Assembly (NCBI GenBank): GCA_913057775.1
Contig: CAJXOG010000004.1
Location: 186,001 to 250,000, forward strand
Length of the DNA stretch: 64,000 nucleotides
Source: an uncultured Fodinibius sp.
Lineage (GTDB): Bacteria; Bacteroidota; Rhodothermia; Balneolales; Balneolaceae
Direction of reading: 5' to 3'
Shown one piece after another: positions 1 to 64,000 of this stretch. Each line of letters opens with the position of its first letter. The first letter of the stretch is position 1. The position numbers and the translations under genes are program-made. The notes under the pieces were generated by a model that was given only the letters and a program-made list of their open reading frames with translations, was not told where the DNA came from and made no database searches.

Positions 1-68
1 AAAAAGACCAGCAGCAGTGCGATAAGTGTACCCAGTGTAGCGGCAATAAGTGTTTTGAAGAAGTTCAT
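1..68 (-). CDS. Signal peptide peptidase SppA-like, 5' end only
   Basis: The reverse strand opens with ATG at 68-66 and reads MNFFKTLIAATLGTL followed by a leucine-rich stretch to the window edge. A short polar start followed by a transmembrane segment of this kind is typical of the N-terminus of Bacteroidota-type SppA (protease IV), a membrane serine protease that degrades cleaved signal peptides. Only about 22 residues are visible, so the call rests on N-terminal resemblance alone. It is divergent from the oxidoreductase at 175. Confidence 0.5.
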   Translation of the reverse strand, partial: MNFFKTLIAATLGTLIALLLVF

Positions 69-174
69 AAAATTAAACCAAGTATGTTATTCAGAATTAA
101 TTGCGGTGATGAATTGTTAAAATCCCTGTACGTTAAATTTTTAAGTATGTTATCAAAAGTGAGTGTTATAAACA

Positions 175-1773
175 ATGTCTAAACAAGATGTTATAATTAT
201 TGGTTCAGGTCATAACGGCTTGGTTACAGGTTGCTATTTAGCCAAAGAAGGCTATTCTGTAAAAGTGCTTGAGCGTCAGGATCAGCTGGGAGGGGCGGTG
301 AGTACTGAGACAATGTTCAAGTCTGAGAAATACCCGCAGGGTTTTCGGATGGATGTAGGGTCCTCTGTGCATATAATGATTCATCAGACCGGAATTTTGG
401 AAGAGCTTGAGCTGGAGAACTATGGGTTGGACTATATTGAGATGGATCCTATTATGTCGTACCCGGTGCCCGATGGGAAGGGCGTTATCCATTTTTTTAA
501 GGATTTAGAACGGACCTTGGATTCCATTGCTAAAGTAGCCCCAGAAGATGTCGAAAACTATCGTGAATTTGTGGAATTCTGGGGACGTATTAACAAGGGG
601 GTTTTAAAAGCATTTATGGTTCCGCCCAGCGGAAAGAATATTATTACTGAACTTGCAAAGGGACAGGTTCGGGATGGAGGAATGTTCGAAAAAGGAAAGC
701 AGCTTGGCGGTCTTCAGAAAATACTGAGCAGCTATGGAAAAGTCATTGATGATGCGTTCGAAAATCCCCGTATGAAGGCGGCATTGATGTGGTTCGCGGC
801 CCAGTCGGGACCCACGCCCGATCATCCTGCTACGGGCGATTTTGCGGGTTGGCAGTCGATGTTACACCAGAGTGGGGCTAAGCATCCGCGCGGTGGAAGC
901 GGAATGCTAACGCAGGCGATGGCACGATTTATTGAGGCGCATGGAGGAGAGATTATTACCGGATCGCCTGTTGAAAATATTATTATTGAGGATGGAAAAG
1001 CACTCGGAGTTCTGACGGAAGGGGAAGAATATCGGGCTGATACTATTATCTCAAATGCGCACGTGCAAACGACCATGATGAAATTGGTAGGGCGTGATCA
1101 TCTTCCGATTTCTACCTATAAAAAAGTGGAAAATATAAATGTCGGTAATGGTTTTGGAATGGTCATCCGCTGTGCGGTGGAGGAGCTGCCTCGTTATACG
1201 GCTTGTCCGGATGACTCCTATATCCATAATGGAATGCAGCTGTTGGCGCCATCTGTTCAGTATATGAATAATGCTATTGGTGATTACCAGCAGAAAAAGC
1301 CACCGGCGGATCCAGCTGTGCTGGCTATGACGTTTTCACAAATTGATCCGGATGTGGCACCCAGCGGGGGGCATACCCTTTTTGCCTGGGCACAGTGGCA
1401 TCCCTATGAACTGCAGAATGATCTGCATTGGGATGATATTCGGGAACGGGAAGCCCAAAAAATTTATGATGTAGTAACACGCTATGCGCCGAACATGGAA
1501 GACAAGCTCATAGATTGGTACATACAGTCGCCGCTCGATATTGAACGCAAGCATGGATTATTGCGAGGTAACGTAATGCATGTGGAGATGAGTTTTGACC
1601 AAATGTTTATGTTTCGCCCCATTCCCGAGATGAGCGAGTATAAAACTCCCATTGAGAATTTGTATCTATCATCGGCCTCATGTCATCCGGGCGGAGGAGT
1701 TTTTGGTGCAGCAGGATATAATGCTGCAAACGTAATTTTAAAAGACAAAAAGAAATCTTGGTTTAATTTTTAA
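175..1773 (+). CDS. Phytoene dehydrogenase-like NAD(P)/FAD-dependent oxidoreductase
   Basis: This 532-residue protein starts with a Rossmann FAD-binding fingerprint (G10-x-G12-x-x-G15 in IIGSGHNG, followed by the ER of VLER). It ends with the CHPGGGVFGAAGYNAA motif typical of the CrtI/PNDRD2 family of FAD-dependent desaturases and isomerases. No signal peptide is visible, so it is probably cytosolic or membrane-associated. The true substrate cannot be read from sequence: family members act on carotenoids, retinoids or unknown lipids, and no other carotenoid genes are nearby. The alanine racemase gene follows after 12 bp, so the two are probably co-transcribed. The family call is firm; the specific reaction is open. 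Confidence 0.85.
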   Translation: MSKQDVIIIGSGHNGLVTGCYLAKEGYSVKVLERQDQLGGAVSTETMFKSEKYPQGFRMDVGSSVHIMIHQTGILEELELENYGLDYIEMDPIMSYPVPDGKGVIHFFKDLERTLDSIAKVAPEDVENYREFVEFWGRINKGVLKAFMVPPSGKNIITELAKGQVRDGGMFEKGKQLGGLQKILSSYGKVIDDAFENPRMKAALMWFAAQSGPTPDHPATGDFAGWQSMLHQSGAKHPRGGSGMLTQAMARFIEAHGGEIITGSPVENIIIEDGKALGVLTEGEEYRADTIISNAHVQTTMMKLVGRDHLPISTYKKVENINVGNGFGMVIRCAVEELPRYTACPDDSYIHNGMQLLAPSVQYMNNAIGDYQQKKPPADPAVLAMTFSQIDPDVAPSGGHTLFAWAQWHPYELQNDLHWDDIREREAQKIYDVVTRYAPNMEDKLIDWYIQSPLDIERKHGLLRGNVMHVEMSFDQMFMFRPIPEMSEYKTPIENLYLSSASCHPGGGVFGAAGYNAANVILKDKKKSWFNF

Positions 1774-1785
1774 TAGTACTGTTTT

Positions 1786-2850
1786 ATGATTCATAAATCG
1801 AATGCAACAGTTGAAATTAATCTTGCCAAGCTCAAACAAAATTTGCAGACATTACGCACTTATTTGGATGAAGATACTCGTGTGATGTCTGTGGTAAAAG
1901 CGGATGCCTATGGGCATGGCGCCGTGGAGGTAGCCAGTACACTGGAACCCATGGTGGAAGCTTTTGCTGTTAATGATATCCACGAAGGTATTGAGCTGCG
2001 CGAGCAAGATATAACAAAGCCAATTCTCGTTTTTGAAGTCCCACAGAAAACGACAGCATCACAATACAGGGTACATAATTTAACGGCCACGGTGAGTGCC
2101 CGAGAACATTTCGATTGGCTGCCCAATGGAACTTCGTATCACCTCAATTTTGATACCGGTATGGGTCGTTTGGGATTTGCGCCTGAAGATTCGAAACTGG
2201 TTTTATCACTGATGAGGGAAAACCAGAATTTGTTTTGTACCGGATTATACAGCCATTTTGCAACAGCTGATAGCCCGGGATCGGATTTTGTTACTGAACA
2301 GCACCGTTTGTTTACAACTATTCGAGAGCAGTTTCCTCAGGAGTTGTCAGCCCATATTTCCAATACCGGTGCTACTGCTTTTTATTCGAGCGAGCAGTTT
2401 GATATGGTTCGCCTGGGTATTGGACTTTATGGTTATTCACCTGGCAAAACGACTATTGAGGGAATCAATCCTGTACTTCAATGGAAATCGAAGCTAGTGC
2501 AAATAAAGCCAATTATTGAGCAGAGTACCGTTAGTTATGGAGCAACCTGGGAAGCTCCTGCAGATGGGAATTTGGGAATTATTCCTGTGGGTTATGATGA
2601 CGGTCTCAAACGAAGTTTATCCGAAGAGCTTACTGTTCGGATAAACGGGAAGAAATATCCACTGGTGGGTAATATAACCATGAACTACACCATGGTTTTT
2701 CTTGGTGATGATGAGTATAAACCTGGAACCTCAGTTGAATTACTTTACGCCGAAAGCAATGCTCAGGACTGGGCATCAAAAATTGATACCATACCTTACG
2801 AAATATTGACAAGTATAAATCCTAAGATTCCCAGGGAATATATTTTATAG
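1786..2850 (+). CDS. alr: Alanine racemase
   Basis: The 354-residue protein is a PLP-dependent racemase that converts L-alanine to D-alanine for peptidoglycan. The PLP lysine is K38 in VVKADAYGHG. The second catalytic region is visible as SYGATW followed by IPVGYDDG, and the C-terminal beta domain carries the GNITMNYTMV motif (usually SMDQTMVD), which is slightly unusual. Length is normal for the family. It lies 12 bp after the oxidoreductase stop and ends 12 bp from the convergent FKBP gene. The protein is cytosolic and I am confident in the assignment. Confidence 0.95.
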   Translation: MIHKSNATVEINLAKLKQNLQTLRTYLDEDTRVMSVVKADAYGHGAVEVASTLEPMVEAFAVNDIHEGIELREQDITKPILVFEVPQKTTASQYRVHNLTATVSAREHFDWLPNGTSYHLNFDTGMGRLGFAPEDSKLVLSLMRENQNLFCTGLYSHFATADSPGSDFVTEQHRLFTTIREQFPQELSAHISNTGATAFYSSEQFDMVRLGIGLYGYSPGKTTIEGINPVLQWKSKLVQIKPIIEQSTVSYGATWEAPADGNLGIIPVGYDDGLKRSLSEELTVRINGKKYPLVGNITMNYTMVFLGDDEYKPGTSVELLYAESNAQDWASKIDTIPYEILTSINPKIPREYIL

Positions 2851-2862
2851 AGATATGAGCTG

Positions 2863-3411
2863 TTATTGAATACCAGTCAGTTCCACATCGTAGCGCAAGG
2901 TTTTGTCTCTTAGGTCAATACCGCCTACGCCTGGACGATTATCACTATATCCTAAAGCGGGTGGAACAATAATTATTCTTTTTTCACCTTCTTTCATTCC
3001 TAGCAGTCCGCGTCGGAAGCCTTCGATTTGTGCAGGTTGCTGTTGCGTAGGATTAGGGGTCAAGTTGGTAATAATTGCCGGCTGATCGTTGTCATTAGCA
3101 AAAGTACTTTCAAAAATAGTTTCTTCTTCAAAAATACGTCCTGTATACTTAACACCTATTTGGTCGCGAGGGGTAACGGTGCAAAACTCCTCTTCGCCAC
3201 TCGGACATTCTCCCTCTTCGATCACATAAATTTCAACCCCACCTTCTTTGGTATACGTTGTATCTGCATTCGACATGCTATACGGTTCAGGTACATTACT
3301 GTAATCCGGTCCGGTTGGGCCATTGTTCTCATCGCCACAGCCCTGAATAAGAAGTGCTGAAGAAATGAGTAGTGCAACCAGCAGAAAAGATGATCTTCTA
3401 ATAAATCTCAT
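2863..3411 (-). CDS. FKBP-type peptidyl-prolyl isomerase lipoprotein
   Basis: The 182-residue protein has a lipoprotein signal peptide ending in IQGC (Cys about 25), so it should be membrane-anchored in the envelope. The C-terminal two thirds is an FKBP fold: GVKYTGRIFEE near the start, then GFRRGLLGMKEGEKR and the active-site strand IIVPPALGYSD, ending in YDVELTGI. It probably helps fold exported proteins. It is transcribed alone toward alr. The domain call is strong; the client proteins are unknown. Confidence 0.9.
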   Translation of the reverse strand: MRFIRRSSFLLVALLISSALLIQGCGDENNGPTGPDYSNVPEPYSMSNADTTYTKEGGVEIYVIEEGECPSGEEEFCTVTPRDQIGVKYTGRIFEEETIFESTFANDNDQPAIITNLTPNPTQQQPAQIEGFRRGLLGMKEGEKRIIIVPPALGYSDNRPGVGGIDLRDKTLRYDVELTGIQ

Positions 3412-3533
3412 TGATTTAATACTAATTAAAATCTGATTCTATTAAAGTAATTATAAATTACTGTCAACGCTTATTTTAACAGCGTTAAAGGTAACGTATT
3501 TACAGTGCACGGGAAAACAAAATTTTTGAGTTT

Positions 3534-4376
3534 CTACCCATCACTAAACGCTTGTTCCAGCTCTTTGTTGCGTTTGCGTACACCTAATTTGCTAATCCAT
3601 ATAGAAAGTTGGAAAAGTAATACCAACGGAATTGCTATAAGTACTTGTGAGACAGGATCAGGAGGCGTCAAAAAAGCTGAGAGAACGAAACAGGAAATAA
3701 TGGCATGTCGCCGGTATTGTTTTAGGAATTCCGGGGTAAGTAATCCGAATTTGGAAAAGAAATAGCTTAATACCGGCAGTTGAAAAATTATACCGCATGA
3801 TAATACCCACATGGTGAGTGAGCTAAAGTATTCATTGATATCAAAATCATTGTGGATAGCATCAGATATTTGAAACTGGCTAAAAAACTGAAGGGCAAAA
3901 GGAACAAGAATGAAGTATCCGAATGCGACGCCTAACAGAAAAAAGAAAGTAATGAAAGCACTATGGCCGATCGATTTCCATTTTTCTGACTTTTCCATGG
4001 CCGGCTCTATAAATGACCATAGTTGATAAAAGAGAATGGGAGAACCCAAAATACCTCCAAATACGATCAGTGTACCCCAATAGGTAAAAAATTGCCCCGG
4101 CAGCTTTCTGCTTTGTATAGTGAGATCAATAGCATCAATACCTAGAATCTGATATACGAAAAAATCTGATTGGGTAGGGCCAAGCATAACTTGGTCAACT
4201 AAAAAATCTCCAAAGAAAAAAGCGATAATCATACCAATGCCAATACCCGAAAGACCTTTGATCAGTCGCCAGCGTAACTCCTCGAGATGATCAAGGAATG
4301 ACATGTTGGAGGTTCGATCTTTAGGTTTTTTTGCTTTGGGTAAATCGCCGGTCATTATTTGTCGATCTTCAGTCAT
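3534..4376 (-). CDS. tatC: Sec-independent protein translocase TatC
   Basis: This 280-residue integral membrane protein has the TatC signature near the N-terminus (MSFLDHLEELRWRLIKGLSG), about six hydrophobic segments, and the conserved FGG...SPILFYQLWSFIEPA block in the first periplasmic loop region. TatC is the signal-recognition core of the twin-arginine pathway, which exports folded proteins. It is the last gene of a minus-strand cluster rpiB-glyA-tatC, 20 bp after glyA. No tatA is seen in the window. Length is slightly above the usual 240-260 residues because of a charged N-terminal extension. Confidence 0.95.
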   Translation of the reverse strand: MTEDRQIMTGDLPKAKKPKDRTSNMSFLDHLEELRWRLIKGLSGIGIGMIIAFFFGDFLVDQVMLGPTQSDFFVYQILGIDAIDLTIQSRKLPGQFFTYWGTLIVFGGILGSPILFYQLWSFIEPAMEKSEKWKSIGHSAFITFFFLLGVAFGYFILVPFALQFFSQFQISDAIHNDFDINEYFSSLTMWVLSCGIIFQLPVLSYFFSKFGLLTPEFLKQYRRHAIISCFVLSAFLTPPDPVSQVLIAIPLVLLFQLSIWISKLGVRKRNKELEQAFSDG

Positions 4377-4396
4377 ATAAGGGTAAGGGACAAATA

Positions 4397-5695
4397 CTAA
4401 GCAGTTACGAAATCATAAAGTGGAAATACATCGCAGAGCTCGGAAACTTGGCTTTTTACTTCACTAATCACGGACTCATCTTCTGGATCTTGCAGTACTT
4501 TGTCGATTAGTTTAGCAATTGTTTTAAATTCGTCGGTTCCAAACCCGCGGGTAGTCATGGCCGGTGAACCAATACGAATACCCGAAGTTACAAACGGACT
4601 TTCGGTATCGAAAGGGACCATATTTTTATTGAGTGTAATGTTGGCTTTCTCCAGGGCTTCTTCGGCAACTTTACCGGTTAATCCTTTGTTGCGCAGGTCG
4701 ACAAGGATGAGATGATTGTCGGTGCCGTTACTTACCAGGTTATAGTCCATCTCCATAAAAGCATCTCCCATTGCTTTGGCATTTGCTTGTACTTTCTCTT
4801 GATACGATTTAAAATCATCTTGCAGTGCTTCTTTAAAAGAGACAGCTTTTGATGCTATTACATGCATAAGCGGGCCGCCTTGTGTTCCCGGGAAAACACC
4901 GGAATCAAGTATTTCGCCCCAGTTTTTTGTTCGCCCTGATTTTCGAGCCGTTACACCCAGTGTGTTCTTTCCATCTTCTCCGAGCAAGATCATGCCGCCG
5001 CGCGGCCCTCGTAACGTTTTGTGGGTAGTTGTGGTAACTACGTGGCAGTGGGGCAGAGGATCATTCAGTAAGCCTGCAGCGATGAGGCCGGCAGTGTGCG
5101 CCATATCCATCCACAGGTAGGCTCCAACTTCATCAGCAATTTCGCGAAATGCTTTGTAGTCAAAATCGCGGGGATAAGCCGAGGCCCCGATAGAAATGAG
5201 CTTTGGCTGTACTTCTTTGGCCTTTTTGCGGACTTCTTCCAGATCTATGCGGCCGGTTTCTTTTTCAACGCCATAGAATTCAGAGTTGTACAATATTCCG
5301 GAAAAATTGACGGGAGATCCATGGGTTAAATGTCCACCGTGCGAGAGATCAAGACCCAGTAGTGTTTCACCGGGTTCCATAAAAGTAAGATAAACAGCAG
5401 CATTTGCCTGGGCTCCCGAGTGGGGTTGAACATTTACCCAAGAGGCTCCAAAAAGTTTTTTAGCTCGTTCTTGGGCAAGCTCTTCAACTTTGTCTACCAC
5501 TTCACAGCCGCCGTAATATCTTTTGCCGGGCAGCCCCTCGGCGTACTTGTTGGTGAGCGTAGATCCCATTGCTTCCATGACGGCTCGTGAGGCAAAGTTT
5601 TCGGATGCAATGAGTTCTAAATTGTCATTTTGGCGTTCTTTTTCTTCGGCTAAAAGTTGATATATATCAGAATCTTGATCGGATAGAGATTGCAT
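4397..5695 (-). CDS. glyA: Serine hydroxymethyltransferase
   Basis: The 432-residue PLP enzyme interconverts serine and glycine with tetrahydrofolate, supplying one-carbon units. The PLP-lysine motif [14 protein letters not shown] is present, as are LIASENF near the N-terminus and the [13 protein letters not shown] block. Length is standard. It is the middle gene of the minus-strand rpiB-glyA-tatC cluster, beginning 5 bp after the rpiB stop. Cytosolic. The C-terminus is complete. Confidence 0.97.
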
Positions 5696-5700
5696 AAATG

Positions 5701-6144
5701 TTACTCTTTATCGGTTAGATCGTGAATTTTATTAACGCGACGTTCGTGACGGCCGCCGTCAAAATCGGTATTAAGCCAGATCTCGACAATTTTTTTCAAG
5801 TTCTCTTCACTAAGCTCTCGGCCCGGAAGACATAAGATATTTGCGTTATTATGCTGTCGAGTCATTTTAGCAGAATTATCATCATACACCAGAGCGGCGC
5901 GTACGTTCTTAAATTTATTTGCAGTCATACACATACCCTGTCCACTTCCACAAATAAGAATCCCTTTTTTGTGTTCACCGTCATTAACTTTTTCGGCTAC
6001 CTGCACGGCAAAATCGGGATAATCAACAGACTCATCAGAGTGAGTTCCAAAATCAACAGGCATGTGATCCATTTCTTCGAGCCATGTTTTAACTTTTTCC
6101 TTGGCTTTAAAACCGGCATGGTCGCTGGCTATTGGAATGATCAT
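5701..6144 (-). CDS. rpiB: Ribose-5-phosphate isomerase B
   Basis: A 147-residue RpiB/LacAB-family sugar-phosphate isomerase that interconverts ribose 5-phosphate and ribulose 5-phosphate in the pentose phosphate pathway. Visible family residues are the DH pair (D8, H9) in IASDHAGF, the catalytic cysteine C65 in ICGSGQGM, and [14 protein letters not shown]. Length matches the family. It is first in the minus-strand cluster with glyA and tatC, which may be a transcription unit, although the three functions are not obviously linked. Confidence 0.95.
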
Positions 6145-6260
6145 ACTTACAGAAGATTTGCTTGAATTATAAGTTGGTTAAATATCCGTAAATTACGCCT
6201 TATTAAAAAGGGTTCGCGTATAATATATTTACTTTCATTCGAGCAGAACGGGTTAAAGTG

Positions 6261-6941
6261 CTATCGCCCGCTGGTGAGTGCATAAATTAAGATATTCGTA
6301 CCCATTTGAAGAGCCTTTTCTCTAACCGCAGCAGGGTCATTATGTACATCGGGATTTGTCCAGCCATCCCCCAAATTCGTTTCATACGTATAGAACACGG
6401 CCAGCCTTCCTTCCAAAAATATGCCAAATCCCTGCGGCGGCTTGCCGTCGTGTTCATGTATTTTGGGGAGCCCCTCATGGAATTCGAAAACTTGATGGTA
6501 GATAGGATGGTCAAAGGGGAGCTCGATTAACTCCTCATCGGGAAATATCTTGCTGATCATTTTTCGAAAGTGTTCATCCAATCCGTAATCATCATCAACA
6601 TAAAGAAACCCGCCGTTTTGAAGATATGTTCGTAAATTTGAGGCTTCGGCCTGATTTATGGTAATAGTACCGTGGCCCGTTAAAAAAGCAAAGGGATAGT
6701 TAAATAGATCTGGACTGCCAATATCGACATCGTCGTATTCGGGATTTATTGCGATAGGGACCTGTTGCCGTGCAAATTCAGCCAGATTCTGCAAAGCTGA
6801 TGGATTGTTATACCAATCGCCGCCACCGCGATATTGAACACGAGCCAAGTTAAAGGAATCGGAATCCTGAGCTGTTGTTGGTAAGGTAAAACCGACTGCC
6901 AAAACGAATATCAGTATGTATTTAGGAACATTAGAATACAT
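6261..6941 (-). CDS. DUF4159 domain-containing exported protein
   Basis: The 226-residue protein has a signal peptide (hydrophobic residues about 7-22, ending TTAQD). It is then DUF4159 throughout: FNLARVQYRGGGDWY at the start, the FLTGHG strand, GGFLYVDDDYG, and GFGIFLEGRLAVFYTYETNLGDGW. The fold resembles glutamine-amidotransferase-like domains, but the function is not known. It is the last gene of a minus-strand trio after the TonB receptor and DUF4249 lipoprotein, with an 11-bp gap, suggesting co-expression. Confidence 0.85.
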   Translation of the reverse strand: MYSNVPKYILIFVLAVGFTLPTTAQDSDSFNLARVQYRGGGDWYNNPSALQNLAEFARQQVPIAINPEYDDVDIGSPDLFNYPFAFLTGHGTITINQAEASNLRTYLQNGGFLYVDDDYGLDEHFRKMISKIFPDEELIELPFDHPIYHQVFEFHEGLPKIHEHDGKPPQGFGIFLEGRLAVFYTYETNLGDGWTNPDVHNDPAAVREKALQMGTNILIYALTSGR

Positions 6942-6952
6942 TAGCTGGTAGA

Positions 6953-7834
6953 TTATGGTCTGGCAATAAAAGTACCATTGGTATCACTGGCCATGCTTCC
7001 AAAAATACCAATCCCACCATTTACATTATAACGGATATTTTGAATTTCGCCGGGCGATAAAGTTGTACCTCCTGATTGAGTATCATGTGATCTAAGAAAG
7101 TCATAAAGGTTATCATCGATGGCATTCACAATTATATTATTAGAACCATAAAAGGCAACGGCTAGCCAGGGTAAGCGGAGAGTGATAGTGCCATCTGGAT
7201 TTTGCTCAAAATTGCCTTCATTTACGATACCCGATGAGTTAACGTAGTATTCCTCAACATCGGTTTCATCATCGTCCACCTGATCGGCATAAAAGGGCGT
7301 TAAATTATTGGGATTTGTATCTAAGGCATTGATGGTAAAAATAAAATAGGTTTGGCGGTCGGTGATATACGAGCTTGGAGTGGTCGTAAGCTCAACCTGC
7401 TGTTGGCCTTGATATACATAGCCGGGTTCCAGTTCATTAATGGTTTCAAAGTTTCCGGGCACATACGTTGTGGCAGAAATTTCATCCCCATTTTGGGTGG
7501 TTACTTGCAGGCGATAAAGTTGAGTGGCCTTTACGGTAATATTATTAACAGGTGTATAAATGCCAGGCTGCTGTTGTTGGTACGAATACTCTTCGGCAAC
7601 AGAGCTGTCAGGATTTAAGCGCTGAATTTCTACCGTTGCTCCGGATATGGCATTATCCTCAAATTGGTAGGTCTCATCAATGGGATTTGTGGTAGAAAGT
7701 CGAACTTGCTGAAGGTTGCCGTTAGCAATTAAATACGATTCTACGACATAGTATTCCTGGTATTCATCTTGCTCGTAAAGTTCACAGCCTGATAAGATTG
7801 CAAAGACCGTTATTATTGCTATTAATTTTTTCAT
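6953..7834 (-). CDS. DUF4249 domain lipoprotein
   Basis: A 293-residue lipoprotein (lipobox ILSGC at about residue 17) matching DUF4249: a carboxy-terminal and central Ig-like beta region beginning YYVVESYL, with the typical VRLSTTNP and YRLQVTTQNG stretches. DUF4249 genes nearly always follow a TonB-dependent receptor in Bacteroidota, as here (2 bp after the receptor stop). A surface-exposed accessory role in ligand capture is likely by context only. Confidence 0.85.
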   Translation of the reverse strand: MKKLIAIITVFAILSGCELYEQDEYQEYYVVESYLIANGNLQQVRLSTTNPIDETYQFEDNAISGATVEIQRLNPDSSVAEEYSYQQQQPGIYTPVNNITVKATQLYRLQVTTQNGDEISATTYVPGNFETINELEPGYVYQGQQQVELTTTPSSYITDRQTYFIFTINALDTNPNNLTPFYADQVDDDETDVEEYYVNSSGIVNEGNFEQNPDGTITLRLPWLAVAFYGSNNIIVNAIDDNLYDFLRSHDTQSGGTTLSPGEIQNIRYNVNGGIGIFGSMASDTNGTFIARP

Positions 7835-7836
7835 GG

Positions 7837-10110
7837 TTAAAAATCGACGGTGTATGAAATAGTTGGTAAAATGGGAAGCAGTTTTATCGCTTCGCGTTCT
7901 GCAGGATTTTCATCTAAATTATAATTATAAAACCAGACATTGCGACGAGAATAGGCATTTATGACTTGAAATTGCCATTCCGCTTCTCCCATTCCAAAAA
8001 AAGTACCCTTACGACTAAAACTAAAATCCAGCCGGTTATAGTCGGGCAGGCGTGATGCATTAACACGGCCTACTATCAATTGGTCAAAGCTGAGCCCCGA
8101 GGTTGGCACATCGAAAGCGGTTGTACGTCCCAGTGGCTTGGTGTAGGCTTGTCCGGTGGCATAATTAAAGGTTACGGTTGTAGACCACTGCTTGCTAAGA
8201 TCGTATTGCAGAACAATATTGAGATCATGAATGCGATCATATTTAGGCGGATAATACCGGGCTGTACCTTGATTGTTAATCGGGTCATTAAAATTGGGAA
8301 ACTTTCGTCGTGTTACGCTAAAAGTGTATCCGGCAAAACCTGTTAATCTACCAATCTGCCGTTCAAAGAAAAGTTCAGCCCCATACGCATATCCCTCTCC
8401 GAAACGGAAGATTTCTTCATACGGTAATCCGGCTTGATCCGAAATAAAAGGGTTGAGCTCAAACAGATCGTTCATCGAACGATAGTATAGTTCGATATCG
8501 AGGCCGTAACCTTCCCATGGAATTGTTTTAGCTCCTACCACGTATTGATTGCCATAAGCAGGAGGTACGCCGTCATCCGTGGTAAGCCAGACATCAAATC
8601 CGGTAAAAGCTTCGTTGGAGATCAGAGTCAAAAACTGGTTGTATCTACCATAAGCTCCCTGTAGACGAATTCGATCAGTGGGGCGATATTCCAGCGCCAT
8701 GCGGGGTTCCAACCGCAGGTACTGCCCTTCACTAAATCCGGCTATTCGCAATCCGGGTGTCGCAATCCACTGGTCTGTTATGTCCCATTTATCCTGAATA
8801 TACCACGAACCGTACTGTGTTTGGATTCTTGAACTAAATGTTTCTTCTCCATCAAAACTGTCTTGCAGTTTCAGTGTTAAATTTCCTATCCAAAAGCCGG
8901 TAGAAATCTCATGATTATCGTTGGGCAGATATTCGATATCTCCCTTCAGTGAAAAATCGTAAATATTGTTCGAGCGATCGATGGGCGTTGAGGCAAGATT
9001 TATGGAAGGATAATTAAAATATCGGGATCCGGTTACGGTAAAGTTAGAGAATACTTTGTCGGAGAAAATATGGGTCCAGGTTGAGCTGAGCGTCTGATTG
9101 CCATAATTGAGATCAATGCCTGCATCGGTGGCGAAGGGGAATTCAAGGTTATCGGTCCCGGCATAAAAGGCCAGTGAGATTTTGTTATTCTCATTGGCAT
9201 CGTAATTGACTTTTCCATTTACATCCAAGAAGTAAAAACTATCCGGAACATTCTCAGTTGTATTTTGAAGTATAGCAAGCGCCGGTTCCAAGGTAGAGCG
9301 TCGCACGGCCAGCATGTAGGATCCTTTTTTAAATGGACCTTCAATTGAAGCTCGCGATGAGAGCAATCCTACCGAAACCGACCCTTCAAATTCATTTCTA
9401 TTTCCATCTTTATTAAAGATCGTAAGCACGGATCCCAGCCTACCTCCGTATTTGGCCGGGTATCCGCCTTTATACAGACGTACATCCTTAACGGCATCTG
9501 GATTGAACGTTGAGAAAAAACCGAAAAAGTGGGAGGGATTGTAAACAGTGGTGCGGTCAAGCAGAATTAGGGTTTGGTCGGGGCTACCCCCGCGAATGTA
9601 AAGTCCACTTGAAAAGTCTGATGCCGCTTTAACTCCCGGAAGTAGCTGGAGCGATCGAAAGACATCAGATTGAAGAACAGAGGGTAAATCTTTAATAAGC
9701 TTTGTCTGCATTTGTGCAATACCAATATTACGTTGCTCCTCTTTTTCGCGCTCCGATTCAACAACCACTTCCTCAAGTTGGAATCCTTCTGGATCAAGTT
9801 TGATGTCAAGGCGTAAGCTTTGCCCGGGCTCCAGAGAAATCTCCTGCTCGTACCGTTGATACCCTACGTAAGTAGCAACGATGGTATATGTTCCGGGGTC
9901 GATATCTGTTAGGGAGAAATATCCTGAAGTATTTGATGATGTGCCTTTACGACTGTCTTTTAGTGCAATATTGGCTGAAATAAGCGTTTCGCCCGTTTCA
10001 GCATCGGAAATATATCCGTTAACGGAAGCAGATTGTTGCCCATAAGTAAATTGTGCTGAAAGAAAAATAACCAGCACAGCTATTAGTTTTTTCACGCCTC
10101 GAACAGCCAT
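7837..10110 (-). CDS. TonB-dependent receptor with carboxypeptidase-like regulatory domain
   Basis: This 757-residue outer-membrane receptor has a signal peptide to about residue 24 and a CarboxypepD-reg-like domain (about 28-115: NGYISDAETGETLISANIAL). A plug domain follows with LPGVKAASDFSSGLYIRGGSPDQTLILLD split over residues about 155-185, and then a 22-strand-type barrel ending in the terminal aromatic F. It imports an unidentified ligand using TonB energy. It heads a minus-strand operon with DUF4249 and DUF4159 genes. No STN domain and no adjacent sigma/anti-sigma gene suggest it is not cell-surface-signal regulated. The ligand cannot be inferred. Confidence 0.92.
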   Translation of the reverse strand: MAVRGVKKLIAVLVIFLSAQFTYGQQSASVNGYISDAETGETLISANIALKDSRKGTSSNTSGYFSLTDIDPGTYTIVATYVGYQRYEQEISLEPGQSLRLDIKLDPEGFQLEEVVVESEREKEEQRNIGIAQMQTKLIKDLPSVLQSDVFRSLQLLPGVKAASDFSSGLYIRGGSPDQTLILLDRTTVYNPSHFFGFFSTFNPDAVKDVRLYKGGYPAKYGGRLGSVLTIFNKDGNRNEFEGSVSVGLLSSRASIEGPFKKGSYMLAVRRSTLEPALAILQNTTENVPDSFYFLDVNGKVNYDANENNKISLAFYAGTDNLEFPFATDAGIDLNYGNQTLSSTWTHIFSDKVFSNFTVTGSRYFNYPSINLASTPIDRSNNIYDFSLKGDIEYLPNDNHEISTGFWIGNLTLKLQDSFDGEETFSSRIQTQYGSWYIQDKWDITDQWIATPGLRIAGFSEGQYLRLEPRMALEYRPTDRIRLQGAYGRYNQFLTLISNEAFTGFDVWLTTDDGVPPAYGNQYVVGAKTIPWEGYGLDIELYYRSMNDLFELNPFISDQAGLPYEEIFRFGEGYAYGAELFFERQIGRLTGFAGYTFSVTRRKFPNFNDPINNQGTARYYPPKYDRIHDLNIVLQYDLSKQWSTTVTFNYATGQAYTKPLGRTTAFDVPTSGLSFDQLIVGRVNASRLPDYNRLDFSFSRKGTFFGMGEAEWQFQVINAYSRRNVWFYNYNLDENPAEREAIKLLPILPTISYTVDF

Positions 10111-10267
10111 AGTTTAAAAATCATATTTAACGTTGCACAAAGTAAAAGAATAAAAAGATTCACCGAAAATTAGTTTCCGAATTTTTCAAAAAACGGATTC
10201 AGAGATTATTATCTTTACGGCTATTTGTATGAGTAAAAATAAGAATTTCAGTTAGTATCAATACAAT

Positions 10268-12856
10268 ATGACCAGCGAACGTTCGAATTGGATTGTTTTA
10301 AAATTTGGGGGTACTAGTGTATCATCACTGGAGAATTGGCAAAAAATAGCATCGGAAGTTCAAAAACGACGCGATGATGGCTACAAAGTATGTCTGGTGC
10401 ATTCTGCACTAAGCGGGGTTTCGAATACGCTTCAAGAAATTATTGAAAGGCCGCCTGATAAGAATATTCTCAAAAAGGTAGAACAGATTAAAGAACAGCA
10501 CCTTGATTTAGGTCGAAAACTGAATGTTGCTGCCCGGGAACTACTTTCTGATGACTTTGAGGAATTGGAACATATTGTAAAAGGAATTGAGTTGATCGGC
10601 GAAGCAAGTTACCGGGTTCAGGCGCGACTTTTAGCGATGGGGGAGCTGATGGCTACCAAACTTGGCAGTGCCTACCTGCAACAAACGCTAGATGGCGTAC
10701 AGTGGATGGATGCTCGGGATCAGATCAAAACGATTGTCCGTAAAAACGCCACCGAACGATCACGGATTATTTCTGCGGTAAGCACCACGGATTATGATCA
10801 AGGTGTTGCTGATGCGTTGGATCAGGCGGGTTCCATCATAGTTACACAGGGATTTATTGGCAGTGATTCGGAAAACAAAACTGTAATTTTAGGTCGCGGA
10901 GGATCGGATGTATCGGCGGCTTATTTTGCTGCAAAAATTGCAGCAGAACGGTTAGAGATTTGGACCGATGTGCCGGGAATGTTTTCGGTAAATCCACATG
11001 CTGTGCCTTCTGCGCGGTTGTTAAATCATCTTAGTTACGAAGAAGCACAGGAAATTGCTACAAATGGGGCCAAGGTTTTGCATCCGCGGAGTATAATGCC
11101 CGCTCGCAAGCACGGTATTCCCATCCATGTGCGCTGTACGTTAAAACCCGAACTGTCCGGTACAATAATTTCTACTAAGGGTTCTGATGATGAAGCAATA
11201 GTGAAAGCTATTGCTGTTCGTGATGATGTGATTCTGGTAAGTATGGATTCGCTGGGAATGTGGCAAGAGGTTGGTTTTTTGGCTGATGCATTTGAGGTAT
11301 TTAAGCATTTTGGTTTGTCTATTGATCTGGTATCCACTTCGCAGTCGAACGTTACGGTTTCCCTTGATCCGGGATTGAATGATCATTTCCAGGATATTCG
11401 CGATGAGTTTGTGCAGGATCTGAAAAATTACTGCGAAGTTGAGGTTATTGAATCTGTTTCAGCTGTAAGTCTTTTGGGGCGTCGGATTCGTACCATTTTG
11501 CATCAGCTGGGGTCGGCCTTTGAGGTCTTTCAGGAACATCAGGTTTATTTGGTCAGTCAGGCAGCGAATGACTTGAATTTTACTTTTGTGGTAGAAAGTG
11601 AGCAAGCCGATCGATTGGTGCGTCAGCTGCACGAACAAGTAATTCTGCAGTCAGGCAAGCAGGATTCGTTTGGCCCCACTTGGTCTCAGTTGATGAAAGA
11701 GAGTGATGAGGTACAAGAGGATGGTAAAGACTGGTGGAGGCAGAAGCGTGAACAACTGCTGGGAATTATGCAGGATAACGGTTCCTCTTATGTTTATGAT
11801 CTAGATACGGTTAAACGATATGCGGGATTTATCCAAAACCTGGATGCGGTATCATTTGGACTCTACGCGATGAAAGCGAATGCGAATGATGAGATACTAA
11901 AAACCTTTCGACAACTTGATTTCGGCTTTGAATGCGTATCAATAGGGGAGGTAAAAAAAGTTTTTGATTTATTTCCTGAGATTGATCCCAAGAAGATACT
12001 GTTTACTCCTAATTTTGCCCCTCGGTCTGAGTATGAGGAGGGATTGGAACTGGGCGTTAATGTGACGCTTGATAATATCTATCCACTGCAGAAATGGCCT
12101 AATCTATTTAAGGGGGAGGAACTCTTTTTGCGTATTGATCCCGGCCATGGTGGTGGGCATCATGAGCATGTTAAAACCGGAGGTGTGCAATCAAAGTTTG
12201 GTATTCCCCGTTTTGAGCTTGACGAACTAAAAGAATTGATTGAAGCTCATGAGATATCTGTAAAGGGATTACATGCTCATATCGGAAGCGGTATTAAAGA
12301 TCCGCAATCGTGGAAAGATACGGCTGTAATTCTGCATAAAGTTGCTGAACAGCTGGGTGGTGTCGATATACTGGATCTGGGTGGTGGTTTTGGGATTCAA
12401 GAAAATGAAACTCAGGCCAACTTGGATATTGAAGAGGTTGATAAATCACTGAAACAGTTTAAAGAAGCTCACCCTCAATATGATCTCTGGGTTGAACCCG
12501 GGCGATTTTTAGTAGCAACGGCCGGTGTATTATTGAGTAAGGTAACGCAGTTAAAAGGGAAAGGGGAAATGCAATATGTGGGTATTGAAACAGGTATGAA
12601 TTCTTTTATTCGGCCGGCTCTCTACGGCGCTCGCCATACCATTGTTAACCTTTCAAAGTTAGATCAGCCTACAAATCAGAACGTGAATATCGTTGGACCT
12701 ATTTGTGAGTCAGGTGACAAGCTGGGTATTGATCGTTTGTTTCCCAACTCAGAAGAGGGGGATGTTATTCTGATTGCAAATGCCGGAGCATATGGAAAAG
12801 TCATGAGCTCGAACTATAATTTACGACAACCTGCTGGAGAAAAGGTTATCAAATAG
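10268..12856 (+). CDS. Bifunctional aspartokinase / diaminopimelate decarboxylase
   Basis: This 862-residue fusion joins the first and last steps of lysine biosynthesis. Residues about 8-300 are an aspartokinase catalytic domain (KFGGTSVSS at 12-20; VILGRGGSDVSA; EIWTDVPGMFSVNP). Residues about 310-460 form ACT regulatory repeats. From about 490 to the end is a diaminopimelate decarboxylase, with the PLP lysine K536 in YAMKANAND, the HIGSGI motif, and the C-terminal EPGRFLV and CESGDKLG. Fused LysC-LysA enzymes are known in a few bacterial groups. The ACT repeats predict end-product inhibition of the kinase half. It is monocistronic here. Confidence 0.95.
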   Translation: MTSERSNWIVLKFGGTSVSSLENWQKIASEVQKRRDDGYKVCLVHSALSGVSNTLQEIIERPPDKNILKKVEQIKEQHLDLGRKLNVAARELLSDDFEELEHIVKGIELIGEASYRVQARLLAMGELMATKLGSAYLQQTLDGVQWMDARDQIKTIVRKNATERSRIISAVSTTDYDQGVADALDQAGSIIVTQGFIGSDSENKTVILGRGGSDVSAAYFAAKIAAERLEIWTDVPGMFSVNPHAVPSARLLNHLSYEEAQEIATNGAKVLHPRSIMPARKHGIPIHVRCTLKPELSGTIISTKGSDDEAIVKAIAVRDDVILVSMDSLGMWQEVGFLADAFEVFKHFGLSIDLVSTSQSNVTVSLDPGLNDHFQDIRDEFVQDLKNYCEVEVIESVSAVSLLGRRIRTILHQLGSAFEVFQEHQVYLVSQAANDLNFTFVVESEQADRLVRQLHEQVILQSGKQDSFGPTWSQLMKESDEVQEDGKDWWRQKREQLLGIMQDNGSSYVYDLDTVKRYAGFIQNLDAVSFGLYAMKANANDEILKTFRQLDFGFECVSIGEVKKVFDLFPEIDPKKILFTPNFAPRSEYEEGLELGVNVTLDNIYPLQKWPNLFKGEELFLRIDPGHGGGHHEHVKTGGVQSKFGIPRFELDELKELIEAHEISVKGLHAHIGSGIKDPQSWKDTAVILHKVAEQLGGVDILDLGGGFGIQENETQANLDIEEVDKSLKQFKEAHPQYDLWVEPGRFLVATAGVLLSKVTQLKGKGEMQYVGIETGMNSFIRPALYGARHTIVNLSKLDQPTNQNVNIVGPICESGDKLGIDRLFPNSEEGDVILIANAGAYGKVMSSNYNLRQPAGEKVIK

Positions 12857-12864
12857 CAGGCTTT

Positions 12865-13353
12865 TTATAAGTTGGATTTAGTGATCGTAAAATAGCGACG
12901 TGGCGGGTTGGGGGCTGTTTCCCAAACCAGTTCGCCATTATACCATATGCGTTCGGCTATGGAGCCTCGACCTTCATTGTAGCCTTGCACGCGTAGGGTA
13001 TCAATATTATCACTATGGTCTTCGATTAATGTTGTGGAATTTCCGTCAACAAATTCCCGATTTGGGAACACCCGAAGTGCAAAGCGATCGGTTCCTTCAT
13101 CTACATAAAAAGAATATTGATTATTGGCTGCTTAAACACGCTCAAACTCTCCGGATTCTTCATTTTTTTGCAGATAGTAAATATTGTAAAACTGAAAAAA
13201 ATCCGGTTCCAATAAATCTTCTCCTTCTTCGTTTACATAACTGATGCTAACATCCATTATGGGAGGAGAAATCTGTATGTCTTGATCGCCGGTAACACAA
13301 CCCAATGTCAGTAGTAGCATTGCTAGCAGAGCAAATGAGAGTTGTTTTTTCAT
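12865..13353 (-). pseudogene. Small lipoprotein gene interrupted by an in-frame TAA
   Basis: Reading leftward from 13353, a lipoprotein (signal peptide ending LTLGC) runs for 73 codons to a TAA at 13134-13132. The same frame then continues without interruption (AANNQYSFYVDEG...) to a stop at 12865. Restoring the one codon gives a single 162-residue beta-rich lipoprotein (DVSISYVNEEGEDLL ... RIWYNGELVWE). The 68-residue downstream ORF is therefore the second half of the same gene, not a separate gene. Function unknown. It could be a real nonsense mutation or a sequencing error at one base. Confidence 0.75.
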
Positions 13354-13552
13354 AATGGCAGAAAGTCCAACAGGTTAAACCTTTAAAAGCTACATTATCG
13401 AATTTTTAAATAGAAATCAATCAGAAATAATTATAATCTCATTGACTTTGGCGTAAAATACTTTGAATTTTACCTCGCTTTGATTTGTTGTATAATATCA
13501 ACATGTGGAAGATAAAAAAACGTTCTTTAGCAGTTTTGTTCTTTAACTTATT

Positions 13553-13916
13553 GGGGGTGTAATGGATTCGACGGAGTGAGTAAAATCGCAGGCTGCATGC
13601 CGAGTATGAGCGATGAACTCGTAAATCATCATCATGCAATTAAATGTAGTTGACAACAACTATTCTTATAGCTTAGCTGCGTAACGCAGCTTAGCCGTTC
13701 CTTCAGCTTCTTGCCTGTCAGTGCTGAATGGAGCGCCGATTATGACAGGATAGCGTAGGTTCCGTTGACTGTCGAACCTGCGTAAAACTTTAACAGTCTA
13801 GTCTGAAGTTGCCTGTTGCCGGGCGATGCTTCAGGCGAATTTTAAACGGCAACTAAGCGTGTAGATGCTTGAACGATATACCATTTCGGACCGGGGTTCG
13901 ATTCCCCGCACCTCCA
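13553..13916 (+). ncRNA. ssrA: tmRNA (transfer-messenger RNA)
   Basis: The 5' end GGGGGTGTAATGGATTCGAC is diagnostic of tmRNA. The 3' end has a tRNA-like T arm (GGGGTTCGATTCCCC) and an acceptor strand CACCTCC that pairs with the 5' GGGGGTG. CCA is not encoded. The tag reading frame lies at 13652-13684. tmRNA with SmpB rescues stalled ribosomes and tags the unfinished protein for proteolysis. The last 37 bp are shared with the right end of the genomic island, so the mature 3' end is supplied by the island copy of the repeat. Confidence 0.95.
13652..13684 (+). other. tmRNA proteolysis tag reading frame
   Basis: By analogy with the UAGUC element before the E. coli resume codon, UAGUU at 13647-13651 places the resume codon at GAC 13652. 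The encoded tag is DNNYSYSLAA and then TAA, preceded by the alanine carried on the tmRNA. The SLAA end fits ClpXP/Tsp recognition, and the YSY core resembles tags of Rhodothermota/Balneolota rather than the GENNYALAA style of classic Bacteroidia. The resume codon choice is inference. Confidence 0.75.
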
Positions 13917-13917
13917 C
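13880..13917 (+). repeat. attL: 38-bp direct repeat at the ssrA 3' end
   Basis: This segment is identical over all 38 bases to 26386-26423. It covers the tmRNA T arm and acceptor strand, a standard tyrosine-integrase attachment target. Bases immediately outside differ on both sides (T versus A on each side), which fixes the repeat limits. It marks the left junction of the island. Confidence 0.93.
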
Positions 13918-14015
13918 TTTTTTCACTTTGAGACCGTTCTAGAGGCTCCAATGGGCGTTTAAACGCTCAAAAAGTGGGCCCCTTCGGGTCTCCACGCTTA
14001 GTTGCGTGCCTACTT

Positions 14016-14035
14016 TGTTAGCAATGTGTTAGCAC
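14016..14035 (+). repeat. Candidate integrase arm-type sites, left end
   Basis: Two direct copies of TGTTAGCA (14016-14023 and 14027-14034) lie 99 bp inside attL. The 14-mer CAATGTGTTAGCAC (14022-14035) is repeated exactly at 26328-26341 near attR. Short repeated sites flanking the core at both ends are typical arm sites bound by the N-terminal domain of such integrases. Their role here is inferred from position only. Confidence 0.5.
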
Positions 14036-14079
14036 ATCTTTTAACACAAATTGCAAATAAAGCTAACAGAGGCTCGAAC

Positions 14080-15276
14080 ATGTTACGCAAAAGTAACGTC
14101 TATTTTTACCTGCTTACCCGAAATAATTCTTCTACAATTTATGCTCGCATTAGTGTTGAGGGAGAGAAGTCCTCTCGTTCGACAGGTCAGAAAATTGACA
14201 AAAAATATTGGAACCAAGACACCCAAAGAGTAAGCTCTTCACATCCACAGTCTAACTCTATCAATGAAACCCTCAGTGTTATTGAGAATCAAGTTAGAGA
14301 GGCTGAAAATGCTTTGGTCAACCAACGTGATGTCGTAACTCTTGAACGTCTAATAAGTGAGATGGAAGGGGAGAATGAAGCCATTTCATTTATTGAATTA
14401 TTTAAAGAGCATAACGAAAAGATGGAACAATTAGCAGATAAGGGAGAGGTTGCCGAAGCTACCTATGCCAAGTATTGCACAATGCTAAAGCATACGAAAA
14501 GCTTTCTAAATGATAGATACGATAAGGATGACATCTATTTGTCAAAACTCAACCTGAAATTTGTTGATGACTTTGAGCACTGGTTTAAGATGGAGAAAGA
14601 GATTTCACATAATACCACCTTCAAATACCTGAAACACATTAAGAAGATCATCAACATTGCGTTACGGAGAGGTTATATCAGGCGTGATCCTTTCGATGGT
14701 TTTAGTATGAGTAAAAAAGAGAAAACTCCTACCTATCTTACAATGGATGAATTAAAACGTATTGAGGAATATGATTTCAGTGATTGTGAGAGGTTAGAGC
14801 GGGTGCGCGACTGCTTTGTGTTTTCTTGCTACACTGGTCTTGCCTATAGTGATTTAGAAAGCTTAGACAAAGAGCTTGACTTCTACAGGGATAAAGAAGG
14901 CGATATCTGGCTCCAACAACATAGAACTAAAACAAATGAGCCTGCTCACCTTTTGTTATTTGGAAAAGCTAAAGAAGTCTATGATAAGTATTCAGAGAGC
15001 CCAAACTTTCTTCCTGTGATCTCTAATCAAAAGATGAATAAGTACCTGAAGGAGATTGCCCAGTGTTGTGAAATCAAAAAGAATCTAACTACTCACTGTG
15101 GTCGGCACACTTTTGCAACCTCTGTTACACTAGATAATGATATTCCTTTAGAAACAGTGCAAATTTTACTGGGGCACCGTGATAGGAGATCTACCGCTCA
15201 TTACGCACGCGTCACGAATTCAAAAATCAGTTCTGATATGAAAAAGCTTCGTGATAGGATAGCTTCAAATGGATAG
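14080..15276 (+). CDS. Tyrosine site-specific recombinase (island integrase)
   Basis: I choose ATG 14080 (398 residues) because the frame otherwise extends only to a TTG at 14002, the family arm-binding domain begins at about MLRKSNV, and a purine-rich AGAGG lies just upstream. Domains are an Arm-DNA-binding region (about 3-90), a SAM-like core-binding domain (about 100-200) and a catalytic domain (about 215-390). Catalytic residues visible are K284, H339, R342, H366 and the nucleophile Y375 (STAHYAR). The first arginine is replaced by A255 in YTGLAYSDLE, as in many Bacteroidota mobile-element integrases. It should catalyse integration and excision at the 38-bp repeat. A terminator follows. 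Confidence 0.93.
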   Translation: MLRKSNVYFYLLTRNNSSTIYARISVEGEKSSRSTGQKIDKKYWNQDTQRVSSSHPQSNSINETLSVIENQVREAENALVNQRDVVTLERLISEMEGENEAISFIELFKEHNEKMEQLADKGEVAEATYAKYCTMLKHTKSFLNDRYDKDDIYLSKLNLKFVDDFEHWFKMEKEISHNTTFKYLKHIKKIINIALRRGYIRRDPFDGFSMSKKEKTPTYLTMDELKRIEEYDFSDCERLERVRDCFVFSCYTGLAYSDLESLDKELDFYRDKEGDIWLQQHRTKTNEPAHLLLFGKAKEVYDKYSESPNFLPVISNQKMNKYLKEIAQCCEIKKNLTTHCGRHTFATSVTLDNDIPLETVQILLGHRDRRSTAHYARVTNSKISSDMKKLRDRIASNG

Positions 15277-15286
15277 GGAAGTTAAG

Positions 15287-15312
15287 GCGGGGTCTATTTG
15301 GCCCCGCTTTTT
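15287..15312 (+). terminator. Rho-independent terminator of the integrase
   Basis: A GCGGGG/CCCCGC stem with a 9-nt loop is followed by five T residues, starting 11 bp after the integrase stop. Confidence 0.8.
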
Positions 15313-15322
15313 CTAATGTGGG

Positions 15323-15376
15323 AATTGCGAGGTTCGCAAAATGGCGAGGCGTGTCCGCTTTATGCGCAGATTAGAT
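15323..15376 (+). repeat. attC-like element, right arm (copy 1), with palindrome
   Basis: The perfect palindrome TTGCGAGGTTCGCAA (15325-15339) is followed by GCGTGTCCGCTTTATGCGC and an ATTAG core. This order is also found at 19741-19789 and, without the full palindrome, at 21327-21359. The stop codon of the minus-strand gene at 15388 follows 11 bp later. The left arm is not present, perhaps because the integrase end of the island begins here. Confidence 0.5.
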
Positions 15377-15387
15377 GGTCAATATTA

Positions 15388-15819
15388 TTACCACTCTTTA
15401 TTTATTTCTATTTCTCCATAAACTTCTTTAATTGGATTCCCAAAAAAGTTGATTTTATCAGGAAATACAGAGATAGAGAGAGCGTAAACTGTACAGCCTT
15501 GTGGGCAAAAATCTTCTCCAATTTTAAATTTTACCTTCCTTTCTACACCATCTCTACCATTTGGATAAAAGAATAAATCATATTCTCTTTCTGAATATAA
15601 TTTTGGAGTGGTTTTAGAAACCAGTCCGAATTTATTAATTCTATCAGTAGAGCTATATTGATTATTCAAATGCCATGATCCCATACCTTTTATCCATATT
15701 TCAGCTTTATCGCCAAGTGTTGCATTCTCTCTAAGTTCCACTGAAAGATCTAATGAATGAGTTTGAGCCTGTGTGATAAATGGAATAAGAAAGACAAATA
15801 GTAGAATTATTTTCTTCAT
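15388..15819 (-). CDS. Hypothetical secreted protein
   Basis: I do not recognise this 143-residue protein. It has a clear signal peptide (MKKIILLFVFLIPF..., cleavage near TQAQ), then a beta-rich region with two cysteines in DFCPQGCTVY that could form a disulfide. It should be periplasmic or outer-membrane-associated. It is the first of the minus-strand single-gene units of the island, between two palindromic elements, so it looks like a cassette-type cargo gene. Confidence 0.7.
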   Translation of the reverse strand: MKKIILLFVFLIPFITQAQTHSLDLSVELRENATLGDKAEIWIKGMGSWHLNNQYSSTDRINKFGLVSKTTPKLYSEREYDLFFYPNGRDGVERKVKFKIGEDFCPQGCTVYALSISVFPDKINFFGNPIKEVYGEIEINKEW

Positions 15820-15875
15820 GATGGTATGATATTATTTAAAATTGTGTTTTAGGTGGATCGACAAATTTAAAGGCC

Positions 15876-16001
15876 ACCTAACGATCTTGCGCATGAGCAT
15901 TATGCAAATGAATGTTGATTAATTAAATAATGAACGTTGAGCTAAAAAGCCAAAAGCTGGCTAGAATAGGCAAGATAATTGCCATTTATGAGTGGTTACA
16001 G
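15876..16001 (+). repeat. attC-like element, full length (copy 2)
   Basis: This 126-bp element runs from ACCTAAC to GTTACAG and is clearly homologous along its length to the 127-bp element at 21233-21359. Shared blocks are the left ACCTAACGA-CTTGCG, then AAATAATGAACG, then TAAAAAGCCAAAA. The RYYYAAC left end and GTTRNNN right end, with partly complementary arms, resemble integron recombination sites. It lies directly at the 3' side of the minus-strand gene ending at 16022. Confidence 0.5.
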
Positions 16002-16021
16002 TGCTTATTACTATGTTTTAA

Positions 16022-16387
16022 TCAGTTGCAGGGTCTGTTTTCAAATATAGCAAGAATCTCTGCTGTTGGTTCACTATCATACATCGTTGGGGATTCACCA
16101 AATTTCGAGATAATAATTCCATTGGCCCCAATTTGGCCAGCCTTTTGTCTTGCTTTGCTAACTAGTTTATCATTTCCTACAGTAGCATCACCTTTTATAC
16201 TTAAGATTGCTACTTCTGAATATTCACAGGGTACTGAACTTTCACTTCTGTAGATATTTACATCTTCTGTTGAAACTGGCGAAAGGTTTTCGGGGGCGGT
16301 AGAAAGTCGCGTAGTATCAACGGAAACACAACTCGACATCAGGATTGAGCAACTAATAATAAAAAGTGGAAAAACTAATTTCTTCAT
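16022..16387 (-). CDS. Small lipoprotein with GAN(G/A)III motif
   Basis: A 121-residue lipoprotein (lipobox MSSC at about residue 19). The mature part has a V-x-I-Y-R-S strand, SEVAILSIKGDA, a helix with repeated Lys/Ala, and then GANGIIISKFGE. This pattern is shared with the island protein at 19800-20159 and recalls small RcsF/YbjQ-like alpha-beta domains of envelope lipoproteins, but I cannot name a family with certainty. Two cysteines in the mature part (VPCEY and NRPCN) could pair. It stands alone between attC-like elements. Confidence 0.65.
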   Translation of the reverse strand: MKKLVFPLFIISCSILMSSCVSVDTTRLSTAPENLSPVSTEDVNIYRSESSVPCEYSEVAILSIKGDATVGNDKLVSKARQKAGQIGANGIIISKFGESPTMYDSEPTAEILAIFENRPCN

Positions 16388-16430
16388 AACAGCAACATTT
16401 TATAGAGGTCAATGGATTTGGGATGAAGGT

Positions 16431-16453
16431 ATAATTGCGAGATTCGCAATTAT
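16431..16453 (+). repeat. Perfect palindrome at a stop codon
   Basis: ATAATTGCGA and TCGCAATTAT are perfectly complementary 10-bp arms around GAT. The palindrome ends one base before the TAG stop (16456-16454) of the minus-strand nuclease gene. It contains the TTGCGA...TCGCAA unit found at five other places in the island, so it may be both a 3' hairpin for the nuclease transcript and part of a recombination element. Confidence 0.7.
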
Positions 16454-18004
16454 CTATTCATGCCATTCCATACGCTCACGAAGTGACTCCCAACTAAGTA
16501 TACCTGTTGTATTGAAAACGTGAAGGTTAAAAACATCATTAGATGTGTATTTAGTCCAGTTTTCGGCAACTAATTTTAAGTTCTCAGCGGTTATAAGTGC
16601 AATATCGGTGTCTACCCCTGACTCAGCTTTTAACTTAACTGCATTCCGTTCTGCACTTTGATCAATATCAGCAGTTATGATAAGGAAGCAGTTTACTCGC
16701 TTACCTTTACCAGCTTCGTTTCTAATATATCGTCTAAATTGTCGGAGATGGCTATCAGGAAACTTATAAGCGTTACCATTCTTTTTACTCTTGTTATCCC
16801 ATAACAGTAAAGAACTATCATTCTGGAAGTAGACTGCTCCATCTGCATGTTCACTGCCTTCAAAGTCAACGAGTTTATGGTTTAGCATTTCTTTGAATAG
16901 ATATTTAGTCCCTTCTTCAAATGCTAAATCAATATAATCGGGGTCCTTTATGATGTTATTACCCAGTAAATTATCAAGATCTCTTTTAGCAAGCTGTTCC
17001 AGATACTCGTAATACTTTTGTCCAGTATTTTCTTCTTTGTACTCTTTGATAATCAGTTTAGAGTAATAATTGATGAGTCGATTAATCTTCTCATTTTTAG
17101 TACCACTTACATTTAGACTGGAAATTTTTGAACAAATATCACTGAGCTCATTGCTGGTTAAACATTCCAGAGTTTCACTGGGTTTTATCCCAGCATGAAT
17201 AATTCTCTCGATTAGTTCATCCTTAGTACCATACAGATTTAGGTTACGTTCTTTTAATGCCTTTTTGAGTTGTTTCTTCTGGAGCTTGTTAAGTAAGAGT
17301 TGGTATTTGTCTTCAATTAATTCTACCCCCAGCGAAGCTTTAACTCCATTGACCATTTCTTCTGGAATGGTAAACACTTTTGTTGACCCATTTTCATATT
17401 GATTGCAATAAAATAGGATGCCACATTTTTGAAGGTCATCAATGATCTCGGTTATTTCAGATGAAGTATGAACGTTATTTTCTTTTGCTGGAAACAACCC
17501 AAGTTTGGCTTGAATGAGATACTGGTCCTTTTCACTTATTGATAGCTTCTTGCGTAATTTAGCAAGTAGCGCTAATTCTTCATTGCTTATGACCTCATCT
17601 TCCAAAGCTGTTTCAAGAATAGTCGAATATATGTCAATAGATTTTTGAGATAGATGTTTAAAGCTGTCTGAGTCTTTTGACAACTTGATAATATTTTTTT
17701 CCGCTTTGACTACATGCTGGATTATCTCATCTTTTGTGCTAAAAGAGTTCGGTTGTGATAGGACAGATCTTAAGATGAAGTTGTAAAGCAGTTTATTGGA
17801 GTAGGGGTCTTTATTAACATTGGAGAAGTAATCATTTAATCGGTCACTGATATTTTCAGTGTCAGAAAGAGTATCAATATTATTCTTGATGATTTCCCTG
17901 TACTCCTCTTCATTTTTCTTTGAGGGATAATCTTGAGTAAAGCTTTTTAAGATTCGCTCAAGATACATCAGGCTCATGTATTCAACTGCTTCCTCTATCT
18001 TCAT
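16454..18004 (-). CDS. TerB-like / SAP / PD-(D/E)xK nuclease-like protein
   Basis: A 516-residue cytosolic protein. Residues about 124-170 (ALEDEVISNEELALLAKL) resemble a TerB-type helical domain. Residues about 238-270 and 282-313 are two SAP-like DNA-binding motifs (LKKALKERNLNLYGTKDELI and LSDICSKISSLNVSGTKNEK). The C-terminal 150 residues look like a restriction-endonuclease fold: D388 in HADGAVYF and D403-x-K405 in LLLWDNKSK give a D...DxK active site, followed by RQFRRYI and CFLIITADI. It probably binds and cuts DNA. As a lone gene in a mobile island it is a candidate defence gene. No methylase or helicase partner is adjacent. Domain calls are by eye. Confidence 0.7.
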   Translation of the reverse strand: MKIEEAVEYMSLMYLERILKSFTQDYPSKKNEEEYREIIKNNIDTLSDTENISDRLNDYFSNVNKDPYSNKLLYNFILRSVLSQPNSFSTKDEIIQHVVKAEKNIIKLSKDSDSFKHLSQKSIDIYSTILETALEDEVISNEELALLAKLRKKLSISEKDQYLIQAKLGLFPAKENNVHTSSEITEIIDDLQKCGILFYCNQYENGSTKVFTIPEEMVNGVKASLGVELIEDKYQLLLNKLQKKQLKKALKERNLNLYGTKDELIERIIHAGIKPSETLECLTSNELSDICSKISSLNVSGTKNEKINRLINYYSKLIIKEYKEENTGQKYYEYLEQLAKRDLDNLLGNNIIKDPDYIDLAFEEGTKYLFKEMLNHKLVDFEGSEHADGAVYFQNDSSLLLWDNKSKKNGNAYKFPDSHLRQFRRYIRNEAGKGKRVNCFLIITADIDQSAERNAVKLKAESGVDTDIALITAENLKLVAENWTKYTSNDVFNLHVFNTTGILSWESLRERMEWHE

Positions 18005-18344
18005 ATCTTAATGTTTAGCTTATTGATTAATTGTACCCTATTAGATCTTATTGAATATAACTCCCGATAACTTTACTTAACGATTGTACTAATTTTCAGT
18101 CGTTTTAAAAAATCAACTGATAAATCACTATCCACTTATTCTGCGAATAAAACTGCAATTTTTATTGATCAGGTGTTGAATAGGAGGGATTGCGCTCAGA
18201 GAATTTGGCTTTCAAGAAGCAGTTACAAATTGCTCAGGGCCTACAGTACACTAAGAGTTTTGAGTGCCTAAAACGCGAAATTTCAAGCGATAAACCCTCA
18301 TAAATATTGACTTAATCTTGAAAGTAACTACTGTAAAAGCTGAA

Positions 18345-18359
18345 TTGCGAGGCTCGCAA
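18345..18359 (+). repeat. Island palindrome TTGCGAGGCTCGCAA
   Basis: Perfect 7-bp arms with a 1-nt centre, preceded by GTAAAAGCTGAA. The same leader precedes the copy at 19741, showing that the repeat unit extends leftward. Confidence 0.75.
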
Positions 18360-18518
18360 GATGAGACCTCACCGTTTAATGTGAAGGTTGCTGATCTTCT
18401 ATTTGTGAATTTGAGGCCAGAAATTAGCTGCAAATGACTTACTTCGAAAGCAGGATAAAACCTTTAAGGGATTCATCCCTAAATCTAAGGGTAAGATGAT
18501 GTCAGTGACTGGAATAAA

Positions 18519-18546
18519 TCAAAAGCCCCTCTTTTCAGAGAGGCTC
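18519..18546 (-). terminator. Terminator downstream of the PGSxW lipoprotein gene
   Basis: On the minus strand GCCTCTCT and AGAGGGGC pair around GAAA and are followed by TTTT, about 125 bp after the stop of the gene at 18674. Confidence 0.65.
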
Positions 18547-18673
18547 TTGGTAAATAGATTAGAATCTGCAGGTATCTGTTGGATTTTATCTAATGCAAGA
18601 GTAACTGGCAAGTTGCCTGCCCCTTACTGATAACCCGTGGTTAAAGGTAAACCTTGTCAACAGCAGCCTGAAC

Positions 18674-19249
18674 TTATTGTCTCTGATCAAAGATGATACC
18701 GAAGGGCTGGGACGTCACCTCTCGGTCCGGACCCTCAGGGATATGGGCATACACCACGACCATAGTTTGATTTGACCCCAGATCTGAGTTATTTAAAGCC
18801 TCCGTTTCGATTTCTGAAGGCGACCACCGGGAGCCAGGAACCCATCCAGAGCCGGGTATCCAAGAGTCACCGGGCACCCACTCCGAACCAGGGAACCATT
18901 CGGATCCGGGAAACATATTTTCAGTGGAGACTTCTGCAGAAAGTTCATCAATGCTTGTTTGATAGGCGCTGGTGGAAGCGCGATTGACGACTTCTCCATT
19001 TTGTATTTGGAATACCGATAGCACCACGCCTCCGCTCCAATCGGAGCCGGGAATAGCCGAAACGTTCACGTTTTCATAAAAGTAGCCCCACGTGAAATCG
19101 CTGGGCGTTTCATTGATCATCGTGGATAATTCTGCAGATGGTACGGTTTGCAGCTCAATGGGTTCCGTATCGGTTGCATCGTTTTCGTCACATCCGAAAA
19201 GTGTGAAAAGAAATACCAGCACAATAGTTACGGTCGAGAGTTTATGCAT
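18674..19249 (-). CDS. Lipoprotein with tandem PGSxW repeats
   Basis: A 191-residue lipoprotein (lipobox LFGC, C20). The striking part is residues 114-142, where a six-residue unit PG(S/D)xW(hydrophobic) occurs five times in tandem: PGSEW, PGSEW, PGDSW, PGSGW, PGSRW. A sixth, isolated copy (PGSDW) is at 67-71. Regular Trp and Pro-Gly spacing suggests a beta-turn or stacking structure that could bind carbohydrate, but that is a guess. Codon composition looks richer in GC than its neighbours, so it may have a separate origin. I do not recognise a family. Confidence 0.7.
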   Translation of the reverse strand: MHKLSTVTIVLVFLFTLFGCDENDATDTEPIELQTVPSAELSTMINETPSDFTWGYFYENVNVSAIPGSDWSGGVVLSVFQIQNGEVVNRASTSAYQTSIDELSAEVSTENMFPGSEWFPGSEWVPGDSWIPGSGWVPGSRWSPSEIETEALNNSDLGSNQTMVVVYAHIPEGPDREVTSQPFGIIFDQRQ

Positions 19250-19492
19250 AATAGTAAAGAGACTTTATTTGAATTAGCGTCTGCCTTAATGAGAATGTTA
19301 ATTTATCGAACCCCTAAGAAAAGAGAGCTTATTAACTTTAATTGATTTGAGTTAGCCGAAATCTGTTATTTAATCAGGTAACATTATAAGTGAGAGGGAG
19401 GAAATCAAATATTTAAATAACCATTAGCGGAATCAGACATAACAATGCTAATATTAATTTTAAAAAAAGTCATTAATAATTAGCCACCTAAC

Positions 19493-19579
19493 CTATGTTC
19501 ATGCATATAAATAAGATTCATAATATACTATGTGTATCAAGAATATAACTGGGAGAATCTTCAGGGATACAAAAGTGGA
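19493..19579 (+). repeat. Long interspersed repeat, copy A
   Basis: About 86 bp that matches 21816-21902 at roughly four positions in five, including GATTCATAATATA and ATGTGTATCA. It directly follows an ACCTAAC core, as expected for the inner part of a recombination element. Confidence 0.7.
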
Positions 19580-19740
19580 TTTTCAATATGAGCAATATTG
19601 AAAGTTAATATCCATTTGTACTTATTCTCATTTAAAGCAAAAGTGTTTCCATTGATCAAGGTGTTGGAAGGAGTGGTAAGCAATAAACCATTTCAAAAGC
19701 TTCAACTTAACCTCGAAAGGGAGCTACTGTAAAAGCTGAA

Positions 19741-19789
19741 TTGCGAGGTTCGCAAGATAAGGCCTGCCCGCTTAATAAGCGAGTTATCC
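19741..19789 (+). repeat. attC-like right arm (copy 3) with palindrome
   Basis: TTGCGAGGTTCGCAA (19741-19755), then CCTGCCCGCTTAATAAGCG and GTTATCC. The stop codon of the minus-strand lipoprotein gene follows 10 bp later. The order of blocks is the same as at 15325-15376. Confidence 0.55.
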
Positions 19790-19799
19790 AACATACGAA

Positions 19800-20159
19800 T
19801 TATTGATTGTTTTTATACCTGATAGCAACAGCTTCAAGCTCATTTACTGCCACGCCATAAGCCATATTTCCAATTGGCACTGCAACTGTCCCCTTATTTT
19901 TTTCGCCAATAATTATAATAGCATTTGCACCTATTTCTTTGGCCTTATTCTTTAAATCTATAATTGCATTGTCTCCAGTTTCAGTAGAAAGCAATCCCAA
20001 CTCTATATAATCCTTTTCCGGTAGGTTGGTTTGAAAAATTTGGACTTCTTTCGTGGGTTCAAAAGTTTGATCAGTATATCTTAAGAAATCTACACTCGAG
20101 CATGAGGTGAAAATTGTCAAGAAGATGAGTAGGGAGAGTAACCTAATGGCATTGGGCAT
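19800..20159 (-). CDS. Small lipoprotein with GANAIII motif
   Basis: A 119-residue lipoprotein (lipobox FTSC). The mature part follows the same plan as the product of 16022-16387: VQIFQTNLPEKDYIELGLLS, then a GDNAIIDLKNKAKEIGANAIII block, then a final strand. The two proteins share order and spacing of these motifs but little identity, suggesting old paralogues or related cassettes. Envelope location is expected. Family not identified with certainty. Confidence 0.65.
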   Translation of the reverse strand: MPNAIRLLSLLIFLTIFTSCSSVDFLRYTDQTFEPTKEVQIFQTNLPEKDYIELGLLSTETGDNAIIDLKNKAKEIGANAIIIIGEKNKGTVAVPIGNMAYGVAVNELEAVAIRYKNNQ

Positions 20160-20225
20160 AAGATACAGGAGTCAACTTATTGGAATTGATTATAATAGAA
20201 AAGAGTAACTATAAGATTAGAGGTT

Positions 20226-20270
20226 GGCAAGGTTAGGCAGGGCTTGTCTGCGTTAATGTCTGGGTTAGGT
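20226..20270 (+). repeat. attC-like right arm (copy 4)
   Basis: GGCTTGTCTGCGTTAATG followed by a GTTAGGT core (20264-20270) that matches GTTRRRY exactly. The stop codon of the minus-strand NERD gene begins 4 bp later. A left arm is not clear. Confidence 0.4.
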
Positions 20271-20273
20271 GTT

Positions 20274-21164
20274 TTAGTTAATACCATTTAAGTGTTGAAA
20301 TATATTTTCGACTTCAGAAGCACTAAATATGGGTTCAAAGTATTCTATGTAACCGTTTAAATCATTGAGGGATAATATTTTAACATACTTAAACTCTTCT
20401 TTTGGCATCTCATTGGTCATTGCAAGGATGTTTCGGACTGGGACTTTTTTATTTCCCCAATGATGGTCCGCAAGTCCCAAATTCGATTCGCTGTTCATTT
20501 TAACAAATAAAGCATACCCAGTTCTTTTTATCTGATCGACAGGTGACCTTAAATCAAGGTTTTGAATCGATTGAGAACTCCAGTTTTTTGTTTCAATCGC
20601 AAAAACTCCTGATCGACATATAAGCAAATGATCTATCTGAATGCTAAAAATTTTGTCATTTTCCTTTTTGTTATAGATTGGTGGATTAAATGTTAAAGAA
20701 AAATCATTAATTACATAAAATGAGTCTGGTAACTTCTTTAGTTCATTTACAACGGCGTTTTCCCCAATAGCCCCTGATATCAATGTGTATAGCTCCTCTA
20801 TCGTTTCCCTTATATAAGCAAGTTCTTGTGTTGATTTCTTACAGCGTTTTGAAAGTATCTTTTCGAAATTATTCTCCAATGACGCCTTTCTGTAAGAAAA
20901 CCACCTGAATTTTATGCCATAATATATTTTATACAATAGGTTTAATTCACTTTTTTTCTTTGCCAGCTTGATTGATTCTTCTAATGCTTGAATCTGATTG
21001 CTTAGTTTCTCCTTTTCATTCTTGGGAATATTTCTCTTTTCATGCTCGTAATTCTCAAGGAATGAATTGATATCGCTTACGGAGTTGAATCGCTGAATTC
21101 CTTTTTTTTCTAAAGAATCCTTTAGTTTTTTGAGGGTTTGTATCTTACCAACTACGACAGCCAT
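20274..21164 (-). CDS. NERD-domain (nuclease-related) protein
   Basis: A 296-residue protein. Residues about 8-125 are highly charged and helical (coiled-coil-like, rich in Lys and Glu). Residues about 130-270 are a NERD domain, a PD-(D/E)xK-related fold: G134-E135 in GAIGENAVV, Y150VIND, D178 in IQIDHLL, and E191-x-K193 in FAIETKNW. NERD proteins are often found in plasmids and defence or DNA-processing loci, and a nucleic-acid cleavage role is plausible. It occurs as a single gene with an attC-like arm at its 3' side. Confidence 0.85.
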   Translation of the reverse strand: MAVVVGKIQTLKKLKDSLEKKGIQRFNSVSDINSFLENYEHEKRNIPKNEKEKLSNQIQALEESIKLAKKKSELNLLYKIYYGIKFRWFSYRKASLENNFEKILSKRCKKSTQELAYIRETIEELYTLISGAIGENAVVNELKKLPDSFYVINDFSLTFNPPIYNKKENDKIFSIQIDHLLICRSGVFAIETKNWSSQSIQNLDLRSPVDQIKRTGYALFVKMNSESNLGLADHHWGNKKVPVRNILAMTNEMPKEEFKYVKILSLNDLNGYIEYFEPIFSASEVENIFQHLNGIN

Positions 21165-21232
21165 AACTAACGGTAAAAATATCTGAACCTATTTTGAATC
21201 ATCTTATTTAATTACTACCACCAACTTTAAAC

Positions 21233-21359
21233 ACCTAACGACCTTGCGTATAATGGGCGCACGAAATAATGTTGAGTTGATAAATAATGAACGGAGAGTT
21301 AAAAAGCCAAAAAGTGGCAAGTCCTAGCGAGGTGCGTCCCCATAATGCGCGGGTTAGCT
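21233..21359 (+). repeat. attC-like element, full length (copy 5)
   Basis: A 127-bp element from ACCTAAC (21233-21239) to GTTAGCT (21353-21359). Its ends are imperfect inverted repeats: CTAAC..GCGTATAATGG-GCGCAC pairs with GTGCGTCCCCATAATGCGC..GTTAG. The right core overlaps the stop codon of the minus-strand VOC gene. It is the best preserved member of the family and is homologous to 15876-16001. Confidence 0.6.
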
Positions 21360-21713
21360 GTACTGATCTGACCAGACTGCTAGTTCATTACCACTTGGTT
21401 CTGCAAAATGAAATCTATGCCCCCCAGGAAATGAAAAGATTGACTTTGTGATTTTACCACCAGCTTGTTGGATTTTAGTTTGTGTAGCTTCTAAATCATT
21501 ACTGTATAATACAACTAAAGCGGAGCCATTCTCTGTGCCAGCATGTTTTGAAGATTTAAAAAAGCCACCTTCTAACCCGGAATTAGAAAAAGAAGTATAT
21601 TCTGGTCCATAGTCTTCAAAAGACCATTCAAAGACCTCCTTAAAGAATTTCTTTGTAGCTAATAAATCACTAGAAGGAAACTCTACATAGGTTATTTTTT
21701 CGTGTTTACTCAT
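21354..21713 (-). CDS. VOC-family (glyoxalase/bleomycin-resistance fold) protein
   Basis: A 119-residue single-module VOC protein: ITYVEFPSSDLLATKKFFKEVFEW at the start (in two parts), a central ENGSALVVLYSNDLEAT strand, and the C-terminal GGHRFHFAEPSGNELAVWSD motif with a metal-type glutamate. Members include lyases, dioxygenases and drug-binding proteins; the substrate cannot be told. Its stop codon lies inside the GTTAGCT core of the attC-like element, as in compact gene cassettes. Confidence 0.85.
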   Translation of the reverse strand: MSKHEKITYVEFPSSDLLATKKFFKEVFEWSFEDYGPEYTSFSNSGLEGGFFKSSKHAGTENGSALVVLYSNDLEATQTKIQQAGGKITKSIFSFPGGHRFHFAEPSGNELAVWSDQYS

Positions 21714-22237
21714 ATGATGAAATTTTTAATGACTGAACAGCTTGATAATGCAAATGTACTATTATTATTAAAATAGTAACTAATAAAATTTTAAGACGAA
21801 ATCAGTACAGCTAATCTATGTTTATCCATATTACCTAAGATTCATAATATATTATGTGTATCACGAAAACAACTGGGAAAAGCTTCAGGGGTTCAAAAGT
21901 AGTTCCGTAGGTCAAGGTGTTGAAAGGAGGGGATAATGCTGGTAATATTTATCTTCATAGAAGCTAGTTCTAAATAGGTGTCGAAACTTATACACTAAGA
22001 GATTGAAGTGCCTAAACCACAAAATTTCAAACGCTCTAACTCCTCACAAGCATTGGCTTAACTTTACAATAATAGCTACTAATAAGTTAAATTGCGAGGC
22101 ACGTCCGCTTAGTTTATGGGTTATACGCAACTTTAACTTGGTATTTACATATAATTTTCTGTTAAAAGTCCCGTTTACTCACACCTTGTGAATTACAACT
22201 CTAGGGTTTATATTCATATATAATCAGGAAAAAACTT
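21714..22237. other. Intergenic region with repeat copy B
   Basis: There is no gene in these 524 bp. They contain the second 86-bp repeat, a GTCAAGGTGTTGAAAGGAG block near 21910, the CACTAAGAG...GTGCCTAAA block (21993-22016), and a degenerate right arm (TTGCGAGGCACGTCCGCTTA at 22092) ending in GGGTTATAC. The toxin-antitoxin pair on the plus strand follows. Confidence 0.6.
21816..21902 (+). repeat. Long interspersed repeat, copy B
   Basis: Homologous to 19493-19579, with one extra base near position 20 of the unit. Preceded by AGCTAAT, a degenerate version of the ACCTAAC core. Confidence 0.7.
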
Positions 22238-22714
22238 ATGGCTACTACACTTCTACATAACATAGGCCAGAAAAAACGCCCGCTTAACCGGTCCTTAACA
22301 ATAGAATATTGGAAAAATAGGGCAAATAGGTTTTTATTGGGCTTCTTGGAGAATATGCTAGATAAACTAGCCGAAAAAGTCATATTCCAACTTGATGATA
22401 CGGCTTCAACCTTGATGGAAGCATATGAAGAAGCAGATAATATTTCCGTCGAAGAAGCAGAAGATGCTTACCCAGATATTCAAGAAATTCGAAAAGTAAT
22501 TACTAAGCAAAAAAAGAAATTTGCTGAAGTAGATTATGCAGATAGTAAAGAAGTAGAGAAGAAGTTTCATAAATTAGTACGACTTGCTAATCGTTTAGAA
22601 GCAAGAGTTCAAAAAAAGATGTACCAAGAAGAACAACCAGAACCTGCCCCTGATTATATCAAGGACAAAATGAGAGAGAACAGCAGAAAGATGGTAGAAA
22701 ATGCCGCCATATGA
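22238..22714 (+). CDS. Probable antitoxin partner of the MazF-like toxin
   Basis: A 158-residue, highly charged, mostly helical protein that overlaps the toxin gene by 14 bp, the usual arrangement for an antitoxin placed first. I recognise no family. Residues about 40-140 are acidic then basic helices (DDTASTLMEAYEEAD ... KKFHKLVRLANRLEARVQKK). AGGAA at 22226-22230 supports the ATG at 22238. A second ATG at 22355 gives a 119-residue form without the basic N-terminal 39 residues, and the core similarity appears to begin there. DNA-binding autoregulation is expected for such pairs but not visible here. Confidence 0.6.
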   Translation: MATTLLHNIGQKKRPLNRSLTIEYWKNRANRFLLGFLENMLDKLAEKVIFQLDDTASTLMEAYEEADNISVEEAEDAYPDIQEIRKVITKQKKKFAEVDYADSKEVEKKFHKLVRLANRLEARVQKKMYQEEQPEPAPDYIKDKMRENSRKMVENAAI

Positions 22715-23060
22715 TAATCGGCAAATACTTGAAGTGGAATTTCCACTCGAGGGCGGTTCCAAAAAGCATCCTGCTGTAATTTTATCTGTCCCAAAAGTAT
22801 ATGAGACAGAAGAATATTATATTTGTGCAATGATTAGCAGTATTGATGCAAGAGATCAGTTTTCCTTCCCCTTAAATGATGAAGATGTAACTAATCCATT
22901 TGAGAAGAAATCACAAGTTAGAACTCATCTTATCGCACAAATCTTTGATGATGAAATCGTCAAAACAATGCCTATTAATTACATGACTAAGGAAACATTT
23001 AATAGGTTGGTTGACTATATCAACGAAAATGTTTTTGGTATACCCTTCTCTTATAGCTGA
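22701..23060 (+). CDS. PemK/MazF-like toxin
   Basis: A 119-residue protein with the PemK/MazF fold pattern: an N-terminal beta strand and EGGSKKHPAVILSVPKV, then the YYICAMISS strand, a loop with FSFPLNDEDV, and the RTHLIAQIFDDEIVKT strand and final helix. Members are ribosome-independent or associated mRNA endonucleases that inhibit growth. It follows the antitoxin candidate with overlapping frames. This pair is on the plus strand, unlike the other cargo upstream of it. Confidence 0.75.
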   Translation: MPPYDNRQILEVEFPLEGGSKKHPAVILSVPKVYETEEYYICAMISSIDARDQFSFPLNDEDVTNPFEKKSQVRTHLIAQIFDDEIVKTMPINYMTKETFNRLVDYINENVFGIPFSYS

Positions 23061-23192
23061 TGAGAGTTTTGTATAATGACTTTGCGCATAAATAGTAGTT
23101 ACTTTCAAGTAACGCGCTGCTATTTTAGAGTGCGATATTTCCTCTGAAGGTCTGTCTTAAATTTGGAAGTAGTCACTTCTGAAAGCATAGAA

Positions 23193-23207
23193 TTGCGAGG
23201 CTCGCAA
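23193..23207 (+). repeat. Island palindrome TTGCGAGGCTCGCAA
   Basis: An exact copy of the unit at 18345-18359, again preceded by A-rich GCATAGAA. It is followed by a C8 run rather than the usual arm. Confidence 0.75.
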
Positions 23208-23874
23208 TCCCCCCCCTCTGAATAAGAGAAATATTGATAGTAGCTTACCATTTCTAATTTATGGTACTACAGTAATTTAAGTTCAATACGAACAGTGTAC
23301 GATTAGAATAAAAGAACACTTCTTTATCTGTTAGGTATCAATAGGTGTGAGAAGGAAAGGTTTTGCTGTACAGAGAGTCAAACTTTTTAGAGTTCTATGC
23401 TTTTCATAAAAAGCGTACTTCTATAGTAATTACATAAGAGTACGCATTTCTTGTAATGACTGTTAAGGATAATAAACACTTATTTGTAGTAACTAACTTC
23501 CTCACAACCAATGACTCAAACAAGATAGAATGTAAACTTCCAATGAACTTGGTTTCGAATAATATACATTTGAATATTTGGTTGGCTGTAACTCGAAAAG
23601 GTACATTTCATCTTCTTGGATCAAGGGATTTGAGGGAGGTTTGCGAGCGGGTAAATTCAACATAGCTAGAATGTCGTGATATCTCATCATGAATAGTTTG
23701 CTATAACTCCTGAACTTTGATCAAGTCGGGCTTCGATAGGCAAGCAATCGAGCGCCCTCCATCCTCACAACCACTGATTGAATAAACAGAACAGTTTGAT
23801 TCAATTGACTGTGAATATGTACTTTTTGAATTGTTTTACTAATGAATCTTGTAAACAGTGATTTATATAGTAAA

Positions 23875-23901
23875 GTGAACTTTGGTATCCACAAAGTTCA
23901 C
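23875..23901 (+). other. Strong 10-bp hairpin
   Basis: GTGAACTTTG and CAAAGTTCAC are perfectly complementary around a 7-nt loop (GTATCCA). There is no T-run, so it is not a simple terminator. It opens the hairpin series of this ORF-free region. Confidence 0.7.
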
Positions 23902-24713
23902 CCTCCCTTATTACCCGTCTTCTTTTTGGAAGGGGGTTTATATAGTTCTTTACTGAGTGTTTTCACTTGGCAGTGCATAAGACCCAAGGCTCCCACTTAG
24001 AGTGGGTATTTGATAGGTATTTGATTTTCACTTATCAAACTTTGCTACTAAATATTAGTAACGCACCTCGTGAAACCTATAGGATAATATATCCTATTCA
24101 CCAAGCATTATTAACATCTTAGGCTTTTTAAGGATTCTAACCTGCCCAAGAGCGGTTTCCGCTCAGCATTTTTGCACCGATACCGGAGAAAACAATGGAT
24201 TATATGTGTGCTGTTATTTCAGCATCAAAACCCACTCAACCCGATGTCAATTCAACAGGGACCGTATTTGCACAGGTAAGGCGTGTTTGTTGATGTTAAT
24301 AGGTGGCTAACTTGAACTTGGAAGCGGTTAACTCCTTAGGAGAGTCAAACCAATATGAATAGTATATTTTTAATATATGATAAGGTACTCTGCTCCTTCG
24401 TTCAGTTCAAAGATAAGCAGATGTTGAGTTAGACCCATCAAATCCTTCCGGGGGTTTAGAAGATGTTATTTATCCGTTGGGCTTCTATTAAGTTTCTAAC
24501 GGATAGATAAATTGTGAGGCTAAAATAGCTCACGCATTAAAAACGGAACTATCACCGTGCTGAGCGCGAACCCGAACCCCAACGTACCCCTTACACCCAT
24601 TGGTAGGGTAGTGGTAACAAGTATTTATCTATTGGAAGTAAGCTTTATAGTAGTTTCATTAATAGAATGCTAACGGATAACTATTGATAAGACTTGTTGA
24701 GTTTTTAGAAGAA

Positions 24714-24728
24714 TTGCGAGGCTCGCAA
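24714..24728 (+). repeat. Island palindrome TTGCGAGGCTCGCAA
   Basis: The sixth copy, the rightmost in the island. It is followed by GAACGCTTGGATTAATCAGC, which keeps only a trace of the GCTTAATGCG arm. Confidence 0.75.
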
Positions 24729-25155
24729 GAAAAACCTGTTCGAACGCTTGGATTAATCAGCTAATAATCTCCCTCAACACCATTGACTTAGACAATAGAT
24801 ATAATAGGATACTTCAACAGGCAGGCCTCAGATAGCTCAGAATGGCAGTTTTGTCTTTCTTAATTGAACAATTTGTTAGCATTAGTTCTTGAAGTAATAC
24901 AAAGATTGGTTAAGAGCTATTGAAGGGCATTTTTAGTGATGGGTTCGAGTCCCCACTTCTCTATATACTTTTAGGTCATAATTAATTTATGAATTACACC
25001 TCCGCTTATTTTCAACATTTTAACAATACTCTCATAATCATTGATTTAGGTTTTCAATAGGTAACTTGGAAGGTACTTGAAATTGGAGTTTTTAATCAAT
25101 TTAATAATTTTTTTGAGTGAAATAATTCATCAATTATAAGTTAAAAATTAAAGAG

Positions 25156-25926
25156 ATGAGAAAATTAGTATTCGGGATAGTCATATTATTGGTATTTACT
25201 GTAATTTCATGCAGTGATGGTAATGAGGATAGCACTCCGGCCAGCGATGATACTGAGTTGTATGACGTTTCAGTTACTCAATCACCATCAGAAGGAGGAA
25301 CAGTTGCTCCTTCTGATACTACTATTGAAGAGGGAGACCAATTAACTTTGGAGGCAGAACCTGAGGGGGAATTTAATTTTACGCATTGGGATGGTGATAT
25401 AGATAGTACCTCCGATAATCCGTTATCAATTACCGTTGATAAAGATTATTCAATTACTGCAAACTTTACAATTAAAAAATATACACTTGATGTAAACACT
25501 GAGGGAGAAGGTTCAGTAAAGGAAAAAGTTGTTCAACAAAAATCTACAGATTATGAATCTGGAACAGTGGTAGAACTTACAGCTGAGCCGGCAGAAACAC
25601 ATAATTTTGTCGAATGGAAAGAAGATATTACTGGAAATGATAATCCTGTTCAACTAACTGTAGATTCTCCTAAAGAGGTCACTGCTAAATTTAAATGGGG
25701 CTCACCTGTTGAAAAAGAAGATTGTCTTAGCCTAAACCCAGATAACATAGAGGTACAGGCTTCTGATGGCGGAAAGTACAAAATTGTCGATGGCAACAAT
25801 CTTATTCGAACTTTCGATAATTTAGAAAACGCCAAAAAGGCCCGAGATATAATCCAATTTTATGGGTTTACAGAACAATGTTTTGTTGGCCGGCCAGATC
25901 CTCCTTTTAGTTATTGGCTTCGCTAA
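25156..25926 (+). CDS. Lipoprotein with two InlB-type B-repeats
   Basis: A 256-residue lipoprotein (lipobox ISC, about C17). Residues about 36-108 and 109-182 are two divergent InlB B-repeat/Flg_new-like domains with the diagnostic GG-T...GD-L-L-A-P...F-F--W-GD pattern (FTHWDGD; FVEWKED). The last 70 residues form a compact domain with cysteines (EDCLSLNP ... TEQCFVGRPDPP) that I believe recurs in other secreted proteins, often at C-termini, but cannot name. It is probably surface-exposed and possibly adhesive or ligand-binding. It is the last island gene before attR, on the plus strand, with its own terminator. Confidence 0.8.
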   Translation: MRKLVFGIVILLVFTVISCSDGNEDSTPASDDTELYDVSVTQSPSEGGTVAPSDTTIEEGDQLTLEAEPEGEFNFTHWDGDIDSTSDNPLSITVDKDYSITANFTIKKYTLDVNTEGEGSVKEKVVQQKSTDYESGTVVELTAEPAETHNFVEWKEDITGNDNPVQLTVDSPKEVTAKFKWGSPVEKEDCLSLNPDNIEVQASDGGKYKIVDGNNLIRTFDNLENAKKARDIIQFYGFTEQCFVGRPDPPFSYWLR

Positions 25927-25957
25927 AATATTTGGCTTATTTGAGTACTCTTTTTTG

Positions 25958-25998
25958 AAGTCCCAATCTATTACTGATTTAGGTTGGGACTTTATTTT
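25958..25998 (+). terminator. Terminator of the InlB-repeat lipoprotein gene
   Basis: AAGTCCCAA and TTGGGACTT pair around an about 15-nt loop, followed by a T-rich run, 32 bp after the stop. Confidence 0.75.
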
Positions 25999-26327
25999 AT
26001 CAACTTCCAGATAAACACTTGCTAACAGTAGGAATATAATTGCCTGCTTTTTAGTGTAAATCACCGTTTTATTAATTAGTGAATTGAATTACAAAGCAAA
26101 TCATTTTAAATGTTGCTGTAGTCTCCACTTATACATCAAAGGGTTTTACTTTATCAATGAACGTACAATTTTTGAAATATCAGTACAGCAAGTTGGTTTG
26201 ATCCGTGCACTAAGTGAGACGCGCCTTGCCACCTCCTTCAAACAATCTGATAATATATCTGGAAATTAGATATCAACAGGAGAGTGACCTTTTATTTGTA
26301 ATGGTTACTTACCTCTTTTACATTTAA

Positions 26328-26341
26328 CAATGTGTTAGCAC
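26328..26341 (+). repeat. Candidate integrase arm-type site, right end
   Basis: CAATGTGTTAGCAC, identical to 14022-14035, lying 44 bp inside attR. Same orientation as the left copy. Confidence 0.5.
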
Positions 26342-26385
26342 TGGCTTACAAGTAGCGTTAAAAAGTGGCTTATTGGCTTTTAAGA

Positions 26386-26423
26386 ACCATTTCGGACCGG
26401 GGTTCGATTCCCCGCACCTCCAC
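26386..26423 (+). repeat. attR: 38-bp direct repeat
   Basis: An exact copy of the ssrA 3' end (13880-13917). No upstream tmRNA sequence accompanies it, so it is the displaced end of the target gene. The tmRNA-type terminator follows at 26435. Confidence 0.93.
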
Positions 26424-26434
26424 AATAGATGATT

Positions 26435-26475
26435 AAAAGCCTAACCTGAAGAGGGTTGGGCTTTTATATTTTTAC
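26435..26475 (+). terminator. Displaced ssrA terminator
   Basis: AAAAGCCTAACC and GGGTTGGGCTTTT form a stem followed by a T-rich run, starting 12 bp after attR. In the uninterrupted chromosome it would sit directly after ssrA. No gene in the island reads into it closely, which supports this origin. Confidence 0.75.
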
Positions 26476-26650
26476 CCTTTCTTAGTTGAGGTATCTGTAG
26501 CTATGATTATAGAGCGTGAATTGTAACCTGAGACAGTAATATTCGTGTAAAAATGGGATCGAGTAAAGGATTTACAGCATTTTTCTTATTATAACGAAGA
26601 TGTAAGCAGGGCTATGGTTTATATTTGAATTTTGGGATGGAACCAACTTT

Positions 26651-27211
26651 ATGAACCAGAGTATCGATCGGAATCTTATAGAAAATCTAAGAGAGGGGAA
26701 GGAGCGTGCTTTTCGTAAAGTCTATGAAAAATATCATAGACCTGTTTATGGAATTGCTTTCAAATATCTGAAAAGTAAACCCCAGGCCGAAGATGCTGTT
26801 CATGATGTCTTTATCAAGCTTTGGGACTACCGCGAAAAACTTGACGAGGGGCAATCACTTAAAGGATTTTTGTTTACAACGGCAAAGAATCATGTGTTAA
26901 ACATGATCAGGAATCGAAAAAGAGATGAAGAAAAGAATGAACGGTATTCTTATTTGAAGCCAGTATCCCAGAATAAAACGGTAGCTAAACTAACATTGAA
27001 AAATTATAAAAAGGTGTTTGAGTTTTTTTTAGAACAGTTGCCGGAAGGGAAAAGAGAGATTTTCGAACTTAAAATGCAGGAAGGGAAATCAAATAAAAAG
27101 ATTGCTCAGAAGCTTGATATCTCTGTAAATACAGTAAAATCACAGTATTATAAGGCATCAAAATTTATCAAGAAGCAGCTTGGAGAGCATACCGAACTTT
27201 CTTTTGAGTAG
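26651..27211 (+). CDS. ECF RNA polymerase sigma factor
   Basis: A 186-residue sigma-70 family protein of the FecI-like ECF group. Region 2 is at about 25-90 (YEKYHRPVYGIAFKYL; DAVHDVFIKLWD) and region 4 at about 125-178 (LPEGKREIFELK; helix-turn-helix KIAQKLDISVNTVKSQYYKA). It is followed 98 bp later by a FecR-type anti-sigma gene, so it probably answers a surface signal. Unusually, no TonB receptor follows; the next gene is a broken LytTR regulator. It lies 228 bp outside the island. Confidence 0.93.
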   Translation: MNQSIDRNLIENLREGKERAFRKVYEKYHRPVYGIAFKYLKSKPQAEDAVHDVFIKLWDYREKLDEGQSLKGFLFTTAKNHVLNMIRNRKRDEEKNERYSYLKPVSQNKTVAKLTLKNYKKVFEFFLEQLPEGKREIFELKMQEGKSNKKIAQKLDISVNTVKSQYYKASKFIKKQLGEHTELSFE

Positions 27212-27309
27212 CCTTTCTCAATTTTTTTAAAAAATCCATAATACTTTTGGCGCTGGCAGGTGTACTAAGTTATAGGAGAAAAGACAGAAGTATTAATTGA
27301 AGGATCTAC

Positions 27310-28371
27310 ATGGATAAAGAATTAGTCGAAAAATATCTCAGCGGTCAATGTACCGATGCTGAAGCAAAAAAAGTATTGGCATGGCTGAAGACGGATGAAG
27401 GGCAACAGTTTTTGGAGGAGGAAATTGACCAGGATATCAGAGTTGCTGAAGCATTTGAAGATGTTATCGAATACCCCGAGCCCCCTTCTAATGAGTTATA
27501 TGCACGTATCCAATCTGATATAAATCAGCCTTTAGAACATAAGAATAAGCGTTCAGGGAATGCCATAAACAGATGGATAGGGATTGCTGCAGCTGTAATA
27601 TTATCACTGTTTGTGGTATTGTTATTTTTTGAATTTGAACAGAAGCAACAGAAAATTGATCAACAATCCAAGACGAAGTATCCTAAAACAGTAGCGGCAT
27701 CAGCCAACGCAGATACGACCGTTACGCTTGCCGACGGATCGACCGTACGCTTAAATGCTGATAGCGAACTGATTATTGAAAAAGGATTTGAGAAAGAGGT
27801 CCGAAGTGTTAAACTGGAAGGCAAAGCTTATTTTGAGGTAAAAGATAATTTTGCTCGTCCATTTGTCGTTCAGACAAACTATTCCTTTATCCGGGTTTTG
27901 GGGACAAAGTTTGAAGTTGAGGCTTACCCCGGTCAGCCAGAAGTAATTGTAAAAGTAGATGAAGGTAAAGTTCGTTTCTTCTCTAAGGATGAACGGTTGG
28001 AGCCACTTGATCTGGCAGAAAATGAATCGGGCACTTTGCGATTTAAAGCACCGAAAGATTCTGTCCAGGAAGAAGATGGGTCAGGAAAAGTGAACTTTGA
28101 TAAACCGTTATTAGTACGGCATAGCAGTGTTAAGAAGAAGGATCCGAAAATTAAATTTGTTAACAACAGATTGTTTGTAGCTCTTAGATACCTTGAGCGC
28201 AATTATGATGTAGATATCGAACTTGAGGAGGATTCGCTTAGACATTATCGGTTTACCTTAACAGCTGACCATTCACTGTTGGGAGCATTAGAACGAATTG
28301 CAGATTCGCTCGACTTGTCAATCGAGTACATCAGAAAAGATGATAAACTGTATTTGCATCAAAATAAATAA
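27310..28371 (+). CDS. FecR-family anti-sigma factor
   Basis: A 353-residue inner-membrane protein. Residues 1-80 are cytoplasmic with a short anti-sigma motif region (MDKELVEKYLSGQCTDAEA), and the transmembrane helix is at about 93-112 (IAAAVILSLFVVLLFF). Residues about 135-240 are the FecR domain (TVTLADGSTVRLNADSEL; FVVQTNYSFIRVLGTKFEV). Residues about 275-345 are the DUF4974 domain (NRLFVALRYLERNYDVDIELEE). It should hold the upstream sigma factor inactive until signalled. The signal source is unclear because no receptor gene is adjacent. Confidence 0.9.
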   Translation: MDKELVEKYLSGQCTDAEAKKVLAWLKTDEGQQFLEEEIDQDIRVAEAFEDVIEYPEPPSNELYARIQSDINQPLEHKNKRSGNAINRWIGIAAAVILSLFVVLLFFEFEQKQQKIDQQSKTKYPKTVAASANADTTVTLADGSTVRLNADSELIIEKGFEKEVRSVKLEGKAYFEVKDNFARPFVVQTNYSFIRVLGTKFEVEAYPGQPEVIVKVDEGKVRFFSKDERLEPLDLAENESGTLRFKAPKDSVQEEDGSGKVNFDKPLLVRHSSVKKKDPKIKFVNNRLFVALRYLERNYDVDIELEEDSLRHYRFTLTADHSLLGALERIADSLDLSIEYIRKDDKLYLHQNK

Positions 28372-28431
28372 CAGTTACGCAATAGATTCGTATTAAATGA
28401 GTAAATATTGAAAATAAAAAGGGGACAAAGA

Positions 28432-28811
28432 ATGGAGAATAAGCAACAAGCAGAAAAAACAAACGGGCAAGTTAAACAATCGTATTTAAATCGCATTTTA
28501 GTTAAAAACTCAGACAAAAATATCTTTGTCGATGTTTCAGAAATACGGTGGATTGAATGTCTGGTAACTACTTAAAGCTCCATTTACCTGAAAAGTCATA
28601 TATGATTAGAAGTTCGTTAAAGAACCTAAAATCAAAGTTAAATCCACTGCAGTTTGTACGCATTCATCGATCATGGATGGTGAATATCAATGAAGTCAAA
28701 GAAATAGAACCGTGGTTTTCCGGAGATTCAAAAGTAACTTTAAGCGATGGAAAGACCCTTCGAATGAGCAGAAATTATAAGGACAATCTCGAAAAGTTTA
28801 CCCTCAATTAA
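28432..28811 (+). pseudogene. LytTR DNA-binding regulator with a 1-nt frameshift
   Basis: ATG 28432 opens a frame encoding a linker and the first half of a LytTR domain (RILVKNSDKNIFVDVSEIRWIE), ending in a premature stop soon after 28557. The rest (SGNYLKLHLPEKSYMIRSSL, then FVRIHRSWMVNINEV) continues in another frame from about 28560 to 28811. Family members read IEA-GNY-KLH without a break, so one base is missing between about 28557 and 28560. It is therefore a broken gene, a sequencing error, or, less likely, a programmed frameshift. Without a receiver domain it would be a simple DNA-binding regulator. It lies 60 bp after the FecR gene. Confidence 0.7.
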
Positions 28812-28818
28812 ATTACGA

Positions 28819-29220
28819 TCAGGCTGATTCCGGGATTGAAACGTGTGTTTGCGCTATTACCCACTGTCCGTCAACTTTTTGCAAAACGCCGATAAAGCGT
28901 GCCCCCTTCCAGTCTGTAATATTGCCATTTGATTTAATTTCTGCATCTAGTTTATGAAAGTACCAGGCCAGATCTCCGGATTCACCCACATTCACAATTA
29001 AGTCACGAATCTTTGCCTTATAATATTCGAGCCCTTCAAACTGTTCTTTCGTAGCATTGTTGAGCACCTTCCAGCCTTTCCAAATTTCCCCTTCACCAGT
29101 ACCCACATGCACGGTCTTATCTGTTTTTGGGATGAGCTTTTGCATTGCTTCCAAATCTTGGCTATTCATTGCATCAAAGAATTGCTCTATTGTTGCTTTA
29201 ACTTCTTCTTCAGGTCTCAT
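28819..29220 (-). CDS. SnoaL-like / nuclear transport factor 2 family protein
   Basis: A 133-residue single-domain protein of the NTF2-like cone fold: EVKATIEQFFDAMNSQDLEAMQ at the start (in pieces), GEIWKGWKVLN, LAWYFHKLDAEI, and a C-terminal KVDGQWVIAQTHVSIPE. This subgroup resembles SnoaL-3/DUF4440 proteins, with either enzymatic or ligand-binding roles. No signal peptide. Convergent with the LytTR pseudogene and divergent from the DUF389 gene. Function unknown beyond the fold. Confidence 0.85.
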   Translation of the reverse strand: MRPEEEVKATIEQFFDAMNSQDLEAMQKLIPKTDKTVHVGTGEGEIWKGWKVLNNATKEQFEGLEYYKAKIRDLIVNVGESGDLAWYFHKLDAEIKSNGNITDWKGARFIGVLQKVDGQWVIAQTHVSIPESA

Positions 29221-29393
29221 AAATGTTGAATATATTTTCGGATTTGAATGAAGTTGTTATTTCCCAGTGTAACTCAATCTTTTATTTAAAAAATATTTTA
29301 AATTCTTGGGTATATGATATACATGTTGGGATGCATTTTTTACTTTTCAAATTCCTTTGTACTCTGTAGCAAATTATCAAAAAAGTTTGGCAA

Positions 29394-30416
29394 ATGAATT
29401 ACCGTATGCTGGAGCTTATTGCTCCGCCCGAAACTGCAAAAGAAGCGCGCACTTTTGTTGAAGATGAAGACATTTTGGGGTTATGGTCAGATAATTTGGA
29501 GGATGGCTGTTCAATATTACGGGTATTGGTGGATGCCAATCGCACAGAGGCGCTAACTGATGCGCTGACTGAAAAATTTTCGCACATTGAGGGCTTTCGA
29601 ATCATGCTATTTGAGGTGCAGGCCACCTTGCCCCAACCGAATGAAAGGGAGGAAGAAGAGACGGATGAAGAACAGGAGGAATCGGAGGAAAAAAGCATTG
29701 GGCGGATAAGTCGTGAAGAGCTTTATTCTGATGTTGCCAGCGGGAGTGAACTCAATGTTGTGTTTATAGGATTGGTGTTGTTATCAACGCTTGTAGCTGG
29801 TGTAGGGCTTGTCCGTGATGATGTTGCCGTTATCATCGGGGCCATGGTTATTGCTCCACTTTTGGGTCCCAACGTGTCTATGGCATTGTCCGTAACACTT
29901 GGTGATCTGGATTTGGGATGGAAATCGTTGAAAACTAATGCCACAGGACTACTGGCGTCGGTTATATTGGCCTTTGTAATGGGATTGGTTATGCAGGTTG
30001 ATCTGGAATCGCAGCAGCTTATCAATAAGACTAATGTAAGCTTGGGAGATATAACTATTGCACTGGCTGCGGGAAGTGCAGGCGTTTTGGCCTTTACTCG
30101 CGGCGTACCTGCAGCGATTGTAGGGGTGATGGTAGCTGTAGCATTGCTGCCGCCGCTGGTTAATGTGGGTTTGTTGCTTGGTTCGGGATATATGAATTTG
30201 GCAATAGGATCAGTGATTCTTACGACCACAAATCTTATTTGCATCAACCTGGCCGGAATACTCACTTTTTTAGTTCAGGGCATTCAGCCCCGCAGTTGGT
30301 GGGAAGCCAAAAAAGCAAAAAAAGCTACCCGAATTGCTATTGGAATTTGGGTGGCCCTGTTAGCAATTCTGGCTGTAATTATTTGGTATTGGAACTTGTC
30401 TGTTAATCCACTTTAA
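29394..30416 (+). CDS. DUF389 (TIGR00341) membrane protein
   Basis: A 340-residue protein. The N-terminal about 90 residues are a soluble alpha-beta domain, followed by an acidic linker (EEEETDEEQEE). About six transmembrane segments follow from about 118 onward, with the hallmark VIIGAMVIAPLLGP and LAAGSAGVLAFTRG motifs. The family is widespread and not functionally characterised; a transport role is often suggested without proof. Monocistronic. Confidence 0.9.
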   Translation: MNYRMLELIAPPETAKEARTFVEDEDILGLWSDNLEDGCSILRVLVDANRTEALTDALTEKFSHIEGFRIMLFEVQATLPQPNEREEEETDEEQEESEEKSIGRISREELYSDVASGSELNVVFIGLVLLSTLVAGVGLVRDDVAVIIGAMVIAPLLGPNVSMALSVTLGDLDLGWKSLKTNATGLLASVILAFVMGLVMQVDLESQQLINKTNVSLGDITIALAAGSAGVLAFTRGVPAAIVGVMVAVALLPPLVNVGLLLGSGYMNLAIGSVILTTTNLICINLAGILTFLVQGIQPRSWWEAKKAKKATRIAIGIWVALLAILAVIIWYWNLSVNPL

Positions 30417-30523
30417 ATAAATTGCCCAACTGCTGAGGGTTGATGTAAAAGCCACCAATAGATGAAATCACTGCGGCCAATCAGTTTCAGGATGGGCTTT
30501 TTAGGTTCCAGGCTGTAATTCTA

Positions 30524-31465
30524 TTAGCTGGTTTGTTTTTCCGGCACAATCGAAATTTTATCCAGCGAAAGGCCCTTCATAATTGCGTCGTAGTTGGTAA
30601 TGTCAGTCGGGATGATGACGTCATTTTTGTCGCTGGCAAGTTTTGAAAGTTGGCTGATATATTTTTCTGCAAGACGCATCTGCATAGCTTCTTTTCCCTT
30701 ATTTTTAGAAAGGGCATCGGCAATTTCTTCGATTGATATAGCTGTTGCCTCGGCTATGGATTCAATTTCCTGGGCTACCCCTTCGGCCTCGTTGATTTGC
30801 CGCTGCATTTCGCCTTCCGATTTATTGATGATCTCCTTCTTTTCACCCTCCGCATCGTTAATCGTTGACTGCATAATCCCTTCTGATTTGGCGATGGTAG
30901 CTCTACGTTCACGCTCTGCCGTCATCTGTCGCTCCATTGCATTCTGGATGGTTTTAGGCGTATAGATATTTTTGATCTCATACCGGAGTACGCGAATTCC
31001 CCAAGCTTTTTCCATTTCACTCAGTACATGAACCACTTCTTTATTGATGATCGCCCGATCTTCGAAGGTGTCATCTAAATCCATGGTGCCGATAATAGAG
31101 CGGGTTGTGGTTTGCGCGAGTTGAACGGCTGCAAAACGGTAATCAGTAACGCCGTAGCTAGCATTGACCGGATCGATAACGGCTAGATAGATAACGCCAT
31201 CAACTTCAACCTTTACATTATCTTTGGTAAAGCATTCCTGCGGTTCCACCTCGATGGTTTCTTCACGCAAATCCTGCTTGTATTTTACTTGATCGAAGAA
31301 GGGGACCAAAGCATGAAATCCGGGTCCGAGCGTTTTATAGTAATTGCCAAGCCGCTCAACAATGTAAGCACGCTGAGTGGGTACAAGTTGAATTGACTGG
31401 ATGAATTTAAAAAGGACGTAAATACTTAAAAGTCCAAGTACACCTTGACTGATTAATTCTATCAT
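30524..31465 (-). CDS. SPFH/Band 7 (stomatin-like) protein 2
   Basis: A 313-residue SPFH protein with one N-terminal membrane anchor and an SPFH domain. It has QRAYIVERLGNYYKTLGPGFH in two parts, SYGVTDYRFAAVQLAQTTTRS and a coiled-coil C-terminal region with repeated Glu-Ala (NEAEGVAQEIESIAEAT). It forms oligomeric membrane scaffolds. Its start overlaps the stop of the related gene upstream by 4 bp, and an NfeD gene precedes both, the usual NfeD-stomatin arrangement. Role in membrane quality control is by family. Confidence 0.9.
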   Translation of the reverse strand: MIELISQGVLGLLSIYVLFKFIQSIQLVPTQRAYIVERLGNYYKTLGPGFHALVPFFDQVKYKQDLREETIEVEPQECFTKDNVKVEVDGVIYLAVIDPVNASYGVTDYRFAAVQLAQTTTRSIIGTMDLDDTFEDRAIINKEVVHVLSEMEKAWGIRVLRYEIKNIYTPKTIQNAMERQMTAERERRATIAKSEGIMQSTINDAEGEKKEIINKSEGEMQRQINEAEGVAQEIESIAEATAISIEEIADALSKNKGKEAMQMRLAEKYISQLSKLASDKNDVIIPTDITNYDAIMKGLSLDKISIVPEKQTS

Positions 31466-32406
31466 TGTTGGCTCCCCGTTGCAGTGTTTGATGAAGTTGG
31501 TTGTGTGCCGTCGCTTACTTTGCTAACACCTTCAAAGAATGTCTTTAGATTTGCCGTTTCTGTTGGTAACACTGATACATTTGATCGCTCAATCACATTA
31601 CCCAGCTGATCAATAAACTGTTCAATAAGTTTTGTTTTAACAGCCAGATCCCCTCCCGGTTTGGCAATGGCTTCAGATACGCGTTTGATACCTTTGGAAG
31701 TTGCTTTGGCAATAAGTTCGATCTCTTTGGCTTTTCCCTTGGCTTCGTTAATCCGTTTTTGCCGCTGAGCTTCAGAAAGCAGGATAGCCTCTTGTCGTTC
31801 TCCCTGCGATTCGTTGATTTTATAATCACGGGTTCCGGTAGATTTGGTAATTTCGGCCCGTTTATCGCGTTCGGCCTCCATCTGTTTTTCAAGGGTATGA
31901 ATCAAATTATCCGAAGGGCGAATGTTTCGGATTTCATATCGCAGCACTTTGATGCCCCAGGGATCAGAAGCCTTGTCGATCTCACGGACGATATTTTCAT
32001 TCATCTGCTCGCGTTCAGAAAAGGTGTCATCGAGCGTAATTTTCCCAATTTCGCTACGCATAGTTGTCTGGGCCAGGTTGATAGCGGCCAACTTGTAATT
32101 TCCGATACCGTAGCTGGCTTTATAGGCGTCCATCACTTTAACGTATACCAAGCCATCCACTTCTACCTCAATATTGTCTTTGGTGATACAGGTTTGGCTG
32201 GGCACGTCAATAACTTGCTCGCGCATTTCTTGACGGTAAGCGGGGCGATCTACAAAAGGAATTAAAAAGTGCAGGCCTGGCTTAAGAGTTTTAATATATT
32301 TTCCGAGTCGTTCCTGGATAACTTCTTCGCGCATCTCTACGATGATAAATACTTTTGTAAAGATAAAGACGCCCAGGGCAATAATGATAAGTAAGGTCGT
32401 CCACAT
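31462..32406 (-). CDS. SPFH/Band 7 (stomatin-like) protein 1
   Basis: A 314-residue paralogue of the neighbouring gene product, with the same layout: N-terminal transmembrane segment, RPGLHFLIPFVDR-type SPFH start, SYGIGNYKLAAINLAQTTMRSE, and a charged coiled-coil tail (NEAKGKAKEIELIAKAT). The two probably form a hetero-oligomeric ring, as HflK/HflC do, but the sequences are closer to stomatin/QmcA. Both end in low-complexity tails, here a Thr/Ser-rich one. It sits between the NfeD gene and its paralogue. Confidence 0.9.
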   Translation of the reverse strand: MWTTLLIIIALGVFIFTKVFIIVEMREEVIQERLGKYIKTLKPGLHFLIPFVDRPAYRQEMREQVIDVPSQTCITKDNIEVEVDGLVYVKVMDAYKASYGIGNYKLAAINLAQTTMRSEIGKITLDDTFSEREQMNENIVREIDKASDPWGIKVLRYEIRNIRPSDNLIHTLEKQMEAERDKRAEITKSTGTRDYKINESQGERQEAILLSEAQRQKRINEAKGKAKEIELIAKATSKGIKRVSEAIAKPGGDLAVKTKLIEQFIDQLGNVIERSNVSVLPTETANLKTFFEGVSKVSDGTQPTSSNTATGSQQ

Positions 32407-32447
32407 AGTGTTAGGTTTTAAGTTAACTTGATAAAGTAGGAATGAAA

Positions 32448-32912
32448 CTAATCTTCAATTTCGTCGAGCGGTTCAACAATCCAGGTGACGTTATCGCGGT
32501 ATCGAATTTTGGCTTTGGTACCTGCAGGAATTTCACCTTCCAATGTTCGGGCTTGCCACGAGATCCCTTGAAAACGAATACGTCCGGAATTGTCATCTGG
32601 ATTGATGGTCTCAACGACCTCTACTACCTGATCCATGGCTTCCACATCTTCATTGGCAAGTTTGTAACTACTTTCTCCACCCCAATACTTCATCAGTAGG
32701 GGGCGCATGGCAAGGATGAGTGCTACCGATGTAAAAAGCCAGGTGATAATAGAAGTGGCAGGATCTTCTAAAATGCCAAACCAGCGCAGTGCCCCAACAA
32801 AAAGTCCGCTTACGCCCAGAAAAAATGATACGCCTCCCGGGATGAGTGTTTCGATTATCATGAGTACAATCCCCCCGATAAAGAAGATCATAGTAAGTGT
32901 TTCTGCATCCAT
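32448..32912 (-). CDS. NfeD-family membrane protein
   Basis: A 154-residue protein with two to three transmembrane helices in the first 85 residues (IIETLIPGGVSFFLGVSG) and a C-terminal OB-fold domain (GRIRFQGISWQARTL). NfeD partners interact with stomatins. It lacks the N-terminal ClpP-like protease domain of long NfeD forms, so it is the short type. It precedes the two SPFH genes with a 41-bp gap, and all three form a likely operon. Confidence 0.88.
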   Translation of the reverse strand: MDAETLTMIFFIGGIVLMIIETLIPGGVSFFLGVSGLFVGALRWFGILEDPATSIITWLFTSVALILAMRPLLMKYWGGESSYKLANEDVEAMDQVVEVVETINPDDNSGRIRFQGISWQARTLEGEIPAGTKAKIRYRDNVTWIVEPLDEIED

Positions 32913-32990
32913 CCCAACCTGATTTAGTTTTATTTGTCATATTATAGCTAAAAAACAGATTGGTACAAACCTCTATTTAGGGGGACTTAG

Positions 32991-35636
32991 TCAAAAACGG
33001 ACCCCAATATTAAACGACGGCTGGATACCAATATCATATACATCTACTGGAACACTTCGGAATTGGTTTTGGGGAGAACTTTGATCTATTATAAAAGAAA
33101 GGTCGCGGTACCAAGGATTTTCCCTATTCAGGAGATTATAAACGCTTAGTGAGAAGGTGAGCTCGGTTCCTCCAAAAGATTGATTGTATTCGGCAGAGAT
33201 ATCAGTGCGATAATAATTTCCAAGACGCTCCTCGTTCTGTGGGCCAAATGTGGCTAATTTATTGGGCGTTCCACTGGCATACATCCATGAGAGATATAAT
33301 GAAAAGTTCGTAGTAGGGTTTACTTCTGCGGATGCTGTATAGCGGTAGGTCCGGTCCCAGTCAGCATAAAAAGGGTCACCATCATTAATCTCCGGATTGG
33401 ATAACGTAATTTCAGAAATAGTTAATGTCTGATTAACTGTAAAATATTGAAACTGATTTCGCATCAGAAATTCGAGCCCTTTTCCAATGCCGTTATTTTG
33501 CACATACCAAGGATTGTTGTTGAAGGTATTGCTTAGTGAGAAGGTGTTGATCTCGTGAAGACGTATGTTATTAAATTTTTTGTGGTATGCCTCTGCCTGA
33601 AAATAGAGCTGATCGGATGGAGAATAATAGATTCCGGTTGAAAAATAGTCTACTGAGGTCGGAGGCTGCTTGTTGCTGGCTAAAATCCAAATATCGGATG
33701 TGACGGTGTTACTGAGTGAAATTTTGTTTAAGAATTGATGGTTTTTGCTATATCCTCCGGACAGTGATAGATCAGAATCAGGGAAAAGAGTGATTTTTAC
33801 CCGTGGAGACCACTGTAAAAAATCACCGTTACTGTAGTAATGTAACCGCATACCACCAAAAATGTCCAGCATTTCAATGCCGCTGTAATCGACTTGAAGG
33901 TAGGTGTCAACTTGGTGTGATGACTGGGAAGAAAAATAGCCCGGACGTTCAAAAGAATCTTCAAAATATTCCCCCAGATAATAATGATACGAAACTCCTC
34001 CCGTTCCTGCCCAATGCTCCTTTGTTAGTTGGAGCTGCTGCTCAGCTTTAATTTCATTTAAGATACTTTGATTTTCAAATGGAAAAACAAAAGCCTGCAG
34101 TGCTCCTTGAGCTTGTGAAATATTAATATAGGTGAAATCCTCTTTTAAAAATGAAGTTTCATAAATACTGGTACCAAAAGTAGTATTTGAATAAATTTTA
34201 TCGCCAAACCAATGCTGATATTTGATGCTTGCCGCTGCATTTTGCCAATCATTGGCGGTTGTTACAGGACGTTCTTCTACGTTCTCAGAACTACTTGTCG
34301 AAAAAGACCGATAAAGTCGGTTGGCTTGCTGCTGCGTGTCATCACCGCCCAAATAGCCACTAATGATTAATTGGTTTCCACTTTGCGTTTCGAAGTAAGT
34401 TTTAGCGTGCAGATCAAAAAAAGAAGCATCAGCTTGATTGGGAGTAACTAAGCGTGATTCAAAATCAATAAGATCATTATCCAATACGGCTCTGTTGCGG
34501 TCAATATTAAGCCCCCATTCAACAAGATCGGTGTTGTTAAACCAATCAATCGTGTTCATGTACGAGGTGCGTCCTGAAATGAGCCAGCTGCTTTTACCTT
34601 TTTGGATGGGACCCTCAAGCGAAATGCGAGCAGATGTATTACTGAGGCCTGCTGATCCTGAAAGTCGGTCCAGTGAACCCGTTTTAGTCAGTAATGAAAG
34701 TGTACCGCCGGGAGGCGCTTGAAATTGGGCGGGTGCTATGTCATAGAAAAAGCCGCTGCGTTTCAAAATATCGGCATTAAAGCTGTCTACGAGTCCAAAA
34801 AGATGGCTTTGATTATAAATGGTTATGTCATCAATCAACACTTGGAAGCCATCGGTGGTACTGCCACGGATATTTAAACCATCACTTAAGGCCGGTGCCA
34901 GTGAGACAGAAGGGAGGTTCTGCAAAGCTCGAAGTGCATTGGTTTCTCCCATCGGGCTAAAGGTGCCCATATTTACAAGACCTGTAACTTTATGATCGAT
35001 ATCATTATAAGAATTGGTGCCTGTAATAATAAGTTCATTCCCGTCAATGCGTGTGGGCTGAAGGCGAAACGTGAGTTCTCTGATTGCATTTTTCTCTGAC
35101 AAGTTTAAGCGAATAGTATTAGAGCTGTATCCCACATACGAACCAGTTATTTCGATAGCTTGGCGATTAAATGTTCTACTGAATGAAAAGGCCCCGCTTT
35201 CATTAGCGCCGGTTCCTTTTGTGGTACCCTGCTGTTGCCAGCGGATAGTCGCAAAAGGGAGGCGTTCGCCGGTTTTGGCATCTACAACCTGCCCGCGTAT
35301 GGTAATGGTTCGGTTTGTTGTTTCGGTTGTATTTTTCTGATAAATGATTACCTGCTTTCGGGTGCTGTCAACATCAAGTGATAGTTGATTCGGGGTTAAA
35401 GCAGTACGGAATTCCGAAAATAGATCTGTTTTTGAGGCGTTAAAGCTGAGTTTGATATCGGAGAGAAGGGCATCCCGATAGAGAAATCTGAAAGCTGTTT
35501 CCTGTTCTATATTGTTGATGATTTGAAGTACGGGTTTATTGTTATACTGATATTGAGCCCAGACGTGCTGAGTAGCTCCAAAAATCAATAACCCCGAAAT
35601 AACGAAACTCTTGAATAAAAACTTATATGTGGCCAT
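32991..35636 (-). CDS. TonB-dependent receptor with STN-type signalling domain
   Basis: An 881-residue outer-membrane receptor. After the signal peptide, residues about 30-105 resemble an STN secretin/TonB domain (VLQIINNIEQETAFRFLYRDALL). Then come a carboxypeptidase-like regulatory domain (about 115-200; IRGQVVDAKTGERLPFA), a plug (about 215-330; LQNLPSVSLAPALSDGLNIRG) and a beta barrel ending NIGVRF. The STN domain marks a FecA-type transducer that signals to the adjacent FecR and ECF sigma. It is the last gene of that four-gene operon, starting 3 bp after the FecR stop. Ligand unknown. Confidence 0.9.
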   Translation of the reverse strand: MATYKFLFKSFVISGLLIFGATQHVWAQYQYNNKPVLQIINNIEQETAFRFLYRDALLSDIKLSFNASKTDLFSEFRTALTPNQLSLDVDSTRKQVIIYQKNTTETTNRTITIRGQVVDAKTGERLPFATIRWQQQGTTKGTGANESGAFSFSRTFNRQAIEITGSYVGYSSNTIRLNLSEKNAIRELTFRLQPTRIDGNELIITGTNSYNDIDHKVTGLVNMGTFSPMGETNALRALQNLPSVSLAPALSDGLNIRGSTTDGFQVLIDDITIYNQSHLFGLVDSFNADILKRSGFFYDIAPAQFQAPPGGTLSLLTKTGSLDRLSGSAGLSNTSARISLEGPIQKGKSSWLISGRTSYMNTIDWFNNTDLVEWGLNIDRNRAVLDNDLIDFESRLVTPNQADASFFDLHAKTYFETQSGNQLIISGYLGGDDTQQQANRLYRSFSTSSSENVEERPVTTANDWQNAAASIKYQHWFGDKIYSNTTFGTSIYETSFLKEDFTYINISQAQGALQAFVFPFENQSILNEIKAEQQLQLTKEHWAGTGGVSYHYYLGEYFEDSFERPGYFSSQSSHQVDTYLQVDYSGIEMLDIFGGMRLHYYSNGDFLQWSPRVKITLFPDSDLSLSGGYSKNHQFLNKISLSNTVTSDIWILASNKQPPTSVDYFSTGIYYSPSDQLYFQAEAYHKKFNNIRLHEINTFSLSNTFNNNPWYVQNNGIGKGLEFLMRNQFQYFTVNQTLTISEITLSNPEINDGDPFYADWDRTYRYTASAEVNPTTNFSLYLSWMYASGTPNKLATFGPQNEERLGNYYRTDISAEYNQSFGGTELTFSLSVYNLLNRENPWYRDLSFIIDQSSPQNQFRSVPVDVYDIGIQPSFNIGVRF

Positions 35637-35639
35637 GCG

Positions 35640-36605
35640 TTAATTTGCTTCAAAAGTATAACTTTGATCGCCGGTTTTTGAGAATTCTCCATTTAACACA
35701 AGTTCAAGATCTTGTAAAGCCAATTCAAGATCATCCAGTGGTAATTGGCCGGAAATAGAGTCTTCAGCAATAGATTTAGGTAATGTGATGGTGATGTTGA
35801 ACTCTTGCTCAATTTCAGCAGCAATATCCTTTAACGCTTTATTTTCGAAAACAAGTTCCCCATTAACCCAATCGAAATACTCTTTGTAATTACCTTTTTC
35901 GGATACGGTTACTATTTTGTTGCTGTTGATAGAAGCAGATTGACCCGGCGAAAGCTGAACAGGATTTTGTGCTTGAGTGGAGAGGACTTCTACTGATCCT
36001 TCATCTAAAAAAACCTGCATTTGTTCACCCCATGAACTCACCGAAAAACGGGTACCTAAGACCTTAACTTTTCCCAACGCTGTTGTTACTTGGAACGTGC
36101 GTTCTGGTTTGGAGGTGACATCAAATATGGCTTCCCCTTCAAGTCGGTACTGGTGTGATGTTGCGGATTCTTCAATCCCCAAAAGCGTAGAGTTTGGACG
36201 TAAGGTTACCGAACTTCCGTCGCTGAGTGTCACTGTTTTTATAGTTGACTGTGACTCGGCAATTATTTTCGGTTGACTGAGGTAATTCAGGTATACGAAG
36301 CTGAATATTGCCCCAATAATGAGTACGGCCGCTGCGGCCCATCGAATGGATTTTGCACTAAAAATAGAGGTGACCTTTGCGCTTTGTGACTGCGGTTGTG
36401 TTGCAGAAGCAACGCGATTCCAAACTTGTTGTTTATCATTAGAATCGATGGGGGTCGCACTTATTTTTTGCCTCTTATAAGTTAGCAGCTGGTTAATGAG
36501 TGGATCATCAATATCTGATAGCGACTTTTTATTTATCTGATGATTGCCCACTTCTCTGGCAAGTTGCAAGTCAGGATCGTTATGTGGTAGTTGGTCGGTC
36601 ATCAC
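35640..36605 (-). CDS. FecR-family anti-sigma factor
   Basis: A 321-residue protein with a cytoplasmic N-terminus, one transmembrane helix at about 92-108 (AAAAVLIIGAIFSFVYL), a FecR domain (KTVTLSDGSSVTLRPNSTLLG; GKVKVLGTRFSV) and a DUF4974-type C-terminal region (LKDIAAEIEQEFNITI). It overlaps the upstream lipoprotein gene by 4 bp and precedes the STN-type receptor, completing a cell-surface signalling set. Confidence 0.92.
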   Translation of the reverse strand: MMTDQLPHNDPDLQLAREVGNHQINKKSLSDIDDPLINQLLTYKRQKISATPIDSNDKQQVWNRVASATQPQSQSAKVTSIFSAKSIRWAAAAVLIIGAIFSFVYLNYLSQPKIIAESQSTIKTVTLSDGSSVTLRPNSTLLGIEESATSHQYRLEGEAIFDVTSKPERTFQVTTALGKVKVLGTRFSVSSWGEQMQVFLDEGSVEVLSTQAQNPVQLSPGQSASINSNKIVTVSEKGNYKEYFDWVNGELVFENKALKDIAAEIEQEFNITITLPKSIAEDSISGQLPLDDLELALQDLELVLNGEFSKTGDQSYTFEAN

Positions 36606-38116
36606 AAATTTTTGTTTTCATTCTCCTCATCGTTGTCATCATCACCTTCTTGTTCCTCACGCTCAAACTCAACGGTTACTGCTGTGAGATCAATGTCCGG
36701 GTTATCAGTTTCATCCAAAGCACTTCCATCAGCTTGAACAAGCATGCCATTTTCCAGCGCATCAGCTACCTGTTGTAGCGTGTTATAGTCGCCTTCATCA
36801 TCAATAGTAGTATTTTCGGTTATTTGTACCACTGCATTTTGAGCAAGGGTAAACGTTTGATTTTCAAGATCCACAGAAGAAACCCATTCTTCGAATTCAA
36901 TTTCTCCTTCAGTGTCATCTTCATCATCTTCTCGTTCAAACTCAATCTCTTCGGCATAAAATTGGTTATCATTGACATATCCATCACCCTCAGTCCAGAC
37001 AAAAATACCATCGTTAATAGCTTGTTGAACTGCTTCTAAAGAAGTATAGTCGTCATCATCAATTTCAGTGTTATCAGTAAGATATATATTTCGACCATTC
37101 ACGAGTGTTATGTAGTTTCCACTTATATTAACCGATTGGACGCGACCTTCAAATTCTTCATCCTGATCTTTAACATCTCCGTTGGTAAGGTTTACCTGGA
37201 ACCGTTTGAATAAGTTTTGAAATCGAAGCAGTGCTGTGCCGTCTCCACTCATTTCAACAGTACCGCGAAGCGTTTTGGAGGTGGAACTGCCATTGGCGCT
37301 TTTCCGGATGGTCATTTCCCAGCTTAACGTACCTGTTACCCCTCGGCTAAGATCAATGGGACCACTGGTGGGCTTCTCTATTTCAATACTTAAAAAATTG
37401 ATTTCCAGCTTGTAGCTGCGTTCAAAGACCTTATTCTCGACCTGATTGTCAACTTCTATATTTCCATTACTGTTGTGAACACCATCAATAGAGAGCAAGG
37501 GCGTTGCATCAGAAACACCATCGATAAGAAAAGTGTCAGTACGTACAAAAAAAGAATTCTTACGTGCTGTCAGGATTTCTCCTTCACGATTAGCGTTATA
37601 GTTTATGGATTCAATACGTTCTGCCTCAGTATCAGGTGATTCAATTAATGTACCATTACCATCCCTGAAAATATAATTAAGCGTATCGATAACAGTTTTG
37701 CTAAAAAGGGGGCGATCAACTTGTCTGCGGAAGGAGATCGTATGAATACCTGTTTGTTGATCATAGGAATAATTATAATCTGTTTCTCCACCGCGTCCGC
37801 TGCGATCATTCTGCGTAGTTGGATTGCCTGTTTTATTTTGAGAGGAAGTAAAGTCGGTACTCGAAAAGTTTGTTAATGCATCTGTTAAGCTTAATAAAAT
37901 GCCACTGTTGTCGCTGGAAAGGGATTCTCCTAAAATTTCCCCAGCCGCTTGTAAGTCCTGCTCAGTAATAGTTTCATTATTGGTGCTGCTTACATCATCA
38001 AGTGTGCAGCCTGTAGTCGTGACAATAAGGGCCAAAACCGCTGTTGATATTATAAATTTTTGGTAGAGATTCATCTTGAAGTAATATTTAGGATTATTAG
38101 TTTTTAAGGCTTTCAT
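36602..38116 (-). CDS. Acidic lipoprotein with DUF5666-like repeats
   Basis: A 504-residue protein. The start at 38116 puts 14 residues before a typical lipoprotein signal (MNLYQKFIISTAVLALI...TGC), so ATG 38074 is an attractive alternative. The N-terminal part is unrecognised. From about residue 330 two units resemble DUF5666 (VQSVNISGNYITL ... IYLTDNTEID; VSSVDLENQTFTL ... VQITENTTID), each followed by a VxFERE-type segment. The tail is strongly acidic (EGDDDNDEENEN). It sits between the ECF sigma and FecR genes, an unusual place, and may sense or bind cations or a ligand. Confidence 0.75.
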   Translation of the reverse strand: MKALKTNNPKYYFKMNLYQKFIISTAVLALIVTTTGCTLDDVSSTNNETITEQDLQAAGEILGESLSSDNSGILLSLTDALTNFSSTDFTSSQNKTGNPTTQNDRSGRGGETDYNYSYDQQTGIHTISFRRQVDRPLFSKTVIDTLNYIFRDGNGTLIESPDTEAERIESINYNANREGEILTARKNSFFVRTDTFLIDGVSDATPLLSIDGVHNSNGNIEVDNQVENKVFERSYKLEINFLSIEIEKPTSGPIDLSRGVTGTLSWEMTIRKSANGSSTSKTLRGTVEMSGDGTALLRFQNLFKRFQVNLTNGDVKDQDEEFEGRVQSVNISGNYITLVNGRNIYLTDNTEIDDDDYTSLEAVQQAINDGIFVWTEGDGYVNDNQFYAEEIEFEREDDEDDTEGEIEFEEWVSSVDLENQTFTLAQNAVVQITENTTIDDEGDYNTLQQVADALENGMLVQADGSALDETDNPDIDLTAVTVEFEREEQEGDDDNDEENENKNL

Positions 38117-38146
38117 ATATAATACACATCTGGTTGGGGGTTACCC

Positions 38147-38743
38147 CTAATAATCATGAAAAGTTTGAAGATACTTGCGCATATCCTTGAGTGCTAATCC
38201 CATATGGTTTTCAATTGTTTTAGGACTTACCTCTAATGCTTCGGCGGCTTCTTTGTAGGTAAAATCCTCAATAAAACATAGCTGAAATACCGTACCCCGT
38301 TTTTCGGGCATATCTTCAATGGCTTGATCTATTAATCGCTTTAAATCATTGGCCCGTGCAGAATCCTCGGGGGTGTGAGAAGTGTGTTGTTCCGGAACAG
38401 CCTCTTCGATATCAAACTTTTTGTTATCACGATGGAGATTAAGCATGCGTGTGTAAGCAATTTGGAAAATATATGCTCGCAAAGATTTTTGGGGATCAAT
38501 TCTTTGGCGGTGCTCCCAGATATAAATAAATGCTTTTTGGATGAGATCTTTAGCAGCTTCCGGGGAAGTATTTTTGCTTACTAAAAAGCGAAAGAGGGAG
38601 TCGTAGTGAAGGTCGTAAAAATCTTTGAATGCATCATGATCGCCTTCTTTAATTTTCTGAGCTATTGCTGTTTCATCTACTTTTTTAGCAGGTGTAGTGG
38701 CTAAGGCAAATAATACAAGGTGTAGACTTACTGGATCAATCAT
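38147..38743 (-). CDS. ECF RNA polymerase sigma factor
   Basis: A 198-residue FecI-like sigma factor. Region 2 is at about 38-100 (FYDLHYDSLFRFLVSKN; AKDLIQKAFIYIWEH) and region 4 at about 135-190 (MPEKRGTVFQLC; TYKEAAEALEVSPKTIENHMGLAL). The N-terminal about 25 residues are hydrophobic and not family-like, so translation may start later. It is first in a minus-strand operon with the acidic lipoprotein, FecR and STN receptor. Confidence 0.9.
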   Translation of the reverse strand: MIDPVSLHLVLFALATTPAKKVDETAIAQKIKEGDHDAFKDFYDLHYDSLFRFLVSKNTSPEAAKDLIQKAFIYIWEHRQRIDPQKSLRAYIFQIAYTRMLNLHRDNKKFDIEEAVPEQHTSHTPEDSARANDLKRLIDQAIEDMPEKRGTVFQLCFIEDFTYKEAAEALEVSPKTIENHMGLALKDMRKYLQTFHDY

Positions 38744-38833
38744 GAGCTAAAAAGTAAAACCAAGAGTGAATTTTAAAGTACGAACTCTGTAGGTTTATTT
38801 TGGCAAAAAGTTATCTGTGGATAACAAGCTCAT

Positions 38834-38866
38834 AAAAAAAGGGCAAACCTGTATAAGGCTTGCCCT
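38834..38866 (-). terminator. Terminator of the poly-Asp lipoprotein gene
   Basis: On the minus strand GGGCAAGCC and GGTTTGCCC pair and are followed by seven T residues, about 42 bp after the stop at 38908. Confidence 0.85.
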
Positions 38867-38907
38867 CAAAATAATTAGAGCTGTATTATATTTGATAACG
38901 TCATTGA

Positions 38908-39633
38908 CTAATCATCGTCATCATCACTGTCGTCATCGTCATCATCATCATCTTCCTCCACATCAAATGAGTTCTCAATATTCTCATCTATTTGCTCATG
39001 ATTAGCAGGATCTGTGGGATCCAGATCATTGCCTGATGAATCTTTAAACCAACCGCTCGGATCTATGTTAATTGCAATAGAGGGAGAAGAGCTGTCATTA
39101 ATTTCGAAAGGAGGGTTGAATTCTAACTCGATTTCAAAATCTTCCTCAGAGCGATACATGAAATCTTCACCATTGTAAACGCCTTTGATAACAATAGAAT
39201 ATCCATCATCATCGCTGGATTCATTAATGAAATCGGGATCGTTTACATTTGTGTCATCGTCGTGCTCGATTTCCATTTCAAACTCATCATACACACCTGC
39301 AGGTACATTAGCTGTTGAAAGTTCGATTTCACTTCCATCGAGTGGCAGATTTACCACAAAATCATCGACTTCAAAATCAAGAGAATCTTCATCCATCGTA
39401 CTCTCCAATTCAAGCTCTTCGACCAAGAGTTTAACTTCCGTCAGGGAGTCTACTGATTGTATAGTGGGCGATGATGAGATTTGTTTAGCAGTAGCTGTTG
39501 ACATTTGATTTAACTTCATTTTTACTGCTACCTGTTTTTCACCGCCTGAATTGGAATCAGAAACGCTACAACTTACGGCAAATAATAATGTTGGGATCAA
39601 AACAACTAGGGATAACCTGTTGACTAAATTCAT
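38908..39633 (-). CDS. Acidic lipoprotein, DUF4382-like, with poly-Asp tail
   Basis: A 241-residue lipoprotein (lipobox VSC at about residue 22). Residues about 32-170 resemble DUF4382-type beta domains (VEELELE ... LPLDGSEIELSTANVPAGVYDEFEMEI). The protein is very acidic and ends in about 20 mostly Asp residues broken by one Ser. The tail could bind calcium or other cations, or reflect a simple repeat expansion of GAT/GAC. It is upstream of, and in the same direction as, the sigma operon but has its own terminator. Confidence 0.75.
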   Translation of the reverse strand: MNLVNRLSLVVLIPTLLFAVSCSVSDSNSGGEKQVAVKMKLNQMSTATAKQISSSPTIQSVDSLTEVKLLVEELELESTMDEDSLDFEVDDFVVNLPLDGSEIELSTANVPAGVYDEFEMEIEHDDDTNVNDPDFINESSDDDGYSIVIKGVYNGEDFMYRSEEDFEIELEFNPPFEINDSSSPSIAINIDPSGWFKDSSGNDLDPTDPANHEQIDENIENSFDVEEDDDDDDDDSDDDDD

Positions 39634-39851
39634 AATAATACCTCTTTGTGTTTTTAATTGTGTTCAACTTCTGTTGTTTATACACATACCTGAAGGGGGT
39701 ACCCCCAATCCTGTCTCAGAAAAAAATATTAAGAAATATTAATGGAACTAATGCCAATATTAGTGGTCCGATTTGTAACAACTGTGCAGCTCAATACTCT
39801 TTTAAGCCAACGGCATAGTTTTAAAAAAATATTTGTATAACAACGGCTTCT

Positions 39852-40214
39852 ATGGAGACAAAAAAAGTATTAATCGTTGAGGATGAGATGATTATCGCCA
39901 TGTTGATTGAACGAATGGTTACCAATATGGGGCATCAGGTTATAGATAAAGTTTCATCTGGTGAGGATGCTATAAATAAAGCATTAGAACACAGTCCCGA
40001 TCTTATTTTGATGGATATCCGTCTAAAAGGAGAGATCGATGGTATTGAGGCTATGAGCAGGATCCAGGAAAAAATGTCCATTCCGGTGATTTATATTTCC
40101 GGAAATTCTGATTTGGCACATCAAAAGAAAATGAATAATACCAATTATATTGATTTTCTTTCCAAGCCTATTACCCAATCTGCTTTAAGCAAATCTTTTA
40201 GTGTCGCTTCTTGA
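39852..40214 (+). CDS. Single-domain response regulator (receiver)
   Basis: A 120-residue CheY-like receiver with no output domain. The acidic pair is ED in IVEDEMI (about 10-11), the phospho-acceptor Asp is in LILMDIRLKGE (about D55), the Thr/Ser is in YISGNSD and the Lys in FLSKPI. LMDIRLKGEIDGIEA resembles receivers paired with PAS-rich hybrid histidine kinases. No kinase is nearby. A terminator follows. Confidence 0.92.
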   Translation: METKKVLIVEDEMIIAMLIERMVTNMGHQVIDKVSSGEDAINKALEHSPDLILMDIRLKGEIDGIEAMSRIQEKMSIPVIYISGNSDLAHQKKMNNTNYIDFLSKPITQSALSKSFSVAS

Positions 40215-40259
40215 GAAGGATAGGGGTATATGAAAGTATGGTTGAATCCAGTGATAACA

Positions 40260-40286
40260 CCTCTGATCTGTCAGATGAGGGGTTTT
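40260..40286 (+). terminator. Terminator of the response regulator gene
   Basis: CCTC-ATCTG and CAGAT-GAGG pair (a TG bulge in the left arm), followed by GGTTTT, 45 bp after the stop. Confidence 0.7.
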
Positions 40287-40288
40287 AA

Positions 40289-40453
40289 TTCGGTAATCAC
40301 TTAGGATTTAGTGTCGAATTTCCGCTGGGTGAAAATCCAACTCTGAATATTGATTATCACTACTTGTTCTTAAATCCTGGAAGTAATTTAACAATAAGAA
40401 AAGTTGATAATAGCGCTTACATTTCGACATCCGGATTGATGCTTCATTTCTAA
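40289..40453 (+). pseudogene. Outer-membrane beta-barrel C-terminal remnant
   Basis: This 54-codon open stretch has no start codon in a likely place (a TAA immediately precedes it). It reads like the end of an outer-membrane barrel: alternating polar and hydrophobic strands (HLGFSVEFPLGENPTL; NIDYHYLFLN; STSGLMLHF) ending in the terminal aromatic F that the BAM machinery recognises. It is probably the leftover of a deleted porin-like gene. Weak evidence, based on pattern only. Confidence 0.4.
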
Positions 40454-40606
40454 TAATATCAACCAATTTTAAAACCACTTTTGCCCAACGGGCTTTTCGT
40501 ATTCCAGGCATTGAATAAGTGCAAAATTCGCTTGTAATTTTGGCTGAACATTTACAAGTTCATAGCCGTTTAAATCAGATCTAAATAACGTTCTCAAATT
40601 ACAGTT

Positions 40607-41533
40607 ATGCCGGAGATTAAACTCCCAGAAGTAGAATTAAATATCTATACTCCCAAGGATCCTGTCGAAGTTCCCATTGTCGAAAATAGGATTTGTACGA
40701 AAGAAAGTAGCCCCAATTTTGTACGCCATGTGATTTTTGATATTTCGGGTACAGATTTGGAGGGACACGTTCGCGTTGGGCAGTCAATAGGCATCTTACC
40801 GCCCGGGAAAAATGAAAAGGGACGTGATTACAAATTACGACTATATTCAGTTGCTTCCCCCACAAAAGGTGAAGATGGTGAATCTTATTTGATATCGACA
40901 ACAGTAAAGCGAACGATAGAAGAATTTGATAATAATGAGCTGTATTTGGGAGTATGTTCCAATTATCTGGCAGACCTGCAGCCCGGAGATAAGGTAAAAA
41001 TGACCGGTCCCAGCGGACGACGTTTTTTACTGCCCGAAAATGCCACCGATTTCAATTACGTCTTTTTTGCTACAGGCACCGGTATTGCGCCCTATCGGGG
41101 AATGATTAAAGAACTGCTTGATAACGGTTTCGATAATGAGATCGTACTAATATTTGGCTGTGCATATCGTACAGACTTGCTTTATTCTGATTATTTTGAG
41201 CCGTTGGATGAGAAGCACGATAATTTTCACTACCTGCCTCATATTTCCCGTGAAGATCGACGTCCGGATGGCACCAAGAAATATGTGCAAACTTGCTTGT
41301 GGGATGAGGCCGAGCTACTTGACCCTCTTATGGAGCAGGAGAACACGCTAATGTATATTTGCGGGCTTAAAGGGATGGAGAGTGGTATTTATCGCACATT
41401 GGCTAAAAAAGGATTTAGCCAGTATTTGGATGTTCGGGAACCTGCATCCGGTAAAACACCCGAAGAATGGAACGAGAGGGATCTTAAAAGATACGTTAAG
41501 CCTTCTGCACGAACATTTGTAGAAGTCTATTAA
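40607..41533 (+). CDS. Ferredoxin/flavodoxin-NADP reductase-like flavoprotein
   Basis: A 308-residue protein of the plant-type ferredoxin-NADP reductase family. FAD-binding RLYSVASP (about 85-92) and the NADP-binding GTGIAPYRGM (about 155-164) are clear. FGCAYRTDLLY and YICGLKGMESGI follow, and the C-terminus ends in an aromatic FVEVY, as in the plastid-type enzymes that stack a terminal Tyr on the flavin. It transfers electrons between NADPH and ferredoxin or flavodoxin. The partner is not in the window. Confidence 0.88.
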   Translation: MPEIKLPEVELNIYTPKDPVEVPIVENRICTKESSPNFVRHVIFDISGTDLEGHVRVGQSIGILPPGKNEKGRDYKLRLYSVASPTKGEDGESYLISTTVKRTIEEFDNNELYLGVCSNYLADLQPGDKVKMTGPSGRRFLLPENATDFNYVFFATGTGIAPYRGMIKELLDNGFDNEIVLIFGCAYRTDLLYSDYFEPLDEKHDNFHYLPHISREDRRPDGTKKYVQTCLWDEAELLDPLMEQENTLMYICGLKGMESGIYRTLAKKGFSQYLDVREPASGKTPEEWNERDLKRYVKPSARTFVEVY

Positions 41534-41578
41534 GTTAAGATATAGTTTTGAATCCATTCTGCCATTAATACTGTAACA

Positions 41579-42148
41579 CTAATCTGTAATATTTGTTACT
41601 CCTCCTGAAACGATGTACTTCATCACATCAGAAGAATTGAAATCAATGGGAGTGACGTTTTGGGAAGGCACCAGGAATAAGTTGCCCGAAAAGTTGTAAG
41701 AGTGGGGACAGTAAACGGCAACCATATCCTCGATACCAAGCTGGGTGAGATCTTTTTGAGTAACGAAACCAATCCGCTTGGCTTCCATACCGCCTAAATC
41801 AATAAGAACGGGTTTGTTGAATCGTTTTTTATCACCAACAAATGCTTCAGTAAGCTCTTTAAGCGAAGTGTAGATAATTTTTATCAGTGGAACTTTTTTT
41901 AAGAACCGTTCAAAGTAGGTAACGATGGGACGAGTAATAGCTCTCGAGAAGATGTACCCAATGGCCGAAATCCCAAAGAAAACAGTGATAATACCCAGTC
42001 CCGGAATGTCGATACTCAGCCATTCAAAAAGAAGATTATTGAAAAAGTCGTTGGACCATCTTACAGCCGAATAAATGATATAGATAGTGGCACCGATTGG
42101 AAAGACGAGTAACAATCCACGAAGAAAGTTATTAATAATGGGACGCAT
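41579..42148 (-). CDS. DUF502 membrane protein
   Basis: A 189-residue protein with two transmembrane segments in the first 80 residues (LRGLLLVFPIGATIYIIYSAV; IPGLGIITVFFGISAIGYIF split) and a soluble C-terminal domain (LIDLGGMEAKRIGFVTQ). The DUF502 family is common and unassigned. Transcribed alone, convergent with the FNR-like gene and divergent from alaS. Confidence 0.9.
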   Translation of the reverse strand: MRPIINNFLRGLLLVFPIGATIYIIYSAVRWSNDFFNNLLFEWLSIDIPGLGIITVFFGISAIGYIFSRAITRPIVTYFERFLKKVPLIKIIYTSLKELTEAFVGDKKRFNKPVLIDLGGMEAKRIGFVTQKDLTQLGIEDMVAVYCPHSYNFSGNLFLVPSQNVTPIDFNSSDVMKYIVSGGVTNITD

Positions 42149-42315
42149 AGCGGCAAATATTTTGTTAATTAGAACAATGCATAGAACATAATCTATAATC
42201 GCAATTAATAGTGTGCAAAAGAACTGTTATTTCAACCATTTTTAAGATGAGTTCAACACTATTTTTTGCTATTTTCAACGGTCTGAATAATCTGCAATTA
42301 AGATAGATAAAACTG

Positions 42316-44985
42316 ATGTCCCACAAGAGTTCTGCACAAATACGCCAGGAATTCCTGGATTTTTTTAAAGAAAAAGATCATTTGGTTGTACCCAGTGCAC
42401 CGGTTGTCCCCCAGAATGATCCCACTTTGCTATTTACGAATGCCGGAATGAATCAGTTTAAGCCGATCTTTCTGGATGAGCACTCCGGTTATGAAAAGGA
42501 AGGGAAAACCTGGCAGCGAGTGGTTGACAGTCAGCGTTGCATTCGTGTGAGCGGCAAGCATAATGACCTTGAAGAAGTGGGACACGATACCTATCACCAC
42601 ACGCTTTTTGAAATGCTTGGCAACTGGTCTTTCGGAGATTATTTTAAGCGTGAAGCTATCCGCTGGGGGTGGGAGCTGCTTGTTGATGAATGGGGACTTG
42701 AGCCAGACCGATTATATGCTACCGTTTTTGAAGGGGATAAAGACGATGGATTGCCGGTAGATCAGGAGTCGATAGAGCTTTGGGAAGAGGAGACCTCTAT
42801 CAATCCCGATCACATTCTTAAGTTTGATAAAAAGGACAATTTCTGGGAGATGGGTGAAACCGGTCCGTGTGGTCCGTGCTCCGAAGTTCATGTGGATATT
42901 CGTCCCGATGAAGAACGCAAAAACAAAGATGGGGCTGAATTGGTGAATATGGATGATCCGCGGGTCATGGAGATTTGGAACCTCGTATTTATTCAGTTTA
43001 ATCGTCAGTCCGACGGCTCACTTAATAAGCTGCCTGCCCAGCATGTGGATACTGGGATGGGCTTTGAACGCATTTGTGCTATTCTTCAGGATAAAAAATC
43101 AAATTACGATACTGATCTTTTTGAGCCTCTCCTCAATAAAATTGGTGAGCTGGCCGATGTAACCTATGGCGATGACGAAGAGATTGATATTGCTATGCGT
43201 GTTATTGCCGATCACATTAGGGCGGTAAGTTTTTCTATTGCTGATGGGGCGTCGCCGGGGAATGACGGGCGTGGTTATGTGATTCGCAGAATTTTACGGC
43301 GCGCTATTCGATACGGCTGGGACAAGCTGGACCTGAAAAAACCGTTTTTCTACAAGCTGGTACCCACGCTGGCCAAACAGTTCAAGGATGTGTTTCCTGT
43401 TCTTGTTAATCAGCAGGATTACGTGCAGAATGTTATTCAGTCCGAAGAGAAAAGCTTTTTAAATACGCTGGGTCAGGGCATTGAACTATTTAGTGAGATG
43501 GCAGAGGGTAAGGATAAAATATCCGGAAGAGATGCTTTTAAACTGCATGATACATACGGATTTCCCATCGACTTGACACAGCTGATGGCGCGCGAGCGGG
43601 GTTTGGATGTTGATGTGAAAGGATTTAATGAGCGCATGAAAGAACAGAAAGAACGCGCTCGTGCAGCGGGTAATTTCAACGTTGATCAGTCCTCCCAAAA
43701 TGAATGGATTACTGTTAGCGATAGCGACGACTTTGAGTATGTGGGATACGACTCGCTTTCAGCCTGGGGAAATATTAAGATGTTTCGTAAAGAGGACGAC
43801 CGCGGAGCAATTATCCTTGATAAAACCCCCTTTTATGCCGAAAGTGGTGGCCAGGTTGCCGACACGGGCATCATCAGTAATGGGGATGAACACTTGCGGG
43901 TATTGGATGTGCAGCAATCGCCAGACGGCTACATTCATATTGTCGATAAATTGCCTGAAGATCCCGAAGGAGAATGGGAGGCGATGGTCAATGGTGACCG
44001 ACGCAAGGAAATCAGAAAGCACCACTCCGCTACACACTTAGTGCATGCCGCACTAAAACAGGTGCTGGGTGACCACATTGCACAGAAGGGATCGTTAGTA
44101 GATGAACAACATCTGCGATTCGACTTCTCGCATTATGATCAGATTTCGAGTAGTGAGTTGAAGCAAATTGAGGGAATCGTCAACGATCGTATCCAGCAGA
44201 ATATCTCTAAACAAGAAGAGCGCAATGTACCTATTGATGAAGCAAAAGAACGTGGTGCCACTATGCTGTTTGGTGAAAAATACGGTGATAAAGTACGCGT
44301 AATTTCTTTTGATCCGGATTATTCCATGGAGCTTTGCGGCGGAACCCATGTGGATGCTACCGGCGAAATTGGCTACTTCCGTTTTACCGGTGAATCTTCT
44401 TCAGCGGCCGGAATACGACGTATCGAGGCCAAGGTAGGTAGAAGCGTTGACGAGTATTTGCGTCAAGAAAATGAATTGGTGCAACAAATCCGATCAGAGA
44501 TAGGCCAGAGCCAAGATTTGGTGCGTGATATTCATCAGCTTATTGAGGAACGTAAAGAGCTGGAGAAAGAGTTGGAGGAATTGCGCAAGCAGCAAAGCGC
44601 TTCCAAGCTGGATGGACTTATCCAAAATGCGCAGAAGCTAAACAGCGGTATTAAATTAGTGTTCGGAGAAGTGCCTCATGCCGATATGGATCTGTTGAAG
44701 CAGCTGGGGTACGAATCGCTCGATAAACAGAAAGAAGGAACGGTTACGGTGCTGGGTGCCAAAGATTCTGATGAAGGCAAAGTCTATGTGATGGCAGCTG
44801 TGACTGACGACCTCATTAAGGAAAAAAAGCTAAAGGCCGGTGCTTTAGTTGGTGAACTTGGACAAATGCTCGGTGGTGGCGGCGGCGGCCAGCCGAACCT
44901 TGCTACAGCGGGCGGTCGAAAACCGGAAAAGTTGAAAGAATTATTTGATCAGCTTCCGTCAATTATAAGCAAACATTTAGATTAA
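42316..44985 (+). CDS. alaS: Alanine--tRNA ligase
   Basis: This 889-residue class II synthetase charges tRNA-Ala. It has the N-terminal FLDFFKEKDHLVVPSAPVVP region in pieces, motif 2 with LFEMLGNWSFGDYFK, and the editing-domain zinc/catalytic motifs HHSATHLVHAAL and CGGTHVDATGEIG. A C-Ala coiled-coil and a Gly-rich LGGGGGGQPNLA end follow. Full length, with all domains present. The DUF502 gene is divergent upstream and pdhA follows 106 bp later. Confidence 0.97.
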   Translation: MSHKSSAQIRQEFLDFFKEKDHLVVPSAPVVPQNDPTLLFTNAGMNQFKPIFLDEHSGYEKEGKTWQRVVDSQRCIRVSGKHNDLEEVGHDTYHHTLFEMLGNWSFGDYFKREAIRWGWELLVDEWGLEPDRLYATVFEGDKDDGLPVDQESIELWEEETSINPDHILKFDKKDNFWEMGETGPCGPCSEVHVDIRPDEERKNKDGAELVNMDDPRVMEIWNLVFIQFNRQSDGSLNKLPAQHVDTGMGFERICAILQDKKSNYDTDLFEPLLNKIGELADVTYGDDEEIDIAMRVIADHIRAVSFSIADGASPGNDGRGYVIRRILRRAIRYGWDKLDLKKPFFYKLVPTLAKQFKDVFPVLVNQQDYVQNVIQSEEKSFLNTLGQGIELFSEMAEGKDKISGRDAFKLHDTYGFPIDLTQLMARERGLDVDVKGFNERMKEQKERARAAGNFNVDQSSQNEWITVSDSDDFEYVGYDSLSAWGNIKMFRKEDDRGAIILDKTPFYAESGGQVADTGIISNGDEHLRVLDVQQSPDGYIHIVDKLPEDPEGEWEAMVNGDRRKEIRKHHSATHLVHAALKQVLGDHIAQKGSLVDEQHLRFDFSHYDQISSSELKQIEGIVNDRIQQNISKQEERNVPIDEAKERGATMLFGEKYGDKVRVISFDPDYSMELCGGTHVDATGEIGYFRFTGESSSAAGIRRIEAKVGRSVDEYLRQENELVQQIRSEIGQSQDLVRDIHQLIEERKELEKELEELRKQQSASKLDGLIQNAQKLNSGIKLVFGEVPHADMDLLKQLGYESLDKQKEGTVTVLGAKDSDEGKVYVMAAVTDDLIKEKKLKAGALVGELGQMLGGGGGGQPNLATAGGRKPEKLKELFDQLPSIISKHLD

Positions 44986-45091
44986 CTGATTACCTGTAAT
45001 CTTCCATAATTTTAGGTATATTTTCTGACTCTGATTCCAGTAAAATTTTCAATTGAAACGTTGTAACAGCTAATCTGCTGTTAAAGATATT

Positions 45092-46198
45092 ATGGCTAAA
45101 AAAGAAAAAAACGCAGAAGAAGTTACTTTTACCCCAAAAGGAACCGGTATTCGTACCAACGGAGAGATTGTTCGTAGTACGGAATTGCCCGATCCCACTG
45201 AGAAGAAACATAGTGATCTCGACTTATCTGACGATGACGTTGTAGATATGTTTGAGCAGATGTATTTGCAACGCCGGTTTGAAGAGCGCGCAATGCAGAT
45301 GTATCAAAAGGGAAAGTTCGGTGGATTTCTCCACCTTTACATGGGGCAGGAGGCCATTTCCACCGGAACAACTTATGCCTTGAATGACGACGACGATATT
45401 ATTACGGCCTATCGGGATCACGGCTGGGGCTTGGTTCGCGGAGTATCACCTAAGGAAGGAATGGCTGAGCTTTATGGGAAAGAGACCGGCTGCTCGAAAG
45501 GCAAGGGCGGGTCGATGCACTTTGCCAATGTGGATGAACATTTCTGGGGCGGATACGGGATTGTAGGCGGACATATTCCCCTTGGCGGTGGAATTGCTTT
45601 TGCTAATAAATACAAGCAGAATAACCGTGTTACGGCCTGTTTCCTGGGGGATGGGGCTGTGCCGCAGGGCGCCCTGCACGAAACGTTGAATATGAGCCAA
45701 AATTGGGGATTACCTTGTATCTATGCCGTAGAAAATAATGGTTACGCGATGGGTACTGCCGTACACCGCCATTCGGTGGGTGAAATTGTGGATCGCGCGG
45801 ATGGATTCAATATGAAGAAGATGGTGATCAACGGCATGGATGTGCTTACCGTTTATGAAAAGATGAAAGAGATCGCTGATGACGTTCGCGAAAATTCCGA
45901 ACCTTGGTTTGTGGAAATTCGAACCTATCGTTACCGAGGACACTCCATGTCTGATCCGATGAAATATCGAACAAAAGAAGAGCTCGAGGAATATGAGAAG
46001 CTTGATCCGGTAGCGCGTATCAAAAATTACTTGTTGGATGAGGATATTATTGATGAAGATAAGGTAGAAGAAATTGAAGATAGTGTAGAGGATACAGTGA
46101 TGGAAGCGATTGATTTTGCCGAGGAGAGTGATTTCCCTGAAAAAGAAGCACTTTACGATCACATGTTTGCTGAAGATGATTATCCCTTCCATACATAG
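45092..46198 (+). CDS. pdhA: Pyruvate dehydrogenase E1 component, alpha subunit
   Basis: This 368-residue thiamine diphosphate enzyme subunit decarboxylates pyruvate. YMGQEAISTG is near residue 90. The TDP-binding GDGA(x20-30)NN motif is visible as FLGDGAVPQGALHE...AVENNGYAMGT, and RYRGHSMSDP carries the phosphorylation-loop region. It has a lysine-rich N-terminal extension of about 35 residues. First of the pdhA-pdhB-pdhC operon, with gaps of 53 and 28 bp. Confidence 0.95.
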   Translation: MAKKEKNAEEVTFTPKGTGIRTNGEIVRSTELPDPTEKKHSDLDLSDDDVVDMFEQMYLQRRFEERAMQMYQKGKFGGFLHLYMGQEAISTGTTYALNDDDDIITAYRDHGWGLVRGVSPKEGMAELYGKETGCSKGKGGSMHFANVDEHFWGGYGIVGGHIPLGGGIAFANKYKQNNRVTACFLGDGAVPQGALHETLNMSQNWGLPCIYAVENNGYAMGTAVHRHSVGEIVDRADGFNMKKMVINGMDVLTVYEKMKEIADDVRENSEPWFVEIRTYRYRGHSMSDPMKYRTKEELEEYEKLDPVARIKNYLLDEDIIDEDKVEEIEDSVEDTVMEAIDFAEESDFPEKEALYDHMFAEDDYPFHT

Positions 46199-46251
46199 AA
46201 TATAGATTTAGAAAACTGCGAATTGACAATTTTAGAACTAACTACATAGAA

Positions 46252-47235
46252 ATGGCTGAGTTACAATTCAGAGAAGCAATCCGGGCTGCAATTGATGAGG
46301 AAATGTCCCAGGATGAAGATATTTTTGTGATGGGCGAAGAAGTCGCAGAATACGACGGAGCCTATAAGGTAACCGAAGGTCTGCTTGATAAATACGGATC
46401 AAAGCGGATGATTGATACTCCTATTTCGGAGCTCGGTTTTGCCGGCATCGGAGTTGGGGCGGCTATGAATGGACTTCGTCCCATTGTGGAATTTATGACC
46501 TTTAACTTTGCCGTGCTGGCCGCTGATCAGATTATTAACCATGCTTCAAAGGCGCGGTATATGACCGGCGGACAGGTTGAGATTCCGATCGTATTTCGGG
46601 GGCCCAACGCATCTGCGGGCCAGTTGAGTGCAACGCACTCAGTTTCGTACGATGCTATGTATGCTCATTTTCCGGGTCTTAAAGTGATTTATACCTCAGA
46701 GCCGGCCGATGCCAAAGGATTGTTAAAATCTGCGATCAGGGATGATAATCCGGTATTATTTATGGAATCTGAGCAGATGTACGGGCTGAAAGGTGAAGTG
46801 CCCGAAGAGGATGACTTTACAATCCCAATTGGTAAAGCCAAGGTAAAACGTGAAGGAAGTGATGTAACGGTAGTAGCACACGGAAAAATGTATCATGTTG
46901 CTACGCAAGCAGCCGAAAAACTGGCCAAGGAAGATGTGGATGTGGAAATTGTTGATCCACGCACGGTTAAGCCGCTGGATATCGAAACGATTGTGAAATC
47001 GATCCGCAAAACCAACCGATGTGTAGTTGTGGATGAAGCTCATCCGTTTGGCGGGCTGGCGGCTGAAGTTGGATATTTAATTCAGCGCGAAGCTTTTGAC
47101 TATTTAGATGCGCCTGTACAGCGTGTTACATTGCCGGATACGAATGCGCCCTTTGCCAAGAATCTTTTTGATGAGTGGTTGCCGAGTCCGGAGCAAGTGA
47201 TAGATGCAGTTAACACCGTTACTTATCGCAAGTAA
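46252..47235 (+). CDS. pdhB: Pyruvate dehydrogenase E1 component, beta subunit
   Basis: A 327-residue transketolase-like subunit pairing with PdhA. It has FREAIRAAIDEEM at the start, the VMGEEVAEYDGAYKVTEGL region, ISELGFAGIGVGAAM and the C-terminal VVVDEAHPFGGLAAEV. The subunit supplies the second half of the TDP site. Standard length, central gene of the operon. Confidence 0.95.
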   Translation: MAELQFREAIRAAIDEEMSQDEDIFVMGEEVAEYDGAYKVTEGLLDKYGSKRMIDTPISELGFAGIGVGAAMNGLRPIVEFMTFNFAVLAADQIINHASKARYMTGGQVEIPIVFRGPNASAGQLSATHSVSYDAMYAHFPGLKVIYTSEPADAKGLLKSAIRDDNPVLFMESEQMYGLKGEVPEEDDFTIPIGKAKVKREGSDVTVVAHGKMYHVATQAAEKLAKEDVDVEIVDPRTVKPLDIETIVKSIRKTNRCVVVDEAHPFGGLAAEVGYLIQREAFDYLDAPVQRVTLPDTNAPFAKNLFDEWLPSPEQVIDAVNTVTYRK

Positions 47236-47263
47236 TTTAAACCTATAAATTTAGATACTTACT

Positions 47264-48514
47264 ATGGCAGTTAAGGTTGAAATGCCCAAGCTAAGCGATA
47301 CGATGGAAGAAGGCGTTATCGCTGCGTGGAATGTTGAAGAAGGAGATACAGTAGAATCCGGCGATGTTATTGCCGAGGTGGAAACCGACAAGGCAACGAT
47401 GGAGGTTGAGGTTTTTGATGCCGGAACTATTCTTAAAATTCTTGTTGAAGAAGGTAAGGCGGTGCCGCTCGGCGGATTGATTGCCGTTATTGGTGAGGAA
47501 GGTGAAGATATTAGTGATATTTTGGAAGAGGCTAAATCTGGGGGAGACTCTCAGGAATCTTCTGATAAAAAAGAGCAAGAAGCTGATAAAAAAGCAGATG
47601 AAGAAGAGGAAAGCTTTGATCCCGTATTTGGTGATCTCGATAAGAAAGGAAACGGGCAGCCTGATGACGGACGTATTAAAGCTTCACCGCTGGCACGGAA
47701 TATGGCTGAAGAACAGGGCATCAATCTTGCAAATGTAGAAGGCAGCGGTCCGCACGGAAGAATTATTAAACGAGACATAGAAAGTTACGAACCTTCGAAA
47801 GCACCTGCTGCAGCACCGGCAGCTACGGTATCACGTGAGGACAAAGAGCACCGCGTATCACAGATGCGCAAGACCATTGCTCGTCGATTGTCTGAAAGTA
47901 AGTTCAGCAGTCCGCATTATTATGAGACCATCGATATTGATATGAGCGCGGTCTGGGATGCCAGAAAGCAACTCAATGAAATTAGTGATACTAAAATCAG
48001 CTTTAATGACATTGTGGTAAAAGCATGTGCAACAGCACTGCGTCAGCATCCTGATATCAACAGTTCTTGGCAGGGAGACAAAATTATTGAACATGGCAAT
48101 GTAAATGTTGCCGTGGCTGTGGGTATTGAGGAAGGACTCGTTACTCCGGTTATTGATAATACTGATCAAAAAGGGTTGCAGCAGATTGCGGCTGAAAGTA
48201 AAGAGCTGATTGAAAAAGCTCAGAATCGTGACTTACAGCCCGAAGAGATGGAAGGCAGTACCTTTACCGTTAGTAACCTTGGTATGTTCGGTATCGAAGA
48301 GTTTACGGCTATCATCAATCCGCCCAACGCCTGTATTCTTGCGGTGGGAGCTATTCGCGAAGAACCCGTTGTAGAAGATGGGGAAGTGGTTCCAGGAAAG
48401 CGGATGAAAGTTACAATGTCCAGCGATCATCGTATTGTGGATGGAGTATCAGCTGCTAAGTTCTTAAATACACTGAAACGTATGCTTGAGAACCCACTGG
48501 GTATGGTGCTGTAG
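47264..48514 (+). CDS. pdhC: Dihydrolipoamide acetyltransferase (E2) of pyruvate dehydrogenase
   Basis: A 416-residue E2 with one N-terminal lipoyl domain (lipoylated K43 in VETDKATMEVE), a charged Glu/Lys linker, and a peripheral-subunit-binding domain at about 145-180 (ASPLARNMAEEQGINL). The catalytic domain ends with SSDHRIVDGVSAAKFL. It transfers the acetyl group to CoA and forms the complex core. The E3 gene is not adjacent. A strong terminator closes the operon. Confidence 0.94.
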   Translation: MAVKVEMPKLSDTMEEGVIAAWNVEEGDTVESGDVIAEVETDKATMEVEVFDAGTILKILVEEGKAVPLGGLIAVIGEEGEDISDILEEAKSGGDSQESSDKKEQEADKKADEEEESFDPVFGDLDKKGNGQPDDGRIKASPLARNMAEEQGINLANVEGSGPHGRIIKRDIESYEPSKAPAAAPAATVSREDKEHRVSQMRKTIARRLSESKFSSPHYYETIDIDMSAVWDARKQLNEISDTKISFNDIVVKACATALRQHPDINSSWQGDKIIEHGNVNVAVAVGIEEGLVTPVIDNTDQKGLQQIAAESKELIEKAQNRDLQPEEMEGSTFTVSNLGMFGIEEFTAIINPPNACILAVGAIREEPVVEDGEVVPGKRMKVTMSSDHRIVDGVSAAKFLNTLKRMLENPLGMVL

Positions 48515-48546
48515 TACATACCTGTTTTTGATTATAAATTTATGTC

Positions 48547-48582
48547 AAAGCCCTGAATCGAAAGGTTCAGGGCTTTTTTTTA
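48547..48582 (+). terminator. Terminator of the pdh operon
   Basis: AAAGCCCTGAA and TTCAGGGCTTT form a perfect 11-bp stem with an 8-nt loop and an extended T-run, 33 bp after the pdhC stop. Confidence 0.95.
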
Positions 48583-48876
48583 TTGCTCTAATCTTTTGAG
48601 AGATGTAAGCCCCCTACTAAGTTTATAATGGTGGAATATCAAAAGATCTGCCTCCATCTTTATTAAATATTGTGGCTCACATACCCACTCATTTTTCTTT
48701 TGATAAGATTTTCTCTCCTGAAAAATCAAGTTTTAAATTCTAATCATTGTAAAACGCCCTTCTAATACCCCAGTGCCCATATTTAAATATTAATAACCTC
48801 TAATTAACATTAGAAATTTTTAATATTAATAAATTCTAATATATTACTCCCAGAGAGAAAATACTTGGAGACAATT
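48583..48876. promoter_or_regulatory. AT-rich upstream region with inverted repeat
   Basis: This gene-free stretch precedes the plus-strand pilin gene. ATTAGAAATTT and AAATTCTAAT form an inverted repeat at 48809-48840, directly upstream of the ribosome-binding site, and TTCTAAT-like words recur several times. It may bind a regulator of fimbrial expression, but this is inference. Confidence 0.35.
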
Positions 48877-49278
48877 ATGTTAAAACAAATTTTTGTATCA
48901 ACAATTCTAATAGTCGGGCTAATTGTCAGTTCTGCTGAAGCACAACAATCAGCACGGGCATCGATGAAGGTAAGTGTTGAAGTGGTAGAGGGAGCTAGTA
49001 TTGCAATGAGTCAAACGGATGAGGTTAACTTGTCTAAAAGCGGTAACTCCATTCTTGGGGCAATGCGTTTGCAGGGTAGTGATAATACATTGGTAAAGGT
49101 GTCAGATAAGCTTCAACTCTTTAATTCGAATGGAAACCAATTAGATCTCGATATTACAGCTATAAATGATATAGAGACTAATGCTGATAATATTCGTTTT
49201 CAGGGATTAAAGTCACAAAATAATCCCGAAAGAGGTTCTTACAGCGGAGAGCTGAAAGCGACTGTAGAATATCTTTAG
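48877..49278 (+). CDS. DUF4402-like pilin subunit
   Basis: I choose ATG 48877 (133 residues) because GGAG lies 6 bp upstream and the frame otherwise extends only to a TTG at 48865. There is a signal peptide (cleavage near SAEAQ) followed by a beta-sandwich domain with MKVSVEVVEGASIAMSQ and a C-terminal RGSYSGELKATVEY motif. The (S/T)Y-G-x-(L/I)-x(2-3)-V-Y ending is shared with four other proteins in this locus. It is transcribed divergently from nothing close and converges on the usher gene. Confidence 0.75.
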   Translation: MLKQIFVSTILIVGLIVSSAEAQQSARASMKVSVEVVEGASIAMSQTDEVNLSKSGNSILGAMRLQGSDNTLVKVSDKLQLFNSNGNQLDLDITAINDIETNADNIRFQGLKSQNNPERGSYSGELKATVEYL

Positions 49279-49320
49279 AAAGAAGAATTTAGTAAGTAAG
49301 CCTAGCTAATACCCAGCCTT

Positions 49321-52300
49321 CTATTTTTCAATAAGCACGGTGATCGGATGCTCTATTGCGGGGATATCAGCAAGCTTTTGTTGCAATTCCTTGGTCCGTG
49401 TCCATGATGTAAGTCCTTCAAAAACAATGGTACCATCAGAAGTTTTATTGAATTCTGCTCCTGATTCAGGATCAATCAAGGATTTTAATAATTCTTCGTC
49501 AATTTCATTTGACAGTTTTTCTATGCGGATTTGAAAACTAAACTTCATGGCCCGCTCTTCTTTCTCACCAAGATATAGCGAATAGCTTTGAATGTTTTCC
49601 AATGAGGTCTCTTTATAAGAAGGGTTAGCTTGTATAGCCGTTAACTCTGATTCTATCTCTTTCTTGGAATAATATCGCTCATCTACATATACCAAATACT
49701 GATCTTTGGCCTCACTAAAACTGATGGAAGTTAAGATGTCCAAGTCATTTTTGGATTGTTCAGCGAAGCGGTTAGCAGCATCTTTTGCCTTAAATTCTCC
49801 AAGCTTGATAAAGTCTGTTTGAGGGGCGTCAGGTTTAATATCTTTGCTATCAAGGATAACCAATGCAGCTCTTTCAAATATATTGCTGCGATATGATAAA
49901 ATATTTTTGATGGCTTGATTCCGATTTGGCAGGGGGAGGCTGCGAATAGCGTATAAGTCGGTGTTTGTATTAAGGATTACACTAAAAGATGCATTAAGTC
50001 TATTTGATGCTTCCATAGCAACATCTTTAGCTTTGGATAAGGTCTTGAAGCTGGCAATCTGGATTTTGTAGTAGAGTTCCTGATCGGATATATAAGTAGT
50101 ATCAGCTGCTGGTTTAGGAGATACGCTATCTGCTGCAATGGGCTCAAGTGTAGACTTAGGTGTCAGTGTAAAGTTCAATCCTTCTACAAAATCTCCCTCG
50201 GCAAGGGCTTTAACCTCAACCTGCATGGTATCGGGTTGCGAATTAACATCAAGAAATTCCAGCTGTTTGTCATCTATATATAAATCATAGTTTCCCGGTG
50301 GAATTTCATAGGCATAAAAGGTACCGTCACTAAAGGTGCGCATTTCTTTTGTATAGGTCGTATCCTCTTTAGAATCCAAATAAACGCGAAGGCCGGATTG
50401 TGGATTCTCATTTCCCTTGTTCACTTTTACAACATTGCCGGATATTACGCCGGAAGTATAGAACGGAATATCTATCGGTTTATACTGGTTGGGATCTGTA
50501 ACAATAGAAAATTCTTCTATCTCGGGGACCAACATTGGATTCTTTATAGCTGATTGATTGATCTCCATATTAATTCTGTGGTAGGACTGAAGCTGGCTGA
50601 AACGAAGGATACCCTCCGAAGATGTCGACATGACACCCGCTCGTCCAATACGAACTGCTTCTTCGTTTATTACGTCATCTCCCTCATCATAAGTGCCGGA
50701 GTCGTTTGCATCCACATAAAGACGAACAGATGTTGCAGAACGTCCTACCTGCTGCCTGTTCGAAACGGTTAAATCGTTATTATAGTCATCATATCCGATC
50801 GAACCTCTTATATTCTGAGAGAAGGAATATTGATTTCTCACGCTCCTGGCATTTGATGTACTGCGAAATGCATTGAAATCGATGGTCAGACCCACGTTTA
50901 GGAAATTCAAATCATTTAAAAAATTTCTGGAGTAAGAGGCCTGAATTCTTCCGTGCTCAAATATACTTTTGGAGGCTTGTATTTCGGCCTCTCGAAATGC
51001 ACCAATCCCCGGACTATAATCGATACTACCACTAACAAAAGTATTTTGTAGATACCGAGGGATGTTGGGAGTTCTGGAAATGAGGTATGTAGCAGATGCG
51101 CTCAAATCTGAGCTGTTGCTTGGATTGAACGAAAAATCTCCGAACTGACGATCCCGGTAGCTAAACCTCACATTTAGGCGATTGATTCGAGAGTTCAGGT
51201 CGATGGAATAGCTCATATTATCCTGCGGGGAATTTTGAGCATAATTTCCCTGAAATCGAAAATTTAACGGGATCTCTCCAATTGATAATGGGAAAAATGC
51301 ATTGGCTGAAAATTCCTGTTCGTTGCCGACCGGATTATAAATCCGGTTGTCGGTATAATTAGTGTAGTTTAATCCCCAGCTGGCAGATGAGGGATAAATA
51401 ACATTCCCGGATATTCGGTAGAAAGCATTGGGTGCGATATCGAGATTTAACAGGTAATCATCGAATACGCGTGCAGAAGTTGAACTGAAGAAAACAGGAG
51501 ACTGATTGGAATACTCATTGTAATATTCTACACCAACTTGCTGGGTCAGCCAGTTGGAAATTCCATAAGCTACATCGCCTTGCGTCATATAACTTTCGGT
51601 TGTGGTACCGAAAAAAGCATTATCAAGTTGCCCGGCATTAAAGTGATAGTTGAATTCTCCTTCCGGCAGAAAGTTGAAGGGTATCTGTATTCGCTCTTCT
51701 CGTTCCTGGATGCGACCGTCCGGACCATAGATTCGCAACCGCAATCGCGAAGTGCCATAGGTGAGTGGTACTAGAAAACGATACTGTTCGTCTTCCGTTA
51801 TTCTGGTAAAGTCATAGAGTGAATTATTGTAGTATAGCTCAACTTCTGAGCCAATAGGGGCCGTTCCCTCCACTTCATATGAATCGTACATATAGCGGGG
51901 CTCAATAGGTTCGTTCGTTAATCGTATCCCTGTAAAATTTCGACTGGTTAAACCATCAGAACGTGTTTGTCCGACGTATATTTGGCTCAGATAGTCGTTA
52001 TTCCGCATAACGTATCGCCAGCGAAGATTACGGGTAGTAAAGTTTGATGAGCCGCCAGAATAGTTGCCAAAGGCAGAGCCCTCGAGATCTCCTCCGGCTA
52101 TTTCCGCTCCCAGATCAAAATTATAGCTATAGGAATTTTGGTTTTCGTTTATGATTGAGGTGAGTGAATAGTCGAAAAAACCGCCTCCGAATAAGGTTCG
52201 ATCTCGTTCATAGATAAGTGGATGAAAATTTTGTTCAATGCTGGCTTTTTCTTGACGCTCTCTACGCCGTTGCCGCTCATACTCTTCAACGATGGGCAAG

Positions 52301-52812
52301 GTGTTCGGGGTTTCGAGCTGCAACAGGAGATTATTAAGGTCAACAGTGAAGTTTAGGTCAAACACTTCTGAGAGCACATCGAGGCTCACGTAGAAATCGA
52401 GCTCCTTAACCAGCATTTTGGAAGCATCATAAGGGAAGGTTCCCTTATTTTCCAGCGCTATTTCATAGTTACTAAAGTCGAAGCGGAAATTATTATCGGG
52501 ATCAAGATAAAAACCCTGGATAGATAAACTGCCATTGTCTACCTTGTGAGAGATTTTTAGGCTGCTGAATATTTCTGAAACCGGAAGATAATAGGTACCA
52601 TCCTCATAATAGGCGGTTATAACCTTTTCAAAGAAATTACGGTAGGTGAAAGAAAGGAATATCTCCTGTTGATTTGACTGCTGCTGGTCCGCCTGCTCGT
52701 CTTGAAAATTGGAGGCCGGTGCAGTCTTGCTATCATTATCAAAAGAAAGGGCAGGCGTACTTAAAGCGAATAAAAGAAGAGTTAGAATTAAAAAACGTCC
52801 TTCTTTACTCAC
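49321..52812 (-). CDS. Usher-like outer-membrane protein with C-terminal SPOR-like repeats
   Basis: A 1163-residue exported protein. An N-terminal domain of about 170 residues (AYYEDGTYYLPVSEIFSSLKI in parts) precedes a large barrel-like region (about 190-690) rich in aromatic strands. Next comes an SdrD/Cna-type segment (VRLYVDANDSGTYDEGDDVI, about 700-725), then a carboxypeptidase-like beta domain. From about 902 there are SPOR-like repeats (YYKIQIASFKTLSKAKDVA; FIKLGEFKAKDAANRF). Position next to a PapD-type chaperone and several pilins supports an usher for fimbrial assembly. The SPOR tail could bind peptidoglycan. It overlaps the chaperone gene by 4 bp. Confidence 0.75.
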   Translation of the reverse strand: MSKEGRFLILTLLLFALSTPALSFDNDSKTAPASNFQDEQADQQQSNQQEIFLSFTYRNFFEKVITAYYEDGTYYLPVSEIFSSLKISHKVDNGSLSIQGFYLDPDNNFRFDFSNYEIALENKGTFPYDASKMLVKELDFYVSLDVLSEVFDLNFTVDLNNLLLQLETPNTLPIVEEYERQRRRERQEKASIEQNFHPLIYERDRTLFGGGFFDYSLTSIINENQNSYSYNFDLGAEIAGGDLEGSAFGNYSGGSSNFTTRNLRWRYVMRNNDYLSQIYVGQTRSDGLTSRNFTGIRLTNEPIEPRYMYDSYEVEGTAPIGSEVELYYNNSLYDFTRITEDEQYRFLVPLTYGTSRLRLRIYGPDGRIQEREERIQIPFNFLPEGEFNYHFNAGQLDNAFFGTTTESYMTQGDVAYGISNWLTQQVGVEYYNEYSNQSPVFFSSTSARVFDDYLLNLDIAPNAFYRISGNVIYPSSASWGLNYTNYTDNRIYNPVGNEQEFSANAFFPLSIGEIPLNFRFQGNYAQNSPQDNMSYSIDLNSRINRLNVRFSYRDRQFGDFSFNPSNSSDLSASATYLISRTPNIPRYLQNTFVSGSIDYSPGIGAFREAEIQASKSIFEHGRIQASYSRNFLNDLNFLNVGLTIDFNAFRSTSNARSVRNQYSFSQNIRGSIGYDDYNNDLTVSNRQQVGRSATSVRLYVDANDSGTYDEGDDVINEEAVRIGRAGVMSTSSEGILRFSQLQSYHRINMEINQSAIKNPMLVPEIEEFSIVTDPNQYKPIDIPFYTSGVISGNVVKVNKGNENPQSGLRVYLDSKEDTTYTKEMRTFSDGTFYAYEIPPGNYDLYIDDKQLEFLDVNSQPDTMQVEVKALAEGDFVEGLNFTLTPKSTLEPIAADSVSPKPAADTTYISDQELYYKIQIASFKTLSKAKDVAMEASNRLNASFSVILNTNTDLYAIRSLPLPNRNQAIKNILSYRSNIFERAALVILDSKDIKPDAPQTDFIKLGEFKAKDAANRFAEQSKNDLDILTSISFSEAKDQYLVYVDERYYSKKEIESELTAIQANPSYKETSLENIQSYSLYLGEKEERAMKFSFQIRIEKLSNEIDEELLKSLIDPESGAEFNKTSDGTIVFEGLTSWTRTKELQQKLADIPAIEHPITVLIEK

Positions 52813-53633
52813 TTTTTGGTGAAGTTTATGGATTGAGATACGGGCTCCATCTGAACGATGTTTTCCGAAGGTACATCGGGACGCTGCGTTTCAAATGTAA
52901 TTTCGGCGGAATATTCTCCATTTTCGAACTCATCCTGCGCTACCTCAAATACTTGTCGGTACTTAAAATAGATAGAAGTAGAAGTGCGTTTTTCAACCAC
53001 GGTATTTCCGTTGCTATCGGAAATAGTTAAAATGATAGACCCGAGAAAAGGAGAGTTACCAGATCTGTTGACATCAGCGATAAATTCGAAGTTATCTTCA
53101 GAGTTGTGATGGGTAAACTCTTGGATCTCTATCCCGGTGTTGGTATCGCCGTGTTTGTAGAATAAGGTCGTTACCTGTTCAAATTTATAGGTGATTTGGG
53201 CCGTTATCCCATCGTCGGTTTCCTCACCTACAGCAGGATTTTGAGCACTTGAGGTTGTTTTAATACGTGTCCAGTAGGTGCCATCCGAAAAGTCCTTGGG
53301 TCTTACGGTCATCCGAACGGTTTGCCGCTGGCCGGGTTGCAGAACAAAATTTTGTGGAAAGCCCTTGACCAAATTATCAATACCATATTGCTGGGCCCGG
53401 CTGCTGTCGTCATACACCATTTCTACATTCCCCTCAGTGTTGGTTGTAGGGTAGCCGAAGGGAAATTCAATGGAGACCTCCTGGGCCTGATCTGATCCGT
53501 TAAGCACCAAAAAGCTCCCAAAGCGTTCTTGCTGGTCGATGAAAACCATGGTGGGAGCAATAGTAATTTGCGCCTTGGCGCCTGTAAGCAACACCCCAAA
53601 AATAAGCAGAAATATTAAGGACAGTTTTTTCAT
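52809..53633 (-). CDS. PapD-type periplasmic fimbrial chaperone
   Basis: A 274-residue exported protein with a signal peptide (to about 21) and a PapD-like Ig fold: ITIAPTMVFIDQQERFGSFLVLNG in parts, then QTVRMTVRPKD near residue 105, corresponding to the G1-type strand and subunit-binding region. The second domain is longer than in enterobacterial chaperones. It should hold pilin subunits before the usher. The usher gene follows directly with a 4-bp overlap. Confidence 0.8.
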   Translation of the reverse strand: MKKLSLIFLLIFGVLLTGAKAQITIAPTMVFIDQQERFGSFLVLNGSDQAQEVSIEFPFGYPTTNTEGNVEMVYDDSSRAQQYGIDNLVKGFPQNFVLQPGQRQTVRMTVRPKDFSDGTYWTRIKTTSSAQNPAVGEETDDGITAQITYKFEQVTTLFYKHGDTNTGIEIQEFTHHNSEDNFEFIADVNRSGNSPFLGSIILTISDSNGNTVVEKRTSTSIYFKYRQVFEVAQDEFENGEYSAEITFETQRPDVPSENIVQMEPVSQSINFTKK

Positions 53634-53734
53634 CTCGGGTAGACTGGTTTTAATTGCCGTTGAGGGAACCTAAGAAATTTGTGTAAAAAAGCATAGGAAA
53701 CTGCTGCTAGAACTATTCTGGCCTGCCTATAAAT

Positions 53735-53768
53735 AAAAAAGCCAAGACGGATTAGGTCTTGGCTTTTT
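53735..53768 (-). terminator. Bidirectional terminator between pilin and chaperone genes
   Basis: AAAAAAGCCAAGAC and GTCTTGGCTTTTT form a perfect stem around a 7-nt loop, with T-runs on both strands. It separates the pilin gene at 53786 from the chaperone-usher pair. Confidence 0.9.
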
Positions 53769-53785
53769 GAATGATATACTGAACC

Positions 53786-54283
53786 CTAGTTATAAGAAGC
53801 TGTGAGGATAATTTCCTCTGAGTAATTACCGGCAGTTTGATTAGTTGCAGCATCAATACTACCACCTATGAATACATGGATGGTATTATCTGAGTCCGCT
53901 GAGAGAGCAGTAGTAGTAGTTCCTGTGGTAGGATTAAATGTATTACTTTGACTAGTCGATTCATTGTCCCAAGCAGCACTGCTGTTATCAAAGTTGATAG
54001 CAATGTCAGCACCAGGACCCACTAGGTTTCCACCATTTGCAAAAGAAAAACTTAGGTCAAGCTGACCGCCATTACCTGTTACTTGGAATGTTCCAGCAGT
54101 AGCATCACCAACCGCTACAGTACTGTTAGCTCCAGCCGCCAGAGTTCCAAAGTCTAAGTTACTTCCTTCGGTAATAGATACATTTGATTCAACAGTTGCG
54201 GTAGCATCAATTTGTGCATTAGCAATTGTTGTCATTCCTGCGGTGATAAGTAGTGCGAGAGTAAGTTGGAATAATCGTTTCAT
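53786..54283 (-). CDS. DUF4402 pilin subunit, probable major
   Basis: A 165-residue exported beta-sandwich protein (signal peptide to about 23, ANAQ). DUF4402 features are VESNVSITEGSNLDFGTLAAG, the GTFQVTGNGGQLDLSF strand and the C-terminal NYSEEIILTASYN. Small, neutral residues dominate. A strong terminator directly follows, and the gene lies apart from the other three pilin genes, so it may be the abundant shaft subunit. Confidence 0.85.
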   Translation of the reverse strand: MKRLFQLTLALLITAGMTTIANAQIDATATVESNVSITEGSNLDFGTLAAGANSTVAVGDATAGTFQVTGNGGQLDLSFSFANGGNLVGPGADIAINFDNSSAAWDNESTSQSNTFNPTTGTTTTALSADSDNTIHVFIGGSIDAATNQTAGNYSEEIILTASYN

Positions 54284-54504
54284 AATTTGAGCCGTTTGTT
54301 ATTGTTTGTAGATAAATTAATTTCTTTTCTTTCTTCACTCCCAAGATAAAAATGATCTCTTGGGTCTCCTAGTTAGAGCCTTTTAATTAAAGGATTCTAA
54401 ACTTTATTGTAGCACCATCAACTGGTACCATTCTTCATGGAGCAAAACAATAAGTATTCTAGAAGACGTTTCATATTGGCCGAAGATTAATAAATTGTAA
54501 TGGT

Positions 54505-55032
54505 CTATTGGTAGACGACGTTTAAAACCAATGTGCCGGAGTAGGAGCCGGGAGCAATATCGCCGACGTCAATATTACCAAAGATATACACGTAGCCGGT
54601 ATCCCAAACCTGTTCATTATCACCGCTGAGGTTTATATGGAGCTCTTTATTGGCAAAAGGTGAATAATCCTGGTAATTGGTTGCGTCGGGGGCATAGGCT
54701 GCATCCAGATTAAGTGGGATAGTATTTGTAGTATCTTGGTCACCAGACGGTGATAAGCGGTCGGGTTTATGTAGGGTAAGAATCGCACTTTGCGCAGCCA
54801 GTGCTCTTATTTTGAAGATCCCCATTTGTGGGTTGCCCAATCTTATCTGATGGGTACCGCTGTTGGTGACCACCGTCCCAAAATTTAGATCCTGAAGCAC
54901 CTCTACGCCTAACTCAGGCTGTACATCCATGTTAAAACGAACGGTTTGGGCTTGGCTGGAGTGGGCAAGTGGAAGAGCTAAAAGTGCAACACAAAATAAA
55001 ATTTTAATCCGCTTTCTAATCATACTCAACAT
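54505..55032 (-). CDS. DUF4402-like pilin subunit
   Basis: A 175-residue exported protein (signal peptide ending SSQAQ). It has VLQDLNFGTVVTNSGTHQI, GIFKIRALAAQSAILTL and the C-terminal PGSYSGTLVLNVVY, the same plan as the neighbours. It overlaps the upstream gene by 17 bp; ATG at 55023 is an alternative start with a smaller overlap. Probably a minor or adaptor subunit. Confidence 0.8.
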   Translation of the reverse strand: MLSMIRKRIKILFCVALLALPLAHSSQAQTVRFNMDVQPELGVEVLQDLNFGTVVTNSGTHQIRLGNPQMGIFKIRALAAQSAILTLHKPDRLSPSGDQDTTNTIPLNLDAAYAPDATNYQDYSPFANKELHINLSGDNEQVWDTGYVYIFGNIDVGDIAPGSYSGTLVLNVVYQ

Positions 55033-55561
55033 TAATATTTATGGTTCCGGTATAAGTTCCGGCTCTGTTATTTCCAACTTCTATATCTCCATAAATGTAC
55101 AAGTATGCTTTTGCAGTCGGTTGACCACCGCCATTATTTCCTCCACCGGCCCAAGGGGGAGGACCGCCACCTCTGTCATCATATATTGGAAATGATGCTG
55201 AACCATTGGTAATGGAATTATCTTGTGCTTGGGTTTTGTCTTCTTCTCCTTCATTTGCATAGGAGGCTTTCAAGGTGTAGGGAATTATATTTGAAGCATC
55301 AAGAATCAGGTTTTGGCTTGTTATTGAGACATAGATATCCCGGTCCTTATTGCCCTTAATGCTGATAACCTCTGTTCTGGAGTCCATCAGGTTTATGGTA
55401 TATTGTTGATCTTGTAGAACTGTACCGTAATCCAGATTTCCATCAGTCAAGACAGTGACGGTCAATTCGGGAGGCGCCTCTATATTGAGTGCAAACGTCT
55501 GACCGTATACCATAGTCACCGGCAGAAACAGCAGCGTTATAAAAGTAAAAATTTTTTTCAT
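55016..55561 (-). CDS. DUF4402-like pilin subunit with Gly-rich insert
   Basis: A 181-residue exported protein (cleavage near VYGQ). It has LTDGNLDYGTVLQDQQYTINL and the end RAGTYTGTININVEYD. Between about 130 and 150 lies a Gly/Pro-rich loop (GGGPPPWAGGGNNGGG) not seen in its paralogues, which could be surface-exposed. It is central in a tight three-gene run. Confidence 0.8.
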   Translation of the reverse strand: MKKIFTFITLLFLPVTMVYGQTFALNIEAPPELTVTVLTDGNLDYGTVLQDQQYTINLMDSRTEVISIKGNKDRDIYVSITSQNLILDASNIIPYTLKASYANEGEEDKTQAQDNSITNGSASFPIYDDRGGGPPPWAGGGNNGGGQPTAKAYLYIYGDIEVGNNRAGTYTGTININVEYD

Positions 55562-55579
55562 AGAGAGTGCCTAACAGGA

Positions 55580-56101
55580 TTAAATATATTCAACCTCAAT
55601 GGTGAAGTTACCGTTGTAATTCCCCGGCTTTGCATTTTCAACGTTTATCTGCCCGCCAATCCAAAAATAATACTCTCCGTTGCCATTGAGTGTCAGGTCG
55701 CGATTATCGGTTTGCAGAATTTCGGCCGAGCTCTGATCATCTTCATCATTGCCCGCAATTTCATAGGTAAAGGTTAGTGTATTGGAACCGCTGGCGTGTC
55801 TTAATGTGCGCTCACGGACAAAGCTAACCCGAATTTGGGAATCAGCGTTACCCAAGGCAATCATTTTGCCTGTGTTGGCATCAGAAAGCGGATCAATGGA
55901 AATAAGTTGCTGGCTGGGCTGTACGGGACTAAAATCCATATCCCGGACCGTAATCATTTCTATGGATTCGACGACCTGGGCAGAAGCGCTAATGCTAATT
56001 CTGCTGGACGCTTCGTCCTGATCTTGTGCCGTCGCGGTAAGGGTAGTAAAACCTATTACTGCTAATATAAGCAGCAATACTGTAGTTGATTTTTGCATCA
56101 A
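55580..56101 (-). CDS. DUF4402-like pilin subunit
   Basis: A 173-residue exported protein (signal peptide ending TATAQ). It has SASAQVVESIEMITVRDMDFS, then IRVSFVRERTL, and the C-terminal PGNYNGNFTIEVEY. First of the pilin run on the minus strand, 18 bp before the next gene. Its higher polarity suggests a tip or base subunit, but that is guesswork. Confidence 0.8.
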   Translation of the reverse strand: MMQKSTTVLLLILAVIGFTTLTATAQDQDEASSRISISASAQVVESIEMITVRDMDFSPVQPSQQLISIDPLSDANTGKMIALGNADSQIRVSFVRERTLRHASGSNTLTFTYEIAGNDEDDQSSAEILQTDNRDLTLNGNGEYYFWIGGQINVENAKPGNYNGNFTIEVEYI

Positions 56102-56202
56102 ATGTCTTAGTTAACTGATTGCCGTTTGTTCGCACTATGTAAACGAAGTGTTCTATAAAATGTTGACCAAGAACTTAACTATTTTTTGAAGTCAGCATAA
56201 AA

Positions 56203-56235
56203 TAAAAAATGCAGAGGAAAGGTTCCCTCTGCATT
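56203..56235 (-). terminator. Terminator of the pilin-like operon
   Basis: On the minus strand ATGCAGAGG and CCTCTGCAT pair and are followed by a T-rich run, about 55 bp after the stop at 56290. Confidence 0.85.
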
Positions 56236-56289
56236 AGCAAATCTTAAAGTAGATAAGTGAATCTTAAGCACTTTTTTAGTGGACAGACA

Positions 56290-57327
56290 TCAGTTATAAA
56301 TACTAATAGGCTTGTAAGTTTTATCCAATGCATTTCGTGCAGCTAAATCAGCATATTGATGCATTCGACAGTCATATTGAATACCAAAATTACCATTGAT
56401 ACTGAGATCAACATTTTTGTTGCTGCTGGTAGTGCCAACCAATACCGAGCCGTTGAGATTAGCGGTACCATTCCCAAGAACGACATCTTCGTCTTCAAAT
56501 ATAGTTAAACCGTTAAAATCAAAATTCCCGTTAATTCGACCACCATCCCTAATTATTAGAATGCCGTAGCCAGTAACATTTCCGTTGAGTCTTGTTTGAT
56601 CATCTATAACAAACACCCCGGGATTGGCAGGTCCGGAACGGTTTAAGTCCGTTTTGTCGGTTACCTTTGTTCCTCTATTAATAAGTCGGGCAACCGTTTC
56701 TTGGTAATCAGTGTAGTCCAGATCGCTGTCAACTTCGATGGACGGTGAACCGGAAATCCCCTTTTTGTTACCACCGCCTCCTTTTCCTTTCTCGCCATCT
56801 TTTCCGGTTTCATCTTCGATCTGATCTTTTTGATCATCCCGGATGACTTCAACTCCCGGTTTGTCGGGACAACCGCTTACTGCTGAAGCATTACCGCTAA
56901 TAGAGAAGGAGCCTCCCATTTTACTGACTGTAAAATTGTCTGTGATAAGAGACAGCGCACTTTCAAAAGCAGGAATAACGCCTACATTATCTTGAATGAG
57001 ATGGCTCGCTATGATCGTGTGGTTTTCGGGTGCTCCTGCTATTTTTCCTGTAGAGGTAATCCGGAGAGTATCTGAAATTTCCTGAACCGAATAATCGACT
57101 GATCCATAGTCAAATTGCTTGCTTGTTTTTCCTGTCCAGGTGCCATTTTTATCATATTTGGTTATCGCAAACTGTATGCCGGTATGGGCTAAGTTTTTAA
57201 CAATGGCTCTGTTGGCCGTTTCTACAGAAAGTTTAGTCATACTTTCCTTTTGGTTGGACATACCCATGAAAACATATCCGAGGGCAACCATTAATCCTGC
57301 GATAATAATAAGCATTGCTCGACCCAT
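56290..57327 (-). CDS. PilX-like/pilin-like surface protein
   Basis: A 345-residue protein with an N-terminal hydrophobic helix (MGRAMLIIIAGLMVALGYVF) that looks like a pilin-type anchor, but with no standard prepilin Gly-Phe-Thr-Leu-Ile-Glu site. The C-terminal half has a repeat-rich region with the GNVTGYGILIIRDGGRINGN and NLNGSVLVG pattern, suggesting a beta-helix-like fold as in some PilX-type proteins. A Lys/Gly-rich linker lies at about 175-200. It is 31% or so identical by eye to the next gene product; I have not computed this. Last gene of the operon. Confidence 0.6.
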   Translation of the reverse strand: MGRAMLIIIAGLMVALGYVFMGMSNQKESMTKLSVETANRAIVKNLAHTGIQFAITKYDKNGTWTGKTSKQFDYGSVDYSVQEISDTLRITSTGKIAGAPENHTIIASHLIQDNVGVIPAFESALSLITDNFTVSKMGGSFSISGNASAVSGCPDKPGVEVIRDDQKDQIEDETGKDGEKGKGGGGNKKGISGSPSIEVDSDLDYTDYQETVARLINRGTKVTDKTDLNRSGPANPGVFVIDDQTRLNGNVTGYGILIIRDGGRINGNFDFNGLTIFEDEDVVLGNGTANLNGSVLVGTTSSNKNVDLSINGNFGIQYDCRMHQYADLAARNALDKTYKPISIYN

Positions 57328-57452
57328 AATGTCATAATTTTCTTAATATTTTTAGTCTCTCTTGATGTATTTTGATTCTGCTCCAAATAACTTGCAGAAA
57401 AGTGAATTTATCGTAAAAGTGTTTATAAGCTAAAAAATATCAATAAACGTCA

Positions 57453-58472
57453 TTATTCATACATACTGATTGGAGTGTAAAGAGTGGTGTTTAGAACTTT
57501 ATTTGCCGCGACGTCTGTATATTTTTCTTGGGCCTGACAATCATAATTTGCTTGCATATTACCATTCCCCATGATGTCTAAATTTGCCCCATAGTCTGAC
57601 ATCGCCATAATTGATCCATTAATTGTTGCGTTACCTGCAGCTTTAAATTGCGTTTCATTTTCGAAAATAACTAAACCGTTAAATTCAAATTGACCAGCCA
57701 TCATAACGTCTGAGTCTATTTCTAACTGCGCATTATTTCGCACAATTAAAATTCCATAACCCGTAGTGTTACCACTTATTGTTAATTTACTGTCGATAGA
57801 GTAAACCCCTGGATTGTCACTGGTACTGTTATCAAAATCATTTTTATGACTAATAGTTTTAGAATGGGGAATTAGCCTGTCGATTAAGTTTCTTATATCT
57901 TGATGGGCTATTTTAGAATTATGAGCTACAGCGGGATCCCCTTCTATTCTACTGTCATCATCGTGATCATCAACTTGACTAGGATCATTAACTGTTAATC
58001 CCGGTTTATCTTCGCAAGTTCCGCTATTGTCGTTTCCATTGTAGTGAGTTTGCGGATTTGAATTCGAAAAAGTTATGCTTCCACTTACACTACTTAAAGC
58101 GCCTTGAAATTTAGGTACAACTTGTTGGTTCTTACTTATATCATAGGTAGCAGTAATAGTGTGGTCATTGCTGGCTCCGTTCAGGTTTGCAGTAGAGGTT
58201 ATTTCTAAAATTTCATTTGAAACATCATGATTGATTGAAACCTCAACGGTTCCCTTCTCAAGATTAAATTTCCCACCACTCCAGCTATTGTCTTCATCAA
58301 ACTCTTCCAGGGCAAATTGGATGCCGGTATGCGACAGATTCTGTGCCAATGCCTTGTTGGCCTTACTCACAGATTGACTTGTTAACGCCTGACGCTGGTT
58401 CGACATTCCCATAAAGGTGTAACCTAGGGCTACTAACATCCCTGTTACGATAATTAACATTGCTCGTCCCAT
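57453..58472 (-). CDS. PilX-like/pilin-like surface protein, paralogue
   Basis: A 339-residue paralogue of the 56290 product, with almost the same anchor (MGRAMLIIVTGMLVALGYTF), a CEDKPGLTV segment matching CPDKPGVEV in the paralogue, and the same GNTTGYGILIVRNNAQLE beta repeats. A single pair of cysteines is shared, one near the middle and one in NYDCQ near the C-terminus, possibly a disulfide. Tandem duplication is likely. Confidence 0.6.
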   Translation of the reverse strand: MGRAMLIIVTGMLVALGYTFMGMSNQRQALTSQSVSKANKALAQNLSHTGIQFALEEFDEDNSWSGGKFNLEKGTVEVSINHDVSNEILEITSTANLNGASNDHTITATYDISKNQQVVPKFQGALSSVSGSITFSNSNPQTHYNGNDNSGTCEDKPGLTVNDPSQVDDHDDDSRIEGDPAVAHNSKIAHQDIRNLIDRLIPHSKTISHKNDFDNSTSDNPGVYSIDSKLTISGNTTGYGILIVRNNAQLEIDSDVMMAGQFEFNGLVIFENETQFKAAGNATINGSIMAMSDYGANLDIMGNGNMQANYDCQAQEKYTDVAANKVLNTTLYTPISMYE

Positions 58473-58482
58473 AATAAAACCT

Positions 58483-59061
58483 CTATAGTCTTAGATTTAT
58501 TGGTGTAAATTGTTTTTGCCAAGTTACTTCGATGTATTTTGGATCAGAAGAGCCCAAGCCCCCTACTTTTTCCTTGCTTTGTAGAGTATATGAAATATCT
58601 ATAAATCTGATTTTATCCCGTTCACTTTGTGCTCCACTAAGTAGTTCAGAAAGCAAACTTATATCTATCTTATTTTTATCACTGTCAAAATATTCAATCT
58701 CAAAATTGGATACGTTTTTAAACGTTGTTTCCGTACCTCCAACATCACGGGTAAGCGTGTTGTCGCTGCTATTGTACTCCCAGATTACGGTTTCTTTGGT
58801 TCCATCATTGTCAATGTCTCCCTCAAATTTAATTTTTCCTTCCTGGGCATCTTTTATAGGGGAGGGGATAGCACCCATTTCTTTGTATCCAACATTGGGA
58901 ATACCCTTGCCTAAAATTTCATTAATGGTATTTGACTTTGTTTCGGTAATCTGACGCATAGTAAGCTGTGTGGAGCTCTGCGATAGATTCATATTCATCG
59001 TCAGAATACTCAGTAGCAAAATACCTGCTACAATAAAGCTTGTGGTCAATCCTATATTCAT
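58483..59061 (-). CDS. Pilin-like protein with N-terminal helix
   Basis: A 192-residue protein with a hydrophobic N-terminal helix (MNIGLTTSFIVAGILLLSIL) followed by polar Gln/Ser-rich helix continuation and a beta-rich C-terminal half (DNTLTRDVGGTETTFKNVSNFEIEYFD). The plan is that of a minor pseudopilin such as PulJ, but without the classic cleavage motif. It is in the middle of the four-gene operon. Confidence 0.55.
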   Translation of the reverse strand: MNIGLTTSFIVAGILLLSILTMNMNLSQSSTQLTMRQITETKSNTINEILGKGIPNVGYKEMGAIPSPIKDAQEGKIKFEGDIDNDGTKETVIWEYNSSDNTLTRDVGGTETTFKNVSNFEIEYFDSDKNKIDISLLSELLSGAQSERDKIRFIDISYTLQSKEKVGGLGSSDPKYIEVTWQKQFTPINLRL

Positions 59062-59070
59062 AGTTCTGAT

Positions 59071-59595
59071 TTATTGGGTTTTATAATATCTGCGTAAATA
59101 TGGTACACGTATTTCAATCTTGTCGCCGTTGTTATCAGTCAGATAGTCACTGGTCACAGTTACAACCATCTTTTTAAATTCTGTATAAGGCGTTCCCGTA
59201 TGTCCGCTGGCCATATCAAAGCCGGAAGATGAGCTTACGTATAAAACCTGGATACTTACATTGAACGCTCCGTCTCCAGATCCTTTTTGCCAATCGACAG
59301 TCTCGTTCAATCCATGGTAGTCGTCAAAGTCATTGAAATCTGAAAGATTGGCTTGGCCACAAGAAGAGAATCCTTCAGGTACTTGTGCTGGAGGCCCACC
59401 AGCAGTGTTTGCATCAAAAGGCAAGGCACGCGCTTCGTCAATATAGGTTTGTGCAATGGTAATAGCCTTTTTTTCTGCAGAGCTCTCTATTTCTTTCTGG
59501 CTGTTAATAAAGATCATCCTATTAGATGTCAATAGAATTAGCGAAAACAGCACCATCGCCGCCATTGTTTGTATTACTTCACTGTATCCGACCAT
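59071..59595 (-). CDS. Pilin-like protein with N-terminal helix
   Basis: A 174-residue protein with a hydrophobic N-terminal helix (MVGYSEVIQTMAAMVLFSLILL), followed by a helix region (KEIESSAEKKAITIAQTYIDEARALPFD), and a C-terminal beta part. It is first of the four-gene minus-strand operon. The overall plan resembles minor pseudopilins; no ATPase or prepilin peptidase gene is in the window. Confidence 0.55.
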   Translation of the reverse strand: MVGYSEVIQTMAAMVLFSLILLTSNRMIFINSQKEIESSAEKKAITIAQTYIDEARALPFDANTAGGPPAQVPEGFSSCGQANLSDFNDFDDYHGLNETVDWQKGSGDGAFNVSIQVLYVSSSSGFDMASGHTGTPYTEFKKMVVTVTSDYLTDNNGDKIEIRVPYLRRYYKTQ

Positions 59596-60174
59596 AGCTG
59601 TAGATGTCTAAGTATCAATTTTGGAGTAAAACATTAAAATAATTAATGTTTTCTCGCTCTCTTTGCAACTTCATCGCCAATATTATAATAACGTCGGTTT
59701 AGACCTAATTAATTTTCATTAACGAACATTGCAATTCATTAAAAGTTATGCCGTCTACGTACATGAGTCGCAATTTAAGGTCTTGTTACATATTAGTTCG
59801 CCAACTCATAAGCCGTTTTTGCTCAAATTGTGGTTTTACAACCTTGATAAAACGTGTTTACCGGTTAAAGGAATGGTTAAACAGCTACCCCAACTAATTG
59901 TCATTTCGACTGGAAAGCGGCCTATGTTTCGGGGCGGCAACGGAGAAATCTCCTTCCGTTAATTTGGGGATTTCTCGACTCCATCCCGATAAAACCATCG
60001 GGATTTCGCTCGAAATGACAGTATGTGGGGTTTTGAGGCTTTAGTTACACAGTTGTAAATTGTAATCTTTACCGGTAAACGCGTTTGATAAAGCATTTTA
60101 AGGATCAAGATAATCAGGCTATATTGTTGGTCAGTTTTAAAATTGAACTCTAAGCAGTTAATCTACAGCACTTC
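59596..60174. other. Intergenic region with interspersed repeat
   Basis: There is no gene in these 579 bp. The main feature is the 122-bp inverted-repeat element at 59899-60020. The 77-codon plus-strand ORF at 59729 runs into that repeat and is not coding-like. Confidence 0.6.
59899..60020. repeat. Interspersed palindromic element with TGTCATTTCGA ends
   Basis: The element begins TGTCATTTCGA and ends TCGAAATGACA, a perfect 11-bp inverted repeat. It contains two inner palindromes, GGAGAAATCTCC and ATCCCGAT...ATCGGGAT. Elements with such ends and an inner GAGAAATCTC word are, to my knowledge, frequent in intergenic DNA of this bacterial group, so it is likely one of many non-autonomous copies. 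Confidence 0.75.
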
Positions 60175-60879
60175 ATGAAAGGCATTATTTTAGCGGGTGG
60201 TACGGGATCGAGGTTATATCCATTGACGAAAGTAACCAACAAGCATTTGTTGCCGGTGGGTAATAAGCCCATGATTTATTATCCCATTGAGAAACTAACT
60301 AACGCTGGCATTGAGGAAATATTGATAGTAACGGGTACCGAGCACATGGGGGATGTGGTAAATTTGCTGGGATCCGGCAAAGATTTTGGATGTCGCTTTA
60401 CCTACAAAGTACAGGATGAGGCCGGAGGAATTGCCCAGGCATTGGGACTTGCTGAAAACTTTGTAGGCGATGATTCCATGACGGTGATTCTAGGTGACAA
60501 TATCTTCGAGACCTCCCTGCAGAAAGCGATGGATGCATATCCAGGTCAGGGAGCACAGATTCTGCTCAAAGAAGTTGATGATCCCGAGCGTTTTGGAGTG
60601 GCAGAGGTGGAAGGCAATAAAATAGTAGGGATTGAGGAAAAACCGGATCAGCCCAAAAGTGATTTGGCAGTGACCGGCGTTTATATGTACGATGCCCGGG
60701 TATTCGACTTCATTCGAGATTTGGAGCCGTCCGATCGAGGCGAGCTGGAAATTACAGACGTCAATAATCACTATATACAGGAAGATGCTATGCGGTTTTC
60801 GGTGATGGAGGGATGGTGGACCGATGCCGGAACGCCCTCATCATATAAACGAGCTAACAAATTGGTTGGTACCGAATAA
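60175..60879 (+). CDS. rfbA: Glucose-1-phosphate thymidylyltransferase (short form)
   Basis: This sugar nucleotidyltransferase makes dTDP-glucose from glucose 1-phosphate and dTTP. It has KGIILAGGTGSRLYPLT at the start, KHLLPVGNKPMIYYPI, and GDNIFE, VEEKP-like IVGIEEKPDQP and TDVNNHY. At 234 residues it lacks the about 55-residue C-terminal extension of RmlA, which forms the allosteric site region, so control by dTDP-rhamnose may be absent. First gene of the dTDP-rhamnose cluster. Confidence 0.9.
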   Translation: MKGIILAGGTGSRLYPLTKVTNKHLLPVGNKPMIYYPIEKLTNAGIEEILIVTGTEHMGDVVNLLGSGKDFGCRFTYKVQDEAGGIAQALGLAENFVGDDSMTVILGDNIFETSLQKAMDAYPGQGAQILLKEVDDPERFGVAEVEGNKIVGIEEKPDQPKSDLAVTGVYMYDARVFDFIRDLEPSDRGELEITDVNNHYIQEDAMRFSVMEGWWTDAGTPSSYKRANKLVGTE

Positions 60880-60881
60880 TT

Positions 60882-61748
60882 ATGAAAGCGATACTACTTG
60901 GGGCATCAGGGCAGTTAGGTAAAGAGTGGCAACGCATTATTGATAAAGATTATTCAGACGAGATTGAGTTGCTGTCGTATACGTCAAGCGAGCTGGATAT
61001 TACTCATTACCAGGAGGTTTCTGATGAGTTTCGGGAGCAGAAGCCGGGTGTAGTGATTAATTGCGCAGCCTTTACGGATGTGGATGGGTCAGAAGATCAT
61101 AAAAAACGGGCCCGCAAGGTCAACATGGAAGCCCCATTGTACCTAGCGGAACTTAGTCAGCAACTGGAATTTAAGTTGGTCCACTATTCGACTGATTATG
61201 TGTTTCCAGGGACAAAATTGAATAAGAAGGAATTTCCGGAGGGTTATCCTGAAGATCATCCGGCTGATCCTGTTAACTGGTACGGTAAGACCAAGTGGGA
61301 AGGGGAACAGGCCATTCGTCAGACTGCCGAAAACCATTTGATTATTCGCGTGTCTTGGCTGTGTGGTCAGTACGGATCTAATTTTGTAAAGACGATGCTG
61401 CGGCTGGGAAAGGAGAGAGAGGAATTGCAGGTGGTTGATGATCAGTGGGGTAGCCCTACCTTTGCTGAAAATGTGGTTGAGAATTGCCTCAATTTACTTG
61501 GCAAGGATATAATTGGGACGTACCATATTACGTCAAAGGGATTGATTAGCTGGTATGATTTGGCTAAAGCTATATTTGAACTCAGCAACACCAACGTTTC
61601 ATTGGAGGCGGTTGACTCAGATGCTTTTCCTACCAGGGCAGAGCGTCCATACTTCTCAAAGTTGAGCACCCACAAGATTGAGGCGGTCGAAGGTAGTAGG
61701 ATCATACCCTGGAGAGAGGGATTGCAGCGGTTACTGGGTCAATTATAG
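60882..61748 (+). CDS. rfbD: dTDP-4-dehydrorhamnose reductase
   Basis: A 288-residue short-chain reductase with the Rossmann GASGQLGKEW, the VINCAAFTDVDGSE motif, the catalytic YSTDYVFPG and YGKTKWEGE (Tyr-Lys pair) and the DQWGSPT block. It performs the last step to dTDP-L-rhamnose. Starts 2 bp after rfbA, so translational coupling is likely. Confidence 0.95.
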   Translation: MKAILLGASGQLGKEWQRIIDKDYSDEIELLSYTSSELDITHYQEVSDEFREQKPGVVINCAAFTDVDGSEDHKKRARKVNMEAPLYLAELSQQLEFKLVHYSTDYVFPGTKLNKKEFPEGYPEDHPADPVNWYGKTKWEGEQAIRQTAENHLIIRVSWLCGQYGSNFVKTMLRLGKEREELQVVDDQWGSPTFAENVVENCLNLLGKDIIGTYHITSKGLISWYDLAKAIFELSNTNVSLEAVDSDAFPTRAERPYFSKLSTHKIEAVEGSRIIPWREGLQRLLGQL

Positions 61749-61967
61749 ACGGCTGTGCAAAACCCCGAGCCTTGTTCTGAGGTGGTTGTACCACCGACTT
61801 TTTAACCCTTTTAACGGGAGTACAACTCCCTTGAAGCTCTTTTTTAGCAGGTTTTGCTAAAGCCTATTAGATTTCAGCTCATGATAAGAGCCCGAGATCT
61901 GCAGCTAATATTATATGATCAAATCATTATATTGGCTTTTGAATTTTAATTTCCCAATAAATATTGA
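61749..61967. repeat. REP-like hairpin cluster
   Basis: Three short palindromes stand in a row: GGTGGTTGTACCACC (61781-61795), GGGAGTACAACTCCC (61816-61830) and TAGCAGGTTTTGCTA (61845-61859). The first two share a TTGTAC/GTACAA core in opposite sense, as in paired REP elements spread by RAYT transposases. There is no T-run, so these are not ordinary terminators, though they may affect expression between rfbD and rfbC. Confidence 0.65.
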
Positions 61968-62513
61968 ATGGAGATTGTAAAAACTGATATTCCGGATGTT
62001 CTACTGTTAAAACCGAAGGTATACAAGGATGAGCGGGGTTTTTTCCTGGAAACCTATCGGGAGGAGCATTTGAAAGAGAAAAATATTGATGTCCATTTTG
62101 TGCAGGATAATCTGTCAAAATCCCAAAAGAATACGGTGCGCGGATTGCATTATCAGATTGAGCGTCAGCAGGATAAATTATTGATGGTCATGCAGGGGGC
62201 TATTTTGGATGTAGCGGTAGATTTGCGTGAAGATTCTCCCACATTCGGCGAACACGTGGCGATGGAACTATCGGCCGAAAACAAACACCAGATGTTTATC
62301 CCCAAGGGATTTGCTCATGGGTTTTCGGTTCTGACGGACGATGCGTTGGTCTACTATAAATGCAGCGACTATTACTATCCGGAGGGAGAGCGGGGATTGC
62401 TTTGGAATGATTCAGAGCTGGGGATTGATTGGAAGATCGCCGATCCCATTATTTCTGAGAAGGACCAGCACCAACCAAGGCTAAGTGAAATAAAAGAAGA
62501 TGATTTATTTTGA
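61968..62513 (+). CDS. rfbC: dTDP-4-dehydrorhamnose 3,5-epimerase
   Basis: A 181-residue RmlC cupin. It has YKDERGFFLETYRE, the catalytic-base motif VRGLHYQIERQQDKL (His), DVAVDLREDSPTFGEHV, and FIPKGFAHGFSVL. Standard length. Third of four rhamnose genes, separated from rfbD by 219 bp of REP-like sequence. Confidence 0.95.
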   Translation: MEIVKTDIPDVLLLKPKVYKDERGFFLETYREEHLKEKNIDVHFVQDNLSKSQKNTVRGLHYQIERQQDKLLMVMQGAILDVAVDLREDSPTFGEHVAMELSAENKHQMFIPKGFAHGFSVLTDDALVYYKCSDYYYPEGERGLLWNDSELGIDWKIADPIISEKDQHQPRLSEIKEDDLF

Positions 62514-62746
62514 TAATTATGAGAGGCTCATTTTTTAAGTCAAGAAAACCGCTGACAAAATCGGGACTAGAAAACCACTGAAACGAACCAAAAGTTTGGT
62601 AGTGTGCCTTATTAGAAAAATGTTTTCGAGTGGGTAAGTATCTAAAAACACACTATGGGAAGATGTTTGTAAAGAAACGGCTCAAATCGTATTTCACTGG
62701 ACAAGATAAGAAGAACTAACAATTTGAATTATAATTAAAGAAAGGA

Positions 62747-63748
62747 ATGAGAATATTAGTCACAGGCGGGGCGGGATTCATTGGATCAAATTTGCTGCTG
62801 TATTTGCACGAGAAGTATCCCAACTATCAGCTGCTCAATATTGATAAACTTGGCTACGCTTCGGATCTGTCATATCTCGATGAGATTAAAAATTCGAATC
62901 GGTACACTTTTAAAAAGCTGGATATTGTAGATCGTGATGCTGTGCGGGATATCATTCGAAGTTATAAGCCCGATGGTGTATTTCACCTTGCTGCAGAATC
63001 GCATGTCGATAACTCAATCAAGGGACCGGAACCATTTATCCAGTCGAATGTAGTAGGTACGTTTAATCTGATTGAGGAGTGCCGGCAGTTTTGGAAAGAA
63101 GATGACGAACGCTGGAAAAAGAGTCGATTTTTGCACGTTTCTACTGATGAGGTCTATGGTGAGCTGGGTGAACAGGGCGCTTTTTCAGAAGAATCACCGT
63201 ATGCCCCCAATTCGCCGTATTCGGCATCAAAGGCAGGTAGTGACTTTATTATTCGATCGTATTATCACACCTATGGAATGAACGTAGTTACTACGAATTG
63301 TTCTAATAATTTTGGTCCGCATCAGCACGACGAAAAGTTGATTCCCACCGTTATTCGCACGGCCCTTAACCATGATGATATACCGGTTTATGGAAAGGGA
63401 GAAAATGTCCGCGATTGGCTCTTTGTCCAAGAACATTGCCGCGCATTGGATCTGGTATTCAATGAGGGGCAATCGGGAGAAACCTACATAATTGGCGGCA
63501 ATAATGAATGGAAGAATATCGACCTGGTAAAGAAGATTTGCAATATCTTAAATGAGGAGGTCGGGGATGCACCGAGCTCGGATTTCAAAGATCTGATTAC
63601 CTTTGTGAAAGATCGTCCCGGTCATGATTTTCGTTACGCCATTGATGCCTCCAAAATTAAAGAAGAGTTGGGATGGAATAGTGAAGAGTCATTTGAACAG
63701 CGTCTGAGAGAGACTATTCGATGGTATATCCAACGATATAGGGGATAA
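62747..63748 (+). CDS. rfbB: dTDP-glucose 4,6-dehydratase
   Basis: A 333-residue extended SDR enzyme. It has TGGAGFIGSN at the N-terminus, HLAAESHVDNSI, the catalytic STDEVYGELG, YSASKAGSD (Tyr-Lys) and RDWLFVQEHC. It converts dTDP-glucose to the 4-keto-6-deoxy sugar, the second step of the pathway, although the gene is last in this cluster. The 233-bp gap before it has no recognisable gene or terminator. Confidence 0.95.
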   Translation: MRILVTGGAGFIGSNLLLYLHEKYPNYQLLNIDKLGYASDLSYLDEIKNSNRYTFKKLDIVDRDAVRDIIRSYKPDGVFHLAAESHVDNSIKGPEPFIQSNVVGTFNLIEECRQFWKEDDERWKKSRFLHVSTDEVYGELGEQGAFSEESPYAPNSPYSASKAGSDFIIRSYYHTYGMNVVTTNCSNNFGPHQHDEKLIPTVIRTALNHDDIPVYGKGENVRDWLFVQEHCRALDLVFNEGQSGETYIIGGNNEWKNIDLVKKICNILNEEVGDAPSSDFKDLITFVKDRPGHDFRYAIDASKIKEELGWNSEESFEQRLRETIRWYIQRYRG

Positions 63749-63870
63749 GTTTACTCTGGCTTTTTGCCGCAGCATACAGAGACATTCTAAAATTTAATTC
63801 TATAAAAGGTTGAAAGTTATTAGCGGTTGAACTATATTTAAGATAAAATTGTCTTAAAACTTAATATAAA

Positions 63871-64000
63871 ATGATCTTCTCCAAATCGTGTGTATATGGC
63901 CTTCGGGCGATGATCTATCTCGCGTCGATATCGAGAGAAGGTTACGTATCAATTAAAGGATTGAGTGAGAAACTGGATATCTCATTTCACTTTTTGACTA
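63871..64000 (+). CDS. Rrf2-family transcriptional regulator, 5' end only
   Basis: ATG 63871 opens a frame that reads MIFSKSCVYGLRAMIYLAS and then ISIKGLSEKLDIS-type residues to the window end. The FSK-x-YGLRAM-YLA start and winged-helix LSEKLDIS motif are typical of Rrf2 regulators such as IscR. About 43 residues are visible, so it is not known whether the iron-sulfur cysteines are present. Confidence 0.85.
   Translation, partial: MIFSKSCVYGLRAMIYLASISREGYVSIKGLSEKLDISFHFLT

Follow-up and report, generated by a model that had tools for sequence, protein, structure and literature searches.

Leaderless minor pilins in an uncultured Fodinibius and a candidate type IVa-like pilus that may skip prepilin processing

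Four leaderless genes and their neighbors

The window (the whole 64,000-nucleotide stretch of uncultured Fodinibius sp. DNA that was analysed) has four ORFs on its minus strand between positions 56290 and 59595, with coordinates as first noted from the ORF list; we call them A, B, C1 and C2.

59071..59595, minus strand: predicted minor pilin A, leaderless, 174 aa, N-terminus (M)VGYSEVI, with a GspI/PilV-like position and register
58483..59061, minus strand: predicted minor pilin B, leaderless, 192 aa, with a GspJ/PilW-type fold in its model
57453..58472, minus strand: predicted minor pilin C1, leaderless, 339 aa, modelled as a ComZ-like pilin domain with an inserted beta-solenoid
56290..57327, minus strand: predicted minor pilin C2, leaderless, 345 aa, a paralogue of C1

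As the original prediction had it, all four products have a hydrophobic, pilin-like helix from nearly the first residue and no prepilin cleavage site. An in-frame stop lies upstream of each ATG, at 4 codons for A, 3 for B, 6 for C1 and 5 for C2, which rules out wrong start codons and leaves the four proteins without a prepilin leader. C1 and C2 do share the start MGRAMLII and are 41–42% identical (42% over residues 1–337). The GYGILI(I/V)R beta repeats described for them are common to both and belong to a predicted beta-solenoid; however the motif occurs once per chain, with no internal repeat. A homolog to C was present in 36 of the 58 nearest genomes and the A-B-C gene order was kept in many loci, therefore the pattern is beyond chance.

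A had no match in Pfam or NCBIfam. With the upstream stops, and with Pfam detecting N_methyl neither in the four proteins nor in P, the putative major pilin described below, the class III leader and N_methyl motif of a type IVa pilus system were not found. The DUF4402 or fimbrial domain of chaperone-usher pilins was likewise not identified by Pfam in the four proteins, and neither Pfam nor NCBIfam placed them in an unrelated family; matches to ArlF, prokaryotic gasdermin and poxvirus rpo30_N, all far below cut-offs, were rejected as family labels. A chaperone-usher-like locus, which is not part of the pilus set, lies beside these genes:

55580..56101, minus strand: DUF4402 subunit (Pfam DUF4402, 1.3e-7, over cut-off), first gene of the locus, adjoining A-B-C in other genomes as well
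55016..55561, minus strand: weak DUF4402-like subunit (0.0065, below cut-off)
54505..55032, minus strand: weak DUF4402-like subunit (0.0021, below cut-off)
53786..54283, minus strand: DUF4402 subunit (3.2e-7, over cut-off)
52809..53633, minus strand: putative periplasmic-chaperone-like protein, labelled from the original prediction and by inspection, with no Pfam family at 0.01
49321..52812, minus strand: putative usher-like protein with a SPOR domain (1e-6) and no match to a Pfam usher profile, conserved beside the chaperone-like gene

Predicted folds of the minor pilins

The model of B (pLDDT 88.7) combines a helix at residues 3–56 with an antiparallel sheet. For neither B nor C did Foldseek alone reach E ≤ 0.001, its rankings for both were topped by unrelated folds, and GspJ-type structures and TTHA1219 were absent among the best 50 listed for B; pilins came first only after VIA re-alignment of the Foldseek candidates. 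By VIA the ten best matches to B were all GspJ-type or TTHA1219 (Z 11.0–12.0, the next match scoring 5.4), and the GspJ fold characteristic of GspJ/PilW minor pilins ran from residue 1 onward (9a1f_S, model residues 1–192). This was also supported by an HMM of leaderless B proteins, which matched canonical-leader PilW-like proteins of loci L120 and L124 (1e-6 and 2.5e-10); B models as a GspJ/PilW-type minor pilin.

The C1 model (pLDDT 84.3) begins with a helix at residues 3–60, and VIA gave matches for both halves of a pilin domain with an inserted solenoid: to ice-binding solenoids across residues 118–317 (Z up to 11.7), to the S. sanguinis minor pilin PilA (Z 10.2, 92 aligned, 2.3 Å) and, for the pilin part, to GspI/XcpV chains (Z about 7). 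Thermus ComZ matched with Z 9.7 over 256 aligned residues, a poor whole-chain superposition (rmsd 11.4). C1 and C2 had no Pfam match, to PilX_N (PF14341) or any other family; a canonical-leader homolog to C fell just under the PilX_N cut-off (24.0 vs 25.5). The operon of this homolog also encodes an A24 peptidase and FimT-, PilV- and PilW-like proteins; the homolog matches C along its length, and its Gly-1 aligns to the G of MGR. In its model C is a ComZ-like pilin that carries an inserted beta-solenoid. A, the first gene of the A-B-C set, has an acidic residue 6 in 56 of the 76 ORFs of its family and, judging from gene order and this register, probably resembles a GspI/PilV-like minor pilin. 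Structure prediction, proposed as a check at the outset, thus favours the suggested minor (pseudo)pilin character and unusual tip, with a GspJ/XcpW-type fold for B and a ComZ-like architecture for C.

A pilus machine on another contig and the search for a peptidase

As the original prediction had it, no secretion ATPase or peptidase lies near the four genes: both T2SSE-type ATPases are on another contig, and the search for an A24 peptidase found none in the whole genome. The other possibility raised there, a separate surface structure that has no machinery, did not stand, nor did the idea that the genome has no machine: a type IV pilus gene set is encoded at another place, and relatives carry A-B-C inside its operon. 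The set includes PilC, PilB, PilT, PilM-like, PilO and PilQ genes in a cluster headed by P. The assembly ATPase matched the T2SSE family (PF00437, 340.7 bits, cut-off 24.9) and did not reach the PilB equivalog (TIGR02538, 442.8 vs 675.65), and PilT passed TIGR01420 of the PilT/PilU family (320.9 bits, cut-off 319.1). The platform protein (PF00482, 101 bits, cut-off 25.2), secretin (PF00263, 105.7 bits, cut-off 27.5) and PilO (PF04350, 27.9 bits, cut-off 22) were likewise identified, with PilB, PilC and PilQ under NCBI's narrow cut-offs. The order P-PilC-PilB-A-B-C-PilT was found in 15 loci of relatives (a count that excludes L116; some loci share one genome, e.g., L047 and L116), so the suggested search for the operon beside type IV pilus genes placed A-B-C inside the machine operon itself.

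P, whose N-terminus is MGQQQLLLVILV, is leaderless as well. Among the 58 nearest genomes its profile was found in 41 and a T2SSE ATPase over cut-off in 44; P occurred only within those 44 and in none of the 14 others. A match to the P profile is by itself no proof of a leaderless start, and starts were read in the retrieved loci: 98 of 106 P-profile ORFs start with MG or MA without a leader, the other eight having classical leaders, and the upstream in-frame stop lies at a median of 4 codons (n = 100). The N-terminal 27 residues have a mean majority fraction of 0.92 vs 0.46 elsewhere, which fits a packing helix and not a signal peptide. A profile built from leaderless P only had no significant match among eight canonical pilins (best E 0.0025); an earlier profile had included two canonical pilins, and its E-values between P and canonical pilins were therefore not used, nor were P matches to MacB_PCD and GspH, which were below cut-offs. 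From its place in the operon, its helix and its conservation, we infer that P is the major pilin. A whole system that is leaderless and peptidase-free, putative major pilin included, was beyond what the sequence behind the original prediction could show.

Our genome-wide profile search did not identify the A24 prepilin peptidase of type IVa pilus systems: PF01478 gave nothing over cut-off (best E 0.575) and PF06750 (A24_N) nothing at E 10. The best candidate, at C8:74894, was rejected as a hidden A24 gene; it has instead a weak DUF6789 match, itself below cut-off. Of the genomes with the P profile, 143 of 157 in the class and 115 of 130 in the phylum had no A24 over cut-off (the two samples overlap in genomes, and overlap counts between genome lists were tallied by hand); the relatives searched include Fodinibius/Aliifodinibius, Rhodohalobacter, Gracilimonas, Ignavibacteria and others. 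All eight canonical-leader pilins of relatives adjoin an A24-like GxGD gene.

Interpretation and known systems

We consider it quite probable that A, B, C1 and C2 are minor pilins of a type IVa-like pilus whose subunits are leaderless, prepilin processing being skipped and its peptidase absent. It is also likely that prepilin processing has been given up in a deep lineage made up of the class plus additional families of its phylum. The type IV pilins of this system would then be born mature (the P start being a nearly invariant MGQQQLLL), and the translation start, together with Met excision, would set assembly competence in place of a prepilin peptidase. A whole bacterial group thus seems to do without prepilin cleavage, a step thought universal for these filaments.

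A minimal Met-Gly leader, cut by a peptidase of another family and with the Gly of MG as the former Gly-1, would suit the second residue, which is Gly in 97 of 98 leaderless P (Ala in one) and in 79 of 83 C ORFs, as well as the alignment of MGR to the Gly-1 of the canonical homolog. We think this unlikely: A and B do not keep the Gly, no further protease is among the conserved machine genes listed for the operon, and Met aminopeptidase accounts for Gly or Ala equally well. A replacement peptidase of some other family, beyond the reach of a profile search, is conceivable. A role for A-B-C as accessory proteins anchored in the membrane, similar to the archaellum stator proteins ArlF/ArlG, or as part of the neighbouring chaperone-usher-like system is quite unlikely. 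C2 does have a weak match to the ArlF archaellum stator equivalog in NCBIfam, at 13.5 bits against a cut-off of 110, and of the 17 C-homolog loci outside the machine operon 11 have chaperone-like genes adjoining A-B-C; but the 15 loci with A-B-C inside the machine operon had no chaperone homolog in the retrieved stretch, the modelled B shows the GspJ fold from its first residue, and the homology of C to a canonical-leader minor pilin extends along its length. Finally, an ordinary type IV pilus whose leaders and peptidase were missed through wrong starts, a divergent A24 or an assembly gap is very unlikely, since the upstream stops of the four genes and of P leave no room for a leader with any start codon, which already largely refutes that part, and since, although the genome is split over 21 contigs and minimal A24 enzymes can diverge, the stated completeness is 100%, the same profile does detect A24 in sister genomes and 12 of 14 controls, and the best candidate of the genome itself is so weak.

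For the leaderless pilus, we propose that motor, platform and secretin are supplied to A-B-C from elsewhere in the genome. For every pilin, P included, translation would start at the mature N-terminus or a few residues from it at most, leaving no leader to remove, and the pilin would insert in the inner membrane via its N-terminal helix. A-B-C would form a tip or priming complex, as do GspI-J-K, with C1 and C2 like GspK/PilX/ComZ; the major pilin would be added beneath it by PilB and PilC, PilT would serve retraction and PilQ exit. At the tip the C solenoid could be an adhesin or DNA receptor, and the two C copies may allow alternative tips. Excision of Met by methionine aminopeptidase, suggested by the second residues of P and nearly all C, is perhaps the sole N-terminal processing, and would not be general because Asn is second in B and many A proteins.

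Class III leaders and an A24 peptidase are described as core features of the type IVa pilus (PMC4471445, PMC6668835). The present predicted system shares its machine parts (PilB/C/T/M/O/Q) and the gene logic of FimT-PilV-PilW-PilX, with A-B-C in the order of PilV-PilW-PilX in locus L120, but lacks both of these features. MSH pilus loci are described as without a prepilin peptidase of their own (PMC6668835); however, MSH genomes encode one elsewhere. The Cytophaga T2SS has an A24 protein, CHU_3197 (PMC5553014), and a second system in eight A24-positive relatives looks alike. The three-protein set recalls the T2SS tip complex GspI-GspJ-GspK (B vs GspJ chains, Z 11–12), although A-B-C are leaderless and paired with a PilT-bearing machine. 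Our literature search, which left subscription journals and preprints mostly uncovered and so is no proof, found no bacterial type IV pili reported as leaderless or peptidase-free, and the accessible part of PMC6060240 is silent on them. In the 2013 genome of Melioribacter roseus pilT, pilQ, pilB and pilC were present, pilA and pilD were not found, and its authors considered the pilus gene set probably incomplete (PMC3534657); this set may belong to the leaderless system described here.

The cleavage of prepilins counts as a shared step that defines type IV filaments. If our reading is true, a natural cleavage-free system would test the purpose of cleavage (N-terminus release, timing, N-methylation) and account for genomes in which pilB/C/T/Q occur with no recognised pilA or pilD, and leader-dependent pilin finders would overlook these pili in a large part of the phylum.

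Thermus thermophilus ComZ is described as a tip-associated competence pilin with a beta-solenoid inserted in the pilin sheet (PMC6561018). C shares this pilin fold and inserted solenoid, and ice-binding proteins such as FfIBP appear to be the nearest solenoid relatives of both; the C solenoid is smaller, its start leaderless and its operon shared with A and B, and C as a DNA binder is putative. ComEC is encoded in the genome, as in most bacteria.

Minor pilin genes and their relatives

The original prediction described a four-gene operon whose products lack the usual prepilin cleavage site, and this was borne out by the open reading frames:

59595-59071, minus strand, minor pilin gene A
59061-58483, minus strand, minor pilin gene B
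58472-57453, minus strand, minor pilin gene C1
57327-56290, minus strand, minor pilin gene C2

As in-frame stops lie 4 (A), 3 (B), 6 (C1) and 5 (C2) codons upstream of the ATGs, no leader is encodable from any start codon. The GYGILI(I/V)R motif, previously described as beta repeats, was found once only in each protein of family C (C1 and C2). Pfam and NCBIfam searches with all four proteins gave no accepted match, and no profile assigned them to an unrelated family. The window's genome (3.1 Mb, 21 contigs, stated completeness 100%) contains a third C gene, which belongs to another A-B-C set, on contig 11.

In a MAG labelled Deltaproteobacteria (locus L120), a homologue of C carries an ordinary leader (...ASQRG|TALLLVV), and its operon also encodes an A24 prepilin peptidase (A24_N, 7.6e-34; A24, 9.3e-22), a FimT/GspH protein and two more N_methyl pilins. 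A profile built from leaderless C proteins only matched this homologue at 1.7e-37, with the G of MGR falling on its Gly-1. Leaderless B matched PilW-like proteins in L120 (1e-6) and in the fetched locus L124 (2.5e-10). Glu5 is a feature of ordinary pilins; the acidic residue found at position 6 in 56 of 76 A proteins would become position 5 upon removal of Met, matching this residue.

While Foldseek alone returned no match at E ≤ 0.001 for the models of B and C1, structural re-alignment of its candidates with VIA showed B to resemble GspJ and C1 a pilin with a solenoid. The B model (pLDDT 88.7) combines an antiparallel sheet with a single long helix that begins at residue 3, and its top ten matches were GspJ-type pseudopilins and TTHA1219 (Z 11.0-12.0; next 5.4). 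The C1 model (pLDDT 84.3) combines a helix (residues 3-60) with a pilin-like sheet and a beta-rich region; it matched Streptococcus sanguinis PilA (Z 10.2, 92 aligned, 2.3 A), ice-binding solenoids over residues 118-317 (Z up to 11.7) and Thermus ComZ (Z 9.7, 256 aligned), the rmsd of 11.4 in the last case meaning that the two domains do not fit in one superposition. According to excerpts of PMC6561018, ComZ is a pilin whose sheet carries an inserted solenoid most like the ice-binding protein FfIBP, and it is proposed as a tip DNA receptor.

The pilus machine and its putative major pilin

Contig 1 of the same genome encodes P, an O-antigen-ligase-like gene, PilC, PilB, a cyclic-nucleotide-binding protein, PilT, PilM-like, PilO and a secretin with a SPOR tail. 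P (145 residues, start MGQQQLLLVILVTIIVG) is the putative major pilin of this machine, based on its position at the head of the operon, its pilin-like N-terminal helix and its strong conservation. Clean profile searches gave no significant link between P and canonical pilins (best E-value 0.0025, n=8). Related features were:

L054:568-2064, Wzy_C gene (O-antigen-ligase-like) flanked by the putative major pilin and PilC
L054:5500-6003, gene for a cyclic-nucleotide-binding protein, flanked by PilB and PilT
L095:8990-9373, a further P-type pilin in the window's genome (MGQQQLLLVILVTILVG), solitary and far from the machine

The Wzy_C gene beside the putative pilin raises the possibility of pilin glycosylation. 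The cyclic-nucleotide-binding gene occupies the place of A-B-C in relatives; ORFs resembling it, judged by eye, are present in L053, L060 and L061.

A-B-C is absent from the machine operon of the window's genome, where its sets are located apart. A search for A-B-C beside type IV pilus genes in relatives, as originally suggested, located it inside the machine operon: 15 fetched loci (L045, L047, L053, L055-L059, L064, L069, L084, L144, L146, L149, L150) retain the order P-PilC-PilB-A-B-C-PilT, some with a second A-B-C set or additional C copies. Judged from gene order, A-B-C is part of the PilC/PilB/PilT machine. The original observation is confirmed and its interpretation partly supported: likeness to minor pilins is upheld by the folds of B and C1, but a separate structure without machinery is not, given the machine on contig 1.

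Leaders and peptidases

A stop-to-stop reading of the fetched loci gave 106 ORFs matching the P profile; of these, 98 were leaderless (97 with a direct MG start, one with MA) and eight had classical leaders. In 100 ORFs (98 leaderless, two canonical) a start codon coincided with the first position of the model; among these, the median distance to the preceding stop was 4 codons (≤10 in 81), and 96 had no alternative upstream start codon. The MGQQQLLL start of P is almost invariant, including in other families of the phylum.

No A24 (PF01478) was found in the window's genome (best E-value 0.575), nor its N-terminal domain; the candidate at 0.575 instead weakly resembles DUF6789 (5e-4). The same A24 search was positive in 12 of 14 well-known genomes used as a control. 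Across 244 Rhodothermia genomes, 157 matched the P profile, 18 had A24 over cut-off and 14 had both, leaving 143 of the 157 without A24 over cut-off; the corresponding numbers for a sample of 394 Bacteroidota genomes were 130, 49 and 15. In the 58 nearest genomes P occurred in 41, all within the 44 having T2SSE over cut-off, and was absent from the other 14.

As an internal control, eight canonical-leader pilins (L062, L067, L079, L080, L081, L097, L100, L101) each had as next gene a small membrane protein with GxGD, the motif expected of A24, and these neighbors sit at positions of A24 profile matches. The L062 system stands apart, having an ATPase, a secretin and leader-bearing pilins of its own; the same genome carries the leaderless system as well (L045). 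Leader and peptidase therefore co-occur, whereas the leaderless system has neither. Such separate, peptidase-bearing canonical-leader secretion/pilus systems (L062:7087-17033 and similar loci) are found in some relatives, and resemble the Cytophaga-type T2SS in gene content.

A probable variant type IV pilus and its neighbors

The A-B-C/P system is probably a variant type IV pilus; two defining features of such pili, the leader and the A24 peptidase, were looked for and not found. Excerpts of PMC4471445 and PMC6668835 treat both as core features of type IV filaments; the former reports the peptidase as not found only in Nanoarchaeota, and the latter describes MSH loci without a peptidase but with one elsewhere in their genomes. 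Our literature search, with most subscription journals and preprints outside its coverage, turned up no description of bacterial type IV pili made without a leader. An excerpt of PMC3534657 on Melioribacter roseus records pilT, pilQ, pilB and pilC, with pilA and pilD not found, which a leaderless pilus would explain.

We consider a type IVa-like pilus likeliest, whose subunits would enter the membrane in a form from which no leader has to be cleaved. A, B and C may prime and cap the filament in the manner of GspI, GspJ and GspK, with C presenting its solenoid for adhesion or DNA; Met excision, membrane topology and tip position are steps that we infer. The presence of ComEC in the window's genome is compatible with DNA uptake, yet ComEC is common.

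Away from the machine operon, a chaperone-usher-like locus often adjoins A-B-C or C; in the window it is the following:

49321-56101, genes for an usher-like protein with a SPOR tail and for four subunits of DUF4402(-like) type

Of 17 non-machine loci around C homologues, 11 contain a homologue of the window's chaperone-like gene, which suggests that the two pilus types are used or regulated jointly; none was found in L036, L037, L042, L050 and L051, and L052 has only DUF4402-like genes from this set. A double A-B-C set in a same-genus relative has a surface protein gene immediately upstream:

L034:1510-9126, 2538-residue surface protein with Invasin_D3, Laminin_G_3 and Por_Secre_tail domains
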